From NCBI GenBank assembly GCA_001600635.1, contig BCKL01000003.1, forward strand, positions 1,468,928 to 1,532,927: 64,000 nucleotides of DNA. The letters run 5' to 3'. This DNA comes from Leucosporidium creatinivorum (Eukaryota; Basidiomycota; Microbotryomycetes; Leucosporidiales; Leucosporidiaceae). This document shows positions 1 to 64,000 of this stretch, in pieces (position 1 is the first letter of the stretch; each line of letters opens with the position of its first letter). The notes beneath the pieces were generated by a model. The model did no database searches and was not told where the DNA came from. It saw nothing but the letters and a program-made list of their open reading frames with translations. Position numbers and translations under genes: made by a program.

Positions 1-959
1 CATTCGCAATCTGGGAGCGCCGGGGATGGCGAAGGGTGAGTCTCTCTGTTCGCGTCTCTTGCGACTCGAGAAGGGCTTTGGCTGACCTTCTCTCCTTCTC
101 TCAGCTGTCGGCGAGATGACCTGGAACCCGCTCCTCCACCGCTGGGAGGGCAACGAGTCCGTTCTCCGCGACTTTGACAAAGCCCTCTCCTCCTCGACTC
201 GACCGGCGCTCATCACTCAGCTCTCAAGCGGCCTCTCGCCCGCTCGCGTCGGCTTCCCCTCGCTCTCCAAAACTATCGTCACCTCTCCTTCCGAGTCTGC
301 GTCGACATCAGCAGGCGACGACACCAGCGCCACCTCCCTTACGACGAGCCTCCTCGGCCTAACTCCCGCCTCCCACCCACTCCGCCACGGCTCGACCTCC
401 TCGACCCTCTCAGCCCCGAACGTCAAAGTCGTCGGCTCGATGGTCTTCGACCCCATTCGCATGTCATGGCACTCCATCGCCCCGGAAGGAGAAGACGAGC
501 TGGACCTCGCCTTCGAGGGTGGCGACTGGGCGGACGATGAAGGCGATGGAGCTGGGTCGGGTCGTGCTCCCTCGGCCTTGAGCGGAGTGATGGGAGAGGA
601 TGGCGATGAGGATGGATGGGCGATGGGAGAGAAGGAGAGGATGTTGAAGAATAGGGCGAGCTTTGTGATGAGTGAGAGTGGCGACGGGGAGAGCGAGGCG
701 GATGGGCCTGAGGGGGAGGCGAGGCGGAGGTTGAGGGAGAGTTGCGAGGAGGGCGAGCAGAAGTGTAGGGAAGAGTTTGAGCGATGGGGATGGATGAGGA
801 CGGAGGGGGAAGGAGAGGAGGAACAGATGAGGAATGATCTGTGGAACATTCGGGAGGTGAGTCGCTTCTCTTCGCTCGACTTTCGCCGAGCTCACGCTGA
901 TCTCGCTCTTCTCGCTATCACAGCTCATCATGGACAATCGGTCTCCGCCGCGCCGATAA
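1..959 (+). CDS. BYR4: Byr4/Bfa1-like septation GAP subunit, 3' part
   Basis: The gene enters from the left edge, so its N-terminus is missing. Three exons are visible (1-35, 105-856, 924-959), and both introns have GTGAGT donors and CAG acceptors. The reading frame starts as IRNLGAPGMAK, continues into MTWNPLLHRWEGNE and VVGSMVFDPIRMSWHS, and ends with MDNRSPPRR. These blocks are characteristic of the Byr4/Bfa1 family. Byr4 binds Cdc16/Bub2 to form the two-part GAP that holds the Spg1/Tem1 GTPase inactive at the spindle pole, so it restrains septation and mitotic exit. The middle is acidic and low in complexity. The tail is short, and the stop comes only 12 codons into the last exon. Family assignment is firm; regulation cannot be read from the sequence. 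Confidence 0.9.
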
Positions 960-1471
960 CTTGTACTCTCTCTCCCTTCCGCACGACACCACGCACACGA
1001 CCTTAACGACCTCTCATGCCACGGTATCCCTCTGCTCGCCGAGCGGACCACGAACATTTGACGACCTCCCGCCGCACCTGCACAAGCGACCATGACTCTT
1101 TCTCTCTTCGTTGCCCTTCTTGTTGATTGTATATGTAACGAAGGGATCTCATTTGCTAGAAACTCGGCTCGCGCTTCGTCCGCTCTCTCTTGACTCCCTC
1201 GCGAGCAGGTCAATGTATATGGGCACAGAGATGTTGATTACTTGAGAGATCTACTGGATCGTCGTCTACCGAGCGAGTGGGCGTTGGTGTACTGCTCGCC
1301 GGGATCTGCCCGAGGGCGAATAAGGGAAGCGGTGAGGTCAGCACTGCATACATAGGGAGGTCGCTGAGCAGCGGAGTCGTACGAGAGGGTACTTGCGGTA
1401 CTCTGCGTTGAGTGAGGTCGTGGATGGAGCAGTGAATAGCGTGCGAAGAGGGTCAGCTATCGCGCACCGAA
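960..1471. other. Intergenic, convergent 3' region
   Basis: This lies between the BYR4 stop and the stop of the opposite-strand membrane-protein gene. I see no coding exon, RNA gene or repeat; it presumably holds the two 3' UTRs. Confidence 0.6.
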
Positions 1472-3198
1472 TCACCCTTCGCCGACCCGAGACCGCGCGA
1501 ATTCACCAGGCATCTCCGGCAGCGAGTCGGGGCTCACACTCCGCTTCGAAAAGCTTGGCGACGTTTTCCGATTGGGTGGAAGGGGAGGTAGTTCCATCTG
1601 ACCTGCCGGCAGGGGTCTGCTTCTCGCTGCCGGCAACGGCGAAGAACCAACAGCCTTGCGATGCGAGGGATTGTACGTCGAAGGCTGGTAGAGAGAGTTC
1701 AGACGATTGGAGGAATGCGAAGGAGGTCGAGGTGGTCGCCAGTCGCCGGGGTACGATTGAGGGGACGTCGGCGAAGAGGCGCGAGGACCGTCGAGAGGTA
1801 GAGGGGGGCTGTAAGCTTTGTAGGGTGATTTCTCTTGTTGAGATGGGAGAGAGTTGATGGCATTCGGACGGTTATAGGCGGGAGAGGTCGATGCTCCCAA
1901 GGCCGAAGGAGTCGAGGATTGCGAGCGAGGAGGACGGCGCCAGTCGGGCTGATCTGGCCGACGAGCTGGGACGAGAGACGCTGGGTGATGCAAGGCAGAA
2001 GAAGCCTTCGGGTCGTATGGTCTGTCCGCCGAGAACGTCCCGCCGTTGCGATGGAGGTGGAAGGTGTCCTCGTCCGAAGCCGAGTGGTCGGCGTTGGTCG
2101 AGCGGTTGAAGGGGGAGTAGGTGCTGGGAGGAGGAGCTCCGCGGTAGCTATCATCGTCGGAAGACGGAGCCGAGTCGGTGTTGACGACCCGAAGCGAAGA
2201 GCGAGTCGACGGCTCCCGAAGTGGTCCGCTGCCGACGGCGTTGTAGCTGACTGGCGTGCCGGGAGGACTAGGCGAGGGGTTGCGATGGCGGTGAGGGTGG
2301 CTGGACGAGTTGAGAGGCGGATCCTGTGACGCGGAGCTTTTAGACGACTTGCTCCTAGAGGACTTGCTCTTGCGCCGAAACATGGGATGGCCGTCGTCCC
2401 TCTCGCCCTTCTTCAACGGCACCATCTCGTAGTCTGATCCTACGGTGAGCTCTCCCGTCGGGTCGAGATTGTGCCAGTACTGCCTCCACGAGTAATAGTG
2501 CCAACATTGGACGGCCAAGGGGAGAACTTGACCCTGCGCCGAGCGGAAAATCGTCAGCTTCCGCTCGCTAGAACGCGGGTTTCAACTCACTCCCAATAGG
2601 CCCCACACCCACATGTGATTCGGTTTGATAACCGCCATCTCCAAGGCTGCGAAGAGGCTGCTGGCGGCGAACATGATCACAAACCAGAGAAGGAGCGCCG
2701 ACTGTGAAGGGCTCGGTCAGTATGCGGGCGCCTGAGAGACGCTGCGAGATGCGTACCATGAGGAAAGTTAACAGCCTGTATACTTTGCGCGTCTTGTCCT
2801 CTTTGGGCTCCTTGCCATGAAGCTCGGCGAGTTGGGCGAGCTGAAGGTCCCAGTCGTCGAGCGCGGTTCTTGGTGAGCGAACATCGGCGAGCGGATCTTG
2901 AAGAGACGTACTAAAACACCGAGGATGAAGAGCCAGCCCACCGCCGAACCGCAGAACAGCGTAACCACCCAGCGCGAGTTGTCTGCGAAAGCCGAGGGCG
3001 TTCAGTTCTCGCCCTCGACGCGGTCGCAGCGACACAGTCCTTCAACTCACCATCGCGCCAAACCATGAACGCCCCAAGCCCATTAGCTAACAGCGCCAGC
3101 ACTATAGCAAACAGCGCGACCATCAAGGAGACCCGCGCTCGTTTCAGCCGAGCTTCGGGAGGAGCTCCATCGCTTTGTTGGCGTTTGGATTTTCCCAT
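1472..3198 (-). CDS. Four-helix membrane protein with long disordered tail
   Basis: Five exons are inferred (3198-3051, 2982-2912, 2840-2757, 2701-2591, 2533-1472), giving about 491 aa. The first 165 residues hold four hydrophobic segments: about 24-46 (VALFAIVLALLANGLGAF), 55-75 (VVTLFCGSAVGWLFILGV), 100-122 (SALLLWFVIMFAASSLF) and 130-150 (HMWVWGLLGGQVLPLAV). A charged KEPKEDKTRK loop lies between helices 2 and 3. About 330 residues rich in Ser, Pro and Arg follow, with an SSRSKSSKSS run, and look disordered and probably phosphorylated. I do not recognise the family; the four-helix layout resembles MARVEL-type proteins, but no signature supports that. The splice phases join cleanly through all four introns, so the gene model itself is good. 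Confidence 0.75.
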
Positions 3199-3714
3199 CT
3201 GCTAGAAGCGAGGCGACTGCTGAAGTCGAAGGAAAAGAAGGAGAAAGAAGTCGAAGGAAAAGAAGGAGAGAGAAAGAGAAAGAAAGTGTTCAGGACTCCT
3301 TGTGTCCTCCGGGGAGAGACGTACTCGCTGCATCTTCCGCATCGAGGTGCATGCTGTAGCGGTGTAGAGTTTGATAGGACTGTATCGTCTCGAACTGTTG
3401 CTGATTTGAGCGGGCGATGTGGAGCTTGCAGAGGACGAGCTTCGGCCGAGCAGTGGTCGCCGAGCGGGACTTCGGCGTTGAGCTGAAGGGCCTTCGTCGG
3501 CGACTGGGTACGCTCTGAGCGACACGCATGTAGCGAGGATCAAGCCACAGAGCTCATGGCTCCCTCCCAGCTGCCCACGAGTATTGAGAGTGATCCATCG
3601 CAGCGCTTGAACCCGGATCGACTCCCTCCGCGTATCCCCCTACAGCAGCTCGACAGCCTCCGGTACACATTCCCTATGGTACAGCTCATTGGTCCTATCC
3701 TGTAGCCCCGACGC
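3199..3714. other. Intergenic, upstream of the membrane-protein gene
   Basis: This holds the promoter side of the four-helix gene and the 3' flank of KSH1. A purine-rich tract with a short tandem duplication lies just upstream of the four-helix gene start. I see no convincing exon here. Confidence 0.55.
3222..3270. repeat. 25-bp tandem duplication in a purine tract
   Basis: Two copies of GAAGTCGAAGGAAAAGAAGG follow each other with a 25-bp period, about 25-70 bp upstream of the four-helix gene start. A further GA-rich run follows to about 3288. Confidence 0.8.
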
Positions 3715-4134
3715 TCAGACGAGGAGGATCTGGACGGCCATCACGACGCAGGCCAAAGCCACGTAGGGCGATAGCCGCTCTCCTGCAGCCGTACAGAGCA
3801 TCAGCGATAGCTCCGAATAATGTAGCGCTACAACGCACCTATCCGCGCGAACTTGAAGAATACGCCGGTGAAGCTGGAAGAGAGGCAGAGACGGGTCAGC
3901 ACGAGAGCTCCGAAACAGCGCTGTAGGACGTCAAACAGAGCGAGAAAGCAGCAACTCACCCTTCCTTGTTCTTGTCTACGAGTCCTGGTGCTGTGGCGCG
4001 AATGTAGGTGCAGGTGCAGATGATGAGGAGGATGACGAGGAGCAGCGACTCGAAGTTGAACAGAGCCGTCTGTTGGCAAGGGTACAGAGTTGTTAGCTGA
4101 GATCTGTAGGGCTTCAAATAGCCCTACTTACCAT
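3715..4134 (-). CDS. KSH1: Kish family secretory-pathway protein
   Basis: Four exons (4134-4132, 4069-3960, 3873-3839, 3782-3715) encode 71 aa. The protein reads [23 protein letters not shown]...[41 protein letters not shown] in pieces, matching the Kish/TMEM167 family nearly end to end, with two membrane helices and the conserved FNF, DKNK and ARIGERxSPYV blocks. Kish proteins are small Golgi/ER membrane proteins needed for secretion. The first coding exon consists of the ATG alone, followed directly by a GTAAGT donor. The gene is transcribed away from the EED-like gene, sharing a promoter gap of about 250 bp. Length is exactly that expected. Confidence 0.95.
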
Positions 4135-4315
4135 CCTACGGCGAAGCGCTGACGATACGAGCTGAAAGCGGGAGGGTGAAGTTGCTCGACGAGCTTCGAA
4201 CTTCTTGTGCTCCTGATATTCACTCGTCTACATTCGACACGTCTCGGAGCTCATCTGTAGTCCACCACATTTTCTGCTGCTGCTCCCCTTGTTCTGCTTG
4301 TCTTCAGCTCACCTC

Positions 4316-4371
4316 GTAAGCCTCGCCAGCTCAAGCGCTTCGAGCAGCTGCACTGACCGCTTCTGCTACAG
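4316..4371 (+). other. 5' UTR intron of the EED-like gene
   Basis: GTAAGC donor, CACTGAC branch region and CTACAG acceptor end 10 bp before the ATG at 4382. Confidence 0.6.
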
Positions 4372-4381
4372 GACGGACATC

Positions 4382-6917
4382 ATGGCAGGGAGCAGAACAG
4401 TAGACATCGTTCTCGATTCGGACGACTCGGACCACGCCGAGTCTGATGCTTCGCTCGAAATGCTCCCAGCGAGCGACCTCGGCGCTCAACTCTCGGCTCT
4501 TGACAATGCAGCCAAGCCAGCAGCGGCTCGACCGGAGCCCATCGAAATCTCCTCCGACGACGACGAGCCACTCGAAGTCTCCTCTTCCGACGATGACGAC
4601 GTACAGGTCGAGCCCAAGCCTGCCGAGCTGACGGACGAGGAGGACGTGCCGCTGGTCGTTCCCGAAGGCCCCGAGCTGGACGCTCACAACCGCGCCATGG
4701 CAGCAAAGAGGGAGGCCAAGCTCGCTCGCTTTCACGAGTCGGAGCAACGCAAAGCCGCGACGATCAAGGTCGACCTCCGCACCGTCGACGCTCACTACCC
4801 TCTCCCCAAACCGCCGACCCGACTCCTCCCTCATGATCCCACGTATGCTACCTACCATCATCCCCTCGAAGCTCATCAACGACGAATGGAAGGTGCCGAG
4901 TATGCTCAAGAGTATATGAAGCTCAAGCCGAAGCATGTGCAGCGCCAGATTGAGCAGCGTGTGTTGGACGGCGCCGACTGGAGTAGGAAGTGGAGCTTGG
5001 AGGGCTACAACACGAGCGGAAGGGGAGCGAGTGGAGTAAGCTGAGAGCTCCGATTCGTTCGTAGCGCGACCACTAACTCCACACTCTCTGCAGGCTTGCG
5101 CCGTTTTTTTCCCCTACTACGACTACGGCGGGCTGCACTCTCTCGACGGCGTATTCGCCGCGGTCGCTGGCAACGTTGTGCGTTGAGTATGAGTCATGCT
5201 TGCTTCAAGTCATCTCGCTGACCCATTGCCTGCATAGGTCGAACTTTGGCAAGCGAGGGAGAGACAAGCCTCGGCGACAGCCTCCTCGGTCGAAGACAAC
5301 TACCGATCTTCTGGCGTCTTGGTCGCTCAATGCGTCGTTTGCAGTCACAAGGATATGCCAGAGGTAAGTCTTTGCGCTCCCGTCGATGAACCGAGACGAA
5401 GGGAGGCTGATCCGCCCCCTTCGCAATGGCAGGAGATCGAGGACCTACAATGCCTCGCATGGTCCGTCAACATCTCGACTTGGCCTTTCACCCCCATCCT
5501 CGCTGTCGGCGGCAGGAATCGATCCATCCACGTTTTCAAAGTCAAGATCAAGACCAACGGTAGCGGATCCGAGTCAGTCGCCCTCGTCTACGACCGAACG
5601 ATCGCTGGACACGGAGGGGTGAGTTGGCAAGAGAGGCAGTCGCTTGACATTATCATCGCTGACTCCATATCACTCGGACAGCCCATCACCGACCTCAAGT
5701 TCTCGCCCTCGCACCCTCATCTCCTCGTCTCGGCCTCGGGCGACCGAACCGCTCGTCTTATCGACCCCACTGTCCCGCGCGACTCGCTCTCCGACACCGG
5801 ACCATCGCTTGGAAAGAGCTCGAAAGGCAAAGGCAAGAAGACGGAGCAGACGCCGGTGGCGTGGCACGGTGAGACGCTCGGGATCTTCGCCCACAACGGC
5901 CATATCAAGCCGATGCTCTCGGTGGTGAACGATCAAGAACTTCCTCTCGAGAGCCAAATCTGACGCGCTGTACTCTTTTAGGACATCCACCCTCGCCTGC
6001 CTCTCGTCGTGACCAGCGGCTTGGACGGCAAAGTCCTCATCTGGACCTTCCCACCCTCCGTCCGAGGACCAACCTGGCCCGTCGACGGGGACGAACTGTA
6101 CCAACGCCCTCCTCCTCCCGCCGGCAGCGTCCCTCCTCCACCAATCTTCAAATCCCCCATCTTCAGCTCGACCTCCATCCACGACAACTGGTGCGATCAA
6201 GTCATCTTCGCTTCGCACTCGACCGCGCACGTCCTCTCCAAAGCTGGAAGACCCGCTACGGACCTCGTCCCCGTCGCAGGCAAGGAAGTCAAGCTCTGGT
6301 GTCCCACCATCCTCGACCGCAACTCCTTCACCCCGGCCCCTCGCTCCCACTCCTCTGGCGACCCTTCGGCTCTCGCCGACCTTCTCAGTCAAAGAGGATC
6401 CACCTTCCCCGATGGATCAGATCGCAAGCCTATCTCCTCCGCCTACCGCGTCTACCGCCGTGCCGACCTCGAAGACTCGAACGCCCTACAAGACCGCATG
6501 GGCTTCCACCTCCTCCCCCTCGACGCCGAAGACCCTTCCGCCATCCTCGAAACCGCCCTCTTCGTCCCTACCGCCAACGAACCCTCCCTCTACGCTTTCC
6601 GCCCTTTTGGACCCCTCCCTCCCATCAAACCTGTCGAGGGCCGCACGGTCGCCGACGAGAGGGAGGCGCAACTCGACGCTCTGTTGGCCAAGGGCGAGGA
6701 TCGCGCGCTGTATGATATGGTGCCGAGGTTGAGGCCTAGTGCGGTCATGAATGTGCAGAAGCAGAATTTGGGGAGTTGGACGACGACGCCCAGTGGGAGG
6801 AAGGGGGAGATGAGGTTGAGGTGCGTGGCCGTGCAGCCGAATGGGGCGAAATGGGTGGTGGGATTGGGTGATGATGGGTTGCTGTTGATCTGGAGGAGGA
6901 GGGGCGGTGAGGCGTAG
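4382..6917 (+). CDS. EED: EED/ESC-like WD40 protein (Polycomb PRC2 subunit)
   Basis: Six exons (4382-5035, 5094-5177, 5238-5363, 5433-5618, 5682-5924, 5982-6917) give 742 aa. Residues 1 to about 110 are acidic and rich in Ser-Asp runs. WD40 blades start near residue 220: a FAAVAGNVVELW block, LAVGGRNRSIHVF, the pair GHGGPITDLKFSPSHPHLL and SASGDRTARLID, VTSGLDGKVLIW, and a last blade VVGLGDDGLLLIW. The order and spacing, including an IHDNWCDQVIF segment where EED has IHRNYVDCVRW, point to EED, the H3K27me3-reading subunit of PRC2, instead of a generic WD40 protein. If so it acts in nuclear gene silencing with an Ezh2-type methyltransferase. A distant WD40 protein of another function is the alternative. 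Confidence 0.75.
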
Positions 6918-7155
6918 TGGATGGAGAGGACGAGGGGCCGTGGTGGATAGCCCATTCGCCGAAGCTCGCGTTGTTCGCTTTTACTCGCCGCTGCCGGTGC
7001 AACGATGGCTGACATAGAGTAAAGAAAGAGCACAGCTATATCATGTGAATCTAATCGAGTCTAGTGGTCCTCCTTGTCCTCTCGCTCGCCTCTCATCGCC
7101 TACTGCGCCGCTCCCTCCCTCCCCTCGACCGAGCTCAAACCCGCTCGCCCATCTT

Positions 7156-8379
7156 CTACCCCTCCCTCAGCTCCTCAAACGAGTTCGCCTTCTGCCAATC
7201 GTTCAGCCACCTCGCCGCCTTCCACGACGCCCAGAACACCACCTCGCGATGAATCGACTTGCTCGGCGCTGAGAACCCCTTGCGCGATCGACGAGGGAGG
7301 GGAGGGAGCTTGCGGAGGGAAGGGAGGTGAATGAAGGTGGGGAGGTATACTTCTTCTTCGTCTTCTTCGATGATGCTGGTGGGGGGAGGGTCGTACGGGA
7401 GAGAGGCAAAAGCTGGGCGAGGGGAGGGAGGAGGGAGGTTGACGAGGATGGGAGAGGGCTCGAAGATGGGTGAGGAGGCTGTGTCGAGGTCGAGCTCGAG
7501 CTTGTAGGTGGAGTGAGATGTAGGCGTGAGGGAGTCGGGATCGTCGGTTCCGGTGGGAGGTGGGTGAGAAGGTGAATCGTCGAAAATGGGAGGTTCGGCG
7601 AAGTAGGCATCATCGTCGTAATCTTTCCCGGAGTACAGCTGAGCGTCCGTCTGGGTGCTCCACGACTCATTAAACGCTTCCTCATCTACCACCGAGCCCG
7701 CTGAGACTGATTTCCTGTCCTCGTCATGATACTTCTCCAGCTGTTCGTCGCCGAGACCCGCCCCGGCGCTCGAATTCTCCTCCATCGTCGCAGCTTCACC
7801 GTCAAGAGGAGACGCCCCAGTGGAAAGACTAGGAGTGACCGATTCGAAGAGGAGGGAGGGTGACGCAGAGCTCAAGTCGGAGGAAGAGGTATCCGAGTCC
7901 GACTCGCAGAAGTCGTCCTCCTCTTCGCCGAGGAAGAGGCTTTCCTCCCACTCCCACGCACCTTCTACCGTCTCCTTGACCTTCTTTGATCTTTTGTACG
8001 ATCCTGCGAGATGGCCGAGCTTGGCCTGTAGCCGAATGAGCTTGAAGGACGGCGAGACGACCGAGCCAGCAGCGACAGTCCAAGCGCAGAGGCTGGCAGT
8101 GCTAGGCTGACTGGGTGATAGGATGGTGGAGGGTGGTGTAGGGGTAGCACAGTCTGATGCCTGTCGATGAGTAAGAGCGAGGCGCGTCAGCATGGGCACG
8201 GAAGGTGGCTGGACAAGATCGAGACGCGCGCCGAGCTCCGAGAACGTGAAGAAACTTACCTGCGAGATCGCGACGTCGACGACTTCACTGCAGGCCTTGC
8301 TACTCCTGAAGCTTTGTATGCGAGCGTACTCTGACCACTTGGAATAGCTGGTGGCGAGTTGAGGGAGGAGAGCGTGCAT
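7156..8379 (-). CDS. Acidic hypothetical protein
   Basis: Two exons (8379-8260, 8160-7156) give 374 aa. The ATG at 8379 begins MHALLPQLATSYSKW; the frame is open farther upstream but has no ATG there. The 99-nt intron is a multiple of three and contains no stop, so intron retention would add 33 residues without breaking the frame. The middle is acidic and Ser/Asp-rich (LFLGEEEDDFCESDSDTSSS). A basic stretch (GSYKRSKKVKETVEGAWEWEE) precedes it. The C-terminus is Trp-rich (VVFWASWKAARWLNDWQKA). I do not recognise the family. The convergent neighbour is the EED-like gene and the divergent neighbour is a MYND gene. Confidence 0.6.
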   Translation of the reverse strand: MHALLPQLATSYSKWSEYARIQSFRSSKACSEVVDVAISQVSFFTFSELGARLDLVQPPSVPMLTRLALTHRQASDCATPTPPSTILSPSQPSTASLCAWTVAAGSVVSPSFKLIRLQAKLGHLAGSYKRSKKVKETVEGAWEWEESLFLGEEEDDFCESDSDTSSSDLSSASPSLLFESVTPSLSTGASPLDGEAATMEENSSAGAGLGDEQLEKYHDEDRKSVSAGSVVDEEAFNESWSTQTDAQLYSGKDYDDDAYFAEPPIFDDSPSHPPPTGTDDPDSLTPTSHSTYKLELDLDTASSPIFEPSPILVNLPPPSPRPAFASLPYDPPPTSIIEEDEEEVYLPTFIHLPSLRKLPPLPRRSRKGFSAPSKSIHREVVFWASWKAARWLNDWQKANSFEELREG

Positions 8380-9338
8380 GGTGAGCTGGGACTCGGAGCG
8401 CCGAGGCGAGAGGAAGCTCGAGTTTAGAGGGGCGTGAGATGAGTTGGGATGGGTGAAGGAGAAGAGGAGGTAGCTGGCAGACTCCACTCTTCGCGACGAG
8501 GAACAGTGTGTCGAACGAGAGGAAGTGAAGAGGACGAGAGAGAAGGAAGAGAAGGAGAAGCGAGTCCGGAACGCTGCAATTTATGCGCCCTGTAGCGCGC
8601 TAGTTCGGCGTGCAATGGGTTCACTTGGCGATCAGAATCAATCTGAACTCTGGACTCGCCGTGCAAAAGCTCTTGTAGCCTGGGTGTCGCATCACCCCTA
8701 CCTCGGCGCTCGCTCGGCGCTGGCGTCTCGCTCGGGCGTGAAGTGGACCGTTGAAAGCAGGAGCGTAGCAATCAAAGCTTTAGAGCAGGCTCGGAGTATA
8801 AGTCCTGCGCCTGAACTCGGCTGAGCTGCGAGGAAGTTGGAACTGGCGACGCCGAGAGGACCGCCGACTGGCATAGCTCGCCGAGCATTGTCAGGTGCAT
8901 GCGCTGATGCCGAGGAGCACGGCCAGGATGGCTGCTCGCGTAGGAAAATAGTAGCCGAGGCGAAGAGATGCACAGAAGGAAGGAGAGAAGGGGCGCGACG
9001 AAGTTCAACGTTGGCCAGCGAGATCTCCGCTCTTCTTCCTCCGCCTGTCTACTCGTCTACATCGACTTGCCCCAGAGGGTCGTTAGGATCTCCCTCGACT
9101 GCTGCTTATAGCTGTCCCATCTTCTGCTGCTCATTAGCGCTGAGCATTGCTCCAAATCTGACCCGCGTCTCTCAGAGCAAGGTAAGCGCTCCGAACAGAT
9201 TTTCTGTACGGCTCTAGCTGACAGCACAGCACCGACACACTACTAGACCTCTTTCTTGCCTCTCCCACTCTCCTGAACCGCCACCGCCCTCGGCCCCAAC
9301 TCGCCTCACAGAGCCCGCTCTTTCGGTCTCCGCTCGTC
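8380..9338. promoter_or_regulatory. Divergent promoter region with a 5' UTR intron
   Basis: This 960-bp gap separates divergent starts at 8379 and 9339. A likely 5' UTR intron of the MYND gene lies at 9182-9229 (GTAAGC donor, GCTGAC branch, CACAG acceptor). The rest holds no convincing exon. Confidence 0.5.
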
Positions 9339-11223
9339 ATGGTCGACCACCCTGGAGTTTCGAAGGAGGAGAAGGATAGGAAAGATCAGGAGAAGCTGAG
9401 TAGGTGCACCTCCTACCGCCCGAAACGGTCATCTCACTGATCCTGCCGCTCACAGGACACTTCCAGAAGCTCGCGCGCTCGGAGCCGGACCTCAACAGCC
9501 TAAAGAAGCTCAACGAGTACACCGGGACCTGCAGTCATTGCGGTGCTCATCGTCTAGTGGAGGGTGCCAAGCTATCGGCCTGCACAGGATGCCATGTGAG
9601 TCGAACGTTCGGCGCCGAAGTCGCCTGCGACTCGCTCAGCGCTTGCTTAAGCTAACGTTGAGACTCGTTGCTCTGCCCACAGGCTCAGTGGTACTGCTCG
9701 AAGCAGTGTCAGGTACGAGGCGAGGCGCAGAGAGGGCGCGGACGCGTGAGCGAGCTCGGGGAAGGGCCGAAGGCTGACCTTCCTCCACTCACAGAAGGAC
9801 GGCTGGGAGTCGCACAAGATCCACTGCGAGCAACAGCGCAAGCTCTCGGATTACGCAGACAAGCTAGCCATGGAGGCCCCCAACGTTACAGCAGCCTTTG
9901 AACAGCTCAAAACTTTCTCTCAGCTCATCACCGACGAGCTGGAAGTGAGCGCCATGTACTCTATGCGCGTCGGTGAGTTCTCTGCTGCTGTTCAGCGGCT
10001 CGTCTTACCCCTCACAGTAGTAATGCAGCTGGCTGACCTCTGTCCCTCTCGCTCCTCCCAACCTCCTTCCGTTCTTCCTCCCCTCTCCCGCCTTCCTCTC
10101 GACCTCATCACAGGCTACGAGAACCCCCGCCACCTCACCCATAGCGTCTTTCTCATCTTCACCTACAACCCGAGCGAGCCTGAGCTCCGCAAAAAGTTCA
10201 CCTTTGTTCGCGGAGGTGTCGAGACCATCGCCGAGGGTATCAACCGAATCGCGGCGGCGACACCGCCCAAGATGCGCAACATGGAGCAGATCAAGACCAC
10301 ATTCAGTCAGGAGCATCTGCTCCGCGGATCGGACAAGGGTATCAACAGGCCCAACCCTCACGGTACGGGCTGCTCTCCCTTCGCGACTTTCGCGCTCGAG
10401 CTCACTGTCCCATCGTTCTACAGCCTTCATCTGCACCATGCAGGTCATCGGCACGCACAAACACGATGTCAACAACACTCGTCAAGGTCTGATTGCACAC
10501 TACAGCGGCACCATGAATCTCAGCAATTCCGAGAAGATCATCCTCGTCCAGCCGCCTCGCAGCGAGACGTCGGATCAGATCTGGGAGATGCTCCTTCGCG
10601 CATCCCTCGCTCGTGACCAGCCCAGGTCCAAAGTTGACAGCGAGATAATTTTTGGCTCGCTGGTGATGGGCAGCGTCGACGCCTTCTGGCAGCGGTATAA
10701 CGACATACGCGCCGAGCAGGCTCGGACGGGCGAGTGTGAGCCTCATTGGACGCCGAGGTCGCGGGTGGAGCAGAAGCGCAGCGTACAAGAGCTGCTACCA
10801 TATGGTGAGTGTCTTTCCGAGTTCATCCTCCCCGTCCCTTCGCCGAGTTGCCGACCGAGCTGACCTCTCTCTACCCCTCTCGCTCCTTGCCCCTCCTCCG
10901 CCCTCTCTCTCATACCTCGATCACCTCTCTGATCCTCTACCTTCTCTCGCCTTCCCGGCCCTACCATCTTCGCCTCGCCCTCTCCTCCACCTTCCGTCCT
11001 CACTCACCCCTCCTCTCTCGCCAACCTCACCCTCCCTGGTCCCTGCTCTGCAGACCGGGCCGAATTCGATGCCAGGAAGCTGTGGATGGAGAGCGAGAAG
11101 AAGAAGGTCGCCAACGCCAAGAAGAAGGCAAGGAAGCTGCGCGCTTTGGAAAGCCAGCCTCGGGAGGATGGGTCCAAGCCCAGGTATTGCCACACTTGCC
11201 TGCCGGGTACTCCGTGGATGTAG
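9339..11223 (+). CDS. MYND zinc-finger protein 1
   Basis: Seven exons (9339-9399, 9456-9595, 9683-9712, 9795-9972, 10114-10362, 10424-10804, 11054-11223) give 402 aa. A complete MYND finger lies at about residues 44-88: CSHCG, then CTGC, YCSKQC and the W-x2-H-x3-C end (WESHKIHC). It is split by three introns, one of which isolates a 30-nt exon. The region after the finger shares a pattern with the MYND gene at 15.7-17.6 kb (HxxxLxFxYxP followed by ExRxxFT). MYND fingers bind proline-rich partner peptides; no SET domain is visible, so a catalytic role is not supported. The C-terminus is basic (KKKARKLRALE) and ends TCLPGTPWM. Intron 6 is unusually long (249 nt) and pyrimidine-rich. Confidence 0.85.
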
Positions 11224-11383
11224 GGTGGGAGGCTTAGCGTGCATTGAAGCGTTTTGTTATTGTGTATGCGCTGAACCTCTCCCTTAGCTTCTCGCGCGCT
11301 TTCGACTCCATCGGCGAGCTTCTCGGCGCTCCTTTTGCTCAGCAATGAAGCTTCGGCATTGCCCAAAGATGCGCTTGCATAAT

Positions 11384-11940
11384 CTAGTGCTTTGCGATAG
11401 CTACGGCGGTGAAAGTGGCCTGCAACACAAGCGATCAGCTCGATTCGGCGCATCTCGGCGAGGAGCAAGCGAGCTCACCTTGGACAGATCCCATGCGCCT
11501 CCGAGAACGTAGACGTCCTTTGAAAGCCTCTCCTTGGCCTTCTCGAGCGACTCCTCGCGAATCAAGAACCACGAGCCCGTCATCTTTGAGCCGGCCTCTC
11601 CCTCGAAAGTAGCTCCCGCCGAGACTGCGAGCGAGAAGGCGTCAGCTCGGCTAGCAGAGCAGGCCAAGCACAGCAGCTACTGACTAATCCATCCGTGCTT
11701 GTTGCCAGCTTTGGCATGCTCCAAGTGTGTGGCTCGGACCTCCATTCTTGGTATGAGAGCGGTTCAGTCAGCACGCGATCCGGAAGCTGTCGCTTGTGGA
11801 TTCGGCGACTGAAGCTGTTCAACGCACCTCTTCGAGCCCTCGGTGAAATCAGGGAGAACGGCGAGATAAGTACCGAGCTGCTCGACGGGCTTGGTGAGAG
11901 GCTCGTCCCAGGGATTAGAGTACTGGGTGGTAGACGACAT
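11384..11940 (-). CDS. YciI-like domain protein
   Basis: Four exons (11940-11828, 11746-11685, 11624-11479, 11419-11384) encode 118 aa. The pattern is that of the small YciI (YCII-related) alpha/beta barrel fold: LAVLPDFTEGSKRMEVRATHLEHA near the start, a GATFEGEAGSKMTGSWFL strand pair, and EESLEKAKERLSKDVYVLGGAWD toward the end. Members are small, often dimeric proteins of mostly unknown role, some with proposed hydrolase or dehydrochlorinase activity. The His of the RATHLEHA block matches the conserved family position. The start is the only ATG before the conserved region; the upstream frame is open and basic but lacks an ATG. Substrate unknown. Confidence 0.8.
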
Positions 11941-12458
11941 GGCGAGGCGGGAGCAGGAGAAGCGAGCCACGGGGGTACGGAGCAGAGGACGGAGAAGCGT
12001 AGGGCGAAGCTGTAGGGCGAGAATGGTGGAGCGGCGAAGGAGCGAGAGGTTGAGGCGAAGGGAGAACGACGGAGCCGCGTGGGGGCGCTGTGAAGCTCAG
12101 CACCCCTAACTGGTCGACCACAACTCGCTCGGAGGGCCAGTCTTGCATCAGATGCACCTTGTCCTGTTCAGACTTGTTTGCATCGCTCTCCTGCTGTGCT
12201 CGCTGTTCTCTTGAGCCTGCTCCGCCGAGCACTCCATGGCCCCTCGCTTGCTACCGCTGTAGGCGACCAAAAGAGGAAGATAGATGACAGAATAAGACCA
12301 GCCTAATATTACGAGGAGGGAAGATGGCGATTCCAGGAGAAGTTCGGAGAGGGTGAAAGAGCGTCGGCCGAAGCGGCAAGGAGGAAAGAGAAGGGGTATC
12401 AGGGAAGGTACAGCTTCGTGGAGCTGTATTCCGAGTCTGTTGGATCGTAGAAGCTCAG
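11941..12458. other. Intergenic, nothing recognised
   Basis: The gap lies between two minus-strand genes and holds the promoter of the YciI gene and the 3' flank of the next. No exon, RNA or repeat is evident. Confidence 0.55.
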
Positions 12459-13550
12459 TTAAGCGAACCCTGTAACGGCTCCGCACCCTCCAACAGCTGC
12501 TCGACGACTTCGAGCCATCGCCGAACTCACCCTCGGTCGCAAGACGACGAGCTCTGACTCGGTTGGCAGCTCCGGTGACGGTGTTGAAAATGGTACGAGT
12601 GATGGTAGCGGTCTCGCCACCTCCAATGGCGCTGGTGATGGTCGTAGTTCCCGCGACGATGGTTCGGGTTGCGAGTCGGGTCGAAGTGCCTGCGAACAGA
12701 AGGCAAGGTCAGCTTGCGGCGCGACCGATAGACGAGGGAACTCACTCGGGTCCACAGTCTCACTGACAGTGATTTGAACTTGAGCAGGAGCCGAACCGCC
12801 GACACCAGGAGCAGTGATCGTGGCTCCGCCGACGGTCTGCAAAATGACCGAGGTTCCGCTTCCCGACTTGCTGATGATGGAAGGCACGATGGTGATGGAA
12901 TCGGTGGCGTTGACGAAAGATGTAGCAGTGGACTGGACCGAGACCGTGCTCTTGTTTCCGGCGTTGTCTGCGAGAGAGGAGGTTCGGCTTGGTCTCGGCG
13001 TTAGGTTCAGCGGAGGAAACACGCACCTGCAGCGGATGACGCCGAGTTGTTCTTGGTGCTGTTGAGTCCTAGACCAAGTCCGAGTCCGAGACCGAGCTGT
13101 TGTGGGAGCAGGAACACATGTCAGCTCCACCCTCCTTTGCTCCTTCTTGCGCCGAGCTCTCATTAATCATTGGGTGCCCTCCGGACCAAATGACTCACAG
13201 CGAGGAGCAGAATGATGATCAATCCGACGATATAGCGAGTCTGAAGATACCATGGGTAGCTGTTCTTCGAGTACGCAGAGCTCGCGCCTGCTGTTGGTCC
13301 CGAGTTGCGAGACGCCGAGAGAGCTGGGACGTTGCGCGCCTGGGAAGCAGACCCAGGGGACGCTACCCTCGAAGGGCTCGCGACGTTCAGCCCTTCCTCG
13401 TGCATCTGCAGAGTCGAGCGAAAATGGTGTCAACAATGGCCGTCTGGTCCCCTCGGAGCTGCTGAGGTGGGTGAGCGAGGGGAGAGGGAGAGAACTCACT
13501 ACACTGGAGCCTGGTCCCGCCATGAATGGGTCGGAGGTAGGACGTGACAT
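12459..13550 (-). CDS. Single-helix membrane protein with Ser/Thr-rich domain
   Basis: Six exons (13550-13500, 13405-13199, 13096-13027, 12967-12746, 12689-12531, 12469-12459) give 239 aa. One membrane segment lies at about residues 74-96 (YIVGLIIILLLA continuing into repeated LG pairs). The part before it is Ser-rich and without a signal peptide. The part after it is rich in Thr, Ser, Val and Gly (NATDSITIVPSIISKSGSG, TTTITSAIGGG), as in O-glycosylated fungal surface proteins. A type II orientation with the C-terminal domain outside is inferred. The last exon carries only three codons, GFA minus the split first base. I do not recognise the family. Confidence 0.6.
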
Positions 13551-13697
13551 GCTTCTCGCTGCAAAAGAATGTAGGAGGGTCGGATGAGGCGGAAGGGAGA
13601 AAGCAAAGGACGGGAAAGGAGAGCGACGTCCTTCTCGTGGCCGTCCGAGTGGGCAGCGGGGGGTCCGAGAGATGTATAGTGCAATAGAGATCTCTAC

Positions 13698-15233
13698 TCA
13701 AACATAAGTGTATCCTCCTCGAGCTCTAATTCTAGCATAAGAACGCAAAGTCGACGCTGCAGCTTCCGCCGAGCTGGCACCCCCGGCCATCATGGTCGCT
13801 GGGACGAGCCTGATGGCTTCCTGAGGCGACTCGAAGATGCCGCTGAATATCCAAAGCAGTAGAAACAGGAAGGGTAGAACGAGGATGCCCCAGATGATCC
13901 TGACGAGCAAAAGGGTTGGCCGAGCTCTTCGCCGAGCATAGGAAACCGAGCGAGCTTACCACCTCTCCTTGCTCTCTCGACTCGCCACCTGCTTCATCTC
14001 CAGCCATCCTTCCTCCATATCCTCCGCCAACTCGTCAAGCCCCCGCTCGAGCTTGTTCTTCTTGCGCACTCGGCCCGCCTCGACAATCGTTGCCTTCCAG
14101 TCGGCAATCTGGTGCTTCGCCGAGCCGATTGGAGTCGGAGAGGAAGGGAGGAAGCTCGTCGATGGTTTGGAGCGCGGACGGGTAGAAGGTGGAGGGCGAG
14201 CGCATCTGGGCACGAGCTTAGGGAGGGTCAGCGACTCCATCCCGTCGGTCATGCGAGCGAGGATGGTGAAGGGGTTGGTGGCGACGTAGCGAGACGCGGG
14301 AACGGAGTCTCGTCGCATGAGGTTCTGTTGTGTATCCAAGAGATCAGCTTCGTTGACGCTGAGCGCGAGAGGCAAACTCACCTGAACCTCGGCGGTTCCC
14401 TCACACCCGAGCCAATCGTCTAAAGCTGGCGGCTCGTCACGCTCTCCTTCCGCTTTCCTATCCTTCTTCTCTCCCCTTGCCTCCCTCTTGATCTCCTTGA
14501 CCCTCCTCAAGAACCTCACAACGAGCTCATCAGTCTCCTCCTTGCTCTCCCAAAGATCCTCATCGCCGATTTGGACCCTTCCGAGCTTGCAATACACCCT
14601 CGTCTCTCGTTCTTTCTCGTAGATGGCGTGTATGGACTGGTCCAGCTCGACGAGGTAGCGAGAGGCGGCCTTGAGATGGTCTCGGAGTTCGAGGGCGAGG
14701 AAGGGAGTGTCGAGGGAATTGGGGTGCAGGACGCGGAGACGCTCGCTCAGCGCCCGAGTCTGGTCGGATAGAGCTTTGAGATGGTCTAGAGAGACGTGGG
14801 CTTCGGAGACCTGTCGACGAGCAGTTAGCGATCGAGCCAGAACGAGCAGCTCGGCGCCGAGCAGACTCACCGCCTCGAAGAAGGCTGTCATACGCTCGTG
14901 ACCTTGCACAGCAGGATCTTTCTCTAGCATGGTATCTTCCTCGTTCTCCGATACAGACGAGAATGACTGATCTGAGCCCCTGCTGCTCTGCTGGCCATTA
15001 GGGTCAGCTCCTCGCCACTCACAAGCTCGAGCAGGAGCAGCACCGCAGTCACTCACCATCTGTGCACCTCCAGCCGCACCCATACGTCGCATCCTCGGCT
15101 CCAAATCGCCATCAGACGAGTCCGGCAGTCTTGTTGTCGCGGCTCGAGTTGAAACGGAGGAAGCGCGAGCTCGAGGAAGAGCTGCAGTGTCGTAGGAAGA
15201 GCGAGTTGGAGCTGCGCTATAGCTGTAACTCAT
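13698..15233 (-). CDS. Coiled-coil protein with C-terminal membrane anchor
   Basis: Five exons (15233-15057, 14990-14871, 14810-14382, 14324-13960, 13899-13698) give 430 aa. A disordered Ser/Arg-rich N-terminus (1 to about 60) is followed by a helical region (about 85-240) with heptad-like leucines (VSLDHLKALSDQTRALSERL). A second helical part follows (KNKLERGLDELAEDMEEGW). The only membrane helix is near the C-terminus (IIWGILVLPFLFLLLWIFSGIF), leaving about 40 residues beyond it. The architecture resembles a membrane-tethered trafficking or scaffold protein, but no SNARE layer or named domain is visible. At the second intron's acceptor two tandem CAGs allow a one-Gln difference. Confidence 0.6.
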
Positions 15234-15671
15234 CGTGAGCTGTCGACCAAACGGCGTACTCCAAAACGCACTCCGACGAACATCGAACGAGAAGCGACGT
15301 CCGCGGAGCGGGCTGTGCTCTGTAGCAGATCAGGAAAACAAGGCGAGCGAGGCGGCACAGCCATCTTTGAGCGAAAAGAAGACAGGGGAAGGAGGCGAGA
15401 CGAGCGAGCAGAGGCAAGAGTGGAAACGAGAGCTCGGTCGAAGGTGAGCTCGGCGCTCGAGGGAACAGCTGTACGACTGCTCCAGAGCACGAGATGGCGG
15501 GTGGGAGCGAGTAGAGAGTCCAAAACACTGCAGCAAAACCACTGAACTAGCGGCACAGGCTTCGCTCCTTTCAAGCCGTCGCCATCGCCCGACCGAGATT
15601 CGCTTGCTCCTCGACGAGGCCTCGCAGAGAGAACTGAAGCATGCACCGATACAACAGGGATCAATTGCTGC
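15234..15671. other. Intergenic, nothing recognised
   Basis: The gap lies between the stop of MYND gene 2 and the start of the tail-anchored gene, both on the minus strand. It should contain the latter's promoter; I see no exon. Confidence 0.5.
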
Positions 15672-17556
15672 TCAACTTGTACCAATCACCGGAAACCAAT
15701 TGCGCTCCTCGCCACCCTCCACCGTTGGCTTGCGCTTCTTCTCGACAAAGTCCCTCGCTCGCTTCAAAGCGGCGTCGCCCAGTGTTGCAGTCCTCGGATT
15801 ATGCTTTGCTTTGAAGACATCCCACGCAGTCTCAACCCAGATCTCGATGAGCTCAGGCAAGTCGGCGACAGGAGCGGTGAGGAGGAAAGAGAGGCGCTCG
15901 GTCGTGTCGGCCGGTCGGCAGATGTCGAACGAGGGGATGGTCGTGAGCATATCGTACGCACGCTTGGCGTCGTCGTCGTTCAATTTGCTGTTGTCAAAGA
16001 AGTACTTGTCTTGGTCCTGCAAGGGGGAAGTCAGTCGAGGTCAATCGAGATTGGCTCGAGCTCGGCGCCGAGGCAGGCGGCGCACCTTGAAGAACCCGGA
16101 GATGTCATCTTCCTCATCGAGTTCCGCGAGTGGGATGATGGGAAACGGCTGAGTCATGAGATGGGTCCAGATCCATGCTCGTAGGTAGTTGACGGGAGGA
16201 AGAGCAGCGATGCGCGCCTGGCGGTCGAGTAAGGTTTGTTGCTTCTTCTCCTTGGCTTTGGCGTTCTTGCGGGCGTGCTTCTTGGCGTTGCGACTCTTCT
16301 TGGGCTTCGGAGGCTCCTCGACGAAGTCTTTCCAAAGCTCGAAGATCTCCAGGGCATCCTCGCGAACTGTGCAGCAGGGAAAGGGTCAGCGAGGTTCGGT
16401 CGAGCTTCGGCTCAACAAGGGGGAGGGAGAGAGCAAGAGCGAGAAGAACAATGCTACTCACCAGCACCACACACCGCAATGATCTTGTTGTTCATCTGCT
16501 CGAAGTCCCCAGCTTTGAGGATGAGGCTGCCGTCCTCCATCGCCTTCTTCCGCTCCATCAAGCAATGGTTCATGTAGCCTTCAGTGCTACCGCATGCGAG
16601 GGTACCATATAAGCTTTCGAGGAGCTTGGCGTTCTTGTGAATCGGGCGAAGGGAGGAGGAACGGAGGAGGGTTTTCCAGTCGTCGAAGCGAGGTGGGAGA
16701 GGGCGGTTGACAGGCTCGAACGCGGTGTCGACGTCGTATGTGCAGGTATAGAGAGCGTTGAGAATGCCTGTGCCTCGGTCCTGAGAGACGAAGACGATGG
16801 GGATGCGCCGTCGACTGCGATCCGCTCGGCTCGCCGCAGAGAGGCCACCCGTTCCACAGACCGCCTTCCTGAGCTGCTTCTTAAGAGGCTCCTCATTACG
16901 GAACACCAGGGAGACCACGGTCTCCTTGAGGTCAAGTTCGGCCTTGATGAGCGTGTACTGGTTTCGAATCTCGGTCGAAGATTCTTGAGGGTCGAACGAG
17001 AAGGCGAGGAGGATGCCGTGGGTGTTGGTGTCGATCTCGTCGGGGTGACCTGTACGAGTCTCAAGGTCAGCACAGGCTCGGCAGAACTGCACGAGAGACT
17101 GACCGAACCGGAAGGCATAACAGGCGACTTCGGTGACGTCTGCGCACAAATCGCCCGCCAACTTCCTCAGACCGTCGTATCGAGCCACAGCTTGAGGTTG
17201 CTCAAGCGCATGAGCTTCGATGTCGTCGTCCGTCCGCTTGATATCCTCGCAGGTGTCCTTGTGAGTCGTCCAGTTGGCGCGGGCACAGCGCCGAGAGCAG
17301 TAGGTAGCGCTCTACGAAGGCGTTAGGGTCAGCCCAGTGGTTCGACTGCATTGTAGAGCCGCACAAAAGCTCAGTCCACATCCAGTACAGCGCTTCCAGC
17401 CGTCAATCGAAGGGCCGAGGCAGTTGTCGCATCGCAGCTCGGGTTGCCCCAGCTCCCTCAGCTGCTCGGTGATACTGTCGAGATTGACTGTAGGGTGAGA
17501 GTGTAAATCAGCGAAGCGTCTAGCGAGCAAGCGTCGAGAGGAGAAGTCCTACACAT
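15672..17556 (-). CDS. MYND zinc-finger protein 2
   Basis: The first coding exon appears to be four bases (ATGT), joined to FNLDSITEQLRELGQPELRCDNC. The MYND finger follows: CDNC, CTGC, YCSRRC and a W-x2-H-x3-C end (WTTHKDTC). Downstream blocks are HPDEIDTNTHGILLAFSFDP, a long conserved-looking middle, and a charged KKSRNAKKHARKNAKAKEKK stretch before the C-terminal part ending NWFPVIGTS. The splice between the CTGCGLSF half and the YCSRRC half (about 17285-17365) cannot be joined in frame with a canonical GT-AG pair, although GCTGAC and CGTAG signals are there. The finger may use an unusual donor, or carry a lesion or sequence error. It is related to MYND protein 1, which lies on the opposite strand about 4.5 kb away. 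Confidence 0.7.
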
Positions 17557-17960
17557 GAGCCTGCAGTGCTCTTTTGAGCGGCAGGCGAAGGTAGTGGAGC
17601 GAAAGAGTCGCGAGTCGACGCTGAGCAGCAGCGAGTCAGCACCAGCGAGAAGATACGTGTCATTAAGCAGATCTCACCTAATGGAGCGATACTACGAGAA
17701 GAACCGAAGGCGGCGAAAGCGAAGAAGAGCGAGCGCCGTAAAGTCGTCCGAAGAGCGAGCAAAGAGCTGTAGTAGACTCGACCGGGTAGCAGGGAGCACT
17801 AGGTAGCACCACGAGACCAGTAACGAGATGTCGAGTTGTAGACGAGTGACCGGGCGGAGATCAAAAGTCGAGTTCGCTTCGCTCGCCTCTCCTCGCCGAC
17901 GACTCGAAGTCGACTGGTCCTGTCGCATCTCTCCTTTCCGCCTTTAACTCCGCTCGCTGG
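17557..17960. promoter_or_regulatory. Divergent promoter region, MYND 2 / RecQ
   Basis: This 404-bp gap lies between divergent starts. No exon or motif that I can name is seen. Confidence 0.45.
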
Positions 17961-23602
<5,642 letters not shown>

Positions 23603-24151
23603 AGAGGGTTTGACTGTCGCTGTAGTATCTGTCGCTTGCATATCTCGTTCGTTTTTCGCATCAGATCTCGGCAGCAAGAGCGGACGAAGCGAAGTGACCG
23701 CCGAGAATTGCTCGTTCGCCTTTTTCTCTTCTTGATCGTCTTTACTTGATCTGGTCTCAAGCCACCGAAGATTCTCCCGTCCTGCTTGCCTCCAACTCCC
23801 TGCCCACGACGACGACCCCGGGCAATCTAGTCGATGGCAAAGCAGGATGAGGGGACTCCGCACCGAGGCGAGCTTGAAGATTTGAAGGGTGACGATTCTA
23901 TGCGGAAAGGATGAAATTCTGTACGTCCACAGACTCGAATCCATCTCCTGCACCACTCCATTCTCAGTTGTGTCCAGATTCATCGACGAGTTGAACCGCG
24001 ATTGCCCGACCGGCACCTCTTCTTCCTCCGCCTTTCTCGTCTGCCTCGCTCGACACCTCGTACAGCTCGTCTTACAAAACCAGAGTCTTTCGTTCCAGCT
24101 CTTCGTACTCGGTTCTACTCTACTCGCCACGCCTGGCTCACTCTCTAGGAC
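23603..24151. other. Intergenic, RecQ 3' flank and AGC1 promoter
   Basis: Tandem plus-strand arrangement. The left part is a T-rich probable 3' UTR and the right part the AGC1 leader. I see no exon. Confidence 0.5.
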
Positions 24152-27100
24152 ATGTTCAACCGTAAGCGTCCCTCTCCTTCCTCTTACCCGCCGCGGTCGC
24201 GCTTCTCCTGGCTCTCTCGGCGATTTGCAAGGGGTGCACAGTGAGGGATCGACTTGCTGTGCTACAGAGTACGCTGCTGTGCTGCCGGAGGAGCATCGGA
24301 TGCTGTAGTCGGGGCGCTGGCAGCTACCGAGTCGCGTCAGCGCCTTCCCCGCCCTCACCCCGCCTGAGGGCCAGTCTCCCGAGGCAAGGGAGCGGCTGAC
24401 AGAGCACCAGAGGCTGCTGTAGTCCATCAGCAATGCTTCCGAGGCACTTTCGCTGACCGCTTTGTCGCTACACAGGGTCCCCCCTCCTCTGCAAGGAGCA
24501 GCAAGCGCCCGTCGACACGGCCGCTCTCAAGAAGCCGACGCCGCCGGGCTTCATTGACGCTCCCGAGCCAACACAGGCCGAGCTCAACAAGTGGCGCAAG
24601 ACGTTCGAGCAGTTTGCGACCGCCGACAGCGCCGAGGAGGGCAAGTGAGTCGCTCGCGAACGAGACCGGGGCGCGGTGCTCGAAAGGACGACGCAACGGG
24701 CGATGTAGGGTCATGGGAGCTGATGGGGCGGCTCGCTGGTGCACTACAGGTATCTCTCGGAGACCGACTTTGTTTCTGCCATCGCGCCAACCGGTGATTT
24801 CGCCAAGATCGGACGTCAGCAGTATGGGATCCTCTTCCACATCGCCGACAAGCGGAAACGAGGCAAGGTGACATGGGAGGACTTTGTCGCTTTCGAGACG
24901 ACGCTCAAGAGGCCCGACGCCGAGTTTGATGTACGTAACTTGCGCTTCATGAGCTGATACGAGTGACGGCGGCTAACACCTACCTGCTTCGCTGCCCTTT
25001 CCTCTCAGATTGCCTTCAAGTTCTTCGACTCGGACGGCAGTGGAGACGTCTCGTTTGACGAGTTCAAGCGTGTCTTCTCGGAGAACCTTCCTGCCGACGC
25101 CATTCCCTTCAACTTCGATGCCGCCTGGGTTAAGCTCTACTTGGGCAAGGTCGGCGGATCGCACGTCTTGGGCTACAAGTGCGTCATTTAGAGTCGTTCT
25201 GCTCGCCTACAGCGCTGACGATTCTCTCTCATCGCAGTGAGTTCACTCAGCTCATGAAGGGACTCCAGGGAGAGCGCCTGCGTCAGGCTTTCCACTACTT
25301 CGACAAGGAGCAGACGGGCTACATCTCTCCTGCCGACTTCCAGCGCATCATCAGGGAGCTCGCGGCGCACAAGCTGTCCGACACCGTCTTGGAGAGCGTC
25401 CCCAGTCTCGCCAACCTCACCCCGGGAGGCAAGATCACCTACTCCGAGTGCATCGCCTTCTACAATGTCAGCTCGGCGATTGCTTCTCGCTTCTCGTCGC
25501 TGCAGATGAGCTAACTCAACCCTCATCTACAGGTCATCCGCGACATGGACATCGTCGAGAAGATCGTTCGCGAGGCCTGCGCCCAATCGCCCGACGGCAA
25601 GATCTCTCCCCTCGAGTTCACCAACCACGCCTCGCGGGCCATGCGCTACAGCACCTTCTCGCCCATGGAGGTCTCCATCATCTTCCATTATGCTGGCAAG
25701 GGCGAGGGCAAGCGGTTGAGGTTGAGGGACTTTGCCCAGCTGCTGGATCCAAAGTGGGGACCGCCGAAGGAGGTTGAGCATGCCGAGCCGACAAAATCGG
25801 GGTCGTTCTTGCATGAGACTGGAAAGGTGGGTGTGGAAACGAAGTTCGGAAGACGTGCAAGGTGCTGATGCTACTATCTCGCTACAGTCGAGCTACTACT
25901 TCTTCCTCGGCGGTATCGCTGGAGCTCGTACGCTCGCTCTCTTCTCCGTCGCATGCGCCCCAGCTGACCTCTTCCTTTCGCAGTCGGAGCTACTACTGTT
26001 TATCCTATTGATGTAGGCTCATGAACGACCGACTCCATGAAGAGCTCGCTCCAATGATAGCTGACCTCTCGCCTTCTCCCTCTCGCAGCTCGTCAAGACT
26101 CGCGTAAGCTGCTCCGTTATACTCCATCTCGAGCATCAACTGACGCCTCCTCCATCTACAGATGCAAAACCAGCGCTCCAAAGTTGTCGGAGAGCTGCTG
26201 TACAAGAACTCCATCGGTGAGCCCCGAGTCTCATCGCCGAACAGCCCTCTTCCCGAGTTGAAAGCTGACCTTGCTCCTTCGCACCTCTCCAGATTGCGTA
26301 AAGAAGGTGTACAAGAACGAGGGCTTCCTCGGCTTCTACCGTGGACTCCCACCGCAGCTCATCGTGCGTTTTCGGGCATCTCTTCCTCTCCCGAGACAGC
26401 AGCGCTGACCTGCTCTTGCTTGTACACAGGGAGTTGCCCCCGAAAAGGCCATCAAGCTCACCGTCAACGACCTCATCCGAGGACACGCCACCAACCGCGA
26501 GACTGGTCGCATCACGCTTCCTTGGGAGCTTCTCGCCGGAGGAGCGGCTGGAGGATGCCAAGTTGTACGTTCGGTCGCTCGCCGTTTTCTCCGCATCTAC
26601 CGCCGTCCCCTATGCCGTCCCCCCGCTCACCCGCATTTTCGCCTACAGGTCTTCACCAACCCTCTCGAGATCGTCAAGATTCGGCTGCAGATGCAGGGAC
26701 AGGCTCCCGCCGTGCCCGGCGCCATCAAGACTGGAGCAGGACACATCATCAAGCAGCTCGGTCTCATCGGTCTCTACAAGGGAGCTACGGCCTGCTTGGC
26801 TCGTGACGTTCCCTTCTCGGCTATCTACTTCCCTGCGTGAGTGGTTCAGAGTTCGCGTCGAGTACAGCAGGACAAAGCTGACGACGCTTCTCGCTACAGA
26901 TACGCCCATCTCAAGAAGGATGTCTTCCACGAGGGCAGGGACGGCAAGGTGCTCGGCTACGGCGAGAGTCTCGCTGCCGCTGCCATCGCCGGTATGCCCG
27001 CCGCTTACCTGTAAGCTCTACTGCACCCACTTCTTCTCCTCGAGCGTGCGCTGACCTCGTCTCTCACGCAACTACAGCACCACCCCCGCCGACGTGATCA

Positions 27101-27563
27101 AGACTCGTCTGCAAACCGAGGCTCGCAAGGGAGAGACTCACTACAAGGGCGTGCTGGACGCGTTCCGCAAGATCTTGGCTGAGGAAGGACCGCGCGCGCT
27201 GTTCAAGGGAGGACCGGCTCGTGTTCTTAGGAGTAGTCCTCAGTTCGGTGTCGTGAGTTCCCCTCCGCTGTCTCCATCACTCGACGTTGAAATCTCGTCG
27301 CTGACCCTCTTCGCTACTCGCGACTCCTTGAACAGACCCTCGTCGCCTACGAGAACCTCAAGAAGCAGTTCCCCTACCCCAAGCCCGAAACGAGCATCAC
27401 CGACCTGCTGCCCGCTCAGCAGGAGGACCTCTCGCGGATACGAGCAAGGAACGCGCTCAAGGGTGAGTTGTCGCTGATGATCCATCTCTCGAGAAGCTGA
27501 TGCTAACTTGTCCATCCGTCTACAGTCCTCCTCGACGCACAGACGAGCTTCGGCGCAAAGTGA
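24152..27563 (+). CDS. AGC1: Aspartate/glutamate carrier with EF-hands (aralar type)
   Basis: The ATG at 24152 starts a 10-nt coding exon (MFN plus one base) followed by a long intron of 314 nt. The N-terminal half carries EF-hand loops ([27 protein letters not shown]). The C-terminal half is a mitochondrial carrier with three repeats marked by [16 protein letters not shown] and PADVIKTR plus GFLGFYRG and GLIGLYKG blocks. EF-hands plus six-helix carrier is the architecture of Agc1/aralar/citrin, the inner mitochondrial membrane exchanger of aspartate for glutamate in the malate-aspartate shuttle; in animals it is Ca2+-activated from the intermembrane space. The first carrier signature is cut into a 29-nt exon (25984-26012) and a 15-nt exon (26089-26103). 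The C-terminal tail ends [11 protein letters not shown]. Confidence 0.93.
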
Positions 27564-27793
27564 GAAGAGAGAGGGGGGTGTATAGACGGCTCCACGAAGG
27601 CCGGATTCGTTTTTTTCGCAGAAGATTTACAATGCAGCAAGAAGTATCCTATCTGCGTTTGTATAGAAGCGAAGCGGAGAGATCTGAACGCGAGCCCCAG
27701 CCGCGATAGTCAGCGAAACTAGCTCGGACAGCTCTCCTTCCTTCCATCACCTCGGTTCGCACCTCGACACTCGATAAGCACTACTACTACACC

Positions 27794-29760
27794 ATGTCCG
27801 CCCTCTACGACGCCGAAGCTCAAAAGACCGCCGCCTCGGACGACAAGGTCCAGCGCACTATCTCTCCCATCACGGGGCAAGCCATCGTCGAGCGCCCTCT
27901 TCCCAGCAGCAACGCCGAGCTCGACACCATCGTCTCCGCTTCCCATGCCGCCCATCTCTCCTGGCGTAAAGTCCCTCTGCAAGAGAGGAAGGCCATCGTC
28001 ATCGCCGCCATTTCGCACCTCTCTGCTCGGGCGCCGGAGCTGGCAAAGGAGATTACAGAGCAGATGGGAAGGCCGATTAGGTATACTAAGAGTGAGATCG
28101 CTACTTTCGAGGATAGGGCCCTGTGGTTGGTCAACAAGGCGGAGAAGGCGCTGGCGGATGAGAGTGTTGATGAGGGCAGGCCGGAGGGGTTGAAGAGGGT
28201 TATCAGGAGGGCGCCGGTGGGGGTTACGCTGCTGGTTGGGGCTTGGAACGTGAGTCCCGCTCGCTTGGCCAGCTGTAGAGCTACAGGCTAACAATTCTGT
28301 GGTCGGCGGCAATCGCGGAATTAGTTCCCTTGTGAGCTGTCCTCGCTGTTACTAGCGATTAGACGGTTGACTGATCTTCTCATATCATTACAGACATGAT
28401 CCAAGTCAACGCCCTCATCCCCTCCCTCCTCGCCGGAAACTCGGTCCTCCTCAAGCCCTCGCCTCAAACCCCCACCAGCTCCGAGCGGATCCTCGAGTCG
28501 CTCCTCGCCGCCGGCCTTCCCAAGGATCTCGCTCAGGTGCGCTCTGTATTCCTTGCCCTGCGCCGAGCCTTCGCTGATCCTCTTCTATGTGCTTCGCCGA
28601 TCAGGTCCTCCACCTCACTCCTCCCCAAATGGACTACCTCGTCGCCCACCCTCTCATCCCCTTCGTTTCGTTCACTGGATCCGTTGCCAATGGAAGGAGG
28701 GTCGAGCAGACTGCTGCTAGTGCCCAAGGAAGCGTGTTCAAGAGCGTTGGACTCGAGCTCGGCGGAAAGGATGCTGCTTACGTTCGCGAGGGTGAGCTTC
28801 CACGCTACATCGTTCGCTCCGCTCCGACGCGCAGGGCTGACTTGCTCTGTTCTCTTCGCAGACTCGGATCCTGCCTACGCTGCTGAGAACATCGTCGACG
28901 GAGCCATGTTCAACTCGGGCCAGTCGTGCTGCGGCATCGAGCGCGTCTACGTGCACGAGAAGGTCTACGACGCCTTCGTCGAGGAGGTGGTCAAGGTCGT
29001 CAAGGTGAGTAGCTCAATACCGAAAGCCTGGAGACGCCTGCTGACGCTCAGTCAACCAGGACTACGTTCTCGGCGATCCTCGCGAGGAGGCCACTACCCT
29101 CGGACCCGTCGTCTCCCTCCGCTCGGCCGCTCTCATCCGCTCGCACATCGCTGAAGCTGGTACGCTCCACCTCCTTCCTCGCACACGCTTTCGCTGACCC
29201 TCCGAACTCTCACAGTCTCCAAGGGCGCTAAGGCTCTCATCCCCGAAACCCACTTCGCCGAGGCCAAGGAGGGGACTACCTACATCGCTCCTCAGGTGCT
29301 CGTCGATGTTGATCACTCGATGAAGGTCATGTCGGAGGAGACTTTCGGTCCTGTCTTCGGTATCATGAAGGTGAGTCGAGCGAACCGAGCTCTGGCTTGC
29401 CTCGACGCTCAAGAGCTGACGAGAAGCCTCACTGCAACAGGTGAAGAACGACGATGAGGCGCTTAAGCTCATCAACGACTCGCCTTACGGTCTCACTGGA
29501 AGCATCTGGACCAAGGATGAAGCTGCCTTCGCTATACTCGCCGATGAGGTCGAGACGGGCACCGTCTTCATGAACAGGTGCGCGGTCTTGCTTCCTACCC
29601 GATGAGTACCGTAGCTGACCTCGTCCTCTACAGATGCGACTACCTCGACCCCGCGCTCCCTTGGACCGGAGTCAAGGACAGCGGCCGAGGCATCAGTCTC
29701 TCGCGCTACGGCTTTGACGCGGTCACTAGGGCCAAGTCGATCCACATGCGTCCTCTGTAG
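27794..29760 (+). CDS. Aldehyde dehydrogenase (NAD(P)+-dependent family)
   Basis: About eight introns; the protein is about 490 aa, the usual ALDH length. Landmarks in order are GAWNFPY, LLKPSPQTP, the nucleotide-binding FTGSVANGRRV, the general-base Glu in LELGGKDAAYV, the catalytic Cys in NSGQSCCGIERV (two adjacent Cys, the first or second being catalytic), EETFGPVFG, and NRCDYLDPALPWTGVKDSG near the end. It oxidises an aldehyde to an acid; the start lacks a clear mitochondrial presequence, so a cytosolic place is likely. Substrate class cannot be fixed from motifs. NFPY is built from a 7-nt microexon at 28325-28331 flanked by two good introns. It follows AGC1 on the same strand by 230 bp. 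Confidence 0.92.
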
Positions 29761-29979
29761 ATGTACTTAGGTTGAATTGAATGTGCATATGAGTCGAGCG
29801 GAGCCTTAAGCAAGTCTCGAAAGAGCCCTCCGCAAGCCGAACGACTTGGCCTCGAACAGCTCTCGCGCCTCTCTCCCTCCTCCCTTCACCTCGTTTCCTC
29901 GCGCTTCTCGCTTCAACTCGTTACAGTGGCTTCTCAGTCTTCTCGCACTACAGCACATCCGTTCCCACCACTCTTCTTC

Positions 29980-30793
29980 ATGGGAATCATCCCCTTCCCC
30001 TCCCTCTCCTCCTCGCCTCGCGCCCCTCCCTCGCCCGCTACGCCCTCCGCCGCCGAAGAGCCCAAGAAATCGACCTTCTTCAGCACTGGTCGCAAGCTTT
30101 CGTGGCCTGCCCTCTCGTCCTCGTCGTCGCCTGTAGAGGCGCAGAAGCAAGCGATTGAAGGCGAGGGCGAGGCGGGAGGAAGGAAGCAGGGATGGGTGGG
30201 AAGGAGGATGTCGAGGGTCCGTTGGCCTGCTTCGAGGGGTGGGAAGAGGGGTAAGGAGGAGGTAGATAGCGGCGTCGAGTTGGAGCAGATTGGGAGGGAG
30301 GCGATCAAGGAGGAGAAGCTCGAGCCTGTGAGGGTGGAGGGGAAGAGCTCGAAGAAGGCGGAGAGCAAGTGAGTGGCTTCTGTAGCAGAGAGCGCCAGTG
30401 GGGGGAAGTGTGATAGCTAATAGCTTGCTTGTCGGCAGACCCGAGTCCCTTGCCGTCGTGCAGAACAAGCTTAACGCCGCGAAAGCATCCGAAAAGGCCG
30501 CCGACCTCGGTGCGTTGCTCCTTCTCCATCCCTTCTCTCTGGGGCTTGTACTGACCCCTCCTCATTAAACATAGCTCTCAAGACCTCCCGCCTCGCCGTC
30601 CGCGAAGCCCGTCACTCGATCGACCTGCTCGAGAGGGAAGCGATTGTCGAAGCCGAGCAGGCGTTGAGGAGGCTCAGAGGGGTGAGTCGTCGTTCTGCTG
30701 AGCTCGGTGGTCGAGCAGAGCTGACCTCCGCTGGTGGCTCGATAGATCCAGGACATCAAGCAGGAGGGAGAGAAGCTGGGAAAGCATGAGTAG
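29980..30793 (+). CDS. Small coiled-coil protein, copy 1 (LGKHE family)
   Basis: Four exons start with the ATG at 29980 (MGIIPFPSLSSS). The N-terminal half is Ser/Pro-rich and then basic. The C-terminal half is one charged helix rich in Ala, Glu, Lys and Arg (KLNAAKASEKAADL, TSRLAVREARHSIDLLEREA) and ends EGEKLGKHE. The gene at 40457-41137 encodes a clearly related C-terminal helix with the same ending. No known domain is recognised. The alternating charge suggests a coiled coil or membrane-surface helix. The gene stands between the aldehyde dehydrogenase and the left BTB block and converges with BTB gene B'. Confidence 0.7.
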
Positions 30794-31152
30794 GCTTCGG
30801 CCGAGGCTCGGCGATGGGTGGGGCGTGCTTGTGCTGTTCGGGGGTCGCTTTTGACGTCGTGGTCAGTTTTGCTGCTATTCGCAATCGCTTCGTTTCTCGT
30901 CCCGCCCCGACGTCGAGGAGCCGCCTCGGACAGTTGTCGTCGACCGAGAGCGCCGAGCTGAGAAGCGGCCGAGCTGATGCTGCTTTCGCGAACCTGTACG
31001 CCACTCAGAGCTTCGTTGTAGCGAGAAATGTTATTGGTAGGAATACAACTAACAGCGGCGCCTCTGCTTCGGACGAGCGCCTCAGCTTCGCTGAGTCGCG
31101 AGGTGTGGAGCTTGATCATGAGACTCAGGCTTGATGGCAGTTCTGCAGCTTG
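30794..31152. other. Intergenic, convergent 3' region
   Basis: Between the small coiled-coil gene and BTB gene B'. No similarity to the sequence downstream of the other B copy was seen, so the duplication appears to end near 31153. Confidence 0.5.
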
Positions 31153-32395
31153 CTACTCCTCCTCGAGTGACCTGTGGGAGGGGAGGTCAGAACTGATAGT
31201 GAAAGGGGGAAGCATCGAAACGAAGCAAGACTGACCATTCCGGCCAATACCTGCGCTCGACCGACTCCACCTGCCTCAGCAACACGCTCCCAACCTCCTC
31301 AAAAGCATCCATGCACCTCGTACAATCCCAGTATTCCACTCGCTCAAGGCTAGCGTTGATAGCAGCCGGCGTGGCAAATTCTCGCAGCTCGTCCATCGCT
31401 TCGGCGCTGTAGAAGCCTTCCTCCCGGTGGTCCAGGTGGCCGTGTCTAGCAATCTTCTTGATGTATACGCGGCGGCGGAGCTCGTGGTACCGTCTGATAT
31501 CGTGGAGGTAGCCCAGGACCGACAATGCCTGCCGAAGGAGAAGCGTCAAGACCAGCGCTTCGGCGAGGCTCCGAAGATGGCGCTCTGAGCTTACGAGTCG
31601 TTCGACGTTTGTTGAGGTCGCTAGAGGACCGAGACCAACGGCGGAAAACGACTCAAAGACCGATTGTAGATCGACTGTGGCCCCCCAGCAGGGCATCCCA
31701 AGCCCTCGAGGCCAAGTCCGAGAAGTTGAAGTGACGGGCGAAGGCGAAAGCTTGCAGTGCATGCGGATAGGAGGGTCGCATAGAGGGAGCGTCGTCGTAG
31801 GGATTCGAAGGTACGAGCTGACTGATGTGGGAGAAGTCAGTCTTTGGACCAGCGCTGTGCAGCTCCCCCGAGGGCGCTCTTACCGGAACTCGCTCGCGAA
31901 CGACTCAATCCCCCGCTCAACCTATACATGAGAGGTCAGTAAGTTGATATGTAACCATTCGCTCTAACTCCTACCTTGTACTTGTCTAGGGCCGTCAGGA
32001 GCGGTAGCGACGTCTCCCACGCCCAAGGCTCAGGGTCGACGGGCTCAGCCTGCTGAGGGTAGCAGTAGGGAAGCATACGATCCAGGACCGCGGAATCCTC
32101 CTCGAGGTGGATTATGGGTCGACCTCCCTGCGTCTCGGCGGGTACAGAAGCAAGCATCTCGGCGAGCATGCTGGAAGAGGCGCCGAGGTTGGCTCGGTGG
32201 ACGAGGTAGGGAGTTCCACTGCGAGCAGAACGGTTAGCAATCGGCTCAGACACTTGAGATGTATACGGACTCCTTCGAACGCAGCTCGATGTCCGCGTCG
32301 GAGGACTGGAAGGTCGACGAGAGGGTGAGCTTGGGAGGGGGAGCCTGCTGCTCGCTCTCCTTGCCGAGTCCAGCTTCGTCGGCGGTGCGGCGCAT
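31153..32395 (-). pseudogene. BTB/POZ gene B', frameshifted copy
   Basis: The ATG at 32395 follows directly on a leader intron. Residues 1-45 (MRRTADEAGLG..., DADIELRSKE) lead into the BTB fold: YLVHRANLGASSSMLAEML, PIIHLEEDSAVLDRMLPYCYP, then LLTALDKYK. The C-terminal part has FAFARHFNF, VERL, and a YWDCTRCMDAF block with a CxxC pair, and ends near RRYWPEW. At 31681-31686 a run of six C (plus strand) puts the frame after WDALLG one base out against the continuation ATVDLQS, which aligns with gene B. Either the copy is broken or the run is a sequence error. The last intron has a GTCAGT donor and gives a WSLEEE end instead of W-stop. BTB proteins commonly act as substrate adaptors of Cul3 ubiquitin ligases; that role is an inference here. 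Confidence 0.65.
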
Positions 32396-33161
32396 CTGTC
32401 GAGGTGATAATCTGGTCAGTACATCTCTCGCTGCTCCCTGCGACTCTGTAAGCCCGTTTCTGAGAGAGACTTGCCTTGGAAACGCTGAGAAGAGACGCGA
32501 CTGAAATGCTTCGAAGACGTGCAGAAGAGCGAGAGACGTGTACTGAAGGTTGAGCGAGCAGGACGGGTATCTTCTTGTAGTCGAAACGAGGTCGAGGTGA
32601 AGGCGAGGTGAGCGGAGGAGGGGAAGGAGCAACGGAGCTGAGAGCTTCGAAGTCCAGCGGTTCGACCTTGGTCGAGCGAGAGAGTCTGCCTAGAGCTGTA
32701 AGGAGCTGAATTTGTCTGAGAGGGTAAAGGCAATCAGAGCAGCATGTTCGATCGAAGAGCCGCCGAGCGAGCTTCGCCAAGGTTGGCTGCTCGGCGCCGA
32801 GCTGCGAAAGCACCAAGAACGGGCAGGCGAGGCGGCGCTCGCGCCTCTCGAGGGGGAGCTAGATATGTACCAGAAGCCATGCCGCTCCAGGCTTGGTCGA
32901 AGTCGACAGGCATACCTCTCATTCGCCAGTCCTCGGCGATGGCTACGGCGCCGAAGGTCTTCTCTTTGACAGCCCCGACTTTGAGGTGCTCTCGCACTCT
33001 CTAGCTCTACAGCACGTCCTTGGAGTCCAATAAAGCTCCCCCCGAATTCAATGCACCAGTTCTGACCCCGCTACCGCCTCTAGTTGCCCCTCGGCGATGG
33101 CTCTGGCCTCTCCTGCTCGTCACAACCTGATCCAACCGGCAGTTTGTCCCGCTTCAGCATC
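32396..33161. promoter_or_regulatory. Leader of B', conserved with the leader of B
   Basis: About 500 bp of this gap aligns with 46920-47555 in front of gene B. It includes a 5' UTR intron whose donor is GC (AAG|GCAAGT) ending at the B' ATG, and an upstream stretch whose translation is conserved between copies (see findings). Confidence 0.6.
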
Positions 33162-34383
33162 TTACCTATCAAAGAAGAGATTGGTCAGGAAGCCTCCTCC
33201 TCGCTGTTGCGGAGGTTCAAACACGGGCGAACTCACCACTTCTCGTCATGCAGCTCAGCCAGCGCCGCCAGCCGGTTCTGGAGGGTATCGACCACCCGTT
33301 TACAAGCGAAGTAGCACTGGTTGCACCGAGGCAAGGTCTCGTAACCTGGCGAAAGCTCAGCAAACGCAGACTCTAGCCCTGGCGCCGTGCATGCACCTTC
33401 GACATCGTCCCAAAACTCGGGGCAAGCCGGGACCTCGCCTGCATGGGGGTGACCTTCAATTTCGTCGAGGTACTCCATCTTGGCAGACTGTTGTAGCTGC
33501 TGCACTTCGTAAAGATGCACGAAGAGGCGCAGCATCTGAAGAAAAGCTAAGCAGTAAGCGACTCCGCTCGGCCACCAGCAAGCCAGTTTATGGGACTCAC
33601 GACCGACGGCATATCGACGTACGCGCCAAGGATACCAATTTTGAGTTGAGCTAGGTGTCCCTCGAGATCGGGAGGACCGCGGGCAGACTCGAGGAGACCG
33701 AGTTTGGCGCTGGCGAGAATGTCGTTGTACTGAAAGGCTTTGGAGAATGCGTAGGCAAACAGGCTCGTGTACAGGCCTGGCCATTCTGATCTCTCAAGAA
33801 ATTGAGGCCCGAATATGGAGCTTGTGGTGTGACGCAACGAGAATCAGCGCAGGCTTGCGCACCCGACTCGGCCGAAGGCCTTACTGCAGAGCTCCGGCAA
33901 ATGCTTCGATGCCTCTCCAGACCTGAATGCCGAACATGTCAGTAGACATTGACTGAAGTTGATTCCAAGAGCCCACCTCGTACTTGTCGAAGGCCGCGAT
34001 GAGCGCAACGTCCTCGTCCATGTCGCCGAGCTCGAGCCGAGGGACCTTCTTAGGGTAGAAATAGGCCAGCATCCGGTCCAGCACAGCTCCCGATTCCTCG
34101 AGCGTGATGACGGGGACCTCAGCGTCGGGTGCAGGGACCAGCTCGAACATGCCAGCGAGCATTTTGGAGGAAGCGAGGAGGTTGGCTCGGTGGACGAGAA
34201 ATCGGACTCCACTGCGGGAGAGAGGGGTCAGCGATGAGTTGCAGGGTTCTATACAGCTACTCACTCCTTTGACCGTAGCTCTACATCAGCATCGGCAGCG
34301 TTGTAGGTCGACGAGAGGGTAAGCTGTGAAGGCTGCTGTTCCCCAGCTTCGCCGAGGCCGGCTTCTTCGGCCGTTTGGCTCAT
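33162..34383 (-). CDS. BTB/POZ protein A'
   Basis: The ATG at 34383 follows directly on a leader intron. The protein begins MSQTAEEAGLGEAGEQQ, then the BTB fold: FLVHRANLLASSKMLAGMF, VPVITLEESGAVLDRMLAYFYP, then LIAAFDKYE and VWRGIEAF. The C-terminal half has YAFSKAFQYNDIL, IGILGAYVDMPSV, RLFVHLYEVQQLQ and a cysteine region with CPEFWDDVEGAC and a CNQC pair. It ends ELHDEKW, with the Trp codon split by the last intron. All junctions join in frame, so this copy looks whole. It is probably a ubiquitin-ligase adaptor (family knowledge; partner unknown). No BACK or Kelch domain is recognised. Confidence 0.75.
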
Positions 34384-34889
34384 CTGTGCAAGCAGTCAGA
34401 TGGTCAGCAAAGCTTCACTTGCTCGAGAGCAGCCTCTGAGCTGAACAGAGCGACAAGCTTACCTTGAAAACGCCTGAGGACGGGCGAGGGACACGACAGA
34501 GGGCCCGAAAGCGAGAGCGAAGGCGATACGATCAACTGCAAGTCGGCCGAGCAGCAGCAGGTAGCTTGAGGATGTCCAGACGAGTTCGACTGCAAATCGA
34601 GGTGAAGGCGAGAAGAGAACCTCCTGCGCCGTGGAAGTGACGCATATGAGCGAGTGTAAGCTGCTGCAGCCTCGCCTACTCGCTGAGATGAGGTACATAG
34701 AGCACCTACATACGCCTTGATTGAGCCGACTACTTCACGAGCATTTTCCCTCTCTCAAGCTGCTCGGCGACAATACTTGCTGTCGCTTTCGCACCTCGGC
34801 CCAGCAAGAACGTCTAGGAAAACCGGAGAGATAATCTATACAGCACATTAGAAATCCTACACCCTCGTAATTCTCGCTGCACCCTCGGC
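34384..34889. promoter_or_regulatory. Leader and promoter of A'
   Basis: It holds the 5' UTR intron of A' (GTAAGC donor, GCTGAC branch, CACAG acceptor at the ATG) and weakly matches the region in front of A. The far side is the 3' flank of the DnaJ gene. Confidence 0.5.
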
Positions 34890-36925
34890 TCAAGGCTTGA
34901 ACCCCGGAGGTGGCGAAGGTGCAGCGCCGAATGCTCCTCCCAGCGGGGGGTTGGAGTGCTCATCCTTCTTGACCGCCTCGTATGCCTCTCCGAGTAGGCC
35001 GAGCGCAACGGCGCGCTTGCGGAGGGTCGAGACGGGCACCTTCTCCTCCTCGGTCGAGAGCAGGCGGTCGCAGACCTCGCGGATGATGGATTCGACTTCG
35101 AGTTTGGCGCCCTGAGGAAAATACAAGGTCAGTCAGAGCATGAGAAGGATCTGTAGGCCTACGGCGAACCTTGAAGAGAGCGTGGAGACCCTGCGAAAGA
35201 GAGACGAGGTCAGCGAGCGCTCGACCGAAAGCCGGAACAGAGCGCCAAAGCAAGCTCACCATCTGCGCTGCCTTATCCTCTAGCTCCTTCTTCTTCTCGT
35301 CACTCAATCCACTCTTCTCGGCCGCTGCGAGAGCCTCGAAGACGTCCTTGAGAGCGTAGGCCGAGCGAACGGTCGAGACGGTTTGACCGACGATGTGCGC
35401 GGTGGACTTGACGGAGTGGAACCATCCTCCGACGCCGAAGGGGATGGGTCCGGTCGTAGCGAGGTAATGTCTGATCGGGCGGAGAAGGGGAATGGAGGGA
35501 TTGAAGGAAGGAACGGATAAGAGCGAAGGTCAGCGCCGAGCTTGGAGGCGAGCGAGAAGTGAGTCGCCGCACTTGGACTTAGCCGAGTACACGAATCCCA
35601 CAGTCTGCAGCAGCTCTACACCGTAGCTCTCCTGCTTGAGCTCCTCGGCCTCGATAGCCCACATTGTCCGAACTGCGAAGGAAGACGAGGTCAGCGAGCC
35701 TTCGAGAACAAGCTACAGCTAGCACTCACCACCTGCAGCAATCTGCTCGTCATCCTCGTTCTGCGCCTGCTCAGCGAACAGCGCCAGCTTGCTCCTCAAC
35801 CGCTCCATCAGCATCTTGACCCTCTCCTCCCTGACCTTGGCCTTCTGATCCGACAACTTCTTCTCCGCCGCATCCTTGGCCTCCTTCTTCTTGCGAGCGA
35901 CCTCCTGCTCCTCGGGCGAGAGCACAGGTTTGCCGTCCTTGCCCTTGGTGGTGGTGACCGCCGAGCTCGCTGGCTTCTCCTCCTCGTCTTCCTCCTCTTG
36001 CATCGCCGACTTCATCTCCGTGCCAAGCGAGATCGTTCCGATGATGTCCTGTTCAGGCGCAGTGTTAGCTCTGCGCCTCGACCGAATCGAAACCCTCCTC
36101 CGCCGACGCCGAGCACTCACCTGGAACCGCTCTCCGCCGAAGAGCTGGGAGAAGATGCTCTCCGGGTCAACCATTCCCTCCTCGTTCGCCCCATCTCCCT
36201 TGCCCTTGCCGAACTCGTTGTACGAGTGTCGAAGGCCCTCGTCCGAAAGAGTGGTGTAGGCAATCGCGATGTCCTTGAAGCGCTCGGCGGCTGTTGGGTC
36301 GTCGGGGTTCTTGTCCGGGTGGTTCTTGATGGCCTGTTGATGTGTAGGAAGGTCAGCAACTCTGTTTTCAGCAGGAGGCAGCACGAGCCGCGAGAGGAGC
36401 GAGAGCAGAACGCACCAGCCGCCTGTAGGCCTTCTTGATCTCTTCGGTGGTGCAGGTTGCTGGTAGACCGAGCAGCTATTGATGCGCAGATGGTGGAAGG
36501 GTCAGCCTTCGAATTTGTAGCTTCATAGCAGCAGCACAGCCAGCGCAAGCAGCTCCAGCCACGCTTGGCGCCAGAACTCTGCAGCCGAATCCGAGAGCTC
36601 ACCTCGTAGTAGGTCATATCGAGTGGCTTCTCATCTGTAGTACGGTATATCGCTGTGAGCTTCCGGTCTCGCTACAAGCCCGCCTGAGCTCGCCAACGAG
36701 AGTTCACTCACCTGTTCCGATCCTCCTCTTGCCAGCCTGCCTGACCTTCGGCGGGCGGATAACCCAGGTCTCCCCACAGCTAGCGCACTTGACAGCGAAC
36801 AGATCCTCTGTAGGATGGCTCGGCGGCGCCTGGTACTCGACTTCCGCCTTGCAGTGCACGCATGAGGCTGAAATCCAGCTGCCCTTGAGCCGGCTTTGCA
36901 CCATCGGTACTGACATGGTGGCCAT
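34890..36925 (-). CDS. DnaJ protein with N-terminal zinc ribbon and DnaJ-X domain
   Basis: The ATG at 36925 starts MATMSVPMVQSRLKGSW. Next is a four-cysteine ribbon (CVHC at about residues 20-23, CASC at about 45-48) and then, across an in-phase intron, DEKPLDMTYYELLGLP, the J domain. The J domain has the HPD tripeptide (NHPDKNPDD) and ends near YNEFGKGKG. After an acidic stretch comes a long helical DnaJ-X type region (VRTMWAIEAEELKQESYGVELL, SVKSTAHIVGQTVSTVR) and the tail GEAYEAVKKDEHSNPP. J plus X domain is the layout of yeast Caj1/Djp1, Hsp70 co-chaperones with roles at the plasma membrane and in peroxisomal import. About eight introns are seen, including a 21-nt exon at 35170-35190. The ribbon is the odd part. 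Confidence 0.88.
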
Positions 36926-37284
36926 GCTGTAGCCTTGTAATCTAGCGAGAGCGCTAAGTGAGGTGTAGGCGAAGACGAGGTAAAGGGCGGAGTTCAAAGA
37001 GCACCTCGTTTCACCGCTTCGCTTTCGGCGCCTCGCCAGGGGCTTCGGCACAGGTCGAATTTCGCTTACGGGAGGGCTGCAGGTGAGTCTATGTGTGCGC
37101 TAGTGCTTCTGCAGCGGCTTGTAACTCGGCCGCCTCTCTTTCGCCTCACTTTGCGCGTGCAAAGCCCTTGCTCGGCCGGCGCGCCTCTGCGCTTCTTCCT
37201 GACCCTTGAGTCGAGCCCGACCTCTACATCCTATTAATATACATCTGTATAGTGTCCGCTGCCCGAATCACGCTCCCAGAAACC
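36926..37284. promoter_or_regulatory. DnaJ promoter region
   Basis: The 14-mer GCTGTAGCCTTGTA at 36926-36939 touches the start codon side and recurs in front of TRM5. No exon is seen. Confidence 0.45.
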
Positions 37285-38258
37285 CTACCCGAGGTCCTCC
37301 TCCCGGCGCCGACCCTTCGGCGTTCGTTTTGTATCGTCTAAGAGGACCTTGCCGACGGTGATGAAAGACTGAACACCCTCCTCGAACGTATCTCGAGTAT
37401 CTCCGGGGCCCCCATCTTGTCGTGGTAGCTCTGGACATTGTCAGAACCCTGGTCAGCCTCCGCCGAGCTGTTCCCCTCACCGCCGAAACTCACCTCACGC
37501 CTGTAGAACGAGATGATTCTCAACTCCTCCGACTCTCCGCTACTTTCCCGTGTCGGAGATAGATGCTCGGCGGATTTTGAGTTCAGTCGGCGCTCGCGAC
37601 CGGCTGAAGTGAGGGATGATAGAGGGCGAGCGCGAGCGCCGAGGTGGACGATGTGCTGCATGAGAGTGAATTCAGCTGATAATTGTGAGCTGCGGGAGGA
37701 AGACTTCTATACAGCTGTAGCTTCTTCCACGCGACGAATTTCGGCGGAGAGGATGAGAGCGGGCTCGATGGCTCGCTGCTCGGCGAGTCGCTTGGGAAGC
37801 TGGAAGGCGAGATTGAGCTTGGTACGCTGTCTTCAATTGGTTCGGTGACTCACGCTACTCATGGTAGTCAACTCGATGGCTGAGGAGTAGTCTCGCATCG
37901 GCAGCAGCGACGGACGGGCTCGTTTGGCAGTCCGTCGCTGGAGACTGGCGGCTCGGTCCTGCTCTTTTTCGGCACCACTTGACGCTGAGGCCTCAGTCGT
38001 ATCTCGACTGAGCTTGTTGATGAACAACCGAGGTACCTGTGGAATCAGTATCAGCTCGAATTGCTCAAAGCTTTGTGAGCTAAAGCTCACCTGTCGGCCC
38101 TCGGCTTCGGCGGACCAAACGACCCCGACCTGTGTCTCTCGCTGCAGCTTGCTGCCAAGACTGACGGGCCCATCGTATGGAGAAGCAGATGAGAATGTCT
38201 GGCGACGCGGGCGAGGTGAAGTTGGCAACGAAGGAGGAGGCGACGAGCAGGGAGACAT
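37285..38258 (-). CDS. Hypothetical protein
   Basis: The ATG at 38258 starts MSPCSSPPPSLPTSPRPRRQ. The likely second exon reads VPRLFINKLSRDTTEAS through RPSLLPMRDYSSAIELTTMSS. Farther exons contain QLPKRLAEQRAIEPALILSAE, LMQHIVHLGARARP and SEELRIISFYRRE. The middle splice sites are uncertain because predicted introns there would be very short. Two endings are possible: one reading GVQSFITVGKVLLDDTK and stopping at 37285, the other, in the frame that continues directly from RRE, stopping at 37338. The protein is basic and helical in its middle and disordered at its start. I do not recognise a family. It shares its promoter gap with the HPP gene. Confidence 0.5.
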
Positions 38259-38765
38259 CTCGGCGAAGGTTGTGAAGCTGGGAAGCAAGGAGAGGAAGGG
38301 AGATCAACCCAAGATGAACGGAAGCCTAGATATCTTGGGGCGAGGCGATGCTACGCTCCTGAAGCTTGTTGCCTCGCCTGTGCGAAAATGGAGAGATGGT
38401 GAGACTGAAAGGAGAGACGAGAGGAGAGTTCGCCGAATCCCCTCTCTCGACGGTCGCGTCGTCGAGATGAAAGGAGGGGACGGCGTTTTGTTGTCTGCCT
38501 CGGTCTGTAGGACAGTTGGCGCCGAAGTAGCGAAAGAACGACTCTGTAGCTGGTGTGAACTTGCGGAGCCCCTCTCCGCTCGCTCGGCGATGCAGTGCAC
38601 CGAGATTTGCTCGGTACTGTTCTCCTCCTGCACTCAAAAACGGCTCTGCGATCATTCTACAGCCTCACATGATGCAAGTTCGGCCCTTCACCACGCGACC
38701 GAAATGGCCCCACCTTACGAGCGCGTCGGAGTTGAGCTCTTTGCTTCCTGCTTTGACCCGCTCGC
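38259..38765. promoter_or_regulatory. Divergent promoter region, hypothetical / HPP
   Basis: The gap lies between divergent starts at 38258 and 38766. Other open frames overlap it, but none carries a recognisable domain. Confidence 0.4.
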
Positions 38766-40274
38766 ATGCTTCAAACGCTCTCTTCAACCCGTATCGTCTC
38801 TCCGCCATCGTTCCCACCTCCTACTGCTCCTGCACCAACATCCCGGCGCACTTACCAGCGGGAGCCTTCGCCCAGCCCAGCGAGACTCCGAAACGGGGAG
38901 GGCGGAAGGCGGTTCTCGCACTCTCGAGGAAGGCCGCCGGCAGTGGGAGGGAGTAGTCTGAGTAGAGAAAGAAGTAGGAGTTTGAGTGTGGGAGGTGATC
39001 GGGAGGAGCAGGGGAGCGGCCGAAGTGAGAGCGGGAGCCGAGCGCCGCTGTGGAGGAGTAGAGGGAAGGATGGGGTGCAGGTCTCGGTCAATGTTGTACA
39101 AGGGAGTATGAAGAAGAGTAAGAGGGCACCACTGAGTCGATTACCGCCTATCGTCGCTCACTTTCTCGGCCATCGACCAACTCCGTCGGTCTGCTCGGCT
39201 CCTTCGCTTGCACCGCTCTTTGCTGACCTCTCATACGCGCAACAGATCAAAGCTGCCGTCTCCAATTTTCCCCCTCCTCCACCACCTCCCTCCGCAAGCC
39301 GAAAACCTCCTCCTTACCTTCTTCGGCACCTTCGGGTCCATCCTCCTCTGCTGTGCCATCTCCAACAGCCTCTCCCTCGAGTTCTCGCAAGTCCCACTAG
39401 CTTTTGGTAGGTACTCTCGTCAACATTTCCTCCACTCGAACGAGCAGGCTGACACCTGCTTCTTCAGGCTCGCTCGGCGCAACCGCCGTCCTGCTCTTCG
39501 CGGCGCCCGAAGGCCCCCTCAGCCAACCTCGACACCTTATCGGAGGCCATATCATATCAGCTCTCGTCGGCGTCTGCATCTCATACCTCTTCTCCCTCTC
39601 GCACGCCTTCATCCCGACCGAGACCGCTGATGGGAGCAGCTTCGGCCATCTCATTCCCATCGCTGCTGCGCTCTCGGTCTCCATCTCCGTTCTGCTGATG
39701 CAGGTAACTAAGACAGTACATCCGCCAGGTGAGTAGTCACGGCGTTCGATCAGCTTGTCGAGGGCGTTCGCTGATCTGCTCTCACTCGACAGGGGGAGCT
39801 ACTGCTCGTGAGTCTCGCTCGCTCGTCGACTGCTTTCGCTCTTGCTCTCCTCCGTTGTCCCTTTCGCCCCCCGCCCTTGCCCCTCTCCGTTACAAGCCTC
39901 ACCGCCGCCGAGCTGACCCTCCGCTTCGCGCAACAGTGATCGCCGCCTTCCGCCCCGACTTTCTGTTCGTCTTGCTTGTCTTTCTCTCCATCATCACCAT
40001 GGGAGCATGGGCATGCGTGATAGGCAACCTCGGTCGACGGCGATACCCAGTCTAGTGAGCGTTCCCCTCCGTTGAGCTCGGTTCGGCGCTGACTCTCGCT
40101 CCGATTCGTAGCTGGTGGGCCCCCGACGAGCCAGTGCAGGGAGGTCCGACAGCACCGATCGGAGTGGATGACGAAGGAGGATTAGGTGCAGTAGGCGAGG
40201 AGGAGGAAGATGAGGAAGAGCTAGAGCGAGAAGCCGACCGAGAAAGGGGAAGGAAGCCGAGGCGTCGTTCGTAG
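38766..40274 (+). CDS. HPP family integral membrane protein
   Basis: The ATG at 38766 opens a Ser/Arg-rich cytosolic part of about 120 residues. The HPP domain follows: RLPPIVAHFLGHRP, a helix FFGTFGSILLCCAISNSL, GATAVLLFAAPEGPLSQPRHLIGGH, helices LVGVCISYLFSL and LIPIAAALSVSISVLLMQ, the name motif HPPGGATAL, and LFVLLVFLSIITMGAWACV. The tail is acidic and then basic (RKPRRRS). HPP proteins are four- to six-helix membrane proteins; plant and cyanobacterial members have been linked to nitrite transport, and the fungal role is open. The GGATAL part comes from a 15-nt exon at 39793-39807. The first intron uses a GTCGGT donor. Confidence 0.85.
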
Positions 40275-40456
40275 CTCGTTGCACTTAATTCGCTCTTTGC
40301 CGATCTTTCATACACGAGGGTGCGGTATACTGAAGAGCACTGATGGATTGCGAACAGGCAAAGGGAGGGCGTGCAAAGCAGGTATCAAAGCGAGGAAGGG
40401 GGATAGATCAAATACGAATTAGGGGGGAAGGTGGGATGCGGAGACTCTGTAGGCCT

Positions 40457-41137
40457 CTACTCGTGACGGCCGAGCTTGTCGCCTTCCTTGTGGAGCGACT
40501 TGGCCGCCTTGACCTTGGCGTGAGCGGCCTTGGCCTCGATGTGAGCCTCCTTCTCGAGCGCGAGGATCTCGGCGCGAGCATCCTTGACGGCCTGTGTCGA
40601 CGTAGACTCGGTCAGCTACATGGCCGCGGATTCACATAGCGAACGGTTCTTCTCATACCTTGCGACTAGCGATGAGGGCGGCGTCGGCGGCCTTCTCGGC
40701 CTCGATGGCGATGGAGAGCTTGGTTTGAGCGCCCTTGAGGCTGTCTTGCCTGTCAACCATCACTTGTGTCAGCTCTCTCCCCTCGTTCCACCTCAGTAGC
40801 GCCCTCCCACTCACTTGGAGAAGCTGAACAAACCCCCTCCGTTGCCTCCGCTCTGGCGCTTCTCGGGCGTGTCGATGCTCTTGCGCCCACCGAGCAATCC
40901 CCTCTTCTCACCACTAGCGCTCGAATCGACGTTCTGATCTCCCTTCCTCGAGACGGTGTTCTTGCGACCGAAGAAGCCCGACTTCTGCTGCTCGACGGGC
41001 TCAGGCGAGGTGGAGCGAGCGAAGAGGGACGACTTCTTGGTGTTGGTCGAGGTGGCCGTGTTGGTGTTGTCTTGGATGGTAATCTTGTTGGGAGGGGGAG
41101 TGCCCGTAGTCGAGTTGCGCTTGGAGCCGAAGACCAT
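40457..41137 (-). CDS. Small coiled-coil protein, copy 2 (LGRHE family)
   Basis: Three exons are inferred. The ATG at 41137 begins MVFGSKRNSTTGTPPPNK. The N-terminal half is disordered with repeated basic-Ser motifs (KKSSLFARS, KSGFFGRKN, KRGLLGGRK). The C-terminal helix reads QTKLSIAIEAEKAADAAL, ASRKAVKDARAEILALEKEA and ends EGDKLGRHE. The helix and ending match the gene at 29980-30793 on the opposite strand. No known domain is recognised. The alternating SLFARS/FFGRK/LLGGRK pattern (hydrophobic-Gly-Arg) in the first half may be short binding motifs. Confidence 0.7.
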
Positions 41138-41732
41138 CTTGAGCTACAGCGCGAGCGAGGTGCGAGTCAGCCTCCGCTCTCACGTGCAGCTCGGAGAGGT
41201 GCAGGCGATAGAGTACTCACTGCTATTAGGTGTAGATAGAGCTGTAGGAGAGTAGCGAAAGCGAACAGAGGCGACGAAGCAGCGTGGTCGGAGGGAGAGA
41301 GTCCAAGCTCGAGTTGGCCGTCATTTCTGAGCTCGAGCCAGAGGAGGTGCATGCACTCAGGTGTGACGCAGGAATTGCAGTGCAATACGTATGGAGAGGT
41401 ACTCAGAGTCCTGTGAGCCTTGGAGAGATGTCTAGCGAGTAACGCGCTGCACTGAGAAGCCCCGTCGACTTCGCTCGCTCTTCGCAGTGCGCTGCTTCGC
41501 TGCAAAGAGCAGGACTGAGCAGCTCTGTCGACGTTAGAATGATCGATTGTGTATTGGGATGACTGGGACGAGCTCAGAGCCCGAGGAGCCGACGAAAGGC
41601 GCCTGTAAAAGGCGATTCGAATCATCGCCGAGCACCCTCCTTCGCTGCGAAAGTGCCGAAACGAAAGCCGTACTATTGCGAGCACGGAAGGGGGTATCAA
41701 GACAAAACTATCTACAAGCTGAAGCAAGCACA
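41138..41732. other. Intergenic, nothing recognised
   Basis: Promoter of the small coiled-coil gene and 3' flank of the phospholipase D gene. I see no exon, RNA or repeat. Confidence 0.5.
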
Positions 41733-44700
41733 CTAAACGTAGACATCAATCGTCGCAGCGTTGACCTCCAGCCCACGCTCGAGGAGCGACTCCTTGGCGA
41801 GGAAGTTGAGGGGCATGGCGACGAGGTGACCGCGCACTTGATCGAGCTGCTCCTTGACGTGCTGTACGGGCATGTCGACCTTGGCGACGTGACCGGCCTT
41901 GATGGGCGCTTGAGGGACCCACTCGCTGTACTCCTTCCAGGTTTCGACGTGGGTGGAGGGGACGACGTGGAAAACCTCGTCGAAGATGGCGGCGTTCTTG
42001 TCGGCGGTTCCCTTCCAGAGGCGTTCGCACTCCTCGCCGAGAGGGTCCTGAAGAAGCAAAGGCGAGTCAGCGATGGCTCTGCTCGACGGCCTTCCCTCAA
42101 CCACTCACCATGACGAGCCTATCCTCCTCCGACTCGGTCTCGTCGATGTGAGGTACTCCTACTGGCTTCATCGCGGGCGTGACGGGCTCCTCGCTGTGCG
42201 AAGGGCAGAATTGAGGGTCGATGAGGCCGAGGTGCTCCCTCCAGAGACGACGGCGCAGAGTAGCGGCGAAGCGGGAGGCCATGTAGGGCTCGCCGTTCAT
42301 CATCGACGGGATCATGTCCGTGGTGTCCTCGACGACGACGGCAATTTCCTGTATGATGGAGCGAGTGTTAGCGTCGGCGCGAAGGAGGAGGGAAAGCCTA
42401 GACTTGCCGAGTCGCGGTCGCCGAGCTGCGAGCGCTCGTTGAGGTTGGCCGAGCCCATCAACACACGGCGGTCGTCGACGATGAGGAGCTTGGAGTGAAT
42501 GTAGAGCTCCTCGGTGACGAAGGCGTTGCGCTCACTCTCCTCGCTGCCGCTCCAAGGCTCGTCCATGAGCGATCCTCCCGACCTCTTGAGAGCGTAGTGC
42601 GCGACCGAGTCGGCGATCTTCTCGCGCACCTCGTCTCCTTGCTCGAAGCGGTGGATGATGTCCCGCGCCTCGTCGTAGCTTTGGGGGAGAGGGATGGTGA
42701 CGGTGGGAGGAGCGTTCTTGGCCTTGTCCTTCTTGACGTCCAAGTTGATCATCTCGGCTCCCTCTGTTCAGCGAGTCAGCGATGGTTCGAGTACTGTAAA
42801 CGTGACAAGAGTTCACCGATGCCGAGAGCGAAAGTGACCTGCTTGTTCTTCTCGAGCTCCTCGGGAAGGGCGTCGGGGCCGAGGAAGACACGACCGAGCG
42901 CCGCCTGAGCTTGGAAGAAGGACACGCCCGACTTGGCCTCCATCGCCTTGAAGCGCTCGGGATCGCTGTTGATCCTGTTGAAGAGAGCACATGGTTAGCT
43001 ACAGCGCGTCAAGAGGCCAACCTTAAACTCGCCTGTCGTAGGAGCGGAGGTTGTAGAAGGAAATGTAGTCGTGCGGGTTGTAGCCTTCGCGCTCAATGCA
43101 CTCCATGATGGAATCGCCACCTCGGCAGATCGAGTAGTAGGTCGCTCCCATGATGGCGAGCGTGCTGGCGTTTCCCTGTCGACTCAGTTCGGTCAGCTCG
43201 GCCGCCATCTCTGAGCTTTCTGCACTCACTTTGAGGTCACCGGCGAAGCCAGGAATCGCTGGGATCACCACCACCACTTTGAACTTCTTGCCAGCCCTTG
43301 CAGCCGACAAGATTCGCTCGGTGATGGCCTTGCCGATGAGGTTCTTGACGAAGGGCTTGCCGGGCGCCGTGTTGGTGATGAAGAACTGGTTCTCGATGTA
43401 AACGCAGTGAGACGCCTCGGAGATCATCCTGTGTGGGAAGCTGTCAGCGAACCATTCGGGGCGAAGGCGCGAGGCGGAAGGCGCCGAGATGACAAGGTCG
43501 AGAAGAAAAGGTCCGACAGAGACTTACTGCATGTAGGCGTTCTGGATCGAGTGCTCGCTGTCAAAGTAAAGATCAGCTCGGCTTGGGTGTACTCGATGAG
43601 CTCCACTCACGTCAAGATTCCATGACTCCAATCGGCGGACGACCTGAGCGCCTGCACTGTGAGCGATCCCTTGTGACCGAGACCACCATGCGGGTCGATG
43701 CCCTGCTCATCCTGAGGAGGAAGCGCATGCCTCGTGAAAGCCTGTCCGATCTCCCTAAACTTCTCCCAGTGCGGGTGAGAGATGATGGCGGGAGGAGGCT
43801 GCTCGTTCTCGACGAGGACGTGAGGGAAGGCGAGGACGGGGTAGCGAGAGTCGTGGCGGTGCTTGAGATGCTTGAGGAAGTTCCAGCGTCTGCGAAAGGG
43901 GGCGAGGTCAGCGACGGAGCGAGAAAGAGCAGCGCCGAGCTCACTCGACGAAGTGCTGGCAGATGTCCATGACGGCGGGTCCACGGAGCATGAGGTGTAC
44001 GTCATGCCAAGGCATGCGAGCCGTATCGAGTCGGCTTTGCTGGTTGGAGACCCTGTTCCATCGAAAACTGTCAGCTCTGAAGTGGTTCGACCCGAGAGAA
44101 GCCGAACTGACCACTGGTCGACGTGCTGGAAGTCCTGCACTCGGGCGTTGTTGTAGTCTTGACCGGGGAAAAGCGAACGACTGAAGTCGGTGGGGTGAAC
44201 GTCGGAGAGAGGGAAGTTGTGCGTATCCCAGCGCCCGAAGCAGAGGTCGAGTCCTCCCACGCAGGCGACGGCTCCGTCGACGGCTACAATCTTCTCGTGG
44301 TGACTCCAGAGCATCGTCATCTCTCCTCCGAGGTGGTCGGGATGCCTGATGCAGGCGACTGTGGGAGCGGAAGCATGTCAGTCACCGTGCGAGGAATCCA
44401 GTTGCGCGACGGAGGAGGCGCCGAGAGGAACCCCGAAGCTTCACTGATGCTGAGCGCCAACAACAGCTCCGACAGTACAGGACATAGGCTCACTGTTCTC
44501 GTGCATGTCCTCGAGATGGTGCTTGGTGTGCGCCGAGGAGAGCGACATCGACTGGGTGACCTCCTTGTAGATCATGACGAGGACCTTGACGCCCTGCTCG
44601 GCCTTGCGAAGGAGGATCCTATCGAGTCGCATGTTGTCGTGCTCCGAGGGGGCTCGGCGGAGGAAGAGCTCGGGAGTGAGCCACCTGCGGCGATGGGAAG

Positions 44701-45255
44701 TCAGCGCCGAACTGAGGTCGGGATCGTTCTTACTCACCAATCTGCGATGAAGATCACCTCCTTCGCCCCGTCGAGAATCTCTGCAACAGCGTAGAAATAG
44801 TCGTGGCCGTCGATGTACCTACAGTGAGTGAAGCGAACGCACGCCGAACGAACAATCACGGGCAAGTCAGCTCGCCGTTCTTTCTGCATCAGAGCAGAGG
44901 AGTGCTACGAGAGCGCGAGCAAACATACCACTTTACATCGTTGCCCGGCTTGACGTCGGCGAAAGACTGGAAGCGGTGAGAAGCACAGATCTCCTGCAAG
45001 CGACGGTCCTCCTCCTTCTCGTGCTCTTCGTCGTGGCCTGTAGGGAGGTACATGATGAGCTCAGCGGTCCTCTGCAATGTACAGCTCTAACCCACGATGA
45101 TCAGGGTTGACGGCGACTGCAGAACGTACAGGTCAGCTCTCGAACTGTGCGATGATGCGGTGGGGCTCACAAGCGACGCTCTCCTTCAAGCGAGAAATCC
45201 GTCCGGGTAGCTTCTGGAAGCCCAGCTTATCGAACCCTTTACTGAGTTTGTCCAT
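41733..45255 (-). CDS. Phospholipase D (two HKD motifs)
   Basis: The ATG at 45255 starts [19 protein letters not shown]. About ten introns interrupt a protein of some 900 aa. HKD motif 1 is [17 protein letters not shown] and motif 2 is [18 protein letters not shown]. Between them are [33 protein letters not shown] and YIENQFF, all typical of eukaryotic PLD1-type enzymes. It hydrolyses phosphatidylcholine to phosphatidic acid and choline. PX and PH domains are not visible, so this resembles the short fungal PLDs, not Spo14. At 45070-45091 a 22-nt GT...AG segment interrupts the frame in the conserved [15 protein letters not shown] region (see findings). The gene is divergent from BTB gene A across 313 bp. 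Confidence 0.92.
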
Positions 45256-45568
45256 CGCTGCAGTCGAGTTGGATTCGTAGCGAACCGAGGGAGTTTAAGA
45301 GAGTTCAAGCTTGAAGTCGAGCGCGAGTGACGGTCGACGGACCCCCGCCGTTGTCCTCTGGAATTTGCTCGTACGCTTCGACCTCGCCTGGACGTCCGAA
45401 AGCTACATAATCTGTCGGATACTGCTCAGCTACAACTCTCCGCTTTCCGCTCCCTTTCCGAGCTCTTGTCGCGTCTCTCGAGTCGCGCTAAGTGAGTGTC
45501 GCTCTCTGACGCGAGCTGCAGGGCTAAAGAGCAGCAGCAGCGGACCATAACGTTTGCATATTCTGTAG
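45256..45568. promoter_or_regulatory. Divergent promoter, phospholipase D / BTB gene A
   Basis: The right half is the leader of gene A with a 5' UTR intron ending in CTGTAG directly at the ATG. It has partial similarity to the A' leader. Confidence 0.5.
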
Positions 45569-46802
45569 ATGTCCCGCACCGCCGAAAAAGCCGGCCTCGG
45601 CGAAGCTGGGGAACAGCAGCCTTCACAGCTCACCCTCTCGTCGACCTACAACGCTGCCGATGCTGATGTTGAGCTACGATCGAAGGAGTGAGTACTTTGC
45701 TACACTATCTCAAACCAGCGCTGACCCTCTGGGCGATAGTGGAGTCCGCTTCCTCGTCCACCGAGCCAACCTGCTCGCTTCCTCCAAAATGCTCGCTAGC
45801 ATGTTCGAGCTGGCCTCTGCACCCGACGCCGAGGTCCCCGTCATCACTCTCGAGGAGTCGGGAGCTGTGCTGGACCGGATGCTGGCCTATTTCTACCCTA
45901 AGAAGGTGCGTCGGCTCGAGCTCGGCGCTAGGGAGGAGGACGTCAAGTTTATCGCGGTCTTGGACAAGTACGAGGTGAGCGCTGCGTCAAGTCTCGCGTA
46001 TAAATTCACTTATAGTCTGCGTCTCCAGATCTGGAGGGGCTTGGAAGCCTACAACTGTGCCTTTGCCTGAGCTGCCCCTGGCCCTGGGTCTAACTCTGAA
46101 CCTCGGCGCTCTCAGCGCTTGCTGACACCCTCCTGGTCAGCTTCAAGTTCAATGCCGATCTACAACTACGTCCAATCAAGCAATGGCCGTCCCTGGACGA
46201 CAGTCTGCTGGCCTACGCCTTCGCCAAAGCTTTCAATTACGACGACCTCCGCACCCACGCCAAGCTCGCCCTACTCGAGTCGGCGGTCAACCAACACGAC
46301 CTCGAGACAGACCTCCCCAGTGTTGAGCTGGGACCCCTCGGAGCATCTATCGACTTCCAAGCATTAGTGAGTGGGAAGCCGTAGCCGACTGGCCAAGGTC
46401 ATCGTCGAGCTGATCAAGGAGCCTTTCCTACAGACTTTGCGCCTTCTTGTTCACTTTCATCAAGCACAACGACTTCGGGAGTACCGGAAAGGCTGTTTCT
46501 TGGAAGATATAGAGAACACTCTCACATCGAGAAGCAGCGTTGCCCGAAGCTCTGGGACGATGTCGAAGAGCACTGCACGTCGCCAGGACTACTAGCAGCC
46601 TACCGCGACGTCGCACCTTCCTTCATCGATGGGGAGCTTCAGTGCTCCAGGTGTTTCGACGAATTGGGCGCATCGATTGCCTTCCTGGCTGGCGAACTGG
46701 CGGCGCTCAGCGAGGAGCACGACAAGAAGTGGTGAGTTCGCTTCGGTTTGGACCTCTGCAACTTGAGGAAGAGCTTGCTGACCAGCTAGTCTTACTAGGT
46801 GA
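45569..46802 (+). pseudogene. BTB/POZ gene A, probably truncated copy
   Basis: The protein begins MSRTAEKAGLGEAGEQQ and the BTB fold (FLVHRANLLASSKMLASMF, VPVITLEESGAVLDRMLAYFYP, FIAVLDKYE, IWRGLEAY) is nearly identical to A'. After AYNCAFA the expected donor reads GAGCTG instead of GTAAGG, so the frame ends at 46068-46070. The downstream exons are still there with good acceptors (LAYAFAKAFNYDDL, LRLLVHFHQAQRL, CPKLWDDVEEHC, CSRC, SEEHDKKW), but near 46501-46530 they also need a one-base shift between LEDIE and the following HIEKQRCP. Either a BTB-only protein of about 138 residues is made, or the gene is dying. The span given runs to the old terminal stop. Confidence 0.65.
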
Positions 46803-47555
46803 AGCGAGGTAGCGGTATTTGGAGCGGCGATTAGCTCGGCCTTGCTCGAGCAAGAGGCACCAGCGCCATCGCCGAGGGCCATTCGGGAGCGGTAGTGGGG
46901 TCTGTAGCTGGTGCATGAAATGGGAGCAGAGCTACCTGGGACTCTGAGGATGCGCTGGCGAGTGGGAGAGTACAGCAAGTGCGTGAGCTGGTCGAAGAGA
47001 TGACCTTCGGCGCAGGAGCGAACGCCGAGGGCTGGCGAGTGAAAGGCAAACCTGTCGCCTTCGACCAATCCTAGGGCGTCATCGCCTCTTGTATATGTCT
47101 GGCTCCCTCTCAAGGTGCAAGCGCCGTCTCGCCTGCCCGCTGTTGGTCGTTTCGCAGCTCGGCGCCGAGCAGCCGACGCTGGCGAAGCTCGTTCGCCGGC
47201 TCTCATATTGAACGGTCTGCTCTGATTGCTTTCACCCTCCCTGACAGCTCTCTACCTCTCTGCAGCTCGAGGCAGAGTGATACGATCCCCGACCAGGCTC
47301 GACTTCGAAGCTGCTCCGCCGCTCTTTCTCTTCCTCCGCTCTCCTCGTCTTCACTGCGACCTCGCTTCGACTACAAACAGCTATCTGGGCGTGCTCGCAT
47401 AGCTTCTGGTACACGTCTCTGGCTCTTCTGCACGTCTTCGAAGCATTTCAGTCGCGTCTCTTCTCAGCGTTTCCAAGGCGAGTCTCTCTCAAACCGCGCT
47501 TACAAAGCTGCAGGGAGCAGCGAGAGAAGCACTGAACAGCTTCTTATCACTACAG
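46803..47555. promoter_or_regulatory. Leader of B, conserved with the leader of B'
   Basis: About 500 bp aligns with 32396-33060 reversed, including a leader intron with a GC donor (AAG|GCGAGT) that ends at the B start codon. Confidence 0.6.
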
Positions 47556-48779
47556 ATGCGCCGCACCGTCGACGAGGCGGGCCTCGACGAGGATGGCGAG
47601 CAAGCTCCACCTCGCAAGCTCACCCTCTCGCCGACGTACAATGCGTCTGACGCGGATATCGAGCTACAGTCGAAGGAGTGAGTACCGCGCTGTCTCCTTC
47701 TGATCCGCCGCTGATTCCTGGTCCACAGCGGAACGCGCTACCTCGTTCACCGAGCGAATCTCGGCGCCTCATCGAAGACTTTCGCCGGCATGTTCACCTC
47801 CACTCCCTCCGACACGCAAGAGGCTCGACCTACAATCTATCTCGAAGAGAGCTCATCTGTACTAGACAACATGCTCCCCTACTGCTACCCTCAGAAGACA
47901 CCGCCGGTCGACCTCAGATCCGCCGAGGCATGGGAGGAGGCGCTACCTCTTCTCGCTTGCCTCGACAAGTATGAAGTGGGTTCAGTGCTCGTGATTCACC
48001 GCTTGACCGTAGCTGACGCATACCTGTACAGCTCTGGCGCGGCGTCGAGTCCTGCGAAGCCGAATTGGCGTAAGAATCCGAGCCGCCAGCCGCCTCCTAG
48101 ACTTGGCTGACCGCCTGCCTACTCAGTCGGCTTGCAGCAATCGACGTCAAAAAGGTGGACGAGCAGTACTGGCCCTCCCTTTCCCAGTGCTTCCGAGCCT
48201 ACGCTTTCGCTCGGCACTTCGACTTCAAACCGCTCCTCAAATCCGCCAAGCTCGGAATGCTCGAAGCGGCCACGCAGTGCGCCGAGATCGAACAAGCACT
48301 TTATGATGTACCACTAGGTGTATTGGGCACCTCCGTGGGCGTAGAGCGAGTGGTGAGCATCTCGAGGGCTTCACCGAGCGCCGGCATCGCCGCTGACCCT
48401 CGCTGTACAGGCCCTTCGCCTCTACGCACATCTTCACGCCGCCTCTCGTGTACACCACCGCTGCAACAACTCCTTTGTCCAGGCCGTGGACGATCACCCT
48501 CATCTACTTCCCGACGGCGATGACTATCAGTGGGAAAGAGACTCGTGGGAGTCGCTTTTCAATTATGTAACGTACAGGAGCGTACAGACGAAGATATGGA
48601 CAATAGATTATGAGCACTGGGATTGTGGGAGGTGCAGGGACGCGTTTGACGATGCCACAGATGAGTTAATAGACGGTCTCCACGACCTCTTCGCCGACTT
48701 CAAAGACCGGTGGTGAGTCGACGATCAGCTCTTTAACGGGAGAGGAAGTAAAGCTAATTCCATTTTGCTCCGCAGGTGA
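47556..48779 (+). CDS. BTB/POZ protein B
   Basis: The ATG at 47556 follows directly on a leader intron. Residues 1-45 begin MRRTVDEAGLDEDGEQ. The BTB fold follows: YLVHRANLGASSKTFAGMF, PTIYLEESSSVLDNMLPYCYP, LLACLDKYE, then LWRGVESCEAELA. The C-terminal half has AYAFARHFDFKPLL, VPLGVLGTSVGVERV, LRLYAHLHAASR, and a CxxC block EHWDCGRCRDAF, ending LFADFKDRW. Five introns join in frame; the last splits the Trp codon. This is the intact member of the B pair. Adaptor function for a Cul3 ligase is a family-based inference; nothing here names a substrate. Confidence 0.78.
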
Positions 48780-50284
48780 CAACGCCTGGTGTATAGTGTC
48801 GTTTGAGCCTTGCAACGTCTAGTTCGGCGATGCCTTCTCGGCTTCCCCCTCGCCAAGTCTCCAGATGCACGGCTCCCGTCTGCTTGCCGTGAGCAGCGCT
48901 CTACTAAATTTAACCTCGCTTCGACCCCTGCTCTTACCACGTCGACCTCCACTCAACCCGTCGCCGACATTAGCCCAGCCCAGCTCGGCGAAAGGGGCGA
49001 CGACCGGCGGGAGGAAGTCAAAGGCGACAGTAAGGCTGCCCTCCTGACCAGAGGCTCAATCTCAAAGCTATCAGCGATTAGACGCCTGGAGAGGCAGTCG
49101 AGGAGGCTGGTAAAGGGGAAGTTGAGCCCTCAATCTCGTGCCCCGACGCGTTGCTCGCCTAAATGGTGAGCGCGCTCGAGGCTGTGGCTCGCTCACTGAG
49201 AGGTGATGAGGTGGACAGTGGGCTACAGAGGATGCTGGAGCAGGACCGAGGTGAAGGGGCGCCCGTCGAGTACAGCAACAGTTGAGTGAGCTATCGCCGA
49301 GGTCAACCCCCTGCCTTGACGAGGAGGTCGAGGGGGTCAGCTGTGGTTGGCTCTCCTGTTCAGGAATGTCGGCAGGAGCGAGTTGTACACAAGATGCAGC
49401 CTTCTGCTGCTTCTGCTTACTCTCCTGCATCCTCAATCGAAGCCCATCTCCCACCCAGAGTTCAAGCGAGAGCGCGCAGGCCTCTTCCGCAGGCAAATCT
49501 AAACGCTCCACCGCCCTTCGACCTCTCGCCACATTCCCAGCTCGCTCTTCGGACTCGGTAGCAGCTGTACAGTACCAGCAGTCGCCCGGCAGAGCATCGT
49601 AGGCCCGCCTGCCCGTTCAACCCCCTTCGCTGAAGCCGAGCCCCACCTCAGCTCGCGCTCAGGCGTCTGTCTGCTCTCGAAAAGGGCGTGCGGGTTACAA
49701 GGCCAGAGCTCAGCAATAGCAGACATCAAGCAATCGAGCAACAAAAGTGGGACCGACGACGGATCGCCTGGCCAGCCCGAGGCGCTTTCCCTCCTCCCGC
49801 TCACTCGCCCATCACCCAGGAGCGAGCAGGTGCTCCCGCTCGGCGCTTTCCAGCGGCCCAAGGGAGCGACTAACTATCACAGTAGATCTTGCGTATTGTC
49901 CTACGGCTAATCCGGTACAGCTGCTCATCGCCTGTGCAACCTGAAACCCTCGTAGGTCTGCGTCCTGTTCTCAGCTAGCGGCGCTCGCGTGAGCCGGGCG
50001 GAAGTCGGCGCTGAGCTTCGGTAGAGCAGAGCTGACTTCTCTATATATACAGCTACAATTCGGCCGACTTTGCTTCTCTGGCTCCTGCCACCTCTGACGC
50101 CTTGAGGCCATCTCGATTCAGGCGCTGGCTCTCGGTCCTCCTTTCCTGCGCTCCTGTGAGCTTTTTGGCGCTCGCTTGCTCGGCATCGCTGATGCTCATC
50201 GCCTTGCAGGAGTAACACCTTTGTCAACTCGGCCCACCTCGGCCTTTCCGTTCTCTCCCTCTTCCCCTTCATCGCCGCCGAGCC
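48780..50284. other. Long gap, no confident gene
   Basis: At 1.5 kb this is the longest non-coding stretch of the window. Open frames exist on both strands (for example 48863-49169 plus and 49071-49532 minus), but none has a domain, a clear ATG with matching splice sites, or clean intron signals. The right end is the kinase promoter, with a likely 5' UTR intron ending before 50285. One short plus-strand ORF is listed separately. Confidence 0.5.
49163..49285 (+). CDS. Possible 40-residue ORF
   Basis: An ATG opens MVSALEAVARSLRGDEVD and ends EGAPVEYSNS before TGA. It is helical and acidic at its end, like a coding stretch, but stands alone. It could be an exon of a gene I cannot assemble, or chance. 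Confidence 0.2.
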   Translation: MVSALEAVARSLRGDEVDSGLQRMLEQDRGEGAPVEYSNS

Positions 50285-53200
50285 ATGAGTTCGACCTACA
50301 CCCTTCCCGCCGCGACGCACCTTGCGTACGCTCAATCCCCGTCAAACTTCTCCTCATCGAACCACCAAGCTGCCCCTCGCAGTCGGACCACATCCCTCTT
50401 CTCGACTGTCTCGAGCAAGATGAGGTTCGGCGCTGCCAAAGGCAAGGGCAAGAACGCCGACGGAGCGGAGACGGCGCGCACCAAGCCGGGCTTCCTCGCC
50501 CGTCGACTCTCGGAAGGGACCTCGAACCGTCCACCACCACCGCGCGCATCGGGATTGCCGTTGGGCGAGCTCAACGGCGCTGGTAGCGGACTTGCCTCGT
50601 ATCGCGAGCGAGCCGGCACCTACTCCCGTTCGTCTCCCGAGCTGCACGGCGCCAAGGAGTCGGCGTACCAGCCTTTCCAGATCCTCTCCATCCACGACGA
50701 CGACGACGATGATGAGGACGAGGAGCAGCACAGCGACCCGCGCTTCCAAGCCTCGCCCATCACTATTCCAGCTCCCGCCTCTCGGCCTCCTCACAACGCC
50801 CGACCGACTTACCAGCCTCCTTCCCTCCCCTTCACTCGCACGCTCTCTTCCTCCCCACCGACCTCCCATACCAGCCACGAAGGGGAGGAAGCTCGCCGCC
50901 TCGCCTCCCGCGCCGAAGCTCTCGCCAAGCTCACCGAACCTCGCCAATCCGTCCCTTTCCCTGGCTCCGCTGCCCCTCCTCCTCGACCCTCTCGCACCCC
51001 TCCACCACCGCCTCTCGAGATTCCCACTCCCAATCAGACTCGATGGTCCGTCGAGAGGGAGTGGCTCGTCGAAGATCCCTCGATTCGGAGGAGAAAGAGC
51101 GTCAACGCCGAGAAGCGGGAGAGGCATCGTTCGGCTGGGGAAACGGCGCATGGACCCAGACCAACATTCCTGCCCGTCGTGCAGGCTCCTTCGCCGCCCC
51201 AGGCCAAGGGCGCGCTCTTGAGATGGAGTTCGAGCGGAAGCGTCGGCGAGCTCGAGGCGGGCATCTCGAAGGAGGAGTTGGAGACGGGCGAGGGGTTCAG
51301 AAGTGGGTTGCGGAGAGTCAGGTCTTTCTTGAGGAAAGAGATTGGTGTGGATGGAGAGGCAGCGGAGGATGACGAGACGGTCATTCGGCGCACGCTTCAG
51401 GATGGCTCGGCGCTCTGCCGGTACGTAGCGCTGTTCTCTTCATCTTGCTCCTGCCCGAAACTGACCTTGAGACCCTTAGACTCATCAACAGCCTTCAAAC
51501 GGTCTCACCTCCCATTCCTTTGGCCGAGATCGACACGAGCCGCTCGGCTTCCTCAACGCACAACAATCTCTCCCTCTTCTTCGAAGCGGCCACAGCGCTC
51601 TACAACATCTCCCCTGCCGACCAATTCGACTCTTCCGACCTCACCTCGCCCTCTCGCGCTTCCCTCCTCAAGATCCTCCGCGCCCTCACCCTCCTTGAGC
51701 ACCTCGCCTACCACAACCCCCGCCAATCCACCTCTTCTCTCAGCCCCACCGCTCTTCCCATCGACATCAACCTTCGCGGTCGCGCTGTGCGAGCTCGCAA
51801 CACCAACACTGGCGGCTCGGCTGCCAGCTTCGGCCATTCATTCGAGAGCTCGACCGGCTCGGATGGCTCGCCCAACTCCCCCAGATTCACCGACTACTCA
51901 TTCGTCGCGCCTCGTAAGAGCCTGGAAGTCCCTCCGCCAAGTCACGGTCCTTCCGTCACTTTCGTCGAGCGAGCCAAGGCCAGTGACCGCGAGAGGGACT
52001 GGGGCGCGCCGGCAGGCAACGTCGGCAACAAGATTTACGGCGACCGTCGCATGTCGGAGAGCGCTATTGATGTGCTAAGCGTCGTGGAGGAGGACGACAA
52101 CGCTGCTGGAGCGGGTATCCACGTCCCGAAGCGGGGTGGAATCGATCGGCAGTCGAGCTCGCCTAGTCCGACACCTCGTCGGCCGACGAGGTTCAGCTCG
52201 GACGCTCCGCCCGTACTCTGGCTCGACGGAGGACTGGGGGGCTCGCCCAAACCTCGTCAGCGTCACTCATCGGATCTGGTTCGACCGGTTCGACTCGCCA
52301 AGCGGTCGGTCTCTTCCTCCGCCGCCGAGCAGACGCCGATGCAGAGGGAGGAGTTTGGACCCATCAAAATCTCGACTGAGCTTCGTCGCCGCTCTACTGA
52401 CATTCACCGCGCCGCCACTCCCTCCGAAAACGTCCCCTTCCCTTCTTCCTCCGCTTCGACCGAGACGACGCCCAATCCTCATCGCACTTCTTCGGCCGTC
52501 CCTGCTCGTCCTCGTCAGCACAAGCGGTGGAACTCGGAGGTCTACATCGAGCGGCCGCTGATTGGAAAGGAGGAGCATGTCAGTCCGACGAGGTCGAGAC
52601 ATGAGAGCTTCCAGAACCCTTCGCCGTTGAAGGAGCAGGGTGCCGGTGGGAGAGGCAAGGTTACGAGGACGAAGTTGGTGCTGAGGGAGGAAGGTCGACC
52701 GACTTTGACCTATGTAAGTGTTGTCTACTATTCTCCGCCTCACGCTTCTCGGCTAAACTCCGCGCGATCTCACAGCAACTCGGCGAGTGCATCGGTCGCG
52801 GCCAGTTCGGCTCCGTCTACCGCGCCCTCAACCTCAACTCTGGTCGCGTCGTCGCCGTCAAGCGCATCCTACTCGAAGGCAAGAGCGAGGAGGAGGTGCA
52901 GCAGCTCTCGAACGAGGTGTCGATGCTCAAGAGCTTGGTCCACCCGAGCGTGGTCAAGTACGAGGGGCTCGTCCGCACTGAGCATTACCTCAACATCGTC
53001 CTCGAGTGGGTTGGATCTACTTTTGATCGCTTTCAGGGTGCTGATTCGCCCTCTCCGCAGGTTCATCGAGAATGGCTCGCTCCAGAAGACCCTCAAGGCA
53101 TTCGGCGATTTGCCCGAAGGACTCGTCGCCAGCTACGTCGTCAAGATCCTCGAAGGTCTCGACTACCTCCACTCGAAGAACGTCGTCCACTGCGATCTCA

Positions 53201-54879
53201 AGGGTACGTCGCATTGCCCGCCCCGAGCGTTGGCCTTCCTTCTCGCTCGTCGGGGCATGGTCGAGTCAAAGCTGACTGACTCACCACCCCACAGCCGCCA
53301 ACATCCTCACTACCAAGAACGGCAACATCAAGCTGAGCGACTTCGGCGTCTCTCTCAACCTCAACGCGCTGCAGAACCAGAAGGCGGATCACGACGTCAA
53401 CGGAACGCCGAATTGGATGGCGCCCGAAGTTATCGAGCTCAAGGGAGCCTCCACCGCCTCCGACATCTGGTCGCTCGGCTGCACCATCATCGAGCTCATT
53501 GACGGTCGACCTCCCTACTCGGAGATGGTAGCCATGAGCGCCATGTTCCGCATCGTCGAGGACGATCGCCCTCCCATTCCCGAGCGCTGCTCGCCCGAGC
53601 TGTTCGACTTTCTCGCGCGATGCTTCGCCAAGCAGCCACAAGATCGTCCTACCGCCAACGAGCTTTTCGCACACGATTGGCTGCAGAGCAACTGGGACCC
53701 TCGCAAGGTGAGTCATCGTTTCTCGTTCGGCGCCGAGACGAAGCTGACGAGTCGGACTTTAAAGGACCTTCGCCCACAAGACTCGATACCTTTCCTCCGT
53801 CGAATCAGCTCGGAGATGAGGCGACCCGACCTCAACACCACCTTCGACTCGCCCTCGCCGCTCGCTCGCTCGGTCTCGCCGGTGGACGACATCTTCGGCA
53901 CCTCGCCCAGCTCTGGTCGCGGCCTCATCTTCTCCGAGTCTGGTCACCGCGACTCCTTCGAAGGCAACGAGTCTCGACCCAATGTGAGCCGGCTACGCCT
54001 CCCGCCGAGCTCGGCGCTGAGCTGACCTTGACTACGTCGACAGCTCCGCGAGTCCGTCTCTTTCGCTCACGAGGTCGACGATTCACCTCGTCCTCACACT
54101 TTCGTCAAGACTACCTTTTCTAAGGGTGAGTCGTTTGAGCAAGTTCAGAGACGAGCTTAAGCTGACCTTGGTTCCCTGCAGCGGTCGATTGTCGCCTCTG
54201 CGGCGAGGAAACGAAACGCCACGCCGTCCTCTGCAGAGATTGCGGCCTCATCGCCCACGCTCGCTGCGTTGAGTTCGCCCCCAGCTGCAACCTCCGAGCC
54301 CAACTTCTCAGCTACAGCACCACCAACCTCGCCCTTCGCTCGCCGCTCTCTCGCTCCAGTTCCATCCCCACCTCGCCCGTCCTCTCGCCTATCAGCCCCT
54401 CCGGCTTCAGCCTCGGCGACATCCTTCCCTTCGGCAAAGCTCGTCGACCCAAGATCACCCCCGTCTCATCCGACACGAGCGTCGCTCGCACCTCGATCGA
54501 CAGCCACGCCTCTACCTCCACTCCCAGCCGCCCTTCTACCGCTCTTCGACACCTCTCCGACCTCATGGGCGTCAAGAGCAGAACTCCCGAGGCTACTCCC
54601 CCGAGCTCGCTCTCCAAAAGCTACACCCACGTCGCCAACGACAGCTACGGCTCGTCGCAAGGCTCGCGCCGAGACGCTGGCTCGCCGGAGCAGGAGGAGG
54701 TCGGCAGAGGTCTACCCCCTCCTCGTCAAACCAAGATCTCTCTCGATGGTGGACCGAGCAACGACCTCGCGAGGAAGCTGAGCTTCGCACAGGGAACAAG
54801 GCTGAAGAAGGGGCACGGCAGGTCCGTTTCGCAGCCGGTCAACAAGCCAGCCAAGTCGGAAGACTGCGTGGTGCAGTGA
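50285..54879 (+). CDS. CDC15: Cdc7/Cdc15-type SIN/MEN protein kinase with CH and C1 domains
   Basis: Eight exons (50285-51420, 51480-52713, 52776-53005, 53061-53203, 53295-53707, 53765-53983, 54044-54125, 54182-54879) give 1,384 aa. A disordered N-terminus leads into a calponin-homology-like helical domain at about 355-470 (DDETVIRRTLQDGSALCRLIN). The kinase domain lies at about 791-1045: GRGQFGSVY, VAVKRI, HCDLKAANIL, SDFGVSLN, GTPNWMAPEV, DIWSLGCTIIE. A C-terminal C1-like cysteine module (CRLCGEETKRHAVLCRDC, HARC, C) follows, then a Ser-rich tail. CH, STE11-type kinase and C1 is the layout of basidiomycete Cdc15/Cdc7 orthologues, effector kinases of the Spg1/Tem1 GTPase at the spindle pole that trigger septation. 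Confidence 0.9.
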
Positions 54880-55239
54880 GGTGTATCAAGGACACTCTTG
54901 TGCTTAGTGGTGGTCGGGCGTCTTAGCGCGCTCGACTCGGCTCTCCTTTCCGCATCCTTTTCCCCATACACGCCGCTTCGCTCTCATCCCCAAGCTTAAT
55001 CTTAGCGCCTTCTCTTTTCGCATTCGCATCTTTGTTCTTACCATACACCTTTTCCCTACTTGCACCTGTGAATAGCACCTTTTGTTCTCGGACTCTGCTT
55101 GGAGAGGGCGGCTCGGCGAAAGCGAGATTAGCTCGAGAAGGGCTTTCGACGATCTCAAACTCGGAAAGCAAAACGAGCGCGATGCAGTACAGAATGGTTC
55201 AACGACTAGGCGAGCAAGCAAGCGACCTTCCTCTCTCCC
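54880..55239. other. Intergenic, convergent 3' region
   Basis: This lies between the kinase stop and the MET17 stop. A few minus-strand frames are open, but no motif supports them. Confidence 0.5.
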
Positions 55240-57489
<2,250 letters not shown>

Positions 57490-57526
57490 GACGCGTAGAT
57501 GAATGTAAAGGTGGTGTGAGAAGAGC

Positions 57527-57772
57527 TCAAGAGGTAAAGTAGCGCGATACGAGGTGACAGAAGGAGGAAGAGAGCAAGTCACGCTCTTTCGAGCCCCACC
57601 TCCTCTCCTCAATTCGGAGCTTCTGTTTCAGAAGTTGCTGCTCAATCAAATTGCTCTCTAGGCTTAGCACATGACTTTGAACCGCTTCCCGTAGCTCGCT
57701 TTGCCGTTTAGCGATCCAACCAACGCGAGGGGACTCGGGGGAGCCATCGCCGAGGCTGCTGCTTCGCTGCAT
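57527..57772 (-). CDS. Small helical ORF upstream of MET17
   Basis: An ATG at 57772 encodes 81 aa in one exon. It begins MQRSSSLGDGSPESPRVGW and continues as a charged amphipathic helix (AKRQSELREAVQSHVLSLESNL, QKLRIEERRW). The helix is too regular to be an obvious shadow frame. It ends 37 bp before the MET17 start on the same strand, so it could also be an upstream exon or leader ORF of MET17. No family is recognised. Confidence 0.4.
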   Translation of the reverse strand: MQRSSSLGDGSPESPRVGWIAKRQSELREAVQSHVLSLESNLIEQQLLKQKLRIEERRWGSKERDLLSSSFCHLVSRYFTS

Positions 57773-58306
57773 CGATCTTCGAGAAAATCGAGGTCACGAG
57801 AGATATTCTAGTGTCCTTGGGCGAAGTGTCTGCTCTCCGGAAGCGCAGACTCGCACAGTCAACGAAGTACAGCGTGCGCAACGCAGGCGCCGTTATCGCC
57901 GAGCTGCTCTCTTGCTTCGCTGTCCACCTCGGGTGCCGCTTCGGCTTCACACCCTCGCCGAGCGCCTCGTAGAGAAAGCAGAACACTCTCTCGCTCGCGT
58001 GCACCCTCACGAGAGCCGAGAAGGTGGATTGTGTCGCTCGGCGAAAATGACAGGTGTTGCGGCGTCGAATCGGCAGCAAAGTAAGCTTAGAGTAGGCTAG
58101 TCTGATGGGACAGCGAGAGGTCAGCTTTACTCTTCGTCATGATCTTGGCCGACTCACCCAAACTAAGCACGTTTGGGGCGGAATCTGAAAGCTAAGTTGA
58201 CTTCCTCGACCTCGGCGTGCGCGAGATGAGCTCGGGGAGTGGGCTGCGCGACAGTTGAGGAGTCAGTTTGGCGTTCGAAGAGCTAACAATCAGTCTCCGA
58301 GTCTGC
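57773..58306. other. Intergenic, nothing certain
   Basis: This is the 3' flank of the F-box gene, which may contain an extra last exon ending at 58192, and the upstream side of the small ORF. No other feature is seen. Confidence 0.45.
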
Positions 58307-59543
58307 TCACCACTCGCAAGACTCGCGGTTCATCTTCCAAACAATGACACCTTGCTCCTCGGCGCTCTTGCAGACCTCGGCAGACAAGCCCTCGTACTCC
58401 AGCCCTCCGCAGACGTTGGTGAGCACGATACCAGCGACTGGCTCAAGCTCCATCGCAGTCAATCGGCTGATAGCGTGCCTCGTAGCTGCCTCGGTAATCA
58501 CCTCGCTCCTCGGGAGAAGGTAGAGCTGCAGAATGCCGAGCGTCGAGGGCGCCGAGGAGGTGACGATGTCGCCGATGGCGACAAGAGGGATGGCGAGAGC
58601 TTCGGGTTGAGGGGTAGACTTGAGAATCTGAGCAACGTGCTCTGGCTTGAGATCCTCGACGCCGAGGTGGAGCTCGACAAGTTTGCTTCCATGAGCGGCG
58701 GTGAACGACACCAGACCATCAGCGGTAGCTTTGGGGAGGATCTTGGGAAGACGAGGGGTGATGGAGGGAAAGTAGAACGGACTGCTGGCCATGGAGACCC
58801 CAAAGTCGAACGCGGCGGGGTCGTGGGGCGGAGGGTAAAGCTCAACGTATTCGAACCTCTCCAACGAGTCGCTTCCCGAAGCAAGCCACTCGAGTTGAAC
58901 GTCCGTGAGAAGCGAAGCGAAGAGGTTGAGCTCGGTGAAAGCGGCGGAGCACGAGGAGGAAGGGGGAGCGGCAGGGAGACCGTCGTGCTCGGCGAAGAGG
59001 AAGCTGCTGAGGTTAAGCGAGCGAAGTCGGGGCCAGCTCCTGAGCGCGGCTTCGAAGTCTTCCATCTTGCACTGATCCATCTCGTAGACGCCGTTGGTAT
59101 CGAGGTTAAGCGCCTCGAGCTGCGAAAGCCGGCCCAGCGCTCGGCGCTTCTCGGCGTCGAGGTCGAAGAGGTTGCGGATCCAAAGCTGGCGGACATCCGT
59201 GAGCTGAAATACGAGCTCCTTGACGCTGTCGAAGGGGAGCGGGAACTCTTGGTCTAGCTCGAGGTCGAGCTGCTTGACGAGAGGGCGAAGGAGCGGGAAG
59301 GTGCCGTAGACGCGTTTGGCGCAGGTGGCGTCCTCGTAATTCGAGATGAAGAGGAGGTGATGTACCATGCTCTGTGCTGGCGCGGACCACTCCTTGCAGA
59401 CGAGCGAAGCGGCGCGAAGATCCTTGGGCGAGAGGTGTTCGAAGACGAGAGGCAGGATCTCGGGGAGCAGCTTGCCGGGCTGTAGGAAAGCAGGAAGGTC
59501 AGGTTTATACTTTCAGCAGGTAGCTTGGTCCGTAGCTCACCAT
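58307..59543 (-). CDS. F-box protein with leucine-rich repeats
   Basis: The likely first coding exon is the ATG at 59543-59541 alone, followed by GTGAGC; the second starts after CTACAG with the F-box: KLLPEILPLVFEHLSPKDLR then AASLVCKEWS. The rest, about 340 residues, has irregular leucine-rich repeats (LSQLEALNLDTNGV, RLRSLNLSSF, AFTELNLFASLLTD, KLVELHLGVEDL). F-box proteins are the substrate-binding part of SCF ubiquitin ligases through Skp1. The frame stops at CEW-TGA, where TGA lies inside a possible GTGAGC donor; if that intron is spliced the protein gains about 15 residues ending at 58192. Confidence 0.8.
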
Positions 59544-60164
59544 CTCAGCTAGTACGACCGTCGCGAGAGCTTCGAGCAAGATGAGGGGAGAAGACAAGAG
59601 GCGAATCGAGCCGGCGCTCTTAGGCCCTCGTCTTTCGGCTTGCTTCTCAACAGGAGAGTTTCGACTCTATTACAGCTGCTCTTGCCTCTGCTAGTCTTGT
59701 ACCGAGCTACACGGCGGCTCGTCAGGCTCAGCGCCATGCTCGCTCGCCGAAGGACTAGAGTCGGCGTCGTTGGACTAGGTCGAGATCACGTTGACGACTG
59801 AGCGAGTCGTTACATTGTGCTCAACGGTGAGAGCGGAAGCTCGCGATCCGTCCTCGGCGTCAAGGCGGAGCAAGAAGGTGAGCTGGGGCGGATATTGTAG
59901 CCTTTCCAATCGCCCTTGGTATCTCTTGCCAGCAGAATGAGGCCAAAACAATAGCTTAGCTTAGGGCGAGCAAGAGCGATAGGTCCCTTGCCTCTCCAAT
60001 AATGCTCGTGGGGTCCCTTTTCCATCGCCGAGCCTCTCTGTCGGCGCTCGCTGATTTCTTTAGGCGTATCCTCTCGCCTTCTTGACTAGCTGGTCGGGCA
60101 CTAAAGTCACTGAAGTCGTTTTCGAGTGCCCCGAGAGGCGTGGTATCAAGTCCTTCGTCACCCC
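59544..60164. other. Intergenic, nothing recognised
   Basis: F-box promoter and 3' flank of the oxygenase gene. A minus-strand frame at 59549-59737 has an ATG but no domain and probably lies in the leader. Confidence 0.45.
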
Positions 60165-62013
60165 TCACTTCTCGGCCGGCCTTCCGGCCTCGGCGCCGGT
60201 CGTCCCCCTCTTCTCTTCCTCACCGGTTCGAGTTGCTCCAGCGTCGGCTCCCGCAGTACGTTTAGCTGGAAGCTCCAACATCAGCGCCATGGCATAGTAG
60301 CTCCAGTCGAGCTCGGCCTGGGCGAAAGGTTGGGTCAGCCGTCGGTTCGGCGGTGTGAGAAGAGGCTCGATACGCAACCGAGAACGCGCACCTGGTTCCC
60401 ATAAGCTATGTAGGGGGCAGTCTTGGTGTACTCTTGGGGGTCGCGAAGCCAAACATGGTCCGTGTCCCAAGCAGCACCGGTCTCGTTCTCCAACATCTCG
60501 ATCTGATCAATGTCCCACTCGCCACACTGTCCACCGCCGCCAAACATGTCCCTCGAACACAGATTCCCCTTGATTGGCTCCGACTTGCCGTTCTCGTAAT
60601 GCGTCGCGTTTTCGATCTTATAGGCCGCCTCAAAGTGGAAGGGCACGCCGAGCTTTTCGACGACGTGGTAGAGAACAGCGTCGATTCCCTTGAGGCGACC
60701 GGGAAGCGCTTCCAGAAAGGCAGCGACACGCTCGGCACGGTTGCTCTTCAACGTGTTCCCGACCCACTCGAGGGTGTCTTCCACAGCGGTTGCGTCAGAG
60801 GGGTAGCCGTGCTTGAGGCCGATGCCGACGAGACCTCCTTCGGGGCGGAACGAGGTGGAGGAGAGGAGAGACTCGAGTTGATGATAGATGGCGTGCGAGG
60901 TGTAGTCGACGGGGATGGAGAGAGCAGTTGAAGGGAGGTAGACGTCGTAGGAGAGGGTGAGGTGAGTGCCCGAGGTGACGGGGAGGACTTCGTGCTTGCA
61001 GTCGGTGTAGAGGAAGGTCCAGGCGACTTTGCCTTCGCCACACTCCTTGGACCAGTCGTAGGTGGTTGTCTGCTGTCCCTGCTCGACGACGAGTTGGCCG
61101 CTAAAGAGGAACGCCGAGGTCAGCTCGCAATGCTCGAGCCCGCTGAATAGGCGAAGAGACACTACTCACCCGCTGAAGGTCGAGGGGAGGAAGACGACGA
61201 TGGTGCCCGTGTGGAGCTCGCCCTTGGGTGTGTCCTGGTGCGCCTTGAAGAAGCCTCCGGCGGCGTACGAGTTGAGCTTGTCGAGTCGAGCGATGAGATG
61301 AGGTGGGAGGTTCATAAGTTGGGAGATGCTCTGCAGCATCGCTCCGCCGACGGGGTTGAAGTTCAAGCCAAAGCGGTCGGGCTGTAGGGAGAAGAGAGTG
61401 AGCCGTTGTAGGCGAGCGGAACAGAGCTGGCGCACCTTGAGCTCACGAGCAAGACGATAGGACTCATCATGCACGGTCTCTCCCCCGCGTCCCAAAGGAG
61501 AAGGCGAGGCAGCTTTGTGAAGCTTGATCAACTGCTCTTCAGTAGCGGGCAAAGAGAGTACTCTGGGAATCAGCGCGGTCAGCTCTCGGCGAGCCTGCAC
61601 GAGAGAAGCGAAATACGTACTGGGCCGTGTTCTCAGCGGCACTTCGGGACTTGTAGTAGAGCTCGACTCCTCTATCTCCCAAATCTATGACCCCTCCACA
61701 GCAGTAGGTCGACAGCGACGTGTCGAAAGCCTCCGTGAACTTGGCGACGGCGCGAAGCTCGTTCTCGTCGAAGGGACGAGCGACTAGTGGTTGAGGCGGC
61801 TCTGCAGAGGCGACTTCCGATCTGACTACAGTTGCTGTAGCGAATAGGCGCAAGAGCGACGCCCTCGAGCCGAGAGAAGGCAAGAAGGCGGGGGGGCGAG
61901 GTTGGGGCTGGCTCACAGAGCCACGGCCTTCGTCGAACTTGGGAGCTGTAGTTGAGAAGCACCCGCTTCCGATAGCACAGCGTTACGTTCTGACGAAATA
62001 AGCGCGACAGCAT
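60165..62013 (-). CDS. 2OG-Fe(II) oxygenase-like protein
   Basis: The probable ATG at 62013 starts MLSRLFRQNVTLCYRKRV, a basic and possibly mitochondrial-targeting start. The first splice is not certain. Next come RPFDENELRAVAKFTEAFDTS and GVIDLGDRGVELYYKSRSA. The oxygenase core has LNSYAAGGFFKAHQDTP (metal-binding HxD), HTGTIVVFLPSTFSGGQLVVEQG and, after an intron, FLYTDCKHEVLPVTSGTHLTLSY with the second metal His. It is like the prolyl-4-hydroxylase-type domain found in many uncharacterised fungal proteins. The position that usually holds the 2OG-binding Arg reads SGTHLTLSY, so the cosubstrate contact is unusual. The C-terminal 200 residues include a Gly/Cys stretch (CSRDMFGGGGQCGEWD). Substrate unknown. 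Confidence 0.8.
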
Positions 62014-62920
62014 GTTGAAGCACTGAGGAGGGCGACGAGGATGTGGAGTGAGAGAAGCGAGCATGGCTCATGGAGCCCAAGGCATCTCGTCGTCGAGAAA
62101 GGGTTCCAGGCGGTCCATGATCACTTATCGCCTAGAACCAATGTTTGAGGTGCGAAACCAACGTCCTCCGACAGCGGTTCGTGCCGATGAAGCTGGCCAG
62201 CGCCGAGCCAGCCTAGCGAGAATTCGGACGAGGTTTAGAGGGAGCGACACCGATTGCAGTACACCAAACAAGATACAGCGTTCTAGTGAGCTCCGGCCAG
62301 CCACGCGCACAGCTCCCACGACAGCGAGCAGCCCTTCCTCCCGTCTCATCGGCGCCGAACCCCATCGCCGAAATCGAAGCCAACAAGCACTGCACATCGA
62401 GCGAAACCAAAGAGGTCAGCTTCAAGTTCTCGACATGCGATTCGTTGGTGGCCCCAATCGTAGGATGACCGAGAAGGGGAGGTAGCGGGTGGGATTTGGA
62501 TCAGAGTTGCGGTTTTGAAAAGTTGGTGCAGTTTGTGCCTCGACATGATGTATTAAGTCAGGGATAACAGGACGCTGATCCTCGATGGGACCAGCGCGTT
62601 ACTCATCGTGTCCAGTGGGAGGATGTAGGGGAGAATGAGAAGGGGAGAAGAGACTCACGAGTCGGAAAGAGCAGTCGAGTGGGCCCTATAGAGCTACAGC
62701 ATCGACTGAGCACAGCTGTAGCCTTGTAGTCCTGTCACCGCTGGGTCGAAAAGCCGAGAGAGACGAGTGAATGGCAGGAAGGAGAGCTGCTCAAGCCAGA
62801 ACTTTTTCGACTTGGGCCGCTCAGCCGAATTCGAGGCGGAGAGGGGAGAGCGAAGGTTGGCTCGCTTCGCACTGCATGCTGAGCCGCTTCTGCTTCAAAT
62901 CGTTCCATTCTACCGCCACA
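62014..62920. promoter_or_regulatory. Divergent promoter region, oxygenase / TRM5
   Basis: A 900-bp gap. A minus-strand ATG frame (62546-62346, 66 aa) is open but has no domain. GCTGTAGCCTTGTA occurs at 62715-62728, as in front of the DnaJ gene. Confidence 0.45.
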
Positions 62921-64000
62921 ATGACTGCTAGACACACTCCCAGCATCAACCTACAGCCTCCCGTCCACCGCGGCCTCACTGAGCTCGACCGCTCTCTCTT
63001 CGCTGTCGAGGTGCCCGTTCTCGCTGCTCGTGTGCCCGCCGCTCTCGCTGCCGAGTTCAGGAATGGAAAGGGAAAGAAGTGGGCAGTTTCTGTGGCTTTC
63101 TACCAGTGCCGAGCTCACCTACACTCCTCCACAGCCATCTCTTCTTCCTCCCTCGAACTCAAGCCGTCGTCGCCGATCCCGAGTCGCCCGAGTACCGTCG
63201 AGTACTGCTGTCGGAGCAAGATCGATGTATGATATGCCCTCTCGCCGATAGTCGACTTTTGCTGACCCTATCTCGGCCCACAGCATCGCCCTCGCTTCAG
63301 CAGCTCCTCGCAGAGACCAATTTTGAGCTCGTCGAGCACACGCTCAAGTTTGATTACGACTACTGGGGAGCAGGTGAGCTCGGTCCAACTTCCTCTCACC
63401 GCTGGCGTGCTGACCCGACCTTCCCGCAGACGAGATTCTGCAAGCCGTCCTGCCCGAGGATCTTCTCGAAGAGTCACCCACCGCCTTCACCCTCGTTGGC
63501 CATGTTGGTGAGCTCTGGATTTGCTCTTCATCCTCTGTACAGCTGCTGATGCGCTCTCACAGCCCACCTCAACCTTCGCGACGCCTACTTGCCTCACCGA
63601 CACCTGATCGGCCAGGTCATCCTCGACGTCCGGTTCCCACCTGTTACCCCCCGAGGCTCTAGCTGATCTCGCCTACGTCTACAGAAAAACAAGAAGGTCG
63701 TGCGCACCGTCGTCAACAAGCTCGACACGATCGACAACGAGTTCCGCAACTTTAGGATGGAGGTGCTCGCCGGCGACCACGATTTCAACGTGGTGACTGT
63801 GAATCTGCGACTCTTTCTTCGCTCGAATCGAAGCTTACTCACTCCCAACTCCAGAGCGAGTCCAACTGCACCTTTGCTTTTGACTTCTCGGCCGTCTACT
63901 GGAACTCTCGGCTGCAAGGCGAGCACGGCAAGCTGGTCGACTCGTTCTCGGAGCAGGACGTCGTCTGCGATGCGTTTGCTGGAGTCGGACCTTTCGCCAT
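62921..64000 (+). CDS. TRM5: tRNA (guanine-37-N1)-methyltransferase, 5' part
   Basis: The ATG at 62921 (MTARHTPSINLQPPVHRGL) has a good context. Five introns are visible before the gene leaves the window. Family blocks are VLPEDLLEESPTAFTLVGHV, AHLNLRDAYLPHRHLIGQV, DKNKKVRTVVNKLDTIDNEFR, MEVLAGDHDF, FDFSAVYWNSRLQGEH and, at the edge, DAFAGVGPFA, the start of the SAM-binding site. Trm5 methylates G37 next to the anticodon and prevents frameshifting; the same gene often supplies both cytosol and mitochondria. The C-terminal part of the Rossmann fold is outside the window. Confidence 0.93.

Follow-up and report, generated by a model that had tools for sequence, protein, structure and literature searches.

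Four BTB/POZ genes of Leucosporidium creatinivorum lie in a symmetric array, with B' and A' on the minus strand and A and B on the plus strand, on the two sides of a spacer of unrelated genes. The question raised by this locus is how such a mirror was formed, and what keeps parts of its arms alike. The window analysed here is a stretch of 64,000 nt (C3:1468928-1532927). We favour, with a probability of about 0.6, the view that a block of two BTB genes was duplicated in inverted orientation long ago and has since been patched by ectopic gene conversion, in a genome where inverted paralogs are favoured by retention.

When the window was compared with itself by blastn, the strongest self-matches were two inverted ones between mirrored partners, 418 bp long for A/A' and 1308 bp long for B/B', and both lie on a common axis near 39,975 (Table 1). 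The other four self-matching pairs of places represent A-B type paralogy at 66-71% identity, two of them inverted and two direct. The inverted arms predicted by a sequence-only reading of this DNA were thus recovered as two reverse-complement homologies. The four gene starts that it proposed are all ATG with AG directly ahead, as would be required for the putative leader intron ending at the ATG of each gene. The start-to-start distances in the two arms are 1988 and 1987 by subtraction, the distances from BTB exon to BTB exon are 1993 and 1989, and the midpoint proposed for both pairs is borne out by BTB-exon axes at 39975.5 and 39973.5. A common intron layout was found in exons 1-2 of all four genes, which is the extent that was read. 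Two of the five unrelated genes that had been placed in the spacer were confirmed by Pfam, namely the DnaJ/DnaJ-X and phospholipase D genes.

The window mirror is real and geometric, and it is not perfect in sequence. Blocks of ~70-96% DNA identity alternate along the arms with stretches of ~45-60%. In 100-column bins, identity is ~48-61% in the 3' exons of A/A' and across much of the DNA ahead of 46.87 kb, with one bin at 70%. The description as a near-perfect mirror therefore holds for the geometry and fails for the sequence.

Table 1. Features of the window (coordinates within the window) and F-box inverted repeats on other contigs.
Feature	Position	Strand	Details
A', BTB gene, inner of left arm	33233..34383	-	exon 1 34383-34265; BTB exon ~34211-33977; more exons; stop near 33233
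B', BTB gene, outer of left arm	31187..32395	-	BTB exon 32217-31975; 3' end from open frame
A, BTB gene, inner of right arm	45569..46735	+	BTB exon 45741-45974
B, BTB gene, outer of right arm	47556..48718	+	BTB exon 47730-47975; 3' end approximate
Outer inverted repeat, left copy	31979..33271	-	A' 3' end, B' upstream region, B' exons 1-2; 73.3% to 46697-47971
Outer inverted repeat, right copy	46697..47971	+	pairs with 31979..33271
Inner inverted repeat, left copy	33968..34385	-	A' exons 1-2; 86.6% to 45567-45983
Inner inverted repeat, right copy	45567..45983	+	A exons 1-2
Run identical to lone paralog C3:1431271	34191..34320	-	130 bp in A', includes intron 1
Spacer between arms	34386..45566	.	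~11.2 kb
DnaJ/DnaJ-X exons in spacer	34960-36501	-	Pfam
Phospholipase D exons in spacer	PLD motifs in 42312-42767 and 43607-44377	-	Pfam
F-box inverted repeat	C16		1286 bp, 90.7%
F-box inverted repeat	C30		523 bp, 91.8%
F-box inverted repeat	C15		2706 bp, 85.5%
F-box inverted repeat	C10		240 bp, 73%

Three of the four window proteins (A, A' and B) exceed the Pfam cut-off for the BTB domain (PF00651), and B' scores 19.2 bits against a cut-off of 20.5. Among solved structures, SPOP gave the best match of its BTB domain to a profile of 15 family exons (E 3.6e-7). Judging from the domain only, the window proteins are probably BTB-type adaptors and possibly adaptors of CUL3 ubiquitin ligases. Past exon 2, A and A' share 44-60% protein identity in matched coding stretches.

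The layout is seen again elsewhere in this genome, which comprises 27.7 Mb in 63 contigs and was searched for BTB genes. The family census consisted of four single-protein searches with E ≤0.001 in at least one of them, and the two-piece C7:158537 was counted as one member. It gave 22 members, 14 of which lie in three mirrors: the window, one on C21 and one on C1. In each mirror, the members are on the minus strand on the left and on the plus strand on the right. The C21 mirror holds eight family genes, four minus and then four plus, whereas the C1 mirror consists of one minus/plus pair in arms of 3.8 kb at 91.6% identity. The arms of C21 contain homologous blocks at 95.5%, 86.5% and 91.3%, and most of the DNA between these blocks is unalignable. 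The eight members outside the mirrors (three on C7 with orientations +,+,-; C3:1431271; C3:1669808; C1:89272; C21:106080; C21:164334) lack a counterpart at the mirrored position; one of them, C21:106080, seems to be a fragment.

The spacers are of similar length (~11.2 kb in the window, 9.9 kb in C21 and 10.4 kb in C1), and no match among the three was found by tblastx at E 0.001. At the same threshold, the window spacer matched neither the arms nor the other two spacers. For C21 and C1, spacer matches were confined to the respective arms, the respective locus or, in one weak case, the stretch of the lone paralog C3:1431271 (hereafter C3b; E 7.8e-4); those of the C1 spacer to its own arms were weak translated matches. 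Because the three spacers lack homology in this comparison, we rejected both an element that carries its arms and a shared ancestral locus as the origin of the mirrors.

A, A' and C3b form one group in the trees, which also place as sisters the partners of B/B', C1L/C1R, C21_2L/2R and C21_4L/4R. The C21_1 partners are sisters in neither tree, and the C21_3 partners are sisters in the DNA tree only, with a support of 0.26. These two pairs, together with the unalignable intergenic parts, are what would be expected if single genes had been copied preferentially across a fixed axis and had then co-evolved, with no duplication of a block. We consider such a stepwise build quite unlikely, because the gene spacing matches from arm to arm, both in C21 (1593/1568, 3424/3430 and 3162/2828) and in the window, and because a non-BTB gene is also mirrored. 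The latter is an acyltransferase gene (PF02458) found at mirrored places in the C21 arms and at one further place only (C20).

The divergence between mirrored partners is patchy. For A/A', dS is 0.21 in exon 1 and 0.20 in exon 2, whereas intron 1 is 60% identical and the 150 bases before the ATG are 51% identical. B/B' exhibit the opposite pattern, with a leader (150 bp before the ATG) at 88% and a dS of 1.25 in the BTB exon (exon 2). In C21_4, exon 1 (dS 0.10) and the intron (94%) are close and exon 2 is more distant (dS 0.62); in C21_2, exon 2 has a dS of 0.04 and exon 1 a dS of 0.39. The BTB exons of C21_2L/2R encode identical protein sequence, whereas past exon 2 the two proteins share 35% identity over their middle part and 60-64% over two shorter stretches. 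These patterns do not require positive selection on the BTB exon, because its silent sites are also more diverged in B/B' and C21_4.

The longest identical run in each alignment was tested against 2000 column permutations, with constraint assumed to be equal along the genes. The C21 runs of 745, 271 and 102 bp each lie beyond all 2000 permutations. In the window, the longest run of the B arm is 58 bp (47422-47479, upstream of B; permutation maximum 38), and that of the A arm, 50 bp, is borderline (p ~0.03). A' also shares a run with C3b, which is located ~72 kb away (Table 1; permutation maximum 100). Intron 1 of these two genes is 100% identical, whereas their leaders are 46% identical. This run is likely a conversion tract, and a later tract overwriting intron 1 would explain the difference between A and A' in that intron.

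Patchy dS together with long identical runs, the signature by which arm-to-arm conversion was recognised, was found in A/A', B/B', C21_2 and C21_4. We infer that conversion is the cause, and the suggestion of the sequence-only reading that the copies recombine or convert is supported to this extent. Three pairs count against the explanation. C21_1 and C21_3, two of the seven mirrored BTB pairs, are highly diverged throughout exons 1-2, where no conversion patches were seen, and they are unsupported as sisters. The C1 pair is rather even (dS 0.40 and 0.36 in exons 1-2).

The same patches might be read as the result of purifying selection on conserved regions such as BTB exons and promoters, with drift elsewhere and no conversion. 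Some patches do coincide with coding exons or upstream regions, the longest run of the B arm lies upstream of B at a possible promoter site, and the lengths between homologous blocks are preserved, as expected from coding constraint. However, purifying selection is an unlikely explanation in view of the silent sites: those of A/A' exons 1-2 (dS ~0.2) stand beside a saturated leader and a poorly matched intron, and those of C21_2 are almost unchanged in exon 2 beside a diverged exon 1. It also sits poorly with the intron that A' shares with its distant paralog next to a dissimilar leader.

The C1 arms need separate treatment. They contain a 994-base block with N at two mirrored positions. Treating these Ns as mismatches leaves a longest run of 572 (permutation maximum 162), and in the arm without this central block it is 87 bp (p 0.017). 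We gave C1 little weight as evidence of conversion because Ns at mirrored positions suggest some merging of reads from the two arms, and the identity of the block may partly reflect assembly collapse. The spacer of the C30 F-box repeat, with 383 or more consecutive N, likewise shows that the assembly is questionable at some places close to repeats of this kind, and the arms of an inverted repeat on C13 (see below) are 99.9% alike. For the mirrors as such, however, an assembly artefact (false palindromes or collapsed repeats) is highly improbable. The window contains zero ambiguous bases, its arms differ by 13-27% and have unrelated flanks, whereas a fold-back would give near 100% identity throughout, and the C21 arms include the unalignable stretches described above.

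Inverted local paralogs are not confined to BTB genes. The F-box list comprises 147 hits, which is a lower bound because 150 of 330 candidates were scored. Adjacent hits of this list were inverted in 1 of 7 cases within 3 kb; at 3-20 kb the count was 25 of 32 (p 0.002), and at 20-80 kb it was 16 of 42 (p 0.16). The orientation test proper used the 105 hits with a neighbour within 60 kb, all of which were read. Among homologous pairs (≥60 bits) of these 105 hits, 18 of 20 at 3-20 kb were inverted, as was the nearest homologous pair in each of 14 clusters (p 0.0001). Both orientations are common among homologous pairs beyond ~22 kb. In each of the 26 reciprocal-best pairs, both members are located on one contig; 14 pairs are inverted and 12 direct, the direct ones being mostly farther apart. 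The repeats on C16, C30, C15 and C10 (Table 1) were chosen for opposite strands and equal or close scores, and hence they provide no evidence on the bias.

In the control families, close pairs were too few to judge orientation (candidates scored: MFS, 9 of 187; short-chain dehydrogenases, 19 of 110; sugar transporters, 9 of 189; P450, 53 of 53). In the P450 set, two genes on C13 lie 2.8 kb from each other on the same strand and may be a tandem pair. The lone sugar-transporter pair, also on C13, was inverted; its repeat extends over 3551 bp or more at 99.9% identity, and the spacer measures ~2.1 kb. An excess of inverted local paralogs is therefore present for the F-box genes of this genome, with single cases in other families. 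An explanation restricted to BTB genes was rejected, because F-box, sugar-transporter and acyltransferase genes have a like layout.

According to the duplication and conversion model, the A-B pair would have been copied once, in inverted orientation, ~10 kb away across unrelated genes, and the unselected parts of the arms would since have diverged to saturation. Short ectopic conversions between inverted partners, and sometimes with other paralogs, would re-homogenise patches, which would be exons 1-2 of A/A', the upstream part of B/B' and, with the paralog 72 kb off, intron 1 of A'. The same process would also have produced the C21 mirror, the C1 mirror and many inverted F-box pairs. Direct paralogs are described as deleting or duplicating and inverted ones as inverting, in the part of the literature consulted (PMC3449122). 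Homologous recombination of direct copies would thus delete one copy and the spacer, whereas that of inverted copies would only convert them or flip what lies between. We infer retention of this kind as the likely, and simplest, reason for the almost exclusively inverted orientation of F-box paralogs at distances of 3-20 kb; a duplication step prone to inversion may contribute to the excess. Retention is not absolute, because direct homologous BTB pairs exist within arms (~1.6-8 kb apart) and because 12 of the reciprocal-best F-box pairs are direct.

If the arms convert, they might also cross over, and the spacer would then be present in both orientations in the population through recurrent or even programmed inversion. 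We regard this addition as possible, with the odds against it. Outward-facing mirrors with spacers of 10-11 kb occur at three BTB loci, long near-identical stretches are available in the C21 run of 745 bp and in the C13 repeat, and recurrent inversion is described for human inverted repeats of like kind in the material drawn on here (PMC3961182). However, no identical stretch shared by the window arms is longer than 58 bases, and with such short runs they look like poor recombination substrates. Flipping of the window spacer is possible and unlikely to be frequent for the present arms; the C21 and C13 arms would be better substrates. A stronger proposal seems doubtful to us, namely that local BTB and F-box adaptor paralogs at 3-20 kb are subject to an inverted-only regime and that the mirror arrays are diversity generators, in which conversion between the arms would hold the BTB exons similar as the C-terminal exons drift apart, and crossing over would invert the spacer and rearrange the neighbours.

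Inverted paralogs that are kept alike by conversion are already known from nematodes and mammals. The arms of Y-chromosome palindromes are very large and near-identical, whereas the mirror arms described here are short, patchy, old and spread over several contigs. Both are inverted duplicates with arm-to-arm conversion, as far as the cited account of the palindromes goes (PMC3403216). Inverted paralog pairs kept across C. elegans, C. briggsae and C. remanei, for which conversion was proposed as the cause (Zhao et al. 2007, PMC1803023), are similar in that homologous genes are inverted and the inverted structure outlives the sequence. In the portion of that study used here, one pair is identical over the first 297 nt with diverged C-terminal parts, and one palindrome has four genes. 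The nematode arms described there adjoin, with spacers of ~100-400 bases, whereas the arms compared here have spacers of ~2-34 kb, with unrelated genes in the window spacer and up to four BTB genes per arm. Young C. elegans duplicates are often adjacent and inverted (PMC2728529, in part); here, the inverted excess also includes diverged pairs, at 3-20 kb.

Human inverted segmental duplications resemble the present loci in that inverted paralogs flank other sequence, and both inversion recurrence and conversion are discussed for them in the sections considered (PMC3961182). In KRTAP5-10/11, a 782-bp region at 99.9% within 94% repeats is given as the likely breakpoint. Inversion was shown there by genotyping, whereas the present data are one orientation read in one assembly. 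The earlier claim that no system of this form had been described was thus too strong, since these nematode and human inverted paralogs, as far as the cited portions describe them, are of like kind. Among the open-licence PMC papers listed, as judged by title and abstract, none concerned mirrors of BTB or F-box genes in fungi. Unusual here are the repeated occurrence of the layout and the small number of F-box pairs at 3-20 kb that are direct.

If the inverted excess holds genome-wide, this genome would serve as a natural experiment on the survival of duplicates under recombination, and duplicate survival would become testable by counting pair orientation against distance in related species. 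In that case it would also illustrate, in a setting other than sex chromosomes or nematodes, how one part of a protein can be kept uniform by inverted arms as another part diverges.

The F-box family, which was surveyed in the own genome with regard to paralog orientation, is very large, with at least 147 matches genome-wide when 150 of the 330 candidates were scored. Among the 105 genes read, all 26 reciprocal-best pairs lay on one contig. The window itself holds a single F-box gene (see table), and none of the matches listed is a second F-box match within 500 kb of it on its contig, C3.

F-box gene located in the window
Feature	Position	Strand	Source
Single F-box gene	window 58307-59512 (C3:1528302)	-	F-box search of the genome

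Outside the BTB genes, an inverted repeat carrying a sugar-transporter gene was observed at C13:53500-62999, with arms of at least 3551 bp at 99.9% identity around a spacer of approximately 2.1 kb; the left arm runs to the edge of the compared stretch.

At the BTB mirror locus on C1, a second gene of the arm (C1:242861-243478), encoded on the other strand, lies inside the mirrored part. Its Pfam BTB_2 score of 21.1 bits is just below the cut-off of 21.4, and weak translated matches connect it with the C1 spacer. The near-identical block of the arms contains N bases at mirrored positions (C1:230593, 230830, 244516, and 244753), which suggests that reads from both copies were merged.

At the C21 mirror locus, C21_3R (C21:132494 region), the right-arm partner of a mirrored BTB pair, lacks an ATG where its paralogs begin; it may be a pseudogene or may start at another place.
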